Program-made: the position numbers and the translations under genes
The notes under the pieces: generated by a model
Databases searched by the model: none
The model's input: the letters and a program-made list of their open reading frames with translations, nothing else
Told to the model about the DNA's origin: nothing
Part shown: one piece after another, positions 1-64,000 of the stretch
Position numbering within the stretch: position 1 is the first letter of the stretch
Layout: each line of letters starts with the position of its first letter
NCBI GenBank assembly: GCA_037783545.1
Contig: JBBELK010000325.1
Span: forward strand, 248,001-312,000
Length of the DNA stretch: 64,000 bases
Origin: Henricia sp. BOLD:AAB3569
Lineage: Eukaryota > Echinodermata > Asteroidea > Spinulosida > Echinasteridae
Direction of reading: 5' to 3'

Positions 1-407
1 TTTATATATAGTGGTCTGTGTATAGACATTCAATGTAGGCCGATTTCGCGACCCAAATCGCAATTTCCATTAAAACACCTTCCGCACGATATATTTCTCC
101 TCTTACGCAATGCCAAACACATACATGTAGATAGCAGACATGACACATGGTTTTTATAGTATGAAAAGTTCTATTTTCCGCCCGGGAGACAGTTCCGCAG
201 TGCCGTAGAGGTAATGGCACCCGTTGCTGTATGTATTCTAAGAGTTCCGCAAAGTTCTGCAAAGTTCCGCAGTTCCGCAAATTACCCACTCCCGAAAGGG
301 GAAGGTAATTTCACCAGCCGCGGAGAGAAAATTGTTAGGGCGAAAAAATGCTTCCTAATAATAATACTTTTGTTTGATTTATTTCTCTGGAAAATGACAT
401 TGTTAGA
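1..407. other. Upstream region of the FRMD-like gene
   Basis: No coding sequence is supported. Around 237-280 there is a cluster of near-identical short direct repeats based on aagttccgc / agttctgc. This stretch should contain the promoter and 5' UTR of the gene starting at 408, but I recognise no core promoter element. Confidence 0.4.
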
Positions 408-479
408 ATGGCGCGAGTCTTTAAGTGCACGGTGAACGTGTTGGAAGATCAATCGGAATCAATCGTCGTGGATTTTAAG
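408..479 (+). CDS. FRMD-like gene, exon 1 (start of FERM F1 lobe)
   Basis: The 24 codons from ATG at 408 encode [20 protein letters not shown] and the next four residues. They end at AAG with donor gtgagc at 480. Phase 0 joins directly to [10 protein letters not shown] of exon 2, recreating the usual F1 beta-strand pair followed by the KGQ-(F/Y)-L motif. It is too short to stand out as a separate ORF. The match to the F1 N-terminus of FRMD3/5 and the in-phase donor support it. Intron 1 (480-4886) holds the foldback element and a decayed duplicate of exon 2. Confidence 0.8.
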
Positions 480-3400
480 GTGAGCTAAACCGTCTTTTGT
501 TTGACCAGTTTTAGACTACGGTAGTGTAGCTAAGATAATCTCAGCTCTTTTTTTATCATTTTTCATTGGGATGTGGTCTTTTCACGCGTAGAGCTGAGAG
601 AACTTATGAACATGAACCCGCCATCGCAAAAACAGGACAAAACAAATGTGTCATTTTCTCACCGTGACACACTAATTCCCCCTAAAACTCACCCAAACCT
701 TGCCAGGCATAACCACTACGCAGGTCCTTGGGGGAAATAACCAGCCACGATGATTATTTTGCCAACAATTCCAACAAAACAAACCGGTATTCTCACAGCC
801 AGTGCTGTTGTCTTGTGTTTTAAATGATAATGTGTCTTCTCGTCGCGTGACCCATAGTCTGTGTACAAAGGAATTTTTATGCGCGTCGGTTACCAGTGCA
901 CATGCGGCCTACCAGTCAAACCTATTTCGTAATCACGTCCGCACAGCGAAATAGGTTTGACTGGTAGGCCGCATGTGCACTGGTAACCGACGCGCATAAA
1001 AATTCCTTTGTACACAGACTATGGGTCACGCGACGAGAAGACACATTATCATTTAAAACACAAGACAACAGCACTGGCTGTGAGAATACCGGTTTGTTTT
1101 GTTGGAATTGTTGGCAAAATAATCATCGTGGCTGGTTATTTCCCTCAAGGACCTGCGTAGTGGTTATGCCTGGCAAGGTTTGGGTGAGTTTTAGGGGGAA
1201 TTAGTGTGTCACGGTGAGAAAATGACACATTTGTTTTGTCCTGTTTTTGCGATGGCGGGTTCATGTTCATAAGTTCTCTCAGCTCTACGCGTGAAAAGAC
1301 CACATCCCAATGAAAAATGATAAAAAAAGAGCTGAGATTATCTTAGCTAACGGTAGTGCGAGAATGTCATAGGCCTACCACCAGTTTCGATTTACAGTAA
1401 ATTACACTCGACCGTTTTCCAACTCGACCGTTGAGCGCTCATCCAAGAAGTCAACTCAACCGTTGTACCAACTCAAGGCTAAACTATAGAATGCAGGGCC
1501 CACTATACTTCAATCTCCACGTCTCCGGAGACGTGGTTGTGGTGGTCACGGACTTGCACATTCATATATTGCGCCCTCTTTAAAATGAACTGTGAATATA
1601 TTGCGCCCTCTATATTGCGCCCGCTCGGAAATGCTCCCCTAACCTTAAACCGGCGACGGAGTCACGGACTTGCACTAGACTGGTTCCCGTCCACATATTC
1701 CACACAGGAAAATATTAAGGACCTCTTACCTGGAATAATCTCGGCACGAGAGGGATATTTAAAAAAAAAGGTAAATAAAGTCTGGAAACAGAGGGCGTTC
1801 TATCTTTAACTTTATTTGGTCCGCCCCCATTCACAACCGTCTCCGCGTCGCCGCTCCTCCAGAGAGACCCTCTTACCTGGAATAATCGCGGCACGAGAGG
1901 GATATTTAAAAAAAGGTAAATAAAGTCTGGAAATAGAGGGCGTTCTTTGTTTCAACGTAATTCGATCACCCCCCCCCCCCCCCCCCTCCACCCCCCCCCC
2001 CCCCCCCCCCCCCCCTTCATAACCATCTCCGCGTCGCCGCTCCTCCAGAGAGACCCTCTTACCTGGAATAATCGCGGCACGAGAGGGATATTTAAAAAGA
2101 GGTAAATAAAGTCTGGAAACAGAGGGCGTTCTATCTTTAACTTTATTCGGTGTCCAGAGGGTGCTTTTAATTAACGAATTCACGGCAAAGTTGTGCTTTC
2201 GACCACACGAGTACAGTGCGTTCCTCTTCCGTCTCCTGTCCCGCGTCTTCGAAGTTCTCTCCTCGATCACTTTGTACTTCGGAGATTTTTTTTTATTACT
2301 AAGTCAAGGCAAAGTGATACTTTCGCAAACCAAAGGGCGCCGTATCTTCGATCACATCGTCTCCGTTCGTCTTTGAAAAGGTGCTGTCGCGTGGGCCCTG
2401 TATTCTATAGTTACTCCCAACTCAACTGTGATGCGTTCAAAAGAAAAAGTTTGCGGGTGTACGCGAAGGCGACTCGGTCAGCGAAATGCGAAACTGTACC
2501 CGATACTTTTAGAAGGCTAAAACTAGAAGTGAATTTTTTACGGTATTTTTTTTCGTATACATTGAACAAAGATTTGAAGGAAATTACCTCCTGGAATTGA
2601 CAGATAATCTAATTTTAAGAAAGACTTCCCACTTGCACTTTTGTCGCAAATGTTGCTTTTCTGTAGAAAAATCACATTTTCTCCTGTAAAAATTGCATTC
2701 AGTTAGTGCACAAGATAACCATTCACGCAGACGTGCAGCGCCCTCTATTGTCGCACCTGCGCACCGGCTGCTTGGGCTGTAATTTTATGCATTACTTTAT
2801 GCAGTAATTTTATCATTTAATTAACTGAGAAATGCAACATTTCCGACAGAAGTACAAGTGTGAAGTAGGCGCCTATATCTTAAAATTGGATGATCTGTTG
2901 ATTCCAGGTGGTAATTTTATTCAAATCTTTGTTCAATGTATTAGGAAAAAAATACCTTTTTGACATTTGCATGTGGAAGGAATTATTTTGTCCCAATCGT
3001 AGGCACGTACCAATTTTTCAAAAACCACCAATCACGATTTTTTTTTTTTTTAAAATATACAATGAACCTGCTTCATAAAAAATATTTTTTTTATTTATAT
3101 AGGGTAAAAGTGGGGTATTCGACCGGATAAGGTTCATTTGAATATAAAAGTTGAATCCGATGAGGAGCAAGGCAAAACTTTTTAATTATCACATGCCGAG
3201 GTAATTGCCTTTCATTCATAAAATTGTTTTTGGAAATGTTTCCTCACAAAATATTAAAATTTTCCCACTCAAAAAAGTTTTTCCATCAAATCTGCACTCG
3301 CCGATGCTTTAGGCCTAGTTTTTAAAAGAGAAAAATTCTGATGAGCTTCTCAAGATTCTTACTCTTAGTCTTACTGTGCAGACTGCAAGTATTAAAAATC

Positions 3401-6400
3401 CTTTTTCCAGTTTTACTGTGCTATTCAGAGACTACATGTACTGAAATAAAACATGTGGTGCAAGTCTAAAATGAATGTGTGCTTTTGCTTTATTTATAGT
3501 GATTAACTTAATCTCCACTTGTAATTTGGGTAATCTTTCATTAAATTTAAAATGTGAATATTAACAACATTGTTATGGTCTTTAAAATAACTCACAAAAG
3601 AAGCCTTTATGCATCCATTTTGAATTTGCTATACAAAAATACTGAACTGCTAAACAAAATTCAAAAAAAACATTGCATAGCAAATCTGCTATCCAATATT
3701 TCAGAACGAAATCGTTCACTGCAATGTAAGCTGTACATGTAGATTGTACAACCAGGCATGTCCTCACAGAACAAAGAAACTCCCCTACATGATGGCAACT
3801 ATTCGATACAATCTTTTGTAGGTATATTGTACCAGTATGTGTGTAAATTTATAATGTGCATACAGTATGTACCTATAGATTAATACCATACATGTACTGC
3901 AAATTAGCACCTTGGTGCACAGCATGGATTTAGTTTGATGCATGCTTTATGAATGTCACTTTGATGAATATCACGCTTGTGTAACCTTTACAGAAATGAT
4001 AGGAATCCCATTAGGTATCACTGGGGATATGAATGACAACTGTTATTTGTACATTTGGCCTTCTGCATTATAGTCTATGACTGCTTAGAAATGACAATCT
4101 CATGTATAAAGTGACATTGCTGTGGGCACTAGTACTGTACTGTCGCTATGAAACATAATTGACTTTTTATCAGAAAATTAAGATTAATCTGTTGATAGAG
4201 TTATCGGCTTATTTTCTGGCTGTACAATTCAGTTGCAGCTCATACACATGTACTGTACAGTGTACGTACATAATCTTACGATAAAATAATTCAGACGGTA
4301 ACACTTGTACATCATGTAGGCCTTTGCCTCGATATTTACATGTACATGTAGGTGGGTTATAATAAAAATGTGAAAGCAGAACATGGCATGCAGTAATAAG
4401 CTCTTATTTCCCTTAAAAATGTATTCCATTATTTTATTTTTATGTAACATTTTGTTAGCATACATGGACATGTACTGATAGCACAAAAGTCTGAGTCGAC
4501 AACATTAAATGTTTACAGCCTCTGCCCTCAGTGTATCAGGTGTATAGGGTAAGCAAGAAAAAAAAGCAGTGGAATTTTATGACGGGCCAAATGTTGTTTC
4601 ATTTGTAATAAACATTTTACTCATAATATCTGTACAAAACGGTACCTGCACCTCACTATAGGAAATTACAGTACAACTGTTTTTTTTTTTTCCATTTAAT
4701 GAGGCATATTTTTTAGCATTCACTTGTACCAAAACCATGCATGAATTTGAAAGGTTTATAAAACAATGATCACTATTGTTACAGGAAGACGCCAAGGGCC
4801 AGTACTTGCTCATGTTGCTTGACGAAGCTTGCAGCAAACAGAATCTAGGTTTATATAAAACAATACTTATAAATCTATTGTTACAGAAAGACACCAAGGG
4901 CCAGTACTTGCTTGATCAAGCTTGCAGCAGACAGAATCTAGCGGAGAAGGATTATTTTGGCTTGCGTTACATCGATGGAGAAAAGCAGCGAGTAAGTTTT
5001 TTAATTATATACATGTTCAGCCAATCTGCTAGAAATTTTCAAAATATCCTGAATTTTTCAGTAAATTGACTTAAAATGTCAGAATAACACCAAATTACCT
5101 CAAACCAGACACAAATTAACATCAGTCCAATGACAAAGGCCATTTAGGTCTCATTTAGATGTTTGCATTTTTAGCCCACTGTGCCTGGTGAGTGACTCCA
5201 CCCCTTCCCTCACTGATCATACAAGTTGTATGATTTACACAAATTGCACAATGGATCTCTCATTTTGTTTTTAAAGCTCAGAAGGTCTGCCATCTTTCTA
5301 AATTTTCATGAGTTCAAACAAAAATACATGTACGTTTATCGTAACCTTCCACTCAAAAAGAGCCCTCCAAGATGACGTAATGTCACTTTTCCCACTGTAG
5401 AAAGCTTACCGTACAGTATGCGATTTGTAAAATTGTGGTGTGGGTCTTTCCATAAAATAGGAGTCCAAAACATTTTGTGTCCCCTGTTACACCCGACATG
5501 TGCCATTTGCCATACAAGTGTCATTAAAATGGCCTTCAAACCATTTTTTTATGAATTGTACTTTATTTGAGATACATGTACATGTAGAAAGCATTTGTCC
5601 TGAATTTACAAAAAAACAAGATCAGATGTAACGGGGATACAAAACAAATGGAAAATAACCCATATTCATAAAAAAAGTACAATTCCTTACCTTTTTCTTT
5701 TTCTTTGTTTCTTGCTTTAAGCATTGGCTTGATCTGAGGAAGAATGTCGTCAAACAGCTAAGAGGTAAAAACGTAGCATTGGGAGAAACCAAAGATCTTG
5801 TAATCCTAATATTCAGATTCCTGAATACCAATATTTTTTCTCTGTTCCATGTTTTAGGGGCCATCCATAAGTACTACATGTATGTATGCACAGAGGTGGA
5901 GGGGGTCAGAGCTAATGTGTACGCCAAATACTACGTACGCCAATGTTAAAGGCAATGGATGACGTCACAAATTTTTCCCAAAAAATGCATACAGTGGGAG
6001 GGGGGTGGTGTAAAAAGTCGGCATGTTGTGCGTACGTACTTTATGGACGGCCCCTTATCCCGTCAGCCCAAGTGCCAAAGTAGTAAATTATAGATATTTA
6101 CGAGTGCACCACCAGTTGCAAAGGTCAGACTCTGTCAAATTTGCTGTGGGAGGTTCGCCACTCTTCCCACACAGCGAGTCTGTTTACCTTCCGAGCATGA
6201 TGCTGGTACCCAACAGTTTTATACACCTAGATGGAGAGAGGCGAGTGGAGCAAAGTGCCTTGCCTAAGGACACAAGGCATTGGTTGCAAATGGGACTCGC
6301 AATATTTAATAACAAGTCAAGTACGTGATCCAATTGAGCACTTGCATATACCTTATTTGGGAGTCAAATTATGACGTGTCAATGTTGACTCCATGTGCGT

Positions 6401-9400
6401 GCGTGTTGTGTGTACCTCTGGTAGGCGTAACGTGGTTTATTTTACCAATGGGAACCATAGTACAGCGCGTTACGCTTCCTAGAGACACACACAACGCGCG
6501 CACACATCGCTTCAATGACGCGGCATTATTCGACTCCCAAAATGACACAAGCCTATTAAAATATTTTCCCAGGCACAGGTCCACCGTATACTGTGGTATT
6601 CAGGGTCAAATTCTACCCAGCCAATCCAGACGACGTGAAAGAGGACATTACAAAGTACCAGCTATTCTTGCAACTCAAGAAGGATTTATTGCATGGCCGG
6701 TTGTCGTGTACCAAGGATGAAGCAGCACTGTTAGGAGCATATATTGTGCAATGTAAGGAATTGTAAACTCAATCAGTACGTCTCGGACCATTTAAAACAA
6801 TTTTTTTAACGTACGTACCACACTTCTTGAGAATTTTTTTAGGAATCATTTTTTTAGGAATTACACTTCTATCAAGGATGCTTGAAAAACATTCGTTTAA
6901 AGACAGATTACATAATTGGAAAACTTTTAAAAACAGGAACAACGACATTTATTAATTAACTAAAGAATAATGTTGATAAACTGTCTTGTAGAAAATTTAG
7001 CCACATAGATGTAGACACATAACAATAATCACGCACATTGCTATTGTGCTGAACTGTTTGTTTATTCAAAGAAATAGGTGGCATCAGCGAGTTTGAGGGC
7101 TGGAAATTCGTCACTGAAAGGGCACTGCCAATTGTGTTTTTGGAGGAGTCTTCTGGAGTTTAAAAAGGGCACTTCCATTTGAAAATGAAAAAGTCTATGG
7201 GAGAATTGCAAAAGGGCACCAAGGCCAAGACCAGAGGCAATGGCCTGGAGGCCTGGAGTTTGTGTATGGGCAAGAGTAACTTCGAAAGCCTCATTACCAC
7301 GATGAATAACCCATTTCGTTTTGAATGTTTGCATGTACAAACAGTTTCACTTGTTGAAATGTCACTGTGGCTCACCTTTTGCTTGTTTTGCTGACAGCCA
7401 ACCTCAGAGATTACGACCCCGAGGAACATTCCCCAGGCTATGTGTCCCAGTTTCAGATTGTTCCTAAACAAACGGAGAAACTCGAAAGGCAAATTGAAGA
7501 ACTGCATGAACAACAAACGAGGTAAATTGTTTCTACTTCATTTTATTAGTTAAACATTCTTCACACGTCAACGTATGCTGGCTATCTGGACACTTCAATA
7601 GTTTCCCATTTTGGGAATATAACATTGGTCAGGATGTGTTAATGTAGAGCCCCTTCAACAGGCTTATTTCGCCTGGTCCACAGACATTTAAGCCCTGTTT
7701 CAAGGGGTTGAACACAATGGAATCTTTCACTCCACTGGGTAACAAAGGGATTAAATTTTCACCCAAGTTTGCAAGATATTTCTCCAATTGTATTGCCAAG
7801 TTGTTTTGAAAATAGAATGGCAAACTTTTGAGGCGCTTTGTGGCAGCAAACAACAATCCCACATGATCAGTCCATTATTATTTCTGTCATTTTGAGCGTG
7901 CACACTTTAGCTCAATAGTGACACGAAACAATAATGGACTGGCCACGTAGGAACGTTATGTTTACTGCCACTTAAAGCGTCTCAGTCTCCCATTAAATCT
8001 GAATGGAATCACAACTAACGGGTCGTCCAAAGTCGTCAACATTTTCACCGTTCTACAGAGCGTAGTATTTTTCAAGATGCTCTCTTTTCCCCTGAAATAT
8101 TACTTATCAACATTTTTCTGTCAGTACCATGAAGTATCAACATTTTACAGTGCATGTAAAGTCATACACGGCCCTCGACCCCCTACCCCTTGCTACACTT
8201 TGTAGAACCGTGAAAATGTTGACAAAATTATATCAGCTCAGTTTAAATCGTTTACTTGACGCTATTGTAAACTTCTCTGTTTATTTGAGCAGTGGATTGA
8301 AGCCTAATGATGCAGAGTTTGCTTTCATTAAGAAGGCATTCAGCCTCCAAACCTACGGTATTGATCCTCATCCTGTACGGGTAAGAATCTCAACTTAGAT
8401 TAGAAATTGATTGATTGATTGATTGGGTAATTGAATGTTTGATCGGAGGATTAAATGTTTGATCGGAGGATGGAATGTTTGATCGGGGGAATTAAATGTT
8501 TGATCGGGGGAATTAAATGTTTGATCGGGGATTGATTGTTTGATCGGGGGATTGATTGTTTGATCGGGGGATTGATTGTTTGATCGGGGGATTGATTGTT
8601 TGATCGGGGGATTGATTGTTTGATCGGGGGTTTTGATGGGTTGATCGGGGATTTTGATGGGTTGATCGGGGGTTTTGATGGGTTGATTGGGGTTTTGATG
8701 GGTTGATTGGGGGGTTTTGATGGGTTGATCGGGGGATTGATGGTTTGATCAGTGTATTTGGCCAATAATTCAGCTGTTATTTCAAATTTACTCCCTGGAA
8801 TCATGCTGCCCTCAACTCTCAAGAACCGCGCTAACGTTCTCAAGATTGTGATATTTTGTTTGTTTGTTGGTTGGTGCCTTACCAGGATATCTACGGCACT
8901 GCACTGCACATTGGAATGAACCATGCTGGTCTACGGGTATTCAGAGCTGAAGCTGTAGTTGAAACATTTCAATGGGATGACGTTAAGAAGTTTAGCTATG
9001 AAGGAAGGACGTTTTTTATCCACGCTCAAATTGCCGAGGTAAGATTGATCAGAAAAGCAATGATGTAGTACACGCCTTTTTTTTTTTTTTTGGCATGACA
9101 GGGATGATCCAATGATAGGTATTTTCCTGAGAGAAAAAAGAACACTCACCATAAATGCTTGTCCTGGGTCCTATTTCATAAAAGCCCACTGTTACTGGTT
9201 TTCTAAAAAAGTCTTTTTTTTTTTTTTTAAGTATTACTGCCTCTATATAACTTAAATTTTTACTGGGCAGTTTCATCAACATAGGCTTTCATTCATGAGT
9301 GAAAATAATGCCCTTTTTAACAGTTTACCAATCATGTGTTCTCCATTTAAAGGTACGTTTATATAGTACAAAATATGCCGTTATTTCTCATTTCCCCATT

Positions 9401-12400
9401 TAGAGACGTGTAAACCATGGATTCCGACTGCCGACATCAGCTGCTACTAAACATCTCTGGAAGAGTGCTCTCGATCACCAGTCATTTTACAAGTAAGCTC
9501 CATTTTGCAACTTTATATTCTCCTCTGCACCAAAATTGTTTTGGTTTAATAAACTCAAGATTTTTATGGTTTATGTTTATGGTTGCATTTATTTCCACAT
9601 GTTCTGAAAATAGAATAAAGTAACAAAACAAAGACGGTGCTACTGCTAAAACACTCATCATAGGCTTGCACTCATCATAGACTGCTTTACGGTGACGTCA
9701 TGCTTTCCACCATTTTGAGTGTCATTTGACAATCATGACCCACGTGGCCAGAGTGCTAACCAGCAAACTGAGTGAGAAAAGCACATTGGTTGCACAAGTT
9801 TCTGTTGCATTACTTTGATTGCACCATATATAGCTGTTGCACCGAGTAAGACAACAATTTGTCTTTGTTCAGGCTACATCATATCAAGTAAACACTTTTG
9901 CTTAATTACATGCTCAATCATTTGAACATATCGCAATGCACCCAGACATTCCAAGATGTTGCACATGGCCGAAAGCAGTCTATAAGGCTAAAGGTGGGAA
10001 TACTATGTTCAAAATGGTTATTTATGCATTGTAGTGTGCTCTGTACAGCAGACATATTGCCGCCTATACATTGCCGCCCATACATTGAGTGACTGTATAT
10101 AACAGTAGAAGCCACTCCAGTACATTACCCTGAAGCTATTCATGTATACGTACATTGTATCATTTTAACAAAATTCAAAACTGTGAAAGATATACACAGC
10201 AAGATATGTGGCAAAGAGACTCACCACACCCACCCCGCGCCCCTCCCCCCTCCCCCCTCCCCCCAACGCCCCTATACCTCAACACACTGTTCCCTTTTGT
10301 TAACGCACCAACTCCTCTCCCCCCGTAAAAACTGAAAGGAATTCCTTGGATGTTTGAGACACGATAGGGGAACAATGGTAGAGGTGATACCCTCTGCCAC
10401 ATATCGTGCTGCATATGTTGAAAGAGTTTCACAGTTTGGCATGTATAAAAGGGTTCTGCACTGACAGCTCATTGAAAGCTTTCAAGTACATGTACACTGT
10501 GCTCAATTTAGAATTTGTAGGTTTCACTTTTGCTATCAAAGTGCAAAGTACCTTTGAGATCATTTTAACTCACCGGATCTTTTCAGAATCACACATGTAT
10601 ACAAAAGAGATTCACATGGTGCTACCGTAAACCCATACACACCTTATATGTTCATACATGTACATGCCCCATGCTCGTATTGCATGATTGTTCATACATG
10701 TAGATCCATTCAAATCGTCACGTACAGTGTTACAGCAATTGAACCCATTTTGGTGGGTTTTTCATCTCAAACCGTTAACTGGAATCATATTGTGGGGAAA
10801 CCAACATATATATATATATCGGTTGGGTTCATGGTTAGAACGGTCACAAGGGGGCAGTTTCAATGAGCATTTTAGCACAAAAAACTGCTCACATGTAGTA
10901 CAAAGTTTGTTTGCTTTCCAAAAATGGGTTACCGGCCAAAATTGTATGTCGGCTTGTGTTCTTAGCAACAGTATTAAAATACCAGTCAATTGCAATACAC
11001 ACAATACCGGTATATCATATGATTAAGCATACACAGTGTAGGATGGACAAAATGTTTAGCACTTGTCTGTTTTGTTGTGTACATGTAAGATGTGTGCTGA
11101 AAATAAATGTCATACAGGGAGACTATTCTTCACTTGTACGGAACCGCCATATTGGCAAAACAGCGAGGCTTTCCTTGCATGAACATTGACTCTCTCGCGT
11201 CGTTACCATGTCGGTTGCTGTGACGTTGACTTTTGTCCATTGTAAAATATGACGTATGCACGGAAAGCCTCATTTGGAATGCAACCGTGCAAGTGATGAT
11301 TAGTTCTATTCAGTTATAATGATCAAAATTGAATCTCGCTGAACTTCACCTACTTCATGCTACTTGTAGTGTTGTTAGTTAGAATGTCCACATTAATTTT
11401 CATCAATAGACATAGTTTCATTGTTAAACCACCGTGTATTGTTTTCTATTCCACGTAGCCCTGGCAGTATATGGCGTAGATCATCACTATTAGGGTAAAA
11501 TGACGCATGCACTTAATGCACATGACATTGCATGACTACACTGTTTTTTTTTGTTCATTCATTTTGATTTTTATCCACATTCCTTCATTTTGTTTTGCAC
11601 CGGAAATAGCACTGTTTGATTCTTAAGTATACCCACCTCCAGTTGCATCATGAATCATTAGAAAGAAAATGTGGTTCATGTCATCTTTTGGTCCTGTTAA
11701 TTCACTCATATGCACTTGGACGGGGCTTCGCTCGATGGGCAGGGCTTATTGGATTGGTCTACTGTATACGCATGCATTTTTGCACACGTGTTGTGATGCA
11801 CACATGCACTTACTGGATGTTTTATGTTGTACAGTACACGTAATGTCTGTAATGTGTGATAATGTCCTATATTGACCCCCTTCGAACACGTGCAAATACG
11901 CCATTGTGGAAGCGATGTGCGTGCGCGTTGTGCGTGTCTCTGGTGGGCGTAACGCCGTTTAATTCACCAATGGGAGCCTTAGCATTGCGCGTTACGCACA
12001 CAACGGACACACACAACGCGCACATACATTGCTTTCACAACGACACGGCATTATTTGACTCCCAAAATGACGTCATTGGCACGAGCTCAATACCCCCTTC
12101 CAATTTTATTTCACATCCTGCATAATTCATCCTGGCATTCCAAGAACACTGCGGCTTTATACGGGATGATTATGTGTAGTATTATATTGTACTACGAATT
12201 CAAATGTGACACACGTACATTTGATGTGTTTCATCACATGCGTGATTTTCTGCATGTGCTTCCCGGGCTATGAAGGTGTGTGTCAAGTTTGCTTGAAGAT
12301 AAATTTATGCCAGTCAAGATCCTGATGCACGTGGCAATCTGTAGGAAGTTACGTTATTTGAGAGTGATCAAGTTACTTTTCACTCTAAACAATAATGTTG

Positions 12401-15205
12401 TCTGTGAACCCTCTTTAGGTTCCGTCGGTCCAGTGACGTGTCCAGCTACAGCTCTGGAGGATTCTTTAGAGGAAGTCGATTCAGATTCAGGTAAGCTAAG
12501 CTGTGTTTTAGGCTCAAAGTAGCTCAGGGACCAGTGTCATAGTAATATACATTGATGGGAAAAAGTATACAAATAATGAATGTTTGATTGCAATAATACA
12601 AATAATTTCATGAGGTAAAGCCGATTGTGAGCAGCTGGCTAGCTCTCGATGAACGTGCCTACTTTCACACGCAATGAGTGGTTCGAGCAGCTCTCCATTC
12701 TTTCTGTACAGCCGTGCCTACTTTTTGCGCGTAACGTGTTGATCAAGTGGATATACCACGGCGTGTCGGTGGATATTCCTTGGCATGTCATAGATGTGCG
12801 CGGTGCGTTATACCAAATAATAAACGACACATGATTGACAACGCACCAATCCGATGACGGGGATTTATTCGGGTGTTTTATAATGAAAACTAATGACCCC
12901 GAGGTGTTGGATCATGGGGACTATCTCCCGAGGTGCCAGTCGAGAAAGATAGTCCCCATTTTTAGCAGATCTTTTGGAACTGGTAGGATTGCCTTGTAGA
13001 GGTACTAGTAGTTACGGTACCTGTTGCTCTCTACCACTCACTGGCTTTTTATCAGTTTAGTTGGAATTTACTTATTTGGTGCAATATTACTATTTATATA
13101 AAAATATCTGCCAGTGTGAAGCATAATAAAACCAAGATGTGTGGGTTTTTATGTTTTTGTTTGTTTCTTTTCCTTACCAGTGGCCGTACACAAAGAGAAG
13201 CCCTTGAGAAAAGTGCTACTCTGAGCCGTGAGGAACCCTCCTTTGCAAGGTAAGATTCAAAGAGCTTTATCACAAAACGTTGTATATCCATTTTTGGTGT
13301 TTTGAGAAAATACAACCTAACTTGAACAAGTGAGAACTCGCCCCTGCTCCTTTTTCCACCACTGTTCTCGCCCCAAGGGAAGTGTCTCGCCCGGGGCCAA
13401 AATGTTCAACCCTGGTCCCGAGCAGGGTTGAACTCGCCCCGGAGAATGAGCAATCTCTGGGGTGGCACGGGGGTGAGACTTGCAAGCAGGGCTCGAAATA
13501 CCCACTGGACCGGTGGACCAAGGCCAGTAATTTAAGCCTCAGTCTAGTGCTTTCTCTACCGTACTAGACCAGTGGTCCAGTGCATTTTTAAACTAACGAA
13601 CAGTAAATCCACGTTCCTTGTGGCTTTGGTCTTGTAAAAATAGCATCAGTCCAGTAAATGATTTAAGCTACTAACCCTGTGGTCTAGCAGATTTTTTTCA
13701 TGAAATTCAAGCCCTGGCAAGTGGGAATTAGAACTTATTTTCACCCCGGCGTCGCCCCAGGGCTTCTCCCGAGAATTTGTCTAGTGGGAAATGGCCTAAT
13801 GAGTAGTGAAAAATAAATATTTTGGAGTTTAGCTAAACGTAGTCATGATCACTAACCGTGCACGCCGTAACTTCCCCATTAAACATACCTTAGCAGCTTG
13901 TTTTCTTATGTTAGTGAACAACACTCTTATCGAACTAGGCATTGTGTAGCAGGTAATCTTTGCCTCCCTTGCCCAAGGACAGAATTTGGTAAGAGAACTT
14001 TTCAATTTCGGGGTGTGCAATCATGGTTACTGAAGCATCCTCTTCCAACAAGCTTAAACACGTTTAAGGAGCACCTCTCCCAAAATCTGTAATTGTTTTG
14101 TGATTGTATTTTAAATTAATTATTCTAGTTTTAATTTATATTTTGTACATATTTTAACTGTTTTGAATTGTTAACTGGGACCTATGGGAGAACAGTTTTT
14201 ATAAACTGAATATAGGTTCCCCAGTATAAATAAGAAATAAATAAATAAAATAATAATTATTACTTGCCCATTATAAGCGCTTAATTTTATGGCAATACAT
14301 TATTTTTACCCCCTTTGCAGAAGCCCACCACTGATTCGGCCACGCAGGGCACAGTCATTCAAAGATACTGCGCTGCTTCCACCACGTGATGTCACATTTG
14401 ATGGTAACTCATCTCTTTTACATTAAAGTTCACAGTAGAATAAAGATGATTTGGAAAGAATTGAGAAGTTGGTTTTAAACCTTGTGTACAAAATATATGA
14501 GACTGGCTAAAAAATTCTTAAGCGTTTCCTCACTTTTGAGGAATACTTGGTTTCAATACCAGAAAGAATTACTACCAATAATACAAATAATGTTCTTATT
14601 GCCTAGCTTTTACCCAGCTTTCGGGTTCGGATCACTCCACACCTATCAAGATATCGGAACCCTTCATGATGTACACGCCAGCGCCGCTAGACAGCACCGA
14701 TGACTCCGACATTCACGCCGATAACGAGGATGTAGTAGATATAGCCAGCACTCCGGTTATTGAGGAAGAGACCTTTGAACAAGAGCTTGAAGAGAAGACG
14801 GAACAGATGCCAATTAGACAAGATGCACCTGTTGCTAACGACGTGACTGGAAATCACGCGAAGGAATCGCTGACTCGTGGTAAACCGGCTAGGGTTGGTA
14901 CCGAGAGGTCTAGGGTCATGACCGTTATTAAACTGACTGTATTCTGTGTGCTGCTCATGCTAAGCGCGATGGCTGCTTTGATGGTTGTGTTGTATGAGAC
15001 GGATCTCATCCCAGCGTTAGACGACGTTCGTAACCATCAATCGGTGAAGGACTTCAGGGAGGTGTATTATCTCATGGCACGTCAGAGTCTTGAAGAAGCG
15101 GTGTATCAGATTGGCGTTGCGTACCAGCGATTGCCGTCGTTTGCTGAATTGAAGGAACGAGTTGGCGTAAGTACAAGTCATGAGAATTTACCAAACGACT
15201 CGTAA
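408..15205 (+). CDS. FRMD3/FRMD5-like FERM-domain membrane protein, complete 12-exon model
   Basis: Exons by splice site and phase: 408-479, 4887-4991, 5722-5764, 6573-6752, 7398-7521, 8293-8380, 8886-9038, 9404-9492, 12419-12490, 13181-13249, 14321-14403, 14607-15205. They sum to 1677 nt (558 aa), and all junctions are in phase with GT-AG ends. Residues 1-285 are a FERM domain (diagnostic strings [24 protein letters not shown]-like [25 protein letters not shown]). About 285-331 is the FERM-adjacent region ([13 protein letters not shown]). Then come an acidic linker and one hydrophobic helix near 464-489 followed by about 70 residues. FRMD3 and FRMD5 share this order and a length of roughly 570-600 aa. 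The family links membrane proteins to cortical actin and signalling. The start ATG (gaATGGCG) gives [13 protein letters not shown], matching the family F1 start. The last exon also contains a strong internal donor at 15167 (GGC/gtaagt), so a further 3' exon is possible. Which of FRMD3 or FRMD5 is closer was not resolved. Confidence 0.9.
518..1358. mobile_element. Foldback (long-TIR) DNA transposon, Mutator-like by 9-bp target duplication
   Basis: Two near-perfect inverted arms of about 403 bp (527-929 and 947-1349) surround a 17-bp spacer. Outer ends are tagctaagataatctcagc and its complement. Immediately outside both ends is the same 9-mer acggtagtg (518-526 and 1350-1358), an exact target-site duplication. 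I noticed only one mismatch between arms on reading (cttggggg versus cttgaggg near 729/1145). No transposase ORF is present, so it is non-autonomous. Nine-base duplications and very long TIRs are typical of Mutator-like elements; that class assignment is inference. It lies in intron 1 of the FRMD-like gene. Confidence 0.88.
1723..2150. repeat. Three-unit tandem repeat with long poly-C tract
   Basis: Units begin with ctcttacctggaataatc at 1723, 1870 and 2056. Each contains cggcacgagagggatattta, an A-run, ggtaaataaagtctggaaa and agagggcgttct. The first two also contain tctccgcgtcgccgctcctc. Unit 2 is longer because of C-runs between about 1969 and 2015. All copies are in direct orientation. No protein is supported. 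Confidence 0.85.
2151..4771. other. Intron 1 of FRMD-like gene: AT-rich, no gene seen
   Basis: Beyond the tandem repeat the intron is AT-rich with scattered homopolymers and many tacatgta motifs. Short ORFs here have no recognisable domain and no splice-compatible extension. I see nothing functional. Confidence 0.5.
4772..4848 (+). pseudogene. Partial upstream duplicate of FRMD exon 2 with intact acceptor
   Basis: The 3' splice region (ttgttacag) and the first 60 or so bases of exon 2 occur twice: here and at 4868-4944, about 97 bp apart. The copy reads [20 protein letters not shown], with a 9-bp insertion relative to exon 2, and it stops resembling the exon after 'aatctag'. No good donor follows (gtttat), so splicing into this copy should not yield a normal transcript. 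The downstream copy continues into [11 protein letters not shown] and is the real exon. Confidence 0.75.
4887..9492 (+). CDS. FRMD-like gene, exons 2-8: body of the FERM domain
   Basis: Exons 2-3 finish F1 ([46 protein letters not shown]). Exon 4 spans the F1-F2 link ([18 protein letters not shown]) and the F2 helices ([29 protein letters not shown]). Exon 5 carries [16 protein letters not shown] and [14 protein letters not shown]. Exon 6 has [10 protein letters not shown]. Exons 7-8 form the F3 PH-like lobe ([31 protein letters not shown]) and end with the C-terminal helix [15 protein letters not shown]. All are typical FERM signatures in the correct order. F3 of such domains usually binds short peptide motifs or phosphoinositides; no specific ligand can be read here. 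Confidence 0.92.
6330..6540. repeat. Palindromic MITE, 'tgggagtca' family, copy 1
   Basis: The ends include tttgggagtcaaattatgac and its complement (cgactcccaa). Internal inverted segments are gcgtgcgtgttgtgtgt with acacacaacgcgcgcacaca and ggcgtaacg with cgcgttacgc. Related copies lie at 11900-12065 and 41754-41968. Flanking gagcacttgcata is shared in inverted orientation with the third copy (gtatgcaagtgctc), so the element extends beyond the gggagtc box. It has no coding capacity. Confidence 0.75.
7862..7938. repeat. Small hairpin in FRMD intron
   Basis: agtccattattatttctgtc is matched in inverted orientation by gacacgaaacaataatggac, with a spacer of roughly 25 bp that itself contains inverted 'gagcgtgc / tttagctca'-like pieces. 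It is probably a MITE relic. Confidence 0.5.
8402..8755. repeat. G-rich minisatellite, about 20-bp unit, in FRMD intron
   Basis: Tandem variants of attgattgtttgatcggggg, shifting into ttttgatgggttgatcgggg in the right half. The array fills most of the intron between exons 6 and 7, starting about 20 bp after the donor at 8381 and ending about 130 bp before exon 7. The complementary strand reads as Pro/Asn/Ser repeats, but that is a by-product of the repeat and not a gene. Confidence 0.9.
9661..9965. repeat. Dispersed element, family shared with 16826-17124
   Basis: Segments tttacggtgacgtcatgctt, caccattttgagtgtcattt, catgacccacgtggccagag and gcacattggttgcac recur in the same order at 16826-17124. 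The other copy keeps complementary ends (attgattgctttccg / cacggaaagcaatcaat), so this is a degraded MITE. Confidence 0.6.
10268..10417. repeat. Dispersed repeat shared with 29476-29635
   Basis: Both copies contain ttcccttttgttaacgcacc, gaaaggaattccttggatgt, ttgagacac and catatcgtgctgcatat in direct orientation, with C-rich variable pieces between. No ORF is supported. Confidence 0.65.
11900..12065. repeat. Palindromic MITE, 'tgggagtca' family, copy 2
   Basis: It shares gaagcgatgtgcgtgcgcgt, gtgtctctggtgggcgtaac, ccaatgggagcc and the right end gactcccaaaatgacg with the copies at 6330 and 41754. The left end is degraded. Confidence 0.7.
12419..14403 (+). CDS. FRMD-like gene, exons 9-11: FERM-adjacent (FA) region and linker
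   Basis: Exon 9 (12419-12490) reads [20 protein letters not shown]. Exon 10 (13181-13249) reads [20 protein letters not shown]. Exon 11 (14321-14403) reads [20 protein letters not shown]. The Gly/Phe/Arg-rich [10 protein letters not shown] core followed by a Lys/Arg-rich stretch is the FERM-adjacent segment, which in this superfamily is a regulatory phosphorylation region. Serines in basic context (RRSS, RAQSF) fit that role by analogy only. Phases (1+69+2, 1+66+2, 1+81+1 nt) agree with the flanking exons. Confidence 0.85.
12909..12961. repeat. Hairpin in FRMD intron 9
   Basis: atggggactatct is followed after a short spacer by agatagtccccat, a perfect 13-bp stem. No further role can be read. 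Confidence 0.6.
13490..13700. repeat. Short dispersed repeat with 'ccactggacc' inverted motifs
   Basis: cccactggaccggtggacca and agaccagtggtccagtgcat are inverted partners. A related piece is at about 34628-34705 (cggtctagt...ccaatatggtccactgg). It is likely a small MITE family in introns and intergenic DNA. Confidence 0.45.
14607..15205 (+). CDS. FRMD-like gene, terminal exon with transmembrane helix
   Basis: Acceptor gcctag ends at 14606. That acceptor, rather than the nearby acccag, is needed to keep phase after exon 11. The exon encodes a Ser/Thr/Asp/Glu-rich linker ([20 protein letters not shown]), a basic stretch, then a hydrophobic helix ([20 protein letters not shown]) and about 70 residues up to a TAA at 15203-15205. 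A C-terminal helix is characteristic of FRMD3/FRMD5 among FERM proteins. A possible poly(A) signal AATAAA lies near 15584. Confidence 0.85.
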
Positions 15206-16825
15206 AATGAAGATTTGTCTTTTTTTTTAAAGGTTATTCATAAATACCTTAGACAGTTTCTGCACTTATTAGCTGAGAGTAAGTCACATGACTAGTCTTG
15301 AATGGACGATAAAGGCCCGGCCAGTCTTAAACAATTTTTTAGCCTGGGCCGCAGCTGCGCCCTTGTCAGTTTTAGGGTGTACGGAACACGCAAACATACA
15401 CAAAAACTGCACAAGCCCAAAAGCAAATTTGATGCGCGCGATCGAACAAAAAGAACTTGATGCACAGCACTATGAGTAACGCACACTACGCATGTAGGAA
15501 AATATTAGGCGAAACTGCGACATTTAATGCTGGAGAATTTTGGGAGTTTTACTGATTTACATAAAAAGGTATTTATGAATGGGAATAAAAGTGTGTTTTG
15601 CCAGTCGTAAACTGTATGTTTAATACCGGCTGGGGACCTGGAGGCTGTAATAACCCGAGCCGTAAGGCGAGGGCCAATAATATTAGCCTCCAAATCCCTA
15701 ACGCGCTAACCCTTTGTAAGTTTGTCACAGGTTCAGCGAGTTGCAATGGATTTGGGTACTTGAGACACATTGCAAGTCTTTGTGAAATCGTCACTGGTCA
15801 TTGGGCTCTTGAATTCTTCAATTAAACCATCTCAGCTCCATGGGGAGCATGCATCCCCAGCTGCCTGTTAGGCACTCATTAGTCCGAAGTCCGAAACCCT
15901 TCCCCAGCGGCCGGACTTTTTAGGCGCAAAGCATAGGGCGCACTACATGCCCAATACAATTACAACATGACCAGAAGGCCGCTGCCATTTTTGAAACGGC
16001 AATGGAGGAACGATATTTCTGGAACTTGCAGAATGATCGTCGCCTCTTGGCCAGATGGATGAAGATTTCTGGATACTAAAGGAACGTGTTTTGGAAAAGG
16101 TATGAGTTCCTCTGCATCTGTTGAGTACTGTGCAACCTCCCTAGGTACCCTAACTTTGGAAATCTCTGTCCTGGGTGGGAGGAAAATGTAGCAAATTCGC
16201 TACAAAAAAAGTCTGGCCGCTGGGGAAGGATCTACCGCTCTGGCCGTCACACATGAAATGTGTGCATTCAGAGGCATTCGGGCTAGGCACTCACGAGCTA
16301 ATCAAACACACAACACGTCTGTACCCATTTGCTCCTGGGTGGAGGCAACTTATGGCAAAGTGCCTTTCTCAAGGGCACATGTACCATAGGCTGGCTTGGA
16401 TTGAACGACGTAGTGTAGTTTTTGCACATTGCTGCTTATGAATTTTAGATATGATGGGAATTTATTGATTTTTTTATGACATAAATTCAGAATGAACAAG
16501 TAAATTTTAGCCACGACATTAGTGCTGCTTGTTTAAATCAGTGATGTAATTTTTTGGAGCAGTTGCATATATTTTGCAGTGGGGGAAATTAAAACTAATT
16601 TTATTGTTGAACATATTTAATGAAATAGACTTTAACCTTGTGATAGAACTTTTAATAATTATGTGGTATTTACTTGTGTGCAAATTAGCAATATGAGGCC
16701 AGTTTTTACTTCTATTATGATGTACATGTACGTGTACATAAAGGTACGTGTAGTTTTATATTTTGACTTGCACAATGATGGCACCGTTCATCTATGAGCA
16801 AGTTCGATTCACAACCATAGATGAC

Positions 16826-17124
16826 TATTGATTGCTTTCCGGTGACGTCACCCCTTCCATCCACCATTTTGGTTGTCATTTTTCATGACCCACGTGGCTC
16901 GAGTGATAACCGGCCAAAAAAGCAATAAAAGCGCATTGGTTGCACTTTCCTCTGTAACTTAACCTTGCTTTGTGTTGTTGCGCCATGGCTGTTGTATCGA
17001 TAAAGATAAAAATTGTATTTCTATAGTCTAAAAATCGTGTTCATGTGCATCTATTGGCGCGCGCTTGACTGTTGACCACCAAACATTCCCGGATGTTCTA
17101 CGTCACGGAAAGCAATCAATAGTT
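16826..17124. repeat. MITE with attgattgctttccg termini
   Basis: The ends are inverted complements: ctattgattgctttccg with cggaaagcaatcaatag, an 17-bp match. The interior resembles 9661-9965. Length is about 300 bp with no coding capacity. The TIR and short length support a non-autonomous DNA transposon. Confidence 0.75.
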
Positions 17125-18275
17125 GGACTATTTCCAACCAAATGCAGTCTAGTCGACGATGGTTAGTCGTGTCTGGTCGATCATTTGGAACCAGCCCACA
17201 GGGCACAGTCACGCTGGTCACTGGTACTCATCAGGCATTGAGTTGATGCAGCGTTTTACACGGAAACCATTGACTAACTAAAGGCATTCGCACTTGAACA
17301 TTAGTGTTCATGTGTGTTGCGAGGATGACATTGACCAGTGGTTGACTCTAGTTGTCGATCAAACTTACTCTATATCTGTACTAGCTTGAAGTGTAACATT
17401 TCTTAGATGATGCACTTCCTTAAAATTTGAATTAGGCATGTCCTGGGCTTTCCCGACGTAATTTATTGACATGCTCGATGCTTTGTTGAGATTTGTTGCT
17501 AGTTGGACTCGAACCTAATCCAACTGCCTCTGACGCCCACAGGTTCTCTAAAAATTAATCTGACATGAACAAGTCGCCGTGTCAGATTCGTTTCAGAGAG
17601 CCTGTGAGCATCAGAGGCAGTCGGACTAACTCGAACCCACAACATGTAATGATGTCATTAAGATTCTATTTTTAGAAGAACATTTGTCTTGCTATATTTA
17701 TATGAAATGACGAAACTATTTGATAATGGTTGGGAAAATTGTAATAGTAATATTATATTAAAGATAACTGGTCTTAAAAATAGACTCATGAAATTTTCCA
17801 AAAATGTCTGGTTTTTTTGCCTTTTTTTGTGATTTCGTCATAATATAATATTTCTGTTCTTGGTATAATAATGCACATCTGACGAGTTGGTTGTTACTCG
17901 TCAGATATGGCTCATATCATTTAATTTAGAAAACATAATAGGACATTATTGGGAAAGTTTCCTCCGAGTCCTATTTTTTGTGAACAGTATATTTTACAAA
18001 GCAAAATTCGACAGATCAGAGTTCATACTTTGTGCGATTCAGTAAGTTTAGGTTTAATCCGTAATCTTGTGTACAATTTATTGTGGCAAACTGTGCTCGT
18101 GTATTTGTGAAATATAATTCTGTACTTCTTGGAGATGGAAAAATTATTTTGTGAGATATTTTTCTGTTCAACTGTTCAAAGATAAAATTTGTGCACGGTA
18201 TTGTTTATAAATGGTATGAAGTAGGAAACTTTCTGTAGTTTGGTTCATTGCCAGGATGGCCAGGACAGCAGACTA

Positions 18276-18415
18276 TAGACACTTTGCACCGGCAGCCATG
18301 ACAGGGGACAGGTTTTCATATTTAAATGTGTGACATCCACAAAGTGGCCTACTTGTGCATGCAACCGGGGAGAATGTGACTGCACACTGTCATGGCAGCC
18401 CGTGCAAGGGGTCTA
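18276..18415. repeat. MITE, 'tagaccctttgcac' family, copy a
   Basis: The ends are tagacactttgcaccggcag and its inverted partner (cccgtgcaaggggtcta). The second box is gccatgacaggggacag, with ctgcacactgtcatggc opposite. The central 'ttttcatatttaaatg' is shared by the copies at 40761, 41290, 41964, 50530 and 55303. Confidence 0.8.
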
Positions 18416-19185
18416 TTTGTCAGGGCAAGATCAAATAGCCATTCTTCGGCCAGTTTTCCGGAAACAATGGCAGCGCCCGTACTGGAAGGCATTGCTGCAA
18501 TTGCCGTTCATTGTGAAGTTCTTATCCGGATTCCAGATGGTTGTATTTCTTGTTCTATAACAATGTACAAGTTGCATTTTGTTAAGTTCAATAGTGAGGT
18601 TACCGTCGCACACAGTTAGGCAAAAGGAGGAATTTTAATGTATTTTGCATCATCAGTATGTGTGTACTTGTGGTATCTACAAAAATCTTCTCAGCGCAGT
18701 TTTGTCAACACTAATAGCAATGCTTCTACACCTTAGTGAAAAACGGACAGCGAAGGGTAAAGATTTTGTGATTTAGCTAAACATAGTTATGATCACTAAC
18801 TGTGCACGCTGCAACCTCACTATTATATTTTCTTTGGTATCTACTTCTGCTTTATGGTTGGTTGACATAAAGATCCTGAGCAAACAGTTAAAGTGTTAAA
18901 AATGGAAGACAAAACCAAGGTGGGACATAGTCGGCCTCCTTGGCATACACATTCTTGTTTGTCAAATTTTGTGGTGTGGCAAACAAAATCAATACAATGT
19001 ATTGCGGTTAATTCTATCGTAAGTCCATAAAAATAAATTGTGACTCGCTTTACCAAAATGAGCTGGATGTTGCATGCACATTTTGCAACTATGACTAGAA
19101 ATCAGCAGTGGATCCAGGCTCATTCAAATACGAAAATACAAAAGAAATTATGGGCGGCAGCTGGAAATTGAAGGCAGTATCGGGT

Positions 19186-19760
19186 TACTGAGTGGAGGCG
19201 TGGTGGTCTTGTGGATAACACGTCAGACTTTCGGTCGAGAAGTCCATGGTTCGAAGCCTGGTCATTGCACCGCGTTGTGTTCTTGGACAAGATACTTCAC
19301 TCCACGTTGTCTCTCTTTACCCAGGGCCCAATTGCATAGAGCTGCTTAAGCGCTAGCTGAAAACGTGTGCTTACTGTAGCAGAAAAGTTGTGCTAACGTT
19401 AAGGCTATTTCACGGCCGCGGCGTGCTTAAGCACACGCGCGCTTGGAAACCACCATTGTTGCGTCACTATCTTAAGCAAAATTTGGCTCTGCGGTTAAGC
19501 AGGTTTTCAGTTGCTTACCGTTAACAATGTCTATGAAATAGCCTGACGCTCAGTTAACAGAAAATGGGCTGTTAAACAGCTCTATGAAATTAGGCCCATG
19601 TGTATAAATGGGTACCAGCAAATACGGTTGGGGAAACGCAACTAATTGCTGGGGGTAGACCTGCGATGGACTGGCATCCCATCAAGGAGGAGTAGCAATG
19701 CTCCTAGTCACTCCATGCCACAGAAACCGGCAATGGGCCGACATGGGCTCGTAAACGTCA
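19186..19760 (+). repeat. tRNA-derived SINE interrupted by a MITE (19326-19600)
   Basis: A tRNA-like head with A-box (tggtcttgtggataacac) and B-box (atggttcgaagcctgg) lies at about 19200-19265. The body is broken by an element whose ends are inverted: gggcccaattgcatagagct and agctctatgaaattaggccc. The SINE body resumes at tgtgtataaatgggtacc and ends with ggtagcaatgctcc-like sequence also seen near 62650. The inserted MITE has the 'cttaagc' inverted pieces common to this family. Confidence 0.65.
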
Positions 19761-20383
19761 TACATATCGGGTCACTGTGCGAAATTTACGTTGTTTTTTC
19801 ATATTTTATGATCTTTGATCACTGATTTCTAGTTATTCTACCCAAAAATTCGGCCATGCGACATCTCATTTTTGTACAGCATTTGACATGATTCAACAAG
19901 TTATTCAGTGAGAGCTGCCATGACAGTAGTTTAACCTCTACTACAAAAAAATAGTTGGTTTTTAAATAGTGCATTATGTGTATTATAATATGAATCTCAG
20001 TGATGTATATACTCAATGTTATACATTTTGTGTACGGTAATCTGTGTATATATTTTTTTCTTTCATTGTGCAATGTTGCAATATATACCTTTGTGTTATC
20101 GGTGAAATTAGTTGTCTGACGTTCCAACCTAAGCATGCAGAGTTGTCTTCAAAAGCAAAATCATAAGACTCTGCCAGGGTTTGGAACTTGAGGCCGCTAA
20201 GTCCTACTGGTTGGTAAACTAAGCAGTTTGCAATAACTTGTGTGTTAATTGTCTGGACTAATTTAGGCAGTCATTCATTTTAGTGACTTGATTACCATGA
20301 TGAGTAACAACATGCTTTGTTATAGGAATGTTCTGATAAGAATAGTATAGGATTTGGTTTATGGAAGATCCCTTTGCAAAGTT

Positions 20384-20726
20384 AAGGAGCGTGTTCAGAT
20401 TTTTCCAGAAGTGGATTTTGGTCTAACCTAACAATCACATAAAATACCTCCACAAAATACTATCCATGGGAAGAAAACAGGAAATTTGCAATCTCCAATT
20501 TGGATGTGGAAGCAGAAAGGTTGGTGTAATCACTGCACTGCTTTATGAAACTTAATAAATTAGTTTACAAAACATTGGTGTTTTTTTAATGATATCCTTC
20601 AAATACGAATTGAGAGCGGAAAATTTCAAAATGATAATGAGAAAAATATGATAAATTATATGGTATCAACATCTCAAAACCCATGGGGAAAATGGGGCTC
20701 ACAAATGTGATCCGGACACGCTCCTT
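20384..20726. repeat. TTAA-flanked MITE, 'gttcagatttttccag' family, copy 1
   Basis: The ends are aaggagcgtg and cacgctcctt. Interior blocks ttcagatttttccagaa, aaaatacctcc, ccatgggaagaaaacag, caatttggatgtggaagc and gagaaaaatatga recur at 36126-36440 and 59924-60275. Partial copies are at 30832-30890 and, inverted, 49975-50098. A TTAA sits at the left edge of most copies, which suggests a piggyBac-type mobiliser. Confidence 0.75.
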
Positions 20727-21059
20727 CAAGTTGGGTTGCAAATGTTTGCATAAAATTCTTGACCCTCCATTTTGAGTGCAGTTCCTGAGCCATATCAGGA
20801 TGTTCACAAACAAACTGATTCCATGAATTTAGCGAGTTTGCAATAAAGCGTATATCAGAAAGTTACGTCCGTTTCTTTTCCTTGTGTAACTTATTAGCGG
20901 AGTCGTAAAAACTCTAGTCGACACGACTCGCACGCGTGAGATTCTGGCCTACAATACTGGTCCTGGACAATAAGCCCAATTTTCTCATTTTTCTTTAACA
21001 CATTTAACACTCAAAACGGAGACTACAATTTTTTTTCTGGATCTTTTAAAACAAAGTAA

Positions 21060-21160
21060 CGAGTATTGCACAAAATCTGTCAAATTGGAATCTAACCAGG
21101 GACATTCATAACAGAAATCTATCGCTCTAACCACTACACCAAACGAACTCGCTGCAAGCT
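21060..21160 (-). repeat. tRNA-like SINE head on the minus strand
   Basis: Read on the complement, tggtgtagtggttagagcg (A-box like) is followed about 30 nt later by ggttagattcc (B-box like). The flanks show no second tRNA half that folds well. It is most likely a SINE promoter remnant. Confidence 0.5.
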
Positions 21161-21445
21161 TATCACTTCTTAATGAATTCAACCCTAAACCTGACACCTG
21201 ACACCTAACCCTTTACCCCTACCCTAGTCTCTTCCCAAGACGTTCTCATATGGTCTGTAATAACAACGAATAATGCTCGAGGACCATTATTGTAGGTCAG
21301 AATCTCATACACTAGCAACATGATTCGACTATAGAGTACCTCGAACGACGGGTAATTATCAGTCGTACGAGGGACTCAAGTCGACCAATCGTACTTCCCG
21401 GAGTGAGGGTGTATAGAAACATTCTACGACATGATAAGTTGGTAA

Positions 21446-21478
21446 TACCATGGAGGAAGGTTTCCTTCCTCCATGGTA
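21446..21478. repeat. Perfect hairpin, 15-bp stem, 3-nt loop
   Basis: taccatggaggaagg, loop ttt, ccttcctccatggta. The outer bases continue with partial symmetry (gtaa / aatac). It lies about 1 kb upstream of GPCR-1. Function unknown. Confidence 0.7.
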
Positions 21479-22461
21479 ATACAGTACATGTAATTTTTGT
21501 TATAGTCCGAAGGCATGTGGGCACCATTAGAAAATGCCACGTAGCTAGTTATCTTAGACACTAAAAACAAGAAAAACATGACGTTCACCCAAAACAATAT
21601 GAGCGGACCTCGAGCTCTAGATTGGGAGTGGGTTCGTTTGAAACCCCCACCCCCACCCCACCAAACGTTAAGCCAGATGTTCAGTTTAAGAAGCCAGTGG
21701 TTTGGCCACGCTGTTTGAACGGAACGCAGTAAGCAAACATCGCCCGATCGAACGCATGAAAATAACAGACGCCACTGGTCATCGACCACAAGACAATATC
21801 GCGACCAGAAGAACAATGTCGATCCGTTTGAATATTTCACGACATTTGTACAGAATTTGACGTAAGCGATTCCAGTGTAGTTTTTACAGCGCATGGAATT
21901 TTATACTAGCATCCATAAAGCATGTACCGGTATATTTTGCGTTTAATTCGACGCCCGGCTTCATCCAGGAGCGACGAATTGGTGGCACTTGTCCCGAGTC
22001 CAGAAGTCGACACACTTCGTTGGCGCGAAATAGATTAATTGATGTTAATTTATATCGAAGATTAATGGTGATAGTCTTTATCAGGAAACTGCCCAACACT
22101 GAGCAGTTATATGAGGGGTTCTTCCGCAAACCCAGCGACTAAGTGACATTTTCTAACGAGATACATGCATCTGTTTTGGCTTACAAATCTTCATAGAACT
22201 AACAATCTCTGTTCATGTAACGATACAACACAACTGCTAACTCGGGCTAGACATTCCACCCAAGCCTTATTCATCGAGGCAATATGTCGCCAAAGTGTCG
22301 CGTGTTATGCTGCTACTAGAGAAAGAATAACTCGGCAGCTGACGCCATTTTAAGTGAGACATGTTTCTTCAGCCTGCCCCCCAAATTGCTGGTTTTAAAT
22401 TCTCGCCAGATATGAGATAGGCTTGTGCCGTGTCGTTACCAATACGTCAAGTTAATTCCCC

Positions 22462-23505
22462 ATGGCGAACTCAACCGACGCCCCACCCACTGTATGCTGT
22501 TCAGTCACGCCCACCCAGCGTACTATCTTTCTGATGATAGATGTTGTCCTGTTCCTAGCAATCACCATTGGTAACACTCTGGTGCTTCTCTCCGTGGCCA
22601 TCTACAGCCGGCTCCAGACACCAACTAACCGATTCCTTGCTAGTCTAGCAGTAGCAGATCTCTTCGTGTCTCTAGTTTGCCTGCCGACCGACGCCCTTAT
22701 AGGGTTGGGGCTCATCCCCACCGTGTCTCCCTGGGTTTGTGCCGTGGGGAGTAGCATGACTACTCTGGCCATAACTGTCTCGTTAAACCATCTGACCGTG
22801 GTAGCCTTTGATCGCTTTATAGCAATCACCAAACCATTGAAGTACCTGCAACAGATGACGCCGCGTGCTGTAAACCTACTCATCGCTGCGTCTTGGACAC
22901 TCTGTCTCATTTTCTCGCTGCTGCCATTTTTTGGCTGGAACCAGATCAGAGACTTTGGTTACTGCGATCTTCTATTCATTCACGTCTTCAGTTATCGCTT
23001 GACGGGTATCCTTCTCATGGCCTTTGTTCCAGTCATGCTTGTAGGATACGTATACTTCAAGATATTCCAAGTAGCGAGGCAACACAGCAAGCGTATAGCT
23101 GCCGAAAACCGCATCTTCAATCGGCATGGAGAGCGATCCCTGTCTCGTGACTTGAAAGCTGCAAAAACTCTGGCCGTTGTCTTAGGAACATTCCTCATAG
23201 CGGTCACTCCGGCCGCTGTAATCAGTGTAGCTGACCTCATGTTCCCTGTGAGTGATCTCTTTCTATATAAAATCATCTGCTATCACATTCTATACGCTAA
23301 TTCGGCAATGAATCCGATCACGTACGCTTTTCGCAATAAAGAATTTCGCCTGGCGTTCATTAAACTTCTGGCCAAACTATTCCGATGTAAACGCTGGCAG
23401 GACATGGCGAGGAAGGCTACACGTAGCCTGGTTGACCAAACTTTACCAAGTCAGGACCAAATATCTAGACACGAGGCGGCGCCATCGGTCACCGGGACAA
23501 AATAG
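22462..23505 (+). CDS. Class A (rhodopsin-family) orphan GPCR-1, single exon
   Basis: A 347-aa intronless seven-helix receptor at the plasma membrane. Hallmarks: N-glycosylation site N3ST; TM1 GN at 37-38; TM2 LAVAD (D66); C93 at the top of TM3 and C168 in loop 2 for the usual disulfide; DRF (117-119) in place of DRY; W145 in TM4; TM6 motif AVTP in place of CWLP; NPITY (284-288); a basic helix 8 (RNKEFRLAF). Position 3.32 is Thr100, not Asp, so an aminergic ligand is unlikely. The NSxxNPITYAFRNKEF end resembles adenosine and related receptors, but the ligand cannot be assigned. ATG context ccccATGGCG is strong. Possible poly(A) AATAAA near 24729. Confidence 0.92.
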   Translation: MANSTDAPPTVCCSVTPTQRTIFLMIDVVLFLAITIGNTLVLLSVAIYSRLQTPTNRFLASLAVADLFVSLVCLPTDALIGLGLIPTVSPWVCAVGSSMTTLAITVSLNHLTVVAFDRFIAITKPLKYLQQMTPRAVNLLIAASWTLCLIFSLLPFFGWNQIRDFGYCDLLFIHVFSYRLTGILLMAFVPVMLVGYVYFKIFQVARQHSKRIAAENRIFNRHGERSLSRDLKAAKTLAVVLGTFLIAVTPAAVISVADLMFPVSDLFLYKIICYHILYANSAMNPITYAFRNKEFRLAFIKLLAKLFRCKRWQDMARKATRSLVDQTLPSQDQISRHEAAPSVTGTK

Positions 23506-26257
23506 AGCGACTTGGAGCGGCAAGGGTTTGTCCCTATACGCATCAGGAATAGGCACTTTGTGTTTCAATCGAACATTTAAATATGAAAATAGGTTTCAAA
23601 CATGGCCGCTGTTGCAAATAGTCTGCTATAGTTATGAAGCATTCTTGTGAGGCATTCTTACATTCTTTAGTCCAGCCTTTGGCTGAGTGGAATTCGGTTC
23701 ATGAACTATTCTTGTGCGCCAGGTTTGGCGATGGTTAACGTTATGTAATAATTCTTATATATTCTGAGCTCGTCGTTGTGTTCGGTGCAGTTGCTCTTGA
23801 GGCGTTGTCGACATGTGACAACGCCCAACATGTTTATTCACCTCAGTATCGTGTAACGTGTACTCAGTTGAGTTATACTTATTATACAATTTGGACCCAG
23901 ATTCTGGTCTCCGTCTTCACATTTTATCTGTTTTCTATTTTCGTCCTCCCGGTGGTGTTTTATTGTTTGGCAACACAACCTGAATCGACAGGATCCCTGA
24001 CGACCATGGCATTTTTTGCTACTAAGCCCTTTTATGCCATGTATACGCCACTGTTGTGCCACTATACTAAGCCCATTTTATGCCACTATGCACTCTCGCC
24101 ACGCTGCCAATGGAAATATTGGTGAATTTAAACCATATTTAAAAGTGGCGGAGGTATGCACCCTCTGATAAGCTCATTTTATCCAAAGGCGTCCACATTG
24201 CACACTTAACAAAATGTGCAAATCATTGTTGACCTCCATGATGAAGTACTGCGTGGAGATGCATTGCGTTAATTATCTTTTTGAAGTAACGAATACAATT
24301 ATTATTTGGTATGGTATCTAATCACCATCGGAATGAAATGGTTTTATCGGCAATCGAACCTGAGATCTTGTGTATACATTTAGCATCAACGGGACAACCT
24401 GACCAAACCGAGGTACCTGTTGTTTAAAGTCACAAGGATCTCGGAGGACATCTGATACCGTGTGGTTCTAAAGTGTGTCTATAATAAGCAGAGGATGTTC
24501 TAAAATTCGATCATTGCAATAACTTTAATTACATTTTTTGCTAAGCGCCAAACCAACGATATACGAAAACACACACTGATCAGCTCCACGTTTACCAAAT
24601 TAATATTAACTACACTTTATATTATTAATAATATGTAGACCTATTCCTTGTATTGTATTATTTAGCTGGTAGACTTTCGAAGGACGTGACAAAAACCATG
24701 TTTGAACAAGACCGTTGTTTTGTTTTTCAATAAAATGTACAGACAAAGAGAAACGACCGCTACCAAACTATAAAAGACGTCAGTTCAATACCCAAAGCAA
24801 ACATTAGTTTTCTCAAGAGTAGACGCGATCGATGTACCCTGGCGCCATGGACCAAAACGTACGCTTAGGGTGCAACATTTAACTTTTCTTTGTAGTTAAA
24901 GGTAGTATGGTATACTTGTTTAGTAAACTGTTAAGAACGGCATGATTTCCACTGGTAATTGAAATAGAAGCACAGGTCAAGAAAACGAAAATGTCAGCCA
25001 CATAGATGCAGTAATACTTCAGAAAACCTGAAAAAATCAAAGTACGGATTTTGTGCATGAATGAATGGCTCCAACAGGCGATCTTTGGAGATTTAAATAG
25101 TTTTGTCATTTTTTATAAAGATAATAATTAAGAATGTTTTGGAAGGTAATCACCAAACAAGTAGACTACCTTCAAGCTGAAGTATGCGGGGAGGGGAAAG
25201 GGCGGAGGTTTCGGAATCGGATCAAGCTTCATCCCGCATTCTGCAATAATATTTTTCTCCAGATTTCCTTACCCGTTTTGATCTCGTTCTTTATAGAGAT
25301 AAACAAGAATATTTAAATATAATTATATATGTTGGTAATGATTGCGAATATTCCAATTAAAACGACAGTGAGCCAGACGTTTCCTTCTTCATAGTGAACC
25401 TTTTTGCTCGGATGTTGTCTATAGCTCTTAATAAAACAATTGTTTTGGATTCTAAAGGTCCAGTATACTGTGTGAGATCGGCCTCTAACTATTAGTAGTG
25501 GAACTGTGTAAAATGTTATTTTTAAATTCATCGCTTTCAACGAACACGTCTTCGACTCTTCTGTGCTTTTGAAGGTTGCTAAAAGTAAAAACAGGCTGCT
25601 GGTTTTTGGGATCTGCTATAGCTACATGTTTCGCTCGTTCCCACCGCCCGGCGGTACGGTGGGAACGAGCAAAGCTACATGTGTATGTATCCTCGAACTA
25701 TTGGTGGCGCTCTAGCCTATGCCTCCAGTTTTTTAGCGCGCTGATCCAGCACAAGCAGATAGTGTTAATTAAGACGACGGTAAATATCTGGGAATTGCGA
25801 CGGGATGGGCGATATGTAGGTCGGTTCAGCTAGGTTTGTATCGGTGGAAAGAATACCAACGCGCACAACCCATTCCTTCCTCTATGGTCTAACCGAGCTA
25901 CTTAACTGCTTTATTAGAACCCCATCATGCCCATGGCATGCGCAAAGCCTATGGAACAAGTTCCAAAAAAACAGAGGCAAGCAAGCATTGCACGGACACC
26001 CTGGATTTGCCTTAATATGACCTCTCAAACCATGCTAGTTTGATGCTAGGTTTGATAAAAACACAAAGTTAGGATGGAAAAAGTTGAAAAATGTTACGAT
26101 TTAACGAATGTTAAGAGTTGTCCTGTTTAGGCCTAGTGCATTGGAGGTCCCAGTGGGTGTCCGTGTATGGTAATCTTTGTGCCTGTTTTCAAGGGTCCCA
26201 GGCTTGCATGGACAGAGGTAAACTGGTTAACTCATATTAATTAATCTTGGCATTGCA
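23506..26257. other. Intergenic region downstream of GPCR-1
   Basis: No gene is supported. At 25620-25682 there is a tiny palindromic insertion with direct-repeat flanks. The region ends at a 3' splice site (ggcattgcag) at 26257 in front of the LigB/MEMO-like gene, whose non-coding first exon must lie somewhere upstream. Confidence 0.45.
25620..25682. repeat. Tiny palindromic insertion with 10-bp flanking direct repeat
   Basis: agctacatgt occurs at 25620-25629 and again at 25673-25682. Between them, tcgctcgttcccaccg pairs with cggtgggaacgagcaaa around a short GC-rich loop. The arrangement resembles a minimal hairpin insertion with target duplication. Confidence 0.6.
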
Positions 26258-26294
26258 GGATAAGGTTTGCTTTGCAGTCGAGACGAAAAATAAA

Positions 26295-28899
26295 ATGGCC
26301 AACGAAGTTGCAACTAAAGGAGAGATAGTTGGAGCATTCGTTCTTCCACACGGAGGAATCGCCTTCGATCCGACATATTTCAACAGCCTTCCAACCACGG
26401 ATGAAAGAGCAAAACAGGATGCCTTGCAACTTCATAAACAGTCCCAATCAGTTGGCGAAGCCATCTCTAATCTCAAACCCGATCTTATTCTGCTCAGCAC
26501 GCCTCATGGGATTTCTGATGTGGAGAACTTTGTATTGTACTTGGGCGCCAAAGGCTACGGGTCCGCCGACACAGACAATTATAAAGGTCCCTACAGATTG
26601 TCTGTCGATTTCGACGGCGTGTCTTGTCAAAGTCTTCTTGACAAACTTCTTAAGGAGGGTGAGAATGTCAGCGCTCTGCAGGCGTTTTCAGGAGCAGAAC
26701 CATTCCCTCTCAGGTATTGTACACATTTATTTGGGCTTGTGTAAGAGTGCCTTTTTGCAGTTTGGGCACTTTTCAAAATCAAATGCCCAATTGAAGATCT
26801 CATACAATAGACTACTAAAGTGTGACATCAGTTGCCAGAGTAACTGGGTCTAAACATCTGGTAATTTGCAAAGACCAATACTAAAGCATAGGGCTAGGAA
26901 ACAGTTTTGAAACTAAAACTGCCAAGTTTCATCCAAATTGACTGTTAAACACCGTAGTTAATTGGGCCCCCGACCTTTGAAAAGATTAAAAGTTAGAAGT
27001 GAAAGAAGAAATGACTTTTTTTTCATACAATGGTAATCATTACATATGGGTCCACCTTTGATATTTTTAACTAGACAGAATGATTGCCTTAACAATATGT
27101 TGGGACCACTGGCATAGTTGAGGTTTGTAATATTGAGTGCTGGTATGTTTTGCTGAACCATGCATGTTGTCATTTTGAACAAGAATTGCATTTCTGTCAT
27201 CTGTGTTGACGTTCCACTACTTCCACGGTTAGTCTTCATGATCAAGGCTGGTATATCATGGTAATAAAACAATGGTATATCATGGTAATAAAACAATGGT
27301 ATATCATGGTAATAAGACATTGGTAATTTTCTTGTCCTATTTCAGATGGGGAGAGGTGATTCCACTGTCTTTCATCCCAAATCTTGAGACGATGAAGACG
27401 GTAATAATCTCACACCCAAGACGTCGCAATGCTGATTCTGTCAAGATGATTCCAGAACTCGTGCATCTAGGTAAAAGTTGTTTGTTTTTATTGGGTTGTT
27501 TTTGTGTTTTGTTTTGTTTTTTAAAATCTGGTTTATTCATCAGTACTACTGCAGGGTGAGCAACATTTAAGAAAGGTAGCTTACCAATCAAGGTAACTTG
27601 ATTAGCATACACTGCAAAAACTGTGGTGTTAAATTAACACCAGTGGTGGTGTCTTATATAGATACCAAGTATGGTGTTTTAAATTTAACAACATGGGTGT
27701 TAGTTTTTATTCCTCAATTGAAATAAATGCATTATTTTTAACACCAAGCTTGGTATCTATATAAGACAACACCACTGGTGTTAATTTAACACCACAGTTT
27801 TTGCGGTGTATGAGACACTATGAAGTTTTTCTCATAGTGTCAAGCACCGAGTATACAGTGTTAACCAAGTTACGTTGGGTAAGGGCAAAGCAAACCCTAA
27901 TTAATATTTGCTTGTTTTGTATTTTGTTTTGTTTGTTTGAAATCTTAAATTGGTTCATTCATCAGTACTACTACATAGAATGTAAGAAAGGTACCAAGAA
28001 TAATGGCCGTTTCCCTAAAAAAATTACTTTGATTTAATTTTGAGCTGCCATATTTATCGAGTTTGATTCATTTGTCATTTTATCATGCAATTTTTCTTGC
28101 CATATTTTTGTTCTAGGAGCAATGTTACATAAGAATGTCTTAAGTCTTGGGAAGCGTGTAGTCGTTGTCATCAGTGGTGATCTTGCCCATACATTTGAGA
28201 AGGACGGTCCATATGGATTTTCTCCTGCTGCAGAACCATTTGACAAAGTAAGATACCATAAGGCCCCTAGTCACTTTATAAAAAACTACTCTCATTGTGG
28301 AAAGTCTTTACTTTGTCGTGGGGCCGGGGCGACCTGCGCACACATTTAAAAAAAAAGGATTTGTATTAGGTCTGTCACCGGGCCCCGTTTAAAATTTCCC
28401 ATCCCTCACCTCCAAGATTCGTTTTCGACTGCTTCTGGTTGTACAAGGAAATTACAAAGAATTTTAGAATAAATTACCAAATGTTTCAAAAGTACAAAAT
28501 TGCTTCATTTAGTTGGTTAGCACACCTGCTACTTATTTCATGTCCAAAGAAGGTCTTCTTGTTCACACCCCAACGCACCCTAATAAAATCAGCACCCACG
28601 TCTCCTTGCAAAATCATTCCATGAACTGAAGTCAAAGAAACATTACATTGCATCCTTCTCCTGTTTTGTCACCACTCTTTCAGGCGTGTGGCCAATGGGC
28701 GACCAGTTTAGATGAAGATGCCCTTTTATCAACCGCTGCCAAATACGTCAACGAAGCCCTATCCTGTGGCTACACAGGACTAGTCATGCTACACGGTTTG
28801 CTGAAGGAAGCATCGCTTGAGTCATGGATTCCAACGGTTCATGCCAACCTTCACCCTAGCTACTACGGCATGATGGTTGCCTCGTTCTTGAGAAAGTGA
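26295..28899 (+). CDS. LigB/MEMO-like protein (class III extradiol dioxygenase fold), 4 coding exons
   Basis: Coding exons 26295-26713, 27346-27470, 28117-28247 and 28684-28899 join in phase to 891 nt (296 aa) with GT-AG ends. The first coding exon begins at acceptor 26257, so there is a spliced 5' UTR; ATG 26295 (aaaATGGCC) is the first in-frame methionine. Candidate metal ligands are H19 in LPHGGIAFDP, H71 in STPHGISD, and D203/H206 in SGDLAHTF, in the order expected of LigB-type folds. KDGPYGFSPAAEPFD and GYTGLVMLHGLL are also typical of the bacterial LigB-domain proteins grouped with MEMO. Catalytic activity and substrate are unknown; related MEMO1 lacks classical dioxygenase activity. 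A vertebrate orthologue is not obvious to me. Confidence 0.85.
27246..27322. repeat. 24-bp tandem repeat, 3 copies, in LigB-like intron 1
   Basis: Three direct copies of a 24-bp unit that starts ggtatatcatggtaataa, ending about 20 bp before the acceptor of coding exon 2 (27345). Simple tandem repeat, no coding role. Confidence 0.85.
27608..27810. repeat. TA-flanked palindromic MITE in LigB-like intron 2
   Basis: Arms of about 70 bp are inverted complements. The outer 20 are cactgcaaaaactgtggtgt and its partner (caccacagtttttgcggtg). The inner parts carry cttatatagataccaag and cttggtatctatataag. Both edges are TA, consistent with a Tc1/mariner-type target. No ORF. Confidence 0.85.
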
Positions 28900-28987
28900 C
28901 TGATTTACTTGAATAATCTTTGCAATCTACTTGCAACTAAAGAATAATGTTGAAAACCTGAAAAACCCATGCATGTTTTTTGTGTTG

Positions 28988-28993
28988 AATAAA
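28988..28993 (+). terminator. Poly(A) signal AATAAA of the LigB/MEMO-like gene
   Basis: AATAAA lies about 90 bp after the stop at 28899, followed by T/G-rich sequence. Distance and context fit a 3' end, but no transcript data are available. Confidence 0.6.
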
Positions 28994-30388
28994 TGGTAAC
29001 AAAATTGTCTGCAGACAATTTTTTTAAAAGCACTTTCCGTTACCAATTTCTCCCACAGATATACCAATTTTACACGGGAAAACTTCATGTGGTGTTTGTT
29101 ACCAAATCTTTTTTTGTATTACATCTATTGAGAACATTCAAAGTTCATATTTAAAAAGAAAGGATGCTAATTTTTAACTGGTTTCAAGTATGTGGAAAAT
29201 ATGTGACCATTGTTTTGCAGTATCGCCGATATTTTTGTGTATAATTTTACTAAAATAATAACTAAGAATCTCGACTAGTAGGTGATTTTTTGGCAAATTT
29301 CGAGTAGTATGTAATTTGTGTGTGCTTGTTTTTTTTATGTATTGGCCGAATAAATAATAATAATAATAATAATAATATGTAATCATCTAGTAGAACAAAC
29401 CTATTTCTATTATATGGATAATAAACAGTCTGCCAATATTATATACCCAGCACGATGGGTCCTAAGGACACTCCCTAACGCCCCTATATGACTCAACACA
29501 CTCTTCCCTTTTGTTAACGCACCACCCCGCTCCCCAAAAAATGAAAGGAATTCCTTGGATGTTTGAGACACAATGGGGGAACAATGGTAGGGGAGGGAGC
29601 GGGCGGTACCCTCGGCCCCATATCGTGCTGCATATATGATGGGGGAGGGGGCGGGGTGGTGCAGACGTTTTCATTTTTAAATGTGCACAGTGATGTGATT
29701 TCCCCATGGGCGTGCAAAGGCTGGCCATTATATGCTGAGCAAGACGAAGCGTGTTAGTGATTACATGTATTTGAATTGTGTAAAATGGGAAATCCTTAGA
29801 CACTTGGGAACTGCCGGCCGGAATGGAATGAAAACCAAAATTGCAAAATTCCTTTACCTGGAAATTGATATCGGGTCGCGTGCCCCTTTAATTACACGTT
29901 GCGTTGGCATGGCGACGCGTCCTTTAGGCGTTAACCTCTCAAATTTCACTTTAAAATGTGTCTAGCGCCCTCTATTGACACACGTTTAATTTTTCATTTT
30001 TTGAGGAGAAATGCTTTAAAAAATTAAGAGGAAAGTACACTTTTTGGACCAAAGTAGTTTCATCAGTCCTCTAATACTCGTTAAAACCGTTAATTATTAC
30101 GATGGGTTGATTATAAGGAAACAAACGTTTGTTTTATACACCTGTCAATCATTCGAATTAATCACTTTCATATTGCACGAGTCGTGCATGCAATATGCAG
30201 CATAGCAGTCGATCGAGCATGCAAGTAGAAAGTGGTCGTTGTTGGTGCTAGTGGAGTTGCTGTCATATATTTGGCTTTTTTAAAGCATCTTAAAAAGTCA
30301 CATTTTACTTTTCGAAAAGTTGGCTTGTAGTTGTATTTACCTCCTACACAACCTCTGACGAGACGGACATTGTAATTGTTGTATCGTG
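28994..30388. other. Intergenic region upstream of the laminin gene
   Basis: It contains an (taa)n microsatellite near 29350, the dispersed repeat at 29476-29635, and the presumed promoter and 5' UTR of the laminin gene before 30389. I see no recognisable gene or specific promoter box. Confidence 0.45.
29476..29635. repeat. Dispersed repeat shared with 10268-10417
   Basis: ttcccttttgttaacgcacc, gaaaggaattccttggatgt and catatcgtgctgcatat appear in the same order and orientation as in the copy at 10268. Confidence 0.65.
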
Positions 30389-30460
30389 ATGAAACGATCG
30401 GGAGAAAGTGGCCTGTTTTGGAGGCCGTTCGTCGCCTGTGTGGTATGCCTTGTGCAACAG
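30389..30460 (+). CDS. Laminin alpha exon 1: signal peptide
   Basis: ATG at 30389 opens 24 codons, MKRSGESGLFWRPFVACVVC then LVQQ, ending at donor gtaatc (30461). Phase 0 fits exon 2, giving VACVVCLVQQVWAQSSPVNV across the junction: a basic start, a hydrophobic core and a likely cleavage after VWA. The intron to exon 2 would be 4.84 kb. The exon is short, so the call depends on the signal-peptide logic and the phase match. Confidence 0.65.
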
Positions 30461-33400
30461 GTAATCCCCGTAGGCCTACGCGTGCGCGTACCGTACAGTG
30501 AATTTCAAAATTCTTTTCACAGGTCAACTTTACCCGAGCATCGGTGTGCATTTTAGAAATAATTCTGTAACATTTCCACTTTAGTATGTCAATTGTCATA
30601 TATCGCTGTACGCTGTGTTTTTGCCTGACTTTCATTCAATCATTGACTTAATTTCTTAAACAGTTTACAGGGTTTAAAAGCACAGGCTCGTCAGCAATGG
30701 TGTTGCATATTTTGTGGCACGAATTTAGCGCGCGCATTGCTGACGAGCCTGTGTCTTTAATAATAATAATGTTTAAAGCGCTTCTGTCCTCAGTCACTTG
30801 AGTTAAATGCATTTTATACTTGTTTGTTTAAAGGAGCTTGTTCAGATTTTTCCAGAAAATGAATTTTGCTCCATCCTAACGGTAAAAGTAGGCATATCAG
30901 GCCGTCACGGAAAACACGCGAAAATTACGTCAGGAGAGCACCCATCTGTATTCAAAAAATCGTAGCAAGTCTCACAAACATCGTGTCGTAACAGGACAAA
31001 CACCATTAAAAAGCATGAAACTTCATCTTTCATTTGCATATGATAGCTTTAAAATCTGTCTAGACACCGCAAAACGACAGTGAGTTGAAGTCAGAACTCG
31101 CTTCCGAATTCACCCGAGTCTCCCTCGGTGCGCGCTGCCGGCCATATTTGGAGATTCTCGTTTCGTCGCACTCCTTTCTGATTGGTTTCCAACTGTGTTC
31201 CTCATTATTATTCATGAGGAGACCTTGGAATCATGTTCTTTAGACTCCACTGTATCCGATGACGTATTTCGCATTTCATTCGGTTGAGTGGTTCAGAAAC
31301 TGTGCCCGGTCGAAGATTTCAAGTTAAGTTTTTTCACTTTTGTACATAATTTCACCGGAAACGAACTATACCCTGACAAAGAACAACTATCATAGATTAT
31401 AAACAGATATAAATATATTTATTTGAACGTGAATTACTCTGTTGGAATCGGCAAAGTTGTAAGGCCATCCCATGCCACAAACAGACGGCCATTTTTGCAT
31501 TGCGACGAACCTCGCCCCCAATGTTTATCGATCAAGAAATCCTATACACGGGGCACGCTCGATGCGTCATTTGGACCTGGGGACGAGGTTTGCTCTATAT
31601 ATCTATACAGGCCACGTTGCTTTGTTTATTATTGATTTCTAAGGGATTTTAACACTGATCTGAGTACTTTTTATGAGTGGAATTATATTCCTGATAGGAA
31701 GTTATCATTACTGAACATTATCGTTTTAAAAATAGTCCCATACCATGCATACCATACTACGTTAATCTTTTTAATTCTTAGTAGGCGTTAATCTTTTATT
31801 TTTTATTTTTTTTTCCCTTTTTTTTCCAGTGTAGGCTGCACAGTACATGTATGTTTTCGAGTGATTTTTTGCTGAATAATATTGTATAGATTCCCAACAA
31901 TTGACATCTTCCAATTATTCTTAAAATATTTATTTATTGTAATTTGTATTTCAGTGTCCTGAAAATGGCAGGTAACAGTTCCCAAACCAAGGGGGTGCAC
32001 TGGACTGGCCGTCTTCCGGATCTGTGGATGAATGGGAAATATTTATGCCAATTAGATGCTAATTTGCATACTTAACCACAATTTGATGGGCTCATCTTGT
32101 TCCTAATAGTCACATCAGGCATACTGCCAATTTTCATTGCAAAATTTGGCCAAATGGCAGAGTTATGGCAACAAAAGTATTTTGCTCATTATAGTAATTA
32201 TGCTAATTAGTGGCTAACTAGTGCTAATTTGCATATTTATTCAAAATTTGATGAGCTCATCTCATAACCCACATTTACACCATGGTTGTTGCAAAATTTC
32301 TTGAGAAAATGTTATCAGTTAACCAAGTTATCTTAAAATCTGTGTCTTATTCAGTGAAGAAATGGCTTCACCAATAACCACTTGACCTTTCCATACACTA
32401 TACAATAAATGGATTTCTACAAACATTGCCCGTTTTCATAACTTCAAAATTCAATATCTCCGGAACGGATACAGATATTTTAATTCTGTAAACTGCTCTG
32501 TGATGCTTGCTTCAAGACCTTTCATATGAGACTAATATCAATGCAATGGTGTCATTATTCAAATTTGGTCTGATATGCCTAGTAAAAGTTGATCACTTTT
32601 ATATTCTTTAAAATGACTCGCCAAGCAACAGATAAGATAAATACAAATAATTAGGAGTGATTATTGAGATTTTGTAAGGACATGGAGGAAACATTTGGAA
32701 ATTTTTTTTAGCCACTCTCATTCAAGTTATATACCTTGGGTAGGGCAAAAACAAAACCCTCCTTAATAATACTCAGTCTCGTACGTGTATGTTTTGTGCA
32801 AAACGTCTAAACCCATGGTCAACTTCTCAATTCTTTCAGGATGTGGAAGCAAAAATTAAGGTCCAATGGAAAGACCGCACCCTCTGAGACCGCATGCGCT
32901 AAACCTATGGCACAACTATCAACAATTCCGAATTATTCCTTAGTAAATTCATGACACTTTTTCCTTCTAATTGTTCATTTTTTTTCTGCATTTTTACAGA
33001 TAATGAACCAGGGGCCGATTTCACAAAACTCTTCCTATCTTAGGATCGATCCTAGGATTTAAGAAGAGTTCGAGCAGTAAGATCGGTCTTTGCTAAGACG
33101 TGTCCTGAGATCGATTTCACAAAACCCGTCTTTTACAAGACGAGTCGCAACTGCTTATTATACATTTATCAACGGCTGTACCATGTTTGTTTACAGTACC
33201 GAATACAACAGTCGTCGGGAAAACGGCACGCACATTACAAATCAAAATGGCTGACTTTGTAGCGTCGTCTGCTTGGCGTATCGCATTTTGTCGGCAGTTA
33301 TGAAAGGGTACATTGACGTGAACAAATTCAAGTCGATGTACTTGAACCTATAGTACATGTAGGCCTATCGTTCGACTGTACAAATGGCACACTCGCATTT

Positions 33401-36400
33401 ATGTGCAGAGCATGCAGTATGCTTGACGGAAAAAAAACATTAGGCCTATTTGTATTATAATCTAATTTACATAAATGTATCTTTTTTCGGGAGCATCGCG
33501 CGCTAGTACTAGCTCACGCGCGCACACCACAAGTAACTTTCATGTGTGCTCAATCAACAGTATAGCTAGTACAAATGTACATATTTCGTGGTTTTTATTG
33601 TATGGATATATTTTGCCGAAATATAAATCCGTGCTTTACGCGTGTAAACATCGAGAAACCTAGCTAGCTAGGGCTATACAGCAAGTTAAGGCTTCACGTG
33701 CATTGACATTCAAATGCCTCAACCTTGGTAAGTGCTTTTCTGCGATTTAAATTACGCCTCCTTTTCAAGAGAATTTCGCATATCGCGGCAAGGAAAAATT
33801 GTCTGTGTGACCGCCTGCTAGCGCTGCCGTATGCCGGGCTATATAGCTTCACGTTCGGCAAGCAGAAGATAAGTGCCTTCGGTCACTGCATTTACTCATG
33901 TATTCGTACAGATAAAATGACCCAAACATCGATCTTAAGTTAGGATGAGTTGGGCCGTGTTGCCATGGGAAATAGGACGAATTGAACACATCCTAAGTTT
34001 TGTGAAATCAGTCCTAGGATTAGTTTCAAGATAAGACGAGTTACACTTCCTAGGACGAATCTTAGCACTTTGTGAAATCGGCCCCTGGTCCAGTGTATTA
34101 CTGCACTGTTTGTAAAATTAAAAAAGAAAAAAATTCTTGTGAGTGACGGTGCAATGGGCACTTAATAATAATATGACAATTTTACTTGGTTACTTTTTTC
34201 AGACAGTCTTTGTTTTGTACACAAGGTCTGGTCAACCACTTGCATTCTTTCTAGATATTCAATTCATATTTCCTTTCGAGAAAACAACTCATCAGTACAT
34301 TGCTCTATATTGTCATTATTTTAATCAAGTACATTTGTAAAAACGTTTATCCAAAGTCTGTCAATTCCATTGTATTTAAAGTTGTTGGAGCACTGATCCT
34401 CTGTTATGTCTGTTGTAAACTTTCATTTATTTAGAGCAAATTTTACAAAGACATTAAAACAAATAGCAATGAATTTTGCTGAGTGCTAGCAAAAGTTCTA
34501 TTTCTGTTTATGAAATTATTTTCACCGCACTACTTTTTTGGTTGATAAATTTGTTTTGATAATTCTGCCAGCTGATGGTTTGGAAGTTTGAATTTGTTTT
34601 ATTAAAAGTTTATGAAAATAATATTCATCAGGGCCCAAGTAATTTAAACATCGGTCTAGTTTCTGTGCTGCACTAGACCAATATGGTCCACTGGTTTTAA
34701 ACAACTACAGTATAGTTTTGTCTGGCTGTGGTGTAGTAATGATTATTAATATTGATAAAGGCTACTGTGCTTATAATAGACTACTGTGCACTTTTAGGGG
34801 AAACCCCTAACACATGTACACTATCATTACCCCTGATCATAGGGCTCCATTAAATCACTCCATATACCACCGCAGCCCCGGATGCCTATTAGGCGCTCAA
34901 TGGCTAATCAAACACATCAACTTTCGCTACCCTTTCGGGCATCTATTTTACTCCTGGGTGGAGAGAAGCAATGCAAGGTGGCAAAGTACCTTGCTCAGGG
35001 GTACACGTAAGCATTTATACCTGTAGTCAAGATTTATACTTTTTTGTACCACACGCCTTCGCCAGTTCAGACTCCATGTACTAAGGCTATGGAGCATGAC
35101 ATCAAAGGAAAACTTGAAATTTTCTCACTACTAAATTTACACTTTCTGGGGCATTATCATGTCATATTAGTAAGAATTATTGGCGAAGGTGTATGGTATT
35201 TATACCAAATTCAGTCCCCAAATTTGTTTTTGTTCTGAAAAAATAATGCTGTGACATTAAAGCCAGTAATACTCTTATTATTGATGTGACTATGTACCAG
35301 GTATGGGCCCAATCTTCACCCGTCAACGTAGCCCTGAATAAACCCATAACGGCTCGTATCACCTGCGGCCTGAATCAACCAGAAAGCTTTTTCGCTCACT
35401 CGGAGGGACTTAAACTGCCTGCTGCCCGTGTGATATCAACGTGTGATGCGAGCAATCCGTCCTTGGCCCACGGACCTGAGAACATGGTCGATTCAGAATC
35501 TGGGGAGGGGTACACATGGTGGCAGAGTACATCTAGAAATCAGCTAGTGATTGCCGGATTGGTCAGCCCTGATACGGAGATAACCATTGATTTACTGGAG
35601 GTAAGTAGGCCGTTTGCACGGTTGGCCATGATAGGGGGCCGTCACATTGTCACCGTGCCTCATGCCTGAGTAGGCATTTTGTGGATCTATTAGATCATTT
35701 AGCACAATATTCCTCAAAAATGTAAGCAACAAATGTATTTTGTGTGTGGCTGTGGTCTACTGAAAAGGTGCTGGATCTAGTAAAACCTCAAATTTTAGCC
35801 CTGTATTAGCAATATTGCTATGTTAAAGTTGAGCCATATTAAGCCAAATACTCTACTCTGAAAGCTTAAATTTACTGGATATTTCCCCAAACAAATCAGC
35901 TCTATAATGTGAAATTCAGAGAAGTCATCTATTGTGACTCATGCTGCACCAGGTGTTAGCATTGATTAGATGGGCAAGGAGTACAATAGATATTTAATTG
36001 CACATTAGCTGGATGACAATAAGCCTTGCTCAGTTCCTGCACATCTGTTGCATCATGCTGTGGGCAATGGGTGTGGCTGTTTCCCCAGCAGAGACAAAAT
36101 ATGACATTTTATTCCTATTAAAGTTAAAAGAGTGTTCAGATTTTTCCAGAAAATGAATTTATTTTAAACCTAAGAATCTTATAAAATACCTGCCCAAAAT
36201 ACATGTACTGTCCATGGAAAGAAAATGGAAAATTTGCAATCGCTGCACTGCTTTATAGAGCCACATAAATTAGTTTACAAAACATCAGTGGTTTTTCGAT
36301 AATATTCTTTAAATATATATAATGGATTGAGAACGCGAAATGTCAGAATGGTAATGAGAAAAATATGACAATTTATCTGATATCAAAATCACAATGCCAT

Positions 36401-39400
36401 GGGAAAAATAGTTGGGTCAAAAATGTGACCTTGATGCACTATGGTTAAAGTTGAACAGTCGGTTTATTTACTGGAACTTCAGAATTAACAGCTCACACTA
36501 ATTAATTTCTTGAAAATCAATTAAAAACACAAGAGAGATGTTTCTATTTCTATTACCGATAAGTACAAATATGTAGGATGGGTATGTGGGGAAACTGTTT
36601 TATTTCACGTTCTAAATACATTTTTTTCAATTAAAATATTTCAAGTAAGAGGTCTCAGGTTCGAATCCCGATGAGTACTATATTTTCTCACTGCAAGTTT
36701 GGTTACTAAGCCCTTGTGGAACTTCATGCAATTCCCAAGTGTAGTGCACATAGCAAACTAATAGTACGCGAAAACATCACACGAGCATTGTGTGCACCCA
36801 AACTACACTTTCTCTTTAGCTTTTTAATTGTTTTATATTTTATTTTATTTGTCCACATTTCTATCAAATGATTTCACCCCGGCGGTCCCTGGGTCGTTAT
36901 CCCCTAAAGATATCACATATTCATAATAATTGGGGCAAGTAGGGCAGGGGTTTGGGTCGTATCTTGTAAGTGATCTCTGGGAGGTGTGCTACGCTCACAG
37001 ATACCGGTAGGTGAGGAACAGCTGCACTACCATGATTCGAGACCACCAGTTGGCTTCATAGCTCAATTCATACGGCGTCTGCATGTTAAGCAGAAGGTCC
37101 GCGGTTCGATTCCTGGTGGAGCCAAGTTGTTTCTCAAAGCATCCAGACTTCCCAAACTCTTTGACATTTGTCCACATTTTCATTGTTTTATTTGTTTGTG
37201 TCTGCCGACAGAGTTATCGTATTGAGAATATCCAGATTCAGATGGGCGACTCTGTGCGTCCAAACCAGATGGCCATCTTCAAATCAACGGACGGTATTTC
37301 ATTCATTCCATGGCAGTATCAAGTCACCTCAAGCAGTGAATGTATGATTGAGTTTGCCTTACAATCTAGCACCACAGTTAGCCAGCTAAACTCTATCCTT
37401 TGTACTCGGTATTCAGGCAGTATGCAGCCAAGAAATGAAGTGGTGAGTTTACCTTAAATAAGACCTTAAGCTCAATTTATGAGAAATTGATTTAGCTTGC
37501 GTCGGGGAAACTGAATGGTAACTAATGTTTGTTTTGCCCTTACCCGACGTAATTATTAACACTGTATACTTGGTGTTTCCTGAGACACTATGAAAAACTT
37601 CATAGCGCGCTCAGGGACTTAAACCCACGACCTCCTGCAAACAAGGCATGATTTATTGCAATCCCTATTGCGAAATTATTCGAACTGGCCATTAAACACC
37701 GGCTAGCTCGGTGGTTGAGTGGTTAAGACATCTGCCTTGTTTGCAGGAGGTCGTGGGTTCGAGTCCCACCCGAGCACGCTATGAAGTTTTTCATAGTGTC
37801 TCAGGAAAGTACTGAGTATACAGTGTTAATAATTACGTCGGGTAAGGGCAAAACAAACCTAAATTAACACCTAATTTATGAGTTGAAAGTGCATTTTTCT
37901 GGCGTAAAAACTTCACTGACAGTACAGTCTGCAGTCACTCCTATAACCTTTAAACACAAACCAAACCAATGTTCAGAAGAAAAATTTGCAATTTTGCTGA
38001 ACTGAACCCACACTTTCCAGCTTTGTTCCAGCTTGTTCTTACATCACCTAGGAACAAGTGTAATTTCACACCTCGTTCATTTTGTTTTCCTTAGACAGTT
38101 TATGCATCCCTATAGGGGCCGAGGGCCATTATCACTCGTCCATTATCCCTCGTCCATTATCCCTAGCCGGTTATAAACGTATGTTTAGACTGGCCAAACC
38201 CACTTTTATTCCCTAATTATCGATTTTCCAAATGACAATATTTATCCATTTTCCACCAGACAACCTTCAACCCAACACTGTCTTCAGACCTTGTTGAGTG
38301 GCAGCGTGCTCGATACGTCAGATTCAACTTCTACAACATGGAACGAAGCTTCGGTTACCTCTCAGACGTATATGTGAGTAGAAAAAACACTTGGACATTG
38401 TTTGGTAAGACTCACTGCTGTCAATTATAAAAGAAACTTAGAGATTTTGAATAAAGACGATGTTCCTTGTAGCCCATATGTTGGTCTGCAAATTTCCTGC
38501 GCTGAATTAAGTAACATTCACATGTTTGAACGGTTCAATCATGTCCCCTGTATCACTTCTATAGAATGCAAACTGCTGATTGGAAAGGTGCCAGTTATGT
38601 ATGCATTCCAAGCCTCGATCTGAAGACGAGGCTTGGAATGCATAAGTAGTCTGGTATGTTTCCAATCAGCAGTTTGCATTCTATAGAAGTGATTCAGGGG
38701 ACATGATTGAACCGTTCAAACGTGTGAATAAGGTATATTATTGAGATTAAATATTAGCTTTTAAACTTTCAAAGAAATTGATGTATTTCTTTCCAAATCT
38801 ATTGCTTGCAGCACCACTACACAGTACGTAACATCAATGTCTTAGCTCGCTGTGAATGCAGCGGCCACGCATCAGACTGCACCCTACAACCCATGCTTAG
38901 TGAACCCACACGCATGACGTATCAGTGTGAATGTGGTGGGAACACACAGGGAGCCACTTGCGATCGGTGTTTGGCATTCTACAATCAATTGGAATATCAA
39001 ACTGGGGAAGATGGCTTCACTTGTCAAGGTTGGTAGTCACAGTTGGGATCAAAAGCAGAATAATGTCGGGTAAAAAAAAAAAATAATAAATAAATAAATA
39101 AATAAATAAACAAACAAACGACCGAGCTTTTACAAAAAAAATAAACTTCACAAGTGCACATTCACAAAGGCTTTTTAGATTGGATGTGTGGTCTAGTGGG
39201 TATGAAGCGGGAGTCCCAATCAGAGGTTGTGGGTTCAAGCCCCACTATGACCAACGTGTATGTCCCTTGGCAAGGCACTTAATCCCAGTTGCCTGGTCAA
39301 CCCATGCAATATCTGAGGAACTGTTAGGGGGAATGCCACAATCTAACTGCTGATAGGGTTGAGCGCCTTGGCCAAGTAGCCACCTAGTTGAAGCAAAATA

Positions 39401-42400
39401 GTTCTGGTGATTTCCTGATGGCAGTGGTAATAATGGCAACAGCGCCAGGAGCACCCCACAGGGTGGACAATGTGCGCTATGTAAGAATCCACCATTATTA
39501 TTAAACACTGCATAGAGGCCTTTGAGATGGAGGCTAACTCAACAACTTTTTTAGTCACTTTCACAAAAACAAAAAAACAAAATAAATTCAGGTAGCATTT
39601 TTTTCTTTGAAACATATCAATCATACTGACCATTTTGTGTCTATTTTACAACCTGTAACTGTTTTGGCCCTAGCACTTTGTGTACCTATGATCCTAAGTA
39701 CATGCACCAACAGTAAAGCCCGTCGCAAACCTTGACCATTTACCGGAAGTCATTCAAACCAAATTTTGTATTTTTGTGTCTATTTTCCAGCCTGTAACTG
39801 CTTTGGGCACAGCCATTTATGTACCTATGATCCCATCATTGCAAGTACCAACAGTAGCTTGGATGCCGTTGGAATGTACAATGGTGGTGGAATGTGCCAG
39901 GACTGCCAGAACTTTACTGCAGGTATTTACTTCAACTTTTCATTTATGTGCTCTTTCCCCTGCCCCCCACCCCCGCGCTGAACTAATTGTATGTGTCGCT
40001 CCGATTAAAATTTGGTTTCAGACTGACGCTCTTAATGGAAGCCGTGCCCACACTAAAGATTGACGTCTGAAACCAAGGCCAATTTGTCCCATACGTCGAA
40101 CTTAATTCAAATTTCTGGGATAATTTAGTTCGGCGCGACTCTGGTGCACCAGTATTAAACGGTTAGTGTGTATGCAATTTTTGATTGTGTGTAATCAATA
40201 ACACCCCTCAATCCTCAAAAATCAATATGATTTTACATACACCCTAGGGAGTTCTGGTATTTTTTATTTATTTATTTATTCACCACATCCAACGGCGGAG
40301 GGCCGCCAATTACAGGAATGGGATCAATTAACCTAGATATTCGAATAACTATCAACTTCTAAGTTAAATTAGAAATAGTTTAGTTCAAATAATTGAAACC
40401 AAGGAATCCCCAAAAGTGCTTGAGGCACTGTAGCTTGTAAGCCTGAAGAAACCTGTGAAGAGAAGACGATGAAGAAATGCTCAGTTTTAGAGGTAGGAGT
40501 AAAACCCCTACTCAATTCTGTATAGGGAGAAACCCACAGAATTAAGCAGGGACTGAGAACCCAATCCACATACTTACCCGGACGGGATTCGAACCAGGGA
40601 CGGGATTCAAATCTAAAAAATAATGGCAGATTTGGAATTCGTGTCAAATTCCTTTTCCAACAATATACATTGTGTAAAAAGTTGGCTCAGTAGCTCATGA
40701 GATATGAGGTTTCAAAATCAGGCAGTCAAGCCTTATTTATCCAACATTTAAGGGGATGTATAGAGCTTCTGCACCGGCAGCCATGACAGGGGGCAGGTTT
40801 TCTTATTTAAATGATGTAACAATAGAACCACAAAGCATAACACACAGTAACAATGTGACTGCCCCCTGTTATGGCCGCTGTGCAAAGGCTCTATATCCCA
40901 AATCACTTGTTCAATTGATCTACAATTTGAGATTTGGTGCCGTGGGATCCCAGTCAACAAGTATACCAAGATTCATCAAAATCTGAGATGGTCTGGTTTA
41001 ACCTAGTGGGTGATTGAACATGGAATGACCTTAAACCCACTTCTTGACTAAATCATTGAAACTGACATTTTGCAAACTGCTTTTCATTTTAAGGAATCAA
41101 CTGCCACGAGTGTCAGACATTCTACTTCCGTCCATTGAGCAAACAACAGTCCGACGGAGACGCTTGTCAGCCGTGTAGCTGCAACCTGCCTGGTACAAGG
41201 TCTGATCCTAGTATTGGCTTGGTCAAGGGACAGTGTGTCATGAATAATGATAATCCAACTCCAAATGGAATGGTAAGTAGGCAATTCCATAGACGCCTTG
41301 CACTGGCGGCCATGACAGGGGGCGCAGGTTTTTATATATTTAAATATGACAACAGATCTACAAAGCACCTACTCGTGCATGACGCACAGTGACAATGTGA
41401 CTGCCCCTTTTCATGGCCCTTCATGCAAAGGGTCCTATCATATTTTATGTTGCGCTTGCATCCGAATCACTCCATTGACTAATAGCGCAAATGCAACGCA
41501 CGCGAGACAGATGAAAAATGGACCAATGGAAAGGCGCCTTTACTCTATTAACTCTGTCTGTATTGCATTGTTTTACCAGACGCCTGGAGACTGTTTCTGT
41601 AAAATCAACGTCCGAGGATCTAAATGCGATGAGTGTGCTGATGGATTCTATGATTTGACGGATGCAAACTCAAATGGCTGTCTCAGTGAGTACAAACCAC
41701 CAAGAATGATGATAATGGTAGATTGTTATTACGTTTGTGCTTTACGACATCATTTTGGGAGTCAAATAATGCCGCGTCATTGTTGAAGCGATGTTAATGC
41801 ACGTTGTGTGTGTCTCTAGCAAGCGTAACGCGCTGTACTAAGGTTCCCATTGGTGAATTAAACCGTGTTATGCCAACCAGAGGCACACACAACACGCACG
41901 CACATGGAGTCAACACGTGACGCGTCATACTTTGACTCCCAAACGAAGTATGCAAGTGCTCAATAGACCCCTTGTACCAGTGGCCATGACAGTGGTCAGG
42001 TTTTCATATTTAAATGATGTGACAATAGATCCAAACAAAGTACAAAGTACCTACTCATGCATGACGCACTGTGACAATGTGACTGCCTCCTGTCATGGCT
42101 GCCAGTGCAAAGGGTTTATAGACCAATTGTCTACCCTGCAGGTTACTTCTGGCACTGTTGTCACTGCCATTAGGAATCACCAGAACCATTTTGCTTCAGT
42201 AAGAAATGGCACAGGAATTTCCTTTCAAAAAGTTGGCAACTTGGAAAAGCCATTTTCACAAATACATCAAAATGTTGCATAGTAGCTCCCGCTATTATAG
42301 AAGGATCAAAATCCCCTTTTTTGGTTCATTCAAATTGAATTGTGTTTGTATTCATCAGGTTGCAACTGCTTCACCCAGGGCACCGTGCAAGCATCCAATA

Positions 42401-45400
42401 TCTGCAATAAGGATGTAACTGGCCAATGTCCCTGCAAGAACTTTACCACAGGGCGGCGCTGTGACCAGTGTATGGATAGCTACTATGGTTTGGCTGCTGA
42501 TAATCCAGAGGGGTGTTTAGCATGCTCTTGTGATACCGGAGGGGCCTTCAGTGCTACATGTGATAAACAGACAGGGAATTGTGCATGTCGGAGTCGCATT
42601 GAGGGAAGACAGTGTAACGGGTATGTATAACCCATTCGATCTCATGTGTATATTTGTTGAAAGGGATTTCTTTTTCTGTCCAAATTCATGTGACTGAAGT
42701 GTTAAGATCCAGCCATCCAGTCATTTTGAAGGGCAGTGGTGATCCATGTTGTCATTTGGTGACCCAAACAATGTTACATGTAATGATTGTGTTCCTTTTT
42801 AAAGTTGCTAGAAGCGCTTCAACGTTAGGGGCTTACTGGGTTGGTTTGTTGATTTACTCAATCGGCGTGAAACGGGGCCTTTTCATACTACCCTACTTTA
42901 CACTCAATCAGTGCTGAGCTTGAAACCGTTAATGAGGTTATCATGTTTTACAGCTTAGCAGCCTTTTAATACTACCCAACTTTACACTCAATCAGTGCTG
43001 AGCTTGAAACCATTAATGAGGTTATCATATTTTACAGCTTGGCAGCCTTCTCATACTACCCAATTTTACACTCAATCAGTGCTGAGCTTGAAATCGTTAA
43101 TGAGGTTATCATATTTTACAGCTTAGCAGCCTTTTTATGCTACCCAATTTTACACTCAATCAGTGCTGAGCGTGAAACTGTTCTTATCATATTTTACAGC
43201 TTAGCCGCCTTTTCTTACTACCCAACTTTACACTCAATCAGCGCTGAGTTTGAAACTGTCAATCATCCCAACTGGGGACGTGATAGCATCATGTATCCAG
43301 GTTTCAGGTGGTATGGTTATGTCACACTCACAGGGCAGGTAAGCTAAACAAATCGCAGTGAAGTTACTCTTGTAAAACATGATGTTCAGAGTGCATACCT
43401 GCCAACTAGTCCGATTTTATCGTATTTGTTCCGATTTTTAAGTGTTAAGCGTTGAAAATCGAAACAATCGGAAAGGTCAACTTGACCTGACTTCCCGCGC
43501 GCGCCACATGTGTTGTGTACATGAAAACGGATGCAGTACTAGGTCAACTTGACCATTGTACCAACTCGACCGTTGCAAGTTTCACTACAGTCTGATTGTT
43601 TTACTCGGCAATGTTGGCAGGTATGAGAGTGGACTCGTATTGTTTTTCTGAGATTATAATAATTTTGTGTTTAAATTATACTGCTGTTCATATTGGCACT
43701 TTCGACTCGAGGGAGCGGGGGGATTTTACTGAGACTGTAGTGAAAACAGATGACTTCGAAATTAATATGACAATCTGTATTGTGGTCGCAAGGGCCTAAC
43801 ATGCTCAGGAAATTAATACTGAAACTAAATTGAACTAAAGTAACTAAAAGTAACGGTTGCAAGAACGACTGATGGGAAGTTTCATTTATTTTGAGACAAG
43901 ATAAAGGAATAGGCCTATGTTTGAATTTTTATTTTTATTTTATTTTTATTTCATTTATTTCCACACTTCCACAAAATAACTAACAAATCAAAATTTTACA
44001 ATTTGTTTGTATAAAACGAACCCAAAAGAAGCATAGCTTGTATGTATGGACCCATAATGTCTTGGTTGTCAAAGGTACCCCCTTTATTACAAAGTACCAC
44101 AAACACTTTTGAGACCTTGTTTAATTCCTGACAGTTACATTTTCAAATCTGAAAGGACTTTGTCGCAAAGATGTTGCTTTTCTCCACCTAAAAGTAAATG
44201 AGCACCTGAAAAGTAGGATTGCTTGTCATTCTAATTTCCTTCTAAATTTTCTTTCCAGATGTCAACCACCACTACTCTCTCAGTACCCCCCTCACAGCTG
44301 AGTGGTACATTCCAGATTATCCTCAGGGCTGCTAATGTGGGTGCCACTCGGGTGGGCTTGACCATTAGTCCCCGAGGGGTGACAGGAGGCACTACCCAGA
44401 TGGGAACTGTGAATCTTCCCCTGTGTTCATCATGGTGTTTTGATGGTAGAGCGCTGAATGCGGACTCCAGTCTAGGGTCAAATTTCACACTTAGTCCTGG
44501 TGAATGGGACGTCATGGTCACTGTCAATCTTCAAGGTGGCGCTACAGTCCTTTTTGTGAGTTGCGTTGTCTTATTTTAATTTTTTCCCCCTGTAAAAGTA
44601 GTGACCTCACATTCTGACTCCAGCAGAGTCTTCTTTAAAGGCAAAATAAAGACAGGGATGTCAGTCTTCCGGCTATAGCCAGAATTCCGGCTTTTTCTTA
44701 TTTTGGAGGAAAAAAATCCGGAAATATAAGGAGAATATATTTGCAACTCTTCAAGTCCCCCCAAAAAAGTGGAAAATTGTTTCAACTTACTGATCAACGA
44801 TGTCTAGATATGCCACGTATGTGAAGCCTATGTACATGTATGTACACACACGTAGCATGTTTTCCCAATGATTTGCACACATGCAGTATGTCTGTATCCC
44901 GGCCGTAATCATTCACGGCTAAAGTACCGCAAAACCAGACTATGGATCAGAAGTACATAGAGGGCGCTGTATGGACAGCAGTGGTTAGATCACATACATA
45001 CTGTCAACAGTACTCTGCTGGCGAGTCCATGTGCACACATATAAATGTACATGCAGCTATGATAGTGGCCGTATATTTGTTTTCCGGCCCTGAAGGTAAG
45101 GGCCGCTGGCATCCCTGTAAAGAGGACTCGTGAACCTGGATAATCTGCCAAACACAGTAAATTGCCTCAATGAACCAAACTACAGTGGGAAATTCTATAA
45201 GGAGCTTAAAAAGGTTATAAAAACTGAACAAATTTCAACTTTTCAATGAAGTATCCTTTGTTGCACTTCACTTTTAGCTGTTTTTCATCTATAGACATAC
45301 ATTGTGGTATGTTTTATGATGTTTGTATATCCATGCATGTGCACGCTAAACCTCTATATAAGTGTCACCTGGCCACATTTTGTCGGTCCCTTGGATGGCC

Positions 45401-48400
45401 ACTATACAAGTTTCACTGTAGTTTATATATGTACCATTCGACATCATGTATTTTATCTTGGTATAATTTCTGTACCATTCAGGACCAAATTGTTGCCTTA
45501 CCAGCCGAGTTCATTGACCCTTCACCTCTGCTTGGAGACACTGCTGCGGTTGAATTCACAACAACTTGTGATGTTTACAGCAATGACATGAGGTATGACA
45601 ACATATTGAAACAATAATGTATGCTTTAGTAACAAAAGATTGCTCTTAACAACTACAAAGCTTGTCTGTCCTGCTTAGCAACGACTTATGAATGCAAAAT
45701 GAATTCCAACTATAGAAATCGAATTTAAAGTAACAGATGAATGAAATGGCTCCAGTGTTCTCCACTGCCGGTTTTGGCCGGGCGCGTTTCCCGGACAAAA
45801 TCGACACAGGTACCGTTAGCGCCCAGACAAACATTTTCCGCCCGGACAAAAATAATAAATGTTCCCCTCTAAAACACTGTGGAAGTACAGCCAAGTCATA
45901 CCAAAATTAGGTGTAAATTAACCAATCGTGATGAGCGTCATGACGGCGCCCCCGGACAGAATTTGTACCAGTGGAGAACACTGAGCTCATCACTAGGCAA
46001 TGTGTCAAATACATAAAAACTAGCAATTGCTTTTTCTAGGCTTTTACCTACATTCTTATACATACAAATAAGCAAGTGCTCACAAGCAAAAGCAAGAACT
46101 AATTTCGTGCAACGAAACACGCAGCTCCATGCATTTGCTATGGAGCTGCGTATTTCTTGGCACAAATTTGGCACGCGCACATTGTTGAGGAGCCTGTCGG
46201 GGATGTCAGAGTTCAGGCAATTGCCTGATTTAAGGCTTTTTCATTATGTTCGTCTGTACATAACTGCATATGTTTATACACATTTCAGGCAAAAGTCCCT
46301 GAGATTTCAGGCAAAATTTTGACCGTCAACTGACATCCCTAAGCCTGTGTTATTGTCTGTAGTCAGTAATAACGTTTTATCAGCTTGACAGCATTGGCAC
46401 GAAAAATCTTACTTGAACACATGTAAATGATTGGATTGAGCCAGCTACTGCTGTTGGATGCAACATAAGACAAACCGAGTATGGTTTTAGCTATTGCATC
46501 ATACCCATTACTGCATGTGTATGAAGTGGCTATGAACTGCGGCAGCCAACTTGCAAGGAAAGTCACGTTAACAATCAGAAGCATTCTCAGAGCTTTCCAT
46601 CCGGCAAAACTTGGTGGGCGATGAATCTCGGGAACTGCGTTGTTATCATGTTCTTGTCTCGCAGTCGGAGCCGGAAACTGTGCGATTCGTAAAGCCTGCC
46701 TGCGACTGATTTGCATAAGCTTCATGTAGATGATGATTAGAACGGTTTCTGGCAGAAAAATTACGAATCCAGTTAACAATATGGACACAACACAGTTCTG
46801 CCTAATATTGGGAAAACAGCCGATGTACTGTTGGTACACGACTCCATTTGATGCGATAAAAATTAGTATTGGTGCTGTTGCTAGACTAATTGAGACCACA
46901 GCGGTGATGATAATGGCGCGTTTTTTGGTCATCAGTGTTGGATATCGCAGTGGCCGTGTTATAGCGAGATAACGGTCAATTCCAATAAGAACCAAAATGG
47001 CGATCAAAGCATTCAGCATTGAACCTTGAATGACCGTGTTTGCTTTGCAAACAAATTCCCCAGCTGGGCTCTCCGTGGCATGTCTGATGATCAAACTGGG
47101 CAGAAATGTGAAGCCGAGAAAAAGATCAACGATGACTAACGTGAAGAGAAAAACCTTGGTGCTGTCGGCGATGTCCGTGTCTGGGGTCACTTTGAGCACG
47201 CACAAACACAACAGGTTTCCTGGGATGGCTAAAAGGGCCGAGATCCCATCCGTTGCCGAGTAAAAGGCAGAATAGTCAGACAACACTATCTCATATTCCC
47301 CTGAAGAATTCATCGTGAATCGTTTACAAAGAGAACGTGTGTGGTCAGTGGGTATGAAGTGGGTTTGTGTCCCTTGGCAAGACACTTATTCTCAATTGCC
47401 TCATCCACCCTAGCTGCAATTGGGGAGCTGTTGGGGGAATGTTACAATCTAAGCGCTGATAGGATGTGCGCCACAGCCCGGCAGCACGCCCAAACAAAGA
47501 GATGATTCTGATGATTCCCTGATGGCAGCGATAACAGTGCCAACAGCGCTTTGATTCTCTGGTTAAAATGCGCTATACAATAATGAGCATTATTATTATT
47601 ATTAAAACAAGTTTTCTTTGCTGGTGCAGTCTTGCAAAATTTCACAACTTGGCTACGAGCAAAACCGACGAAACGCTTGCAGCGATGGTCCAACCCATAC
47701 TGCTTCAGTTTCAACTGACGTCAAAGCTTTCAGTCCAAACTAAGAATATTCTCAAAGCGTTGAATCACTGCATTTTACTAGAAACAATATTAACCCTAAT
47801 CGATCGCTTATTCCTGCTTGAATACAGTATTTTTGCTTCTCTCTTGGACCGACATCAGCTTTGCTATATAACCCGGCCAGTGATGTGGATTAATAGACAG
47901 TTTGATAGATTAGCTCCTTACCCATCCAATATGCCAAGGTTTTACTAATGGACTATCTTAATGAATCAGGTTTTCCTAATGACAGAATTTGTTAGGTTTA
48001 ATTTCCAACCGATAGCCTTTATAAAACCACCGTCCATCTCGAGGATGGAATACTTGATTGGAATTTAATGACAAGTTGAATCTATGTAAATATTGTCCAT
48101 GTCTGATGTTTGTTTTTATTATGCTAGGCTACGTCACTCTTGGAAATATATTCATACGACAAACAAAACTTGAGTTGTTTTCTGCAGCAAAGCGTCAAAT
48201 CAGAATTTGACTTTTTTTCTAATGACAGAATTTGTCGGGTTAAATTTTCAACCGGTAGCCTTCATCAAACAAGCGTCCATCACAGTGATTGGAATTTAAT
48301 GAGAAGTAGAATCCATGTAAATATTATCCCCACCTTATGTTTAGCTTTATTATGCTAGGCTACATCACTCTTGCAGATGCTCATTTCTGACGTATGACAA

Positions 48401-51400
48401 TCGATCATACCTGAGTTGTTTTCTTACAACTTTGTTGAAAGCAAAAACTTGTTCCAAAGTTACTATCAGTCTTTATCTTTACAAACATTGGTTTGCTGAC
48501 GTTTTATTTTGGCATCTCAAAATTTATAAAGAAATCAGTGGGCATAATCGAAAGTGACTCGTGAATGATTTTCTCGAGTTGCAGTTACGAACAGGAGTGT
48601 GTTTCATGTACAGTGATTGCATCATTTTGAATAATGGTGAAAGCATTTGCAGTACAAGGCATTGGTGTCTTGATTTAGACCTACCTAGGGCATACTCGGG
48701 CTAGATCATAAATCATACTTCTTTTATATCTTTTTACGGTTTCATTCTCTCAAGGTTTTATTACAGATATTTACAACAGTCCTGTTTTTGGCCATCTTTG
48801 TTCTAAATACACTTCCAAGTACCCATTTACCTTCTGCATCAAAAGAGGGAATTTATGGTAAAGTGCTTTTCCCCCTTACACCAACACCACGGATTCAAGC
48901 CTACAACTTATAATATTAAACTAGTATTGTGCCCTAAACTACTGGTAAATGAATTATTTTCCTCCTACAGACTTGGCACAAGCCAGGAATCTTTCTGCCT
49001 ATCCACTGTGTTTTCCCTGACTGCATTCTATTTAAATGGCGCCACACCATGTGACTGCAATCCCACTGGTAGCACATCACTGCAATGCGAACCGTACGGC
49101 GGACGGTGCCAATGCAAACCCGGTGTCGGAGGTCGGTCATGTGACATGTGTCTGCCAGAGTTCTATGCCTTTAGGAGTACGGGATGTACAGGTAGGGAAA
49201 CGCTGGTCTTTTGGTGGTAAAAAGTCTGTCCACAGTACTGTAGAGATTTGGTAATCAAGACCATATCTGTGTATAATGGCTTTTATCTTAATAAAATATC
49301 TCTCTAAGCTAGGAAACCCAGGAATGGCAATAATAATTTTTAGTGCCCCCCCCCCCACCCCCCCGGTGCCCTGCGGAAAAATCCTGATACATGTTTTTTG
49401 AAACCGATATACCTACCTGTAACTGACTGGATGTCTGCTGAAAGTGCTGTATGCCCTGATTATACATGGTGGACGTGATGGAATGGGAAGAGGCACCCAC
49501 CCCCCACTAAAAAGCAGTGCCCCCCTCCCCCCCCCCCCCCCCCCCAACCACACCCCACCACACCCCAACACCCCCCCTCCTCCCCTCCCCCTCCTGTGCA
49601 CCCCCAGTGAACAAATCCTGGCTCCGCCGCTGTTTGTCAAACCTTTCTAAAATCCTGTTTACAAATTTCCTCAGAAGTCGATTGCCAAAAACTGTAGATG
49701 TACACAATTCCACCTCATGATTTTGCAAGGTTAATAACCAGTATGCATAATTTCATTTTACCAGCTTGCAACTGTTTTGGAGACGACAAAGTTTGTGACA
49801 TGACAACAGGTCTGTGCGATTGCCCTCCCAACACTGCGGGTCAACGGTGCGATCGCTGCGTCATATTTGCATGGGGACTCGACAGTACCAATGGTTGTAA
49901 GGTGGGTGTGTTTAGAAAAGGAAAATATCCAGATAACTTAAGACTGCCCCCACTCATGGGTGATGAGTGATAACTTTTTGCTTCCACATCCAAATTGGAG
50001 ATTGCAAATTCCCTGTTTTCTTCCTATGGATAGTATTTTTGGGGGGTTGAGGGGAGCGGGGGGATTTTATATTATTATGAGGTTAGAACAAGTTCCTTTA
50101 AAAAGAAAATGTCTTATCAGATAAAGCTGTCTCCTATTGTAACCAAGTAGAAAGCTCATGGTCAGATTTAGGAAAGGGCGAGGTTGGGGTGTTTGAGCGT
50201 TAAAGATGGCTGCTTGGAGATTGGCTAAGAGTCAGAAAGAGCTTCCAGAATTTATAATTCCTAAACTTTCAACTCATGCATGTGATTTTTAAAGTTAAGC
50301 GCAGGATGCTGTTTATGCATTGTAGATGTATTATATTGTGCTGTACTTTGCTAGAAAGTACAGTGAAACCTTGATAATAAGAGCACTGTTAATACAACAT
50401 GCTTATAACATGAACAATTTTGGGTTTCAATCCTTTGTTCATTGTTTTCATTCCTGATATTACAACATTCCAGTTGTAACAAGGTAATCTGCAAAGTCCC
50501 AAAGACATTATTAACGAAGTTCAACTGTATAGACCCTTTGCAGCAGCGGCCATGACAGGGGGCAGGTTTTTATATTTAAATGATGTGACAATAGATGAAC
50601 AAAGTGTCTACCTGTGCTTGACGCATGTTGACAATGTGACTGTCCCCTGTCATGGCCGCCCGTGCAAAGGGTCTGTATTGAATGAGTACCAGTTATGTCA
50701 CAATTAATTTGAATTCTGACAGTTTTTCTTAACCATCAGCTGTGCAACTGCGACCCGCTAGGATCAGTCAACCCACAATGTGATGCGACGTCGGGTGAAT
50801 GCACCTGTCATCCTGGTGTAGGAGGCAGCAGGTGTCACGAATGTCAAGATGGGTACCAGGGACTGACTGCTATGGGATGTACGCCGTGTCAATGTGACAC
50901 GATGTTGAGCCGCCGTGCAGTGTGTGATAAAGACACTAGCCAGTGTCCATGCAAGGTAATACCCTGCGAGCAAGATGACCACACAAAGCATGATGGGTTT
51001 AAATGGAGCACTCACCGAAAATCATGCAAATGGTGCCCAGAATCATGCAAATGAGCCCAAAACTATGCAATAGTTATGCAAATGTGCCCAAAACTATGCA
51101 AATGAAGGTACCCAAAAATATGCTATGAGAAGGCGTGGTTATACGTGTCCTGGCTCCGTTTCATTTCTAGATTTTAATGGAGTTCTGTGATCAGAAACTA
51201 CTGTAATTTTAAAGGAGCAGTGCCTACATGTATGACATTAATTATTGGCGTTCCATGGCCGAGCGGTTTGGCGCATTGAATTCAAGACCGTGCTTAAAAT
51301 CTACGGTTGTGGGTTCAAATCCCGGCCCCGACTAAGGTGCGTGTGCCCTTGGGCAAGGCACTTTGCCATAAGTTGCCTATCTCCACCCAGGAGTAAATGG

Positions 51401-54400
51401 GTACCTGCAAGGGTTGCAGACGTTGAGCGCTTGTGTGTCGAGCTGCCGGGGCTGCGAACTCCCCAGGGAGTTGTGCCCAATGACCAGGTTGATAATATGT
51501 AAAGCGCCATGAGTATCCCACAGGATAGATGAGTGCGCTATATAAGATGCTTTTATTATTGTGTGTCAGGCTGCAGGGGCTGCATACTCTCCAGGGAGTT
51601 GTACCCAATGACCAGGGTGATAATATGTAAAGCGCCATGAGTATCCCACAGGATAGATGAGTGCGCTATATAAGATGCTTTTATTATTGTGTGTCAGGCT
51701 GCAGGGGCTGCATACTCTCCAGGGAGTTGTACCCAATGACCAGGGTGATAATATGTAAAGCGCCATGAGTATCCCACAGGATAGATGAGTGCGCTATATA
51801 AGATGCTTTTATTATTGTGTGGCAGGCTGCAGGGGCTGCATACTCCCCAGGGAGTTGTACCCAATGACCAGGGTGATAATATGTAAAGCGCCATGAGTAT
51901 CCCACAGGATAGATGAGTGCGCTATATAAGATGCTTTTATTATTGTGTGTCAGGCTGCAGGGGCTGCGTACTCCCCAGGGAGTTGTGCCCAATGACCAGG
52001 GTGATAATGTGTAAAGCGCCATGAGTATCCCACAGGATAGATATGTGCGCTATATAAGATGCTTTTATTATTGTGTGGCAGGCTGCAGGGGCTGCGTACT
52101 CCCCAGGGAGTTGTGCCCAATGACCAGGGTGATAATGTGTAAAGCGCCATGAGTATCCCACAGGATAGATATGTGCGCTATATAAGATGCTTTTATTATT
52201 GTGTGGCAGGCTGCAGGGGCTGCATACTCTCCAGGGAGTTGTACCCAATGACCAGGGTGATAATATGTAAAGCGCCATGAATATCCTGCAGGATAGATAT
52301 GTGCGCTATATAAGATGCTTTTATTATTGTGTGGCAGGCTGCAGGGGCTGCGTACTCCCCAGGGAGTTGTGCCCAATGACCAGGGTGATAATGTGTAAAG
52401 CGCCATGAGTATCCCACAGGATAGATATGTGCGCTATATAAGATGCTTTTATTATTGTGTGGCAGGCTGCAGGGGCTGCATACTCTCCAGGGAGTTGTAC
52501 CCAATGACCAGGGTGATAATGTGTAAAGTGCCATGAGTATCCCACAGGATAGATGAGTGCGCTATATAAGATGCCATTATTATTCTGTATTTGTTTGTTC
52601 GTTAGGAATTGGCGGAGGGTTTGACATGCAGTAACTGTGCTCCAGGTAGCTTCTTTAAATCACCCCAGCATCCAACAGGCTGCTTACAGTGTGTATGTAT
52701 GGGAATCACTACAGCCTGTGATAGTACACAAGACAAGGCAGTACAGGTAATTCAGGTGGCAATCTTCTGTATACAAGATGTCCCGCAAACATTTGGTATC
52801 ACAAAATGTGCTGTGGCTAAGCTTCATTTTGTGTCTGACTAAGATTGGGTAAAATGACAATTGCTGCATTTTGGAACCTATTAGCTGGGCTTAGCTTTTT
52901 CATTGAAAACAATAACTGGTAAACAACATTTATTCAAGAGGGAAAAAATATGTACATTTCATGTGATTTTTTTATTCATGCTTTAAAATTGTAAAAAGAA
53001 AGTCATTACGACATTGCCTTTTATCCATGTTCATTGGATTCACGCTGTTAATTTCTTAGGAGCCATTTGGGTCTTTCTATAAATTAGGGGTCCAAAAGTG
53101 TGACATATAGTGTCCCCCGTTACACCTGATATGTGTTATTTTTTCGTACAAAAATCATTAAAATGGCCTTTAAACCATTTTTGTATGAATTATACTTTAT
53201 GTACTCACTCTTTGAGATGGAAAGTATTTAAAGAACGTGTCCTGACACCAAAATTGGACCCCTAATTTATAGAAAGACCTACTTGTCTCTTTTCTAAAGT
53301 GACCAACACAGCTATTTTTTTACACTTTGTGATTGACTTTCATGTTATATTTTCTTTAGAGCTATGTTATGTTAAATCCTTCCCTCTACAGTACACCATT
53401 GCAACACACACTAGTCTCCTGTCCAGCTAGTCACTGGTTTCTCACCCAGCTGACCTATCACTCAATGCCCCAATAACTACCCTTATAACTTTGTGAATGA
53501 CTTTCAGAGCTGTTTTGTTTTATTCTTTCCCCCACAGTACACCATTTCAACAGACGCTAGTCTCCTGTCCAGCTGGTCTATCGTTTCAGACCCAGCTGCC
53601 CTATCACCCTTCCCTAACGCCCCAATAACGGCCCTTGTCAGTGCTACTACAGTCATCAGCGTTACTGTATCGTCTGGCCAGGATGCCTATTGGACAATCC
53701 CACTGTTGCCTAGGTCTCTACTGGGTTTCTATGGCAGCCGTTTGCAGTTCTCTCTGCACTACACAGTGCAGGGTCCACCACAAGGCTCTGCGCCACAAGA
53801 AGCTTGGATTTATATCAAGGTATCGGGAATTGTTGACTTATTATAATCTGGATATGTATGTAAGAGTCAATAAAAGCATAGGTGCAGAGGAGGCTTTGGT
53901 TAGAACAGTTTGGGGCTTTCCATTAAATAGCCCTCTTTAATTTAAACTCAACTCCATAGTTTAGATTAAATAGAGTTTAAAGTGAAAACATCGCCCTTTG
54001 TGTGTTGCCAAGGTTACTGGGTCTACACTAAAACCAGTGAACTGTTTCCCTGCACTTTAAGCAAACTAGCAACTGACGTCATAATTCAGTAGTCCATTAG
54101 GTCGTTCAGACGAGGGGCTATCTCTGGAGCTAGCTCCGGAGCTAGCTAGCTCCGGAGCTAGCTAGCTCCACCCCAAACTCCTGTCGTTAGAATGCAATTG
54201 GCTCCACCTTTGGGTCTAGCTCCGGGGCTAGCCCTCCCCAAGTTTAGCCCCAAACATTTGTGGGGCTAGCCCCACTTTCAGCACAGCTGAATTTTATGAC
54301 TTAACCGCACCATTATTTACTGACTGAACGCAACTGACCTCGCTCTGTGGCATCTGGCCAATGTTAATATGCTATCAAATTTGACCACATTTTAGCTCCC

Positions 54401-57400
54401 GAGCTAACTGTAGCTCCGGAGTTATCACCACTGTTTGAACGGGAGGGCATTTTGGACTAACTCACTTTAGCTCCAGCGAACCCCCATTGAGTCCTTTAAT
54501 TGGATTGGGGCTAAAAAAACGTAGCCCTCCGTCTGAACATACCCCATTATACCAAGTTGCAACCTTGTTATGGGAACGGGCTGCTACATGTACCTAAGAA
54601 CACTGTCAGTCATCAGATGATAAATGTGTGCACCTAATTTAAAAATCGTTACATTTCACTGTTTGCTGTTTTATTTGTTCTTGCCTATTACCCAGGGCCA
54701 AAGTAACACATTCACACACAGCCTGGGGACAGTACAACCGGGTAATCTTCAGGACTTCACCGTTCGAATCACTGAGACACAGTTTGAAATCGAGGGTACG
54801 AATACAACAATCGATCGAGGTGATTTCTTAAAGACACTTAGCTCAGTTGATGCAGTTCTCGTATCGGCATCGCTTGCTAATGTGGCACACCAATCAAGGT
54901 GGGTTGAAGAATTAACTTATTTTATTTACTTTGTTTAATGGGCTTATAAAACTTGAATTCACAGCCCATAGGCTGAATTGCATGAAGCTTACAAGTGTCT
55001 TCCACCTAATTACTTACACATGTACATGTAGGTGGGTGGCACCCTTGGCAGCCGACGGCCAGAGACATCTCACGGAAGACGGCTCTGGGATCTTTTAAGT
55101 GCATTACACAACACTCTGGACAAACGGCCTTGCATTCCTTCCAAAGGATGGTGCAATTGGGCTGTCAAACATTTTCACATGTTCATACATTTTTTCTCAA
55201 TTTTGGTATGCTCTTTAAATTTCAAACTGTTTCAAAATTGTTTATTGTAGCACTTCAACAGTATGGTTGTTTTATGTGAATTTATTTTATAGTGAAATTT
55301 GGAATAGATTTTCATATTTAAAGGATGTGACAATAGTCCACAAAGTGCCTACTCGTGCATGATGCACAGTAACAATGTAACTGTCCCCTGTCATGGCCGC
55401 CCACGCAATGGGTCTATGGAGCAAAATTACGCTTTTTTTTTTTTCCAGCATTAATGGATGTGCATGCGTTTATTTTCCCCTAGCATTGGCCTAGTGTCGT
55501 ATTTTGCAGCCACTAGTCAAGGTTCACCTCTTTATGACTCCCAGGCTATGAGGGCGCTGTCCGTGGAACAGTGCAGCTGTGGCCAAGGCTATGCAGGATA
55601 CTCATGTGAGGTACGGTAAATCAGGATGCCTATGATTATAATGTACATGTATTCTGAGCAACAACAAAAAATGCTAATTTTCAGTTTAATTAAAATTAGA
55701 AAATTTCTTTTGTTACTAAGTTGACATCTAAATATTCACATAACAGCTTCATTATGCATGACTGCATAAAGCTTCCATGTGCTGAAAATTCCACTCTCAG
55801 ATTGACTGCTTTTTTCAATCGAAAAGTGGAGACTATTTTTGTGTTTCTTTCGTTGCTCGGTATATATAATATTAGCTTTAAGGGTGATATAAGAATGCAT
55901 AGTTCCGACCTGTCAATCAACCGAACCCGCCGACCAATCACAACAGAGCTAGCAGACATCACCCACATAGGTCAAAGTGCACTGTCTCACAACAACATCA
56001 CGCGATGTTCTGCCCCATACAATTTGTACAGTGTTGTATGCGATGATCCGGGTGAATTTTTGGTTTCAAGGCCGGTCGTTTCGCTGTTATTACTGGCCCT
56101 TATTTACTCTGTGTGTTATAAGATAACTGTCGACCCTGAAACATGAATACCTTTGAGTTTTCTCCAATGAATATGTGCTTTCCGTTGAAAGTCCTATTGC
56201 TTTGTGCGTTGTGTGTTGCCATTTTGACGATAGCGTGCGAGCCATAGCAACAATATCCAAGGGGGCGGGGATAACCAGGCAAACTCGGAACTATGCATTG
56301 CTGCAAGAGTCATGAAAATAACGGAAGAGCTGAAGGCGACTTTGGTATTTTTGTTACTCATGCGGTCTATTCTTATATCACCCAAAAGGACATCCAGTAT
56401 TATCATTGTTAACAAAACTGAAGCTTACGCTAATTTTTTAATGAACAAATACAATGTCCAAATGCTGGCATACTTCACTTGGTCTTCCCTTCTAGTCTTG
56501 TGCTCCAGGCTACCACAGGGTCAATGTGACTGGTCATCCATTCTTTGGGGAGTGTGCTGCTTGTGATTGTTATGGACACAGTGAGTCATGTGACCCAGTC
56601 TCCGGTCAGTGTCTCAACTGCGGCCACAATACCACAGGTGAGAAGCCTAGGTACCTGATGACGTCAATTATTAGCGTGTTTCTGTAGGCATCAAAATTAA
56701 ATGTTTTTTGTCTGTAACCATTATACAGTCGAACTCCGATAATAAGAACACTGTTAATACAACATTCTGCTTATAACAAGGAAAATTTCAGATCCTTGTA
56801 ATTAATACATTTAACGTTTTAAAGGGGGAATCAGAGATTGTACTGTCCGAAGACTGGGCCTCGCCAAAAGTCACGATTTATTTGAACCAGTCGATAGTCT
56901 ATGAAAAAAAATACAATTCTCCTACTTTTTCGATCTATCCACTTTATGATTTGAGTATTTTCCCAATGAAAAGTAACGAGTCGACAGGCAATTTATATGC
57001 AAATAGCAGTAACCAGGGCGTAGCTAAACACTAAAGTGGTTACGAAATGTAATCGTTTTCAGTAGAAACTCGCTCTTATACTGCAGTTTATTCAAGCATC
57101 AGTCCACAATACAATCGCTGCTTTTTATCTGTAGGATTCAACTGTGAGCAATGTGCTGCTGGTTTTTATGGTAATGCTACCATGGGAACAGCCAATGACT
57201 GCACAGCATGTCCCTGCAGACCCCCTAAGGCTCGGAACACGTCATGTGCAGTGATTGACGGCACGCTAACATGCTTAGCATGCTCTACTGGCCACCTTGG
57301 GCCGCTTTGTGACAGGTGAGAAACGGATTTCAATTCAATTATTTTATCATCCCTCAACGGGGTAATTCCGTTTGGCCTTTTACACATACATAACACATTA

Positions 57401-60400
57401 AGTATAAAAACACACTACCCTTACAGATACATGTACACTAAAAACAATACAATTAAAATTGCAAGAGTATCAAGAAATTCCGTAGTAAACCTCATCTCCT
57501 CAGTTGTTCGTTAAAAATGCGGATAGCTGTGGGAACAAATGCATTTGCATACCTCAAGGTCCTAATTTTCTTCTGCAGAATACGATTACTTCGTAAACCA
57601 TTCCACTATGACCAACCCTAGCTACCAGACGGTTCCTGCACACCATGTTTCTGCCATGGTAACACCAATCAGTGCCATGCATTAACTGGTCGCTCCCTTA
57701 AACATTCCCCATTGATCATTCTACAGGTGTGAACCATTCCACAACGGCCAACCCCAGCTACCAGGTGGTTTCTGTACACCATGTTTCTGCTATGGTAACA
57801 CCAATCAGTGCAATGCAATCACTGGTCGTTGCCTGGGGTGTGCGTCACGCACAACAGGATTTCAGTGTGAGAGGTGTCAGGACTTCACGTTTGGAAATGC
57901 TTCACTCAGAAACTGTCAAGGTAATTTTTGTTTTTAATTAAAATGTCAATTTACAGCCTGTAGATTGATTTGCATAAAGCGTACAAGTATGTTCCACCAA
58001 ACTTGGGATGAAAGAAAATGTGTGCAGGCCTGAGCTATAAGGCACAGTGGTATACTCCCCCAGGTTTTCCCCATAAACTCATTGTGTTTGACCTAAATAT
58101 CGAGAGATACATAGGTGGGTGGTGCCATTGGCAGTAATCCCCTTACTCTTCATGAAAGGGTGCTCAGGGATCTTTTTTAGTGCATAACACAACACACTGA
58201 ACCAACGGCTTTACATCCCTTCCGAAGGATGGAGTAAGTGTGTTTAAGTGCTTTGCTCAAGGGCACAGGTACAACGGCCGGGTATCAAACCAGCAACCCC
58301 AAAGTTTTCACCCGAGTGTTGCGAGTCAACGACCCAAAACACTCGGCCACGGTGTCCCACAAAAATGTCATGACTTTTCATTTAGCAAATTGACAGTATC
58401 GTGGAAACTCACAAAATCATGTAGGTACTGAAAATATTATTCATGTAATGAACCAGGGGTTGTTTTCACAAAATGCTATAATCCTTCGTAACTCGAGATG
58501 CACGTTAATACTCGAGATGCACAATAGGCCAAAAACACTTTCAACCGTGCACGTCAAATTTTTTTTCTTCAAAAATACAAAAACAAAAAAAGGCACTTAG
58601 AGACGCACAGTCTTGTCAAGCTGCTGTTGACATCAGTTGGGGCTCGAACTTCACGACGACCTCTTTTCCCAGTACTTTTAACCACAATGCCCTTGAATTT
58701 TTGACAGTAATTACTGTTGGCTTCATATCAACCTCACTTTATTGCTTGGAATCCACTTACAAGAAAACAAAAAACGAATTTTGAAAAGAAATTGGGTACA
58801 GCTATGCAATAATCGTGCAGGTTGACACTAAAAAACCTGTAATGAGTTTTAAACGGTGTTCTCATGTTTGAATAAATTTGATTTTGCCCTATAATCAGAT
58901 TGCAGCTGTGACCCTGTTGGCTCCATGAACACCAGCCTGTGTGACCATTTCACCGGTCAGTGTCCCTGCCAGCCTGGCGTCGGTGACCGGCGATGCGATG
59001 CATGCCTATCCAACTACTACGGTTTGACCAGTCAAGGATGCCAAGCCTGCGATTGTAATAGGTTAGGTTCACTCAGTCTGCAGTGCACCGACAACGGAGT
59101 GTGCTCATGTCGTATGAATGTCAATGGTGCTAAGTGTGACCAGTGCATGATGGGAAGTTATGGTTTGCCTCACCAGCCGTGTGCAAGTAAATATGGCTGG
59201 ATCCGAATTAGTGGCTTTGGCTGTGGCTGCGGCTGTTGCTATGCTGTTTCTAAGGACTTTCATTGTCTGCCCATAGCAACAGCCATAGCCACAGCCAAAG
59301 CCACTAATTCGGATCCAGCCTATCTCAACATGTACAGTTGAAGTCAGAAGTATAAATACATGTACACCACTACCATCATCACCCAAAATGGTAAACAGGA
59401 CTACTCGGACCATTGCAAGGTGTACAAGCTATGTTTTTAAGTACTGCAAGCACGTGAGGAATTCCACAAAATCCAGATTTTAGTAAAGACTGTTACAAAA
59501 ATGGTGTAAGCACACCAGGGCTGCATTCCAAATACGCGAACGTTGCCAACGTTCGCCACTGGTTACAGTGCTTTTGTGCACTCGTCTATGGAAAGCCGGG
59601 TACCAGTTGTTGGCAAATGTTGCAAACATTTGCAATGTTCGCGTGTTTGGAACGCAGCCCAGTTTTAACACTTAGTTGCATACAGTTGTATTTATACTTC
59701 TGATTTCAACTGTATATCAGAAGTGTTGGCGATTGGCGTATTTAGTTTTAATTATTTATTAAAGGCACAGGCTCGTCAGCAATGCGCGGGCGCCAAATTC
59801 GTGCCACGAAATACGCAGCTTCATGCCTTTGCTATGGAGCTGCGTATTTCGTGGCACGATTTTGGCGCGCGCGCATTGCTGACGAGCCTGTGCCTTTAAC
59901 CTCATCTGTTTCAAAACATTGTTTAAAGGTGCTTGTTCAGATTTTCCAGAAAATGGATTTCGTTCTAACTTAACAATCATATAAAATACCTCCCCAAAAT
60001 ACTATACATGGGAAGAAAACAGAAAATTTACAATCTCCAATTTGGATGTGGAAGCAAAAAAGTTGGTGTAATTATACTGCACTGCTTTATGGAACTGGAT
60101 AAATTAGATTTAAAAACATCGGTGGTTTTTTTCGATATCCTTAGAAATATCCAGATTGGGAGTGCGAAATTTCAGACTGGTAATGAGAAAAATATGACAC
60201 ATGATATGGTATCAAAATCTCAACACCCATGGGAAAAATGAGGGGCTCAAAAATGTGATCTGGTCATGCTCCTTTAATAGAAAAGCAGATAATTTCACAG
60301 TAAACATTAATTGAGATTAAATTACATAATTAATAACCACGAGTTGTGGGTTCAACTGTCAACTGAGCATGCTTCAGAGTTTTAACACATTTTTGGGAAA

Positions 60401-63170
60401 AAATATATAGTACATAGCCATTTGATGCATGTAACTGCATCAAATACATTTTTACAAAAACAAAATGTTTAGTAAAATCTGCGTATATAGATTTAGTTGC
60501 AAGAAAGTTTCAGGTTTTTGTGGGGGTTTTGATTTTTGGCTGCCTGAGAATCCTATAAATGTTTCTGTTTGTTATTGTCAGATTGCGACTGCGATGTCCG
60601 AGGGTCACTAGGGGGCGCTACAGCGATCTGTGATGTCATCAGTGGGCAGTGTCCATGTAAAGACGGAGTCGGCTCTCGACGTTGTGATCAGTGCTTGCCG
60701 GTTTATGTCAACTTCTCAGATACTGGTTGCAGTCGTAAGTACAATGGAATTTCATTGTTTGGTCTAAAAAAAAAATAATTAATTGCTAGATCCTTATATA
60801 GCTCATTCTTTATCTGCCGACATCTCAATGTGAGAGAATGCGATTTGGCTTGTGTCAGAAAGAATGAATATTAATTAGGGTTTTGTTTTTCCCTACCCGA
60901 TGTAAATTAATTGATTAGCACTGTATGCTTAGTGCTTTCCTGAGACATCTCAATGTTTCTGAGACGTCTCGATGTTTCTTAAACTTTCCGGAACTGCATA
61001 AACATTAAGATACATTGGCAGCCAAGCCAGAAACACCAGGGAGAGTTTCTATTTGTGAATGATTGCTTTAAGATCTTTTTTAAAACTCATGCATCTGATT
61101 GTTTTTTTAACTCTAATTCATCCGCTAGAATAGAATGGTCACCATGTTGCTAAAATTCCCCATCTGAATCTTGCCTGGCAGGTTGTGATCAATGCGTTGA
61201 AACTCTCCAGAACTCCACCATTGATCTCTCCGATCTCTGGACCCGTCTATGGCAGCAAGCCGCCATCTTAAATGACCTACAGCAACGAGGCAAGGAACTA
61301 GACGACCTACGACCTCAGGTCAACCGCACAGTGACTCAACTGACTGCTACACTGACCAGCTTTGATCAGCTCAGACTACAGATTGAGGGGATTGATGAGC
61401 AGCAGGTGGTGGGCCAGGTGGATGGACTCGTCTTATTGGTAGGTGCTTTAAGTCTTTTAAGTTTGGAGCAGTCTGGATGAAATAGCTAAAACAAAATGTC
61501 TTTTGTTCGGATCAATTCTGCTTTCGTAAATTGCTTCTCACACTTTTTTCATCAGTTTTACTTTAAGTAAACATTTTCCTACCATTATGTTTTGGATATT
61601 ACAAATGTGAAACCAGACAGCAAAATCCAAACCAAATATTTAAAAATTTAGTTTTTAAGTCCGAACTGTAATGCATGAACATACGAACAGTTTAATTTCA
61701 TTTTTAGCAGGAACTGAAGACTTTATTATTATTAATTTCTGGTATTGAAACCATGGATTCCTCAAAAAGTGCTCAAGGCACTGTAGCTTGAAACCTGTGA
61801 AGAGAAGACGATGAATAAATGCTCAGTTTTAGAGGTGGGAGGATCTAGGAAAACCTCTACACAATTCTGTATAGGGGGAACCCACGGAATCAAGCAGGGA
61901 CTGAGAAACATTTCCACATACTGACCCGGACGGGATTCGAACCAGGGCCACAGAGGTGGAAGGTGAGGAAAGAACTACTACGCCAACTCGATTCCCCACT
62001 TAGATTTTTAGATTTGTTTTTCTTAATGGATTTTTTTCTTCTTCACTGCAGGTTGGTCAAGCTCTAGAAGAATCCCAGACTCTCCTGAATGACCTTACAT
62101 CCCAACTAGATCGCATCCAAAGTCTCCAGACCCAGGCTCAAGCGATTCTTGATGGAATCCATCAGACTAACCAAACTGCACTGACTTACGTTAACATGCT
62201 TAGCCAGTGGAATACCACAGCCTCGTCACTGCTAAGCATGGCTCAGGTTAAGCTAGATAGCCTGGTGATGGTTGCCTTCAATGATCAAGAGAGATTGATT
62301 AACGCTGAGTTGGCAAGAAGCCAAAATGTGTCTCAGGATGCCGAAGCTCTGCTCAACATGATTACATCACAGGTAATATATTAGGTTTATATTGGCCTCC
62401 CATCTTTGGTCCGAAGTGCCATGAGTATAATGCTAATGCAACCTTTATAAAGGGGCCACCTGTTTTTATAGTGGCCAGTTTTTTTACGGTCCCGTGGGTG
62501 GCAACTATATACTTCTAATCCCTATTTTGTTCCCCCTCCATCCCCAGACTTGCCTTTTGATCCCCGAATTGGCTTTCTATTCTGGCTCATCTTTCTGCCT
62601 GAATATGTTTCTTTTTTCTTCCAAGCATCATTTTTGTTAATGTGCTGGTAGCAATGCTCCTCATCACTCCATGCCATGGAGACTGGGCATGAGTACAGAG
62701 GGCAATTTCATGGCTCTGCTAAGCACAAACATTTGCTTAGCACTGACTTTCTTTACTTTATAAAATGGGTCACCAGCCAAAATTGTCAAATTGTGTTCTT
62801 CAGAAACATTAGCAGAATATTAGTAAATACACATCACGTACGAGTTTGGCTGGCGACCCAGTTTTGCAATATAAAGCAAAGAAATTCTGTGCTAAGCAGA
62901 TTGTTGTGCTAAGCAGCGCCATGAAATGGCCCCTTGGTCGTATGAGCCAGCTTGGCTCTCAAAACGACTTTACCTATTTACCACAATTATTTAAAAAAAA
63001 TATTGTTGTTGCATGTTCAGGCGTCTTCCAGCAATGCCCTGAGTGCATTGATAAGCTCAGCCGAGACTCAACTGTCATCTACAATGCAACATGTAGCCGA
63101 TACACAGAGTCTGCTGGATAGTGTTGAAGACACACTCAGACAAATTGATATGATATCCAAGGAGATAGAG
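30389..63170 (+). CDS. Laminin alpha chain, alpha3/5 type, N-terminal part (27 exons, 3' end outside window)
   Basis: Exons: 30389-30460, 35301-35600, 37212-37442, 38260-38373, 38812-39028, 39791-39922, 41094-41272, 41580-41685, 42359-42620, 43200-43338, 44259-44555, 45483-45592, 48971-49191, 49765-49901, 50740-50955, 52606-52746, 53538-53819, 54696-54898, 55484-55610, 56496-56637, 57135-57315, 57727-57920, 58899-59186, 60582-60734, 61182-61438, 62052-62372, 63021-63170. All junctions agree in phase, giving 1724 codons with no stop. Order: signal peptide, LN, five LE, LF, about five LE, L4, about seven LE, then helical domain II/I. LN plus LF plus L4 points to an alpha chain of the alpha3/5 class (TAFYLNGATPCDC after LF is typical). 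Secreted basement-membrane component; LN drives polymer formation and the coil pairs with beta and gamma chains. LG domains lie past 64000. The LE count is lower than in vertebrate alpha5. Confidence 0.9.
30674..30760. repeat. TTAA-flanked hairpin MITE, 'gctcgtcagcaatg' family, copy 1
   Basis: TTAA (30674-30677), aagcacaggctcgtcagca, short interior, gctgacgagcctgtgtct, TTAA (30757-30760). A longer copy is at 59759-59899 and a degraded one at 46102-46196. The TTAA target is typical of piggyBac-type insertion. Confidence 0.85.
33008..34088. mobile_element. Non-autonomous DNA transposon, 1.08 kb, gatttcacaaa TIRs
   Basis: The left end ccaggggccgatttcacaaa and right end tttgtgaaatcggcccctgg are exact inverted complements over 20 bp. 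Subterminal aagacgagt/ctcgtctt-type and tcctagga motifs repeat at both sides. The interior contains no transposase that I can recognise. Target duplication could not be resolved. Confidence 0.8.
34866..35020. repeat. Dispersed SINE-like fragment
   Basis: gcctattaggcgctcaatgg, ctaatcaaacaca, ctcctgggtggag and ggcaaagtaccttgctcagg match sequence at about 16262-16385 in the same order. Related 'ggagcaaagtgccttgccta' is at about 6245. It looks like the body of a tRNA-derived SINE. Confidence 0.5.
35301..38373 (+). CDS. Laminin alpha exons 2-4: LN (domain VI)
   Basis: Exon 2 encodes SSPVNVALNKPITARITCGL, STCDASNPSLAHGPENMVDS and TWWQSTSRNQ. Exon 3 has RIENIQIQMGDSVRPNQMAI and ISFIPWQYQVTSSSECM. 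Exon 4 has WQRARYVRFNFYNMERSFGY. The TCDA, WWQS, PWQY and ARYVRF signatures are those of LN domains. The domain ends in exon 5 with HHYTVRNINVLARCEC. LN domains of three chains form the nodes of the laminin network, usually calcium-dependent. Residues about 29-253 of the model. Confidence 0.92.
36126..36440. repeat. TTAA MITE, 'gttcagatttttccag' family, copy 2
   Basis: Shares ttcagatttttccagaaaat, tccatggaaagaaaatgg, tgcactgctttatagagcc and gagaaaaatatgacaattta with 20384-20726 and 59924-60275. TTAA is at its left edge (agttaaaag); the right edge is degraded. Confidence 0.7.
37050..37123 (+). repeat. tRNA-like sequence (GTT anticodon-like), probably pseudogene or SINE head
   Basis: Acceptor halves ggcttca / tggagcc pair at 7/7 with one wobble. 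A perfect anticodon stem (tctgc / gcaga) holds loop atgttaa, placing GTT (Asn) in the anticodon. The T-loop is ttcgatt, but its stem has two mismatches. The damaged T stem argues against a functional tRNA. It lies 90 bp before laminin exon 3. Confidence 0.5.
37531..37857. repeat. Inverted-repeat element carrying a tRNA-like core
   Basis: The left arm (gttttgcccttacccgacgt, aattattaacactgta, gagacactatgaaaaacttc) is mirrored on the right (gaagtttttcatagtgtctc, tacagtgttaataatt, acgtcgggtaagggcaaaac). The inner right arm is a tRNA-like sequence at 37706-37776: 6/7 acceptor pairing (gctcggt / cccgagc), perfect T stem (gtggg / cccac), anticodon loop cttgttt (TGT, Thr-like). The left arm holds an imperfect complement of its 3' half. 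Related outer ends occur near 27820-27900 and 60880-60950. Confidence 0.7.
38517..38728. repeat. 212-bp palindrome in laminin intron 4
   Basis: The outer 34 bp (ttcacatgtttgaacggttc onward) are complementary to the last 34 bp with one mismatch. The inner arms match over ctatagaatgcaaactgctg and tgcattccaagcctcg, leaving a loop of about 9 nt. It starts 144 bp after donor 38374. Confidence 0.85.
38812..42620 (+). CDS. Laminin alpha exons 5-9: first LE (EGF-like) rod, five repeats
   Basis: Eight-cysteine LE modules: CECSGHASDCTLQP to QTGEDGFTC; CNCFGHSHLCTYDP to DGDAC; CSCNLPGTRSDPS to DANSNGC; CNCFTQGTVQASNIC to DNPEGC; CSCDTGGAFSATC to EGRQCNG, where the LF domain interrupts. The CDQCMDSYYG-type third loop is conserved. 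Exon boundaries are phase 1, 1, 0, 1 and 2. Residues about 253-538. Confidence 0.92.
39186..39510 (+). repeat. tRNA-derived SINE in laminin intron 5
   Basis: The head has tgtggtctagtgggtatgaa (A-box) and ggttgtgggttcaagcccca (B-box). Then come ccttggcaaggcacttaatc and ctgatggcagtggtaataat, and the tail tgtgcgctatgtaagaatcc with an att-rich end. A truncated copy of the same family is at 47335-47605, and the 51246 SINE shares the 'gcgctat' tail. Confidence 0.8.
39632..39722 (+). pseudogene. Decayed duplicate of laminin exon-6 start
   Basis: tttgtgtctattttacaacc then tgtaactgttttgg...tgtacctatgatcct mirrors the true acceptor and exon start (tttgtgtctattttccag, tgtaactgctttggg) at 39775-39865. 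The acceptor AG is changed to AA, and the downstream part carries changes and a TAA. It is non-functional as an exon. Confidence 0.8.
40370..40620 (-). repeat. SINE family on minus strand, copy 1
   Basis: gcactgtagcttg, gaagagaagacgatgaa, aatgctcagttttagaggt, aattctgtatagggaga and acccggacgggattcgaacc recur at 61740-61990. Read on the complement, ggttcgaatcccgtc is a B-box, so the head faces the minus strand. Confidence 0.7.
40761..40893. repeat. MITE, 'tagaccctttgcac' family, copy b
   Basis: tagagcttctgcaccggcag with complementary right end (gctgtgcaaaggctcta). Box gccatgacagggggcagg faces actgccccctgttatggc. Laminin intron 6. Confidence 0.8.
41290..41437. repeat. MITE, 'tagaccctttgcac' family, copy c
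   Basis: tagacgccttgcactggcgg and gccatgacagggggcgcagg at left, gactgccccttttcatggcc and catgcaaagggtccta at right. It starts 17 bp after the donor of laminin exon 7 (41273). Confidence 0.8.
41754..41968. repeat. Palindromic MITE, 'tgggagtca' family, copy 3
   Basis: tttgggagtcaaataatgcc at left, catactttgactcccaaa at right, with internal gtgtgtctctagcaagcgta and ggcacacacaacacgcac. It is adjacent to copy d of the other MITE family. Confidence 0.75.
41964..42118. repeat. MITE, 'tagaccctttgcac' family, copy d
   Basis: tagaccccttgtaccagtgg and gccatgacagtggtcagg, with actgcctcctgtcatggc and agtgcaaagggtttata opposite. Shared centre ttttcatatttaaatgatgt. Confidence 0.8.
42877..43206 (+). repeat. 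Tandem array of LF exon-10 starts, four upstream copies (84, 84, 84, 78 bp)
   Basis: Units start at 42877, 42961, 43045 and 43129, and the functional exon supplies the fifth from 43207. Each carries ctacccaa/t-tttacactcaatcag, gtgctgag, tgaaa and a new acceptor (atattttacag). Unit 1 has no acceptor in front of it. Unit 2 has a TAA in the laminin frame. Units 3 and 4 are open and in frame, since 84 and 78 are multiples of 3. The acceptors ending at 43037, 43121 and 43199 therefore all keep the reading frame. Confidence 0.9.
43200..45592 (+). CDS. Laminin alpha exons 10-12: LF (domain IV type B)
   Basis: Exon 10 starts LAAFSYYPTLHSISAEFETV, the usual 'Y-x-P-L-H...E-E' opening of an LF domain, and continues to MYPGFRWYGYVTLTGQ. 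Exon 11 holds SQLSGTFQIILRAANVGATR and the C-x-S-S-W-C segment LPLCSSWCFDG. Exon 12 has DQIVALPAEFIDPSPLLGDT, the typical LLP-x-x-Y/F-x-E element. The domain ends in exon 13 with SFCLSTVFSLTAFYLNGATP. LF is found in beta chains and alpha3/5 chains. Alternative starts at 43038 and 43122 are discussed under findings. Confidence 0.88.
46102..46196. repeat. 'gctcgtcagcaatg' MITE, degraded copy
   Basis: cgaaacacgcagctccatgc / gctatggagctgcgtatttc form the inner palindrome also present at 59810-59855. The right end reads cattgttgaggagcctgtcg; the left terminus is lost. Confidence 0.65.
46199..46341. repeat. Small inverted-end element next to GPCR-2 3' end
   Basis: gggatgtcagagttcaggca at left and ttttgaccgtcaactgacatccc at right share inverted ends (gggatgtcag / ctgacatccc). 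A similar end, gggatgtcagtcttccgg, is at 44656. Probably a MITE. Confidence 0.5.
46363..47313 (-). CDS. Class A orphan GPCR-2, single exon, nested antisense in laminin intron 12
   Basis: A 316-aa intronless receptor from ATG at 47313 (MNSSGEYEIV, N-glycosylation site N2SS). The frame stays open 24 codons further upstream, but those lie in SINE sequence, so the later start is preferred. Hallmarks: GN in TM1 (32-33), VD in TM2, C89 and C166 for the disulfide, DRY at 113-115, SWLP in TM6 (255-258), NPIIY at 293-297. Position 3.32 is Gln96, not Asp, arguing against an amine ligand. TM4 lacks the usual Trp. The C-tail is very short (about 19 residues after NPIIY). Ligand unknown. It is transcribed opposite to the host laminin gene. 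Confidence 0.92.
   Translation of the reverse strand: MNSSGEYEIVLSDYSAFYSATDGISALLAIPGNLLCLCVLKVTPDTDIADSTKVFLFTLVIVDLFLGFTFLPSLIIRHATESPAGEFVCKANTVIQGSMLNALIAILVLIGIDRYLAITRPLRYPTLMTKKRAIIITAVVSISLATAPILIFIASNGVVYQQYIGCFPNIRQNCVVSILLTGFVIFLPETVLIIIYMKLMQISRRQALRIAQFPAPTARQEHDNNAVPEIHRPPSFAGWKALRMLLIVNVTFLASWLPQFIATSYTCSNGYDAIAKTILGLSYVASNSSSWLNPIIYMCSSKIFRANAVKLIKRYY
47335..47605 (+). repeat. Truncated SINE upstream of GPCR-2
   Basis: gtggtcagtgggtatgaagt, cccttggcaagacactta, ctgatggcagcgataacagt and gcgctatacaataatgagca with (att)n tail match the SINE at 39186-39510. The B-box part is missing. Its left edge lies about 20 bp from the GPCR-2 start codon, so it occupies the proximal 5' region of that gene. 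Confidence 0.75.
47978..48440. repeat. Two-copy tandem duplication, about 240 bp, upstream of GPCR-2
   Basis: taatgacagaatttgt begins both units (about 47978 and 48219). Each continues with caaccgatagcctt/caaccggtagcctt, gattggaatttaatga, catgtaaatatt, ttattatgctaggctac and gagttgttttct. The copies are diverged by substitutions and small indels. No ORF is conserved between them. Confidence 0.75.
48971..52746 (+). CDS. Laminin alpha exons 13-16: middle LE rod
   Basis: LE modules CDCNPTGSTSLQCEPYGGRC, CNCFGDDKVCDMTTGLCDCP, CNCDPLGSVNPQCDATSGEC, CQCDTMLSRRAVCDKDTSQC and the opening of a split module (CVCMGITTACDSTQDKAVQ), which L4 interrupts. CEPYGGRCQCKPGVGGRSCD right after LF is the closest match to alpha3/5 chains. 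Exon 16 starts only 23 bp after a 1-kb tandem array. Confidence 0.9.
49515..49600. repeat. Poly-C / C-rich low-complexity tract
   Basis: Long C-runs with ccaacaccacccc variants between about 49520 and 49590, and a shorter tract near 49348. The Pro-rich or Gly-rich translations on either strand are low-complexity artefacts. Confidence 0.8.
49975..50098 (-). repeat. Partial inverted copy of the 'gttcagatttttccag' MITE
   Basis: gcttccacatccaaattgga, gattgcaaattccctgtttt and cttcctatggatagtatttt are the complement of blocks in 20384-20726. A G-rich insertion (gggggttgaggggagcgggg) is present. Laminin intron 14. Confidence 0.7.
50530..50676. repeat. MITE, 'tagaccctttgcac' family, copy e
   Basis: tagaccctttgcagcagcgg and gccatgacagggggcagg at left; gactgtcccctgtcatggcc and gcccgtgcaaagggtct at right. 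One of the best-preserved copies, about 60 bp before laminin exon 15. Confidence 0.85.
51246..51560 (+). repeat. tRNA-derived SINE, source of the adjacent tandem array
   Basis: The head gttccatggccgagcggttt (A-box) and ggttgtgggttcaaatcccg (B-box) is followed by gcccttgggcaaggcacttt, cacccaggagtaaatgggta and a 128-bp 3' segment (51433-51560) ending ctatataagatgcttttatt. Leu/Ser-type tRNA resemblance is suggested by ggccgagcggtt; it lacks the rest of a tRNA fold. Confidence 0.85.
51433..52582 (+). repeat. 128-bp tandem array, nine copies of a SINE 3' end
   Basis: Unit starts at 51433, 51561, 51689, 51817, 51945, 52073, 52201, 52329 and 52457 are exactly 128 bp apart. Each contains aggctgcaggggctgc, ccagggagttgt, cccaatgaccagggtgataa, gtaaagcgcca and gtgcgctatataagatgctt. 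The first unit is the SINE's own tail and is the most diverged; the next eight are very similar. Since 128 is not a multiple of 3, the long open frames on the minus strand are artefacts of a stop-poor repeat. Confidence 0.95.
53326..53488 (+). pseudogene. Decayed duplicate of laminin exon-17 (L4) start
   Basis: ttgtgattgactttc, ccctctacag, tacaccatt, actagtctcctgtccagct and caataactaccc line up with 53488-53635, which holds the true exon. The acceptor is intact, but the copy has TAG in frame (tcc agc tag) 13 codons in, so it cannot code. The duplication unit is about 162 bp. Confidence 0.85.
53538..55610 (+). CDS. Laminin alpha exons 17-19: L4 (domain IV type A / laminin B)
   Basis: YTISTDASLLSSWSIVSDPA opens the domain. 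DAYWTIPLLPRSLLGFYGSR with LQFSLHYTVQG is its core signature (the W-x-x-P...FLG...S-Y-G motif). Exon 18 has FEIEGTNTTIDRGDFLKTLS, and exon 19 SVEQCSCGQGYAGYSCE, returning to the split LE module. Exon 19 uses acceptor ccctag (55483); the stronger-looking ttttccag at 55448 would not fit the protein. Residues about 958-1162. Confidence 0.9.
54093..54535. repeat. MITE rich in CTAG/TCCGGA, laminin intron 17
   Basis: The ends tcgttcagacgaggggcta and tagccctccgtctgaacata are inverted partners. The interior has repeated agctagctccggagctagct and gctccggag motifs in both orientations. ccatta is seen on both flanks, possibly part of a target duplication. Confidence 0.75.
55020..55160. repeat. Dispersed repeat shared with about 58105-58235
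   Basis: taggtgggtggcaccc, gggatcttttaagtgcatta, cacaacac, acggccttgcattccttcc and aaaggatgg recur in order near 58105-58235 (ggtgggtggtgcc, gggatcttttttagtgcata, acggctttacatcccttcc). It is probably the body of a retroelement or SINE. Confidence 0.6.
55303..55416. repeat. MITE, 'tagaccctttgcac' family, copy f (left end lost)
   Basis: Starts at ttttcatatttaaaggatgt and ends ctgtcccctgtcatggccgc, cacgcaatgggtcta. The left TIR is missing. Confidence 0.75.
56496..60734 (+). CDS. Laminin alpha exons 20-24: C-terminal LE rod
   Basis: Exon 20 reads SCAPGYHRVNVTGHPFFGEC and CDCYGHSESCDPVSGQC, the standard module after L4. Further modules follow: CEQCAAGFYGNATMGTANDC, CPCRPPKARNTSC, CFCYGNTNQCNAITGRC, CSCDPVGSMNTSLCDHFTGQ, CDCNRLGSLSLQCTDNGVC and CDCDVRGSLGGATAIC with GQCPCKDGVGSRRCDQC. 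Exon 23 ends at TGT GCA A (59186), giving PCANCDCD. Several NxT/S sites are visible. Residues about 1163-1481. Confidence 0.9.
57597..57695 (+). pseudogene. Decayed duplicate of laminin exon-22 start
   Basis: aaccattccac, gaccaaccctagctaccaga, cctgcacaccatgtttctgc, atggtaacaccaatcagtgc and aactggtcg match 57731-57833 in exon 22. No acceptor stands directly before it, and a TAA occurs in the laminin frame (cat taa ctg). It is a dead exon fragment. Confidence 0.85.
58105..58235. repeat. Dispersed repeat, second copy (see 55020)
   Basis: Same block order as at 55020-55160. The following sequence to about 58360 contains cacaggtacaacggccgggt and aacactcggccacggtgtcc, typical of a SINE head read on the opposite strand. 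Confidence 0.55.
59194..59325. repeat. Hairpin starting next to laminin exon-23 donor
   Basis: ggctggatccgaattagtgg, ctttggctgtggc and ggctgttgctatg are mirrored by catagcaacagcc, gccacagccaaag and ccactaattcggatccagcc. Arms are about 50 bp with a spacer of about 28 nt. The left arm begins some 8 bases after the donor at 59187. Confidence 0.85.
59333..59714. mobile_element. Tc1/mariner-type MITE with TA flanks, containing a second MITE
   Basis: TA (59333-59334), cagttgaagtcagaagtata at left; tatacttctgatttcaactg then TA (59713-59714) at right. CAGTTGAAGTC is the well-known type of Tc1-like terminus. Inside, ggctgcattccaaatacgcg (about 59519) and cgcgtgtttggaacgcagcc (about 59641-59660) are inverted ends of a nested element. 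No transposase. Confidence 0.85.
59759..59899. repeat. TTAA-flanked hairpin MITE, 'gctcgtcagcaatg' family, best copy
   Basis: TTAA, aggcacaggctcgtcagcaa, then gccaaattcgtgccacgaaa, tacgcagcttcatgc with a loop, and all of these in inverted order, ending gctgacgagcctgtgccttt and TTAA. Nearly the whole element is one palindrome. Confidence 0.9.
59922..60276. repeat. TTAA MITE, 'gttcagatttttccag' family, copy 3
   Basis: tttaaaggtgcttgttcag at left and tcatgctcctttaa at right give inverted ends with TTAA on both sides. Interior blocks match 20384-20726. It sits about 20 bp from the other TTAA element. Confidence 0.8.
61182..63170 (+). CDS. Laminin alpha exons 25-27: start of coiled-coil domain II/I
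   Basis: CDQCVETLQNSTIDLSDLWT marks the last LE cysteines and the switch to helix. The next 230 or so residues lack cysteine and are rich in L, Q, E, A and S with heptad-like spacing (QLTATLTSFDQLRLQIEGID, SQTLLNDLTSQLDRIQSLQT, QSLLDSVEDTLRQIDMISKE). Trimerisation with beta and gamma chains is the known role. Exon 27 ends with donor gtgaga at 63171. Confidence 0.88.
61740..61995 (-). repeat. SINE family on minus strand, copy 2
   Basis: gcactgtagcttg, gaagagaagacgatgaata, aatgctcagttttagaggt and acccggacgggattcgaacc match 40370-40620. The tRNA-like head (complement of gggattcgaaccaggg ... ctactacgccaactcgattc) is more complete here. Confidence 0.75.
62640..62940. repeat. SINE 3' fragment with inserted 'cttagc' MITE
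   Basis: gtagcaatgctcctcatcac and actccatgcca match the SINE at 19680-19720. From about 62698, agggcaatttcatggctctg is mirrored by agcgccatgaaatggcccct near 62935, with gcttagcac motifs inside. It is the same MITE family as 19326-19600. Confidence 0.65.
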
Positions 63171-63445
63171 GTGAGAATTGTATACACAGATTGCAATGTT
63201 TATAAACATTATTCATAAATACCTTAGACGGTTTACGCATCCCTATTGGCTGAGAGCTTTTGTGAAACGTACACGTACAAAAAAAACGCACATGCCCTAA
63301 AGCAAATTTGATGCAGTGTGACAAACAGTAAAGTAGATTTACCACCTAGATGAAGTGAAGTGAAATGATTCTGATGATTTCCTGATGATTTCCTGATGAC
63401 AGCAGTAATAATGGCAACAGCACTTTGATACTTTGGTGATATAGC

Positions 63446-63665
63446 ACCGCTCGATTTCACGAAGCGCTACGATCCATCATAACTACGAGATGCACGTTAC
63501 TCGAGACGCACGTTACTCGAGACGCACGTTACTCGAGACGCACGTTACCCGAGACGCACGTTACCCGAGACGCACGTTACCCGAGACGCACGTTACCCGA
63601 GACGCACGTTACCCGAGACGCACGTTACCCGAGACGCACGTTACCCGAGACGCACGTTACGGCGG
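63446..63665. repeat. 16-bp minisatellite, eleven copies, in laminin intron 27
   Basis: Units of gagacgcacgttaccc with 16-bp spacing: gcacgttac starts at 63492, 63508 and so on to 63652. The first units read tcgag and later ones ccgag. The left flank (gatttcacgaagcgctacga) resembles a MITE end, and a related element near 58452-58530 has only two diverged units (actcgagatgcac). Confidence 0.92.
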
Positions 63666-63758
63666 TTTACCCATCACAACTGGTGTTACCAAGGATCGTA
63701 GTGATTCCTAAAATCGTCCCTGACTCTTATTATTATTCCCTTGCCAACCTTCCCCCAG

Positions 63759-64000
63759 ACCCAGTTGAACTACTCCAGCCAGTTTGTATCTCAATCCATG
63801 CTACAGACTCAACACTGTGCTTGTTGTCAGCAACGGCGTCGCTAGACCATTTTAAAAAGGGGGCTGGTGAGTGCCTTCGCGGGACACGCGCCGACATAAT
63901 ACAATGTACAGCGCCGTAATAGCATTGCCGATATAGGCGTGGCGTTTTGATGTGCGGTGCTCTATCACTTTCATTCTTTCATTGTTTAGCAGACAGCACC
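63759..64000 (+). CDS. Possible next laminin exon (weak)
   Basis: A good acceptor (ttcccccag, ending 63758) is followed in the expected phase 0 by TQLNYSSQFVSQSMLQTQHC, which is helical in character like the preceding exons. The frame closes at a TAG near 63843, and the only donors before it are weak (gtatct after QF, or gtgctt). The exact end is unclear, so the call is tentative. Confidence 0.35.

Follow-up and report, generated by a model that had tools for sequence, protein, structure and literature searches.

The laminin-type gene and the repeats before exon 10

The window (the whole stretch of DNA that was analyzed, 64 kb in length) includes a laminin-type gene in which exon 10 is preceded by a row of copies of its own start and acceptor, giving five units in total. 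Translated together, exons 9 and 10 and the beginning of exon 11 (180 aa) match Pfam EGF_laminin (E 1.6e-17), and the LE domain of exon 9 matches laminin beta-1 from the PDB (E 1.7e-27). The series of LE exons extends over ∼38.8–60.7 kb, with further members assigned by eye from their cysteine pattern. Past the last LE cysteine, ∼20 residues align to laminin beta-2 without an insert (the LE-to-LF junction), and this is one reason, together with the substitutions described below, for taking the acceptor at 43199 as the normal one. The preliminary description placed an LF exon of a laminin gene here. The matched LE domains uphold the gene, but exon 10 onward is only a probable LF domain, because the LF part alone (exons 10–12) gave no match in Pfam (E ≤ 1) or in the PDB (E ≤ 10), even though the junction aligns. 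The LAMININ_IV_B model had no match in the genome, and none in any control either.

The features of the array and its flanking exons are

42359..42620, + strand: exon 9, an LE domain plus part of the next LE; open frame, donor gtatgt
42877..42960, + strand: unit 1, a copy of the exon start with no acceptor ahead of it; acceptor 42953 is close to the unit end
42961..43044, + strand: unit 2, which reads TTT TAA behind acceptor 42953; acceptor 43037 lies near the unit end
43045..43128, + strand: unit 3, open behind 43037 (predicted form with 54 extra residues); acceptor 43121 lies near the unit end
43129..43206, + strand: unit 4, open behind 43121 (predicted form with 26 extra residues), with Tyr-to-Cys and Leu-to-Arg changes and a shorter junction; acceptor 43199 lies near the end
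43200..43338, + strand: exon 10, the probable LF start, containing unit 5 (43207–43263); acceptor 43199 taken as normal, donor gtaagc

Self-BLAST pairs place the unit starts at 42877, 42961, 43045, 43129, and 43207, at spacings of 84, 84, 84, and 78 nt (all multiples of three), and every unit start is GCC, the third full codon of the exon. TRF reports 42877–43263 with period 84 (4.7 copies, 88% matches, score 592), and the two methods together bear out the five-unit array and the periods originally proposed for it. An ungapped repeat finder returned four copies (spacing 84, 84, 78), the last of them at 60%. Chance origin of the array is excluded because the unit pairs reach E values down to 1e-113 in the self-BLAST of the window. 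Over 57 exonic sites, pairwise divergence among units is 5.3%–17.5%. A DNA search with 42800–43400 found the array at a single place in the 740,731,340-base assembly, and exon 10 as a protein query matched itself and its four upstream copies, and nothing else.

The direct repeat spans the end of the intron, the AG, and the start of the exon (TATCAT.TTTTACAG in common, followed by the exon start CTT.GC). In the junctions of units 1–2, 2–3, and 3–4 the intronic stretch is ∼17–20 nt long and reads GAGGTTATCATATTTTACAG or one base different. The sequence first given for this stretch, ATCATATTTTACAG, is therefore too short, and the junction of units 4 and 5 differs in sequence from the others, is 6 nt shorter, and has lost GAGG. 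Inspection of the sequence and translation agrees with the earlier statement that unit 1 is without an acceptor. A degenerate additional unit upstream of unit 1 was considered and rejected, as its local alignment score was reached by 551 of 1000 Markov controls; for a candidate confined to the 31 nt adjoining unit 1, the score was reached by 556 of 2000 shuffles and by 576 of 1701 real intron windows.

Reading frames, acceptors, and changes among the units

When exon 9 (42359–42620) is joined to the acceptor at 43199, the translation is open and has no insert; joined to 43121 or 43037 it is also open, with 26 or 54 extra residues, respectively, units 3 and 4 being free of in-frame stops. The junction to 42953 gives GLAAF followed by TAA. 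Translation thus confirms both the shared frame of the three acceptors and the stop that had been predicted for the acceptor of unit 2. Unit 4 is present in both longer predicted forms and would give each of them an additional cysteine and the hydrophobic stretch VLIIFY, next to the disulfide-rich LE domain. The mean hydropathy of the 26 extra residues is 1.1.

Acceptor strength was scored with a matrix built from 14 acceptors placed in the laminin gene (leave-one-out scores −2.53 to 14.83). The array acceptors score 3.79 bits (42953), 5.35 bits (43037), 5.35 bits (43121), and 9.37 bits (43199), so that the acceptor of exon 10 is the highest-scoring of the array. Of the 1,716 other AGs of the region, 4.2% reach 5.35 bits or more, and 0.5% reach 9.37 or more. 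It should be noted that a 14-site matrix is a weak judge, because a background AG at 42811 in intron 9 scores 6.96 bits and so outscores the upstream array acceptors. The AG-free stretch before the acceptor is 17, 17, and 17 nt at the upstream sites versus 29 nt at exon 10; in 15 real acceptors it ranges from 17 to 87 nt, with one as low as 17. Both the longer AG-free stretch and the better pyrimidine tract at 43199 follow from the shorter junction of units 4 and 5 and its loss of GAGG, and we infer that this change favored the last acceptor.

Because their scores fall within the range of the gene's real acceptors, occasional use of 43121 and 43037 is plausible. The upstream acceptors, which are intact, might be used at noise level, with the products tolerated or removed, and we give such leaky splicing somewhat less than an even chance; it would be compatible with the explanation favored below. 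The 4-bit advantage of the exon 10 acceptor speaks against it. Human tandem splice sites offer a parallel in its favor (PMC8055015): the minor sites are usually at least 10 times weaker than the major site, and many are believed to be noise. As in those cases, several sites stand in series with one dominant; however, the human sites described there are closer together, include donors, and need no duplication, whereas here the acceptors are spaced by 78–84 nt, each with a pyrimidine tract of its own.

The analysis of substitutions took in 20 codons (18 in unit 1), with the codons at unit junctions excluded and the majority base among units used as the reference. A Thr-to-Ile change common to units 3 and 4 was counted once, and a synonymous ACC/ACT difference that units 4 and 5 have in common was excluded. 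Ten changes are confined to units 1–4 (three synonymous, six missense, and one nonsense). With 30.3% synonymous expected under neutrality and 3/10 observed, no excess of synonymous changes was found in the alternative parts, although the changes are few. In unit 5 (exon 10), four of the five changes confined to it are synonymous (one-sided p 0.03). The contrast between units 1–4 and unit 5 is not significant (Fisher p 0.12, small counts); the counts, though small, agree with drifting copies and a constrained exon 10.

Copies of exon parts in the window and in a genome sample

Four further exons of the window have a copy of their start upstream; self-BLAST gave all but the one at 39633–39715:

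4752..4846, + strand: acceptor and exon-start copy in a FERM_N gene, adjoining 4847–4939; acceptor 4784 intact, 34 additional residues open in frame
39633..39715, + strand: exon-start copy in the laminin gene, of 39772–39856 (81% identity, E 2.8e-17); acceptor AG changed to AA, frame broken
53354..53484, + strand: acceptor and exon-start copy, of the presumed laminin exon 53501–53636; acceptor 53391 intact, in-frame TAG
57593..57698, + strand: exon-start copy without an acceptor, of 57729–57834 (85.8% identity, E 2e-28)

The presumed exon 53501–53636 is placed in the laminin gene by position only, because the open frame 53538–53819 had no Pfam match. In three of these four copies, either the acceptor is lost or absent or a stop interrupts the frame. 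The copy at the FERM_N exon (4752–4939) is a second candidate of the array's sort. Counting the array, the window has five exon-start copies: two keep the frame with no stop (the rough expectation is one in three), four include the acceptor (broken in one), and all five lie upstream of their exon. As a separate observation, a tandem array of nine 128-bp units (51431–52588, 96% matches) ends 17 nt before an exon placed at 52606.

Exon places elsewhere in the genome were located by homology. Together, 44 of 83 myosin-head matches and 11 of the 12 laminin-paralog matches that lie outside contig C325 gave 55 distinct places; 10 of these were on contigs that resemble second copies and were left out (none of the 10 had a copy), leaving 45. 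A direct copy within 1.5 kb was found at three of the 45 myosin and laminin exon places, and at two of 20 kinesin places (20 chosen of 128 matches, with short flanks of 450 nt). For the whole sample this amounts to 5/65 exons (5/75 if second copies are included), with two copies upstream and three downstream. Of 3600 random draws of a 180-nt segment, 508 (14%) had a direct copy within 1.5 kb, and 438 (12%) had one within 300 nt; these draws come from 18 stretches, are nonindependent, and include the window's own arrays. Comparison of ORFs between loci for exon calling was spoiled by interspersed repeats and was left out of the results.

None of the five copies in the sample carries an acceptor: both upstream copies consist of internal exon sequence, and each of the three downstream copies has a donor or a donor-like GT. 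Thus, acceptor-carrying copies were found solely in the window, and the bias toward the acceptor side suggested by the window (5/5 upstream) was not upheld in the sample. In the laminin gene, four of 16 placed exons have a copy, which is above the sample (p 0.07 against 3/45 or 5/65, 0.05 against 5/75), with the window searched for copies under stricter settings than the genome sample.

One of the sampled copies differs between closely similar contigs. A 113-nt copy of the end of a myosin exon, with its donor, is present in L033 (contig C353) and absent in L032 (contig C372), and beside it 1.7 kb of the two loci are 99.2% identical. The difference probably represents presence and absence between two haplotypes, with recent paralogs as the alternative. 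Ten pairs of myosin loci on six contig pairs (L034/L035, L028/L029, L033/L032, L045/L046, L037/L038, L047/L049, L026/L025, L030/L031, L022/L024, and L044/L048) are ∼82%–99% identical at the DNA level, in pieces, as if the assembly had kept both haplotypes of a very variable animal. Pieces of kinesin exons also occur in a neighboring intron, at 334–417 of L070 (95%) and 628–710 of L077 (87% identity).

Origin of the array and possible use of its acceptors

The explanation that we favor, and hold to be quite likely, is that the array is a local tandem duplication across an acceptor that expanded to five units, of which the last acceptor is used while the others decay. A DNA duplication across the boundary of intron 9 and exon 10 would have copied the acceptor and approximately the first 66 nt of exon 10. 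Of the two resulting acceptors, the downstream one would leave the exon intact, and the upstream copy would become intron and be free to change. Further exchange between the copies, presumably by unequal exchange or slippage, would then have led to five units. As the protein alignment and the substitutions suggest, the acceptor at 43199 would make the normal protein, and the upstream units would drift inside intron 9, where three acceptors remain, two of them in frame by chance; these may see low, noise-like use. Simple tandem duplication is insufficient for unit 1, which has no acceptor, and an added deletion would be needed.

Decay is consistent with the nonsense change, the mixed types of change, and the location of the best signals at the last acceptor. 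Short local duplications thus seem to have left the extra copies behind as neutral remnants, and the copies do not have the look of a tuned source of variants. The case is ordinary in kind, because short local copies are frequent in the genome; what is unusual here is the copy number, the intact acceptors, and the frame common to all copies. The lack of an acceptor in any of the sampled copies has slightly lowered our confidence in the decay reading. Also counting against it are the unit spacings, every one divisible by three, upstream acceptor scores that real sites share, and the higher proportion of exons with copies in the laminin gene than in the sample.

Duplication across an intron–exon boundary is of a known kind, with a published case in the potato RdRp gene, where a tandem duplication of this sort gave rise to a new intron (PMC4974935). 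In that case, as here, the copied stretch crosses the acceptor and takes a putative branch site, pyrimidine tract, and 3' splice site to a second place; however, a new intron was detected there, whereas here there are five copies, known from DNA alone and most likely inside an old intron. Some new introns of Drosophila are likewise explained by regional tandem duplication (PMC2891723). There too, short tandem duplications with splice signals alter exon–intron structure, and a length that is a multiple of three allows differential splicing, but those duplications lie inside coding sequence and use AG/GY sites, whereas the duplication described here runs across an existing acceptor. No comparable row of acceptors in a laminin gene was seen among the literature matches listed, although its absence is not thereby proved.

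Tandem exon duplication with mutually exclusive splicing is a further familiar arrangement, in which exon sequence is copied beside itself. In the array, by comparison, just the 5' part of the exon and its acceptor are copied, without the exon's own donor.

A more ambitious reading is that the array forms a regulated, working set of acceptors, with splicing to 43121 or 43037 adding 26 or 54 residues between LE and LF. The preliminary description predicted the longer isoforms, and part of its case stands: the array is real, both frames are kept with no in-frame stop in units 3 and 4, and the acceptors are intact and score within the real range. Moreover, as the genome sample holds no acceptor-carrying copies, the array is not just one of many. 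Nevertheless, the changes in the copies are neutral in pattern and fit no constraint, each longer form would receive the new cysteine and hydrophobic stretch of unit 4, the upstream acceptors are weaker and have a short AG-free stretch, the window's four further exon-start copies include three broken ones, and in the genome sample local copies beside exons are no commoner than beside random DNA. Functional isoforms from the upstream acceptors are thus not supported, and we regard a regulated set as unlikely. Similarly doubtful is the stronger proposal that 43199, 43121, and 43037 are all used and that unit number varies among individuals, which would make this a length-variable laminin with an LE–LF linker that changes in steps of 26–28 residues. 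If this were true, the locus would be a natural test bed for competition among near-identical serial acceptors.

Assembly error, by which the number of units was inflated or collapsed, gains some credit from the second contigs kept for some loci, but is very unlikely, given that the array is at one place only in the assembly and that units this divergent at their exonic sites are not copies of one read. Least probable of all, and barely credible, is that the units serve as 67-nt cassette micro-exons, as an incipient gain of an exon or intron, with acceptor 42953 or 43037 paired with the donor-like GAG/GTTATC at the end of the next exon copy, which would then be joined to exon 10. GAG/GTTATC occurs after 42936, 43020, and 43104, and the intron gain in potato RdRp (PMC4974935) is a precedent; against this reading, the site is far from the donor consensus, GTRAGT, 67 nt disrupts the frame, and the unit before exon 10 has no GAG/GTTATC.

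As a source of protein variation, the array is probably unimportant. It is a useful natural experiment, with four near-identical serial acceptors, of known differences, before one exon. In this genome exon parts often have local copies, and of two near-twin contigs one carries at least one such copy that the other lacks. With RNA and population reads, loci of this sort allow direct measurement of how acceptors are chosen and of what becomes of duplications that cross a boundary.

Some other features of the window may be mentioned. Two long single-exon open frames, 46366–47385 (− strand) and 22456–23502 (+ strand), have by eye the look of rhodopsin-type GPCRs, and the former lies inside a laminin intron, on the opposite strand. 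Minisatellites occur at 8409–8750 (20-bp units) and 63486–63660 (16-bp units).
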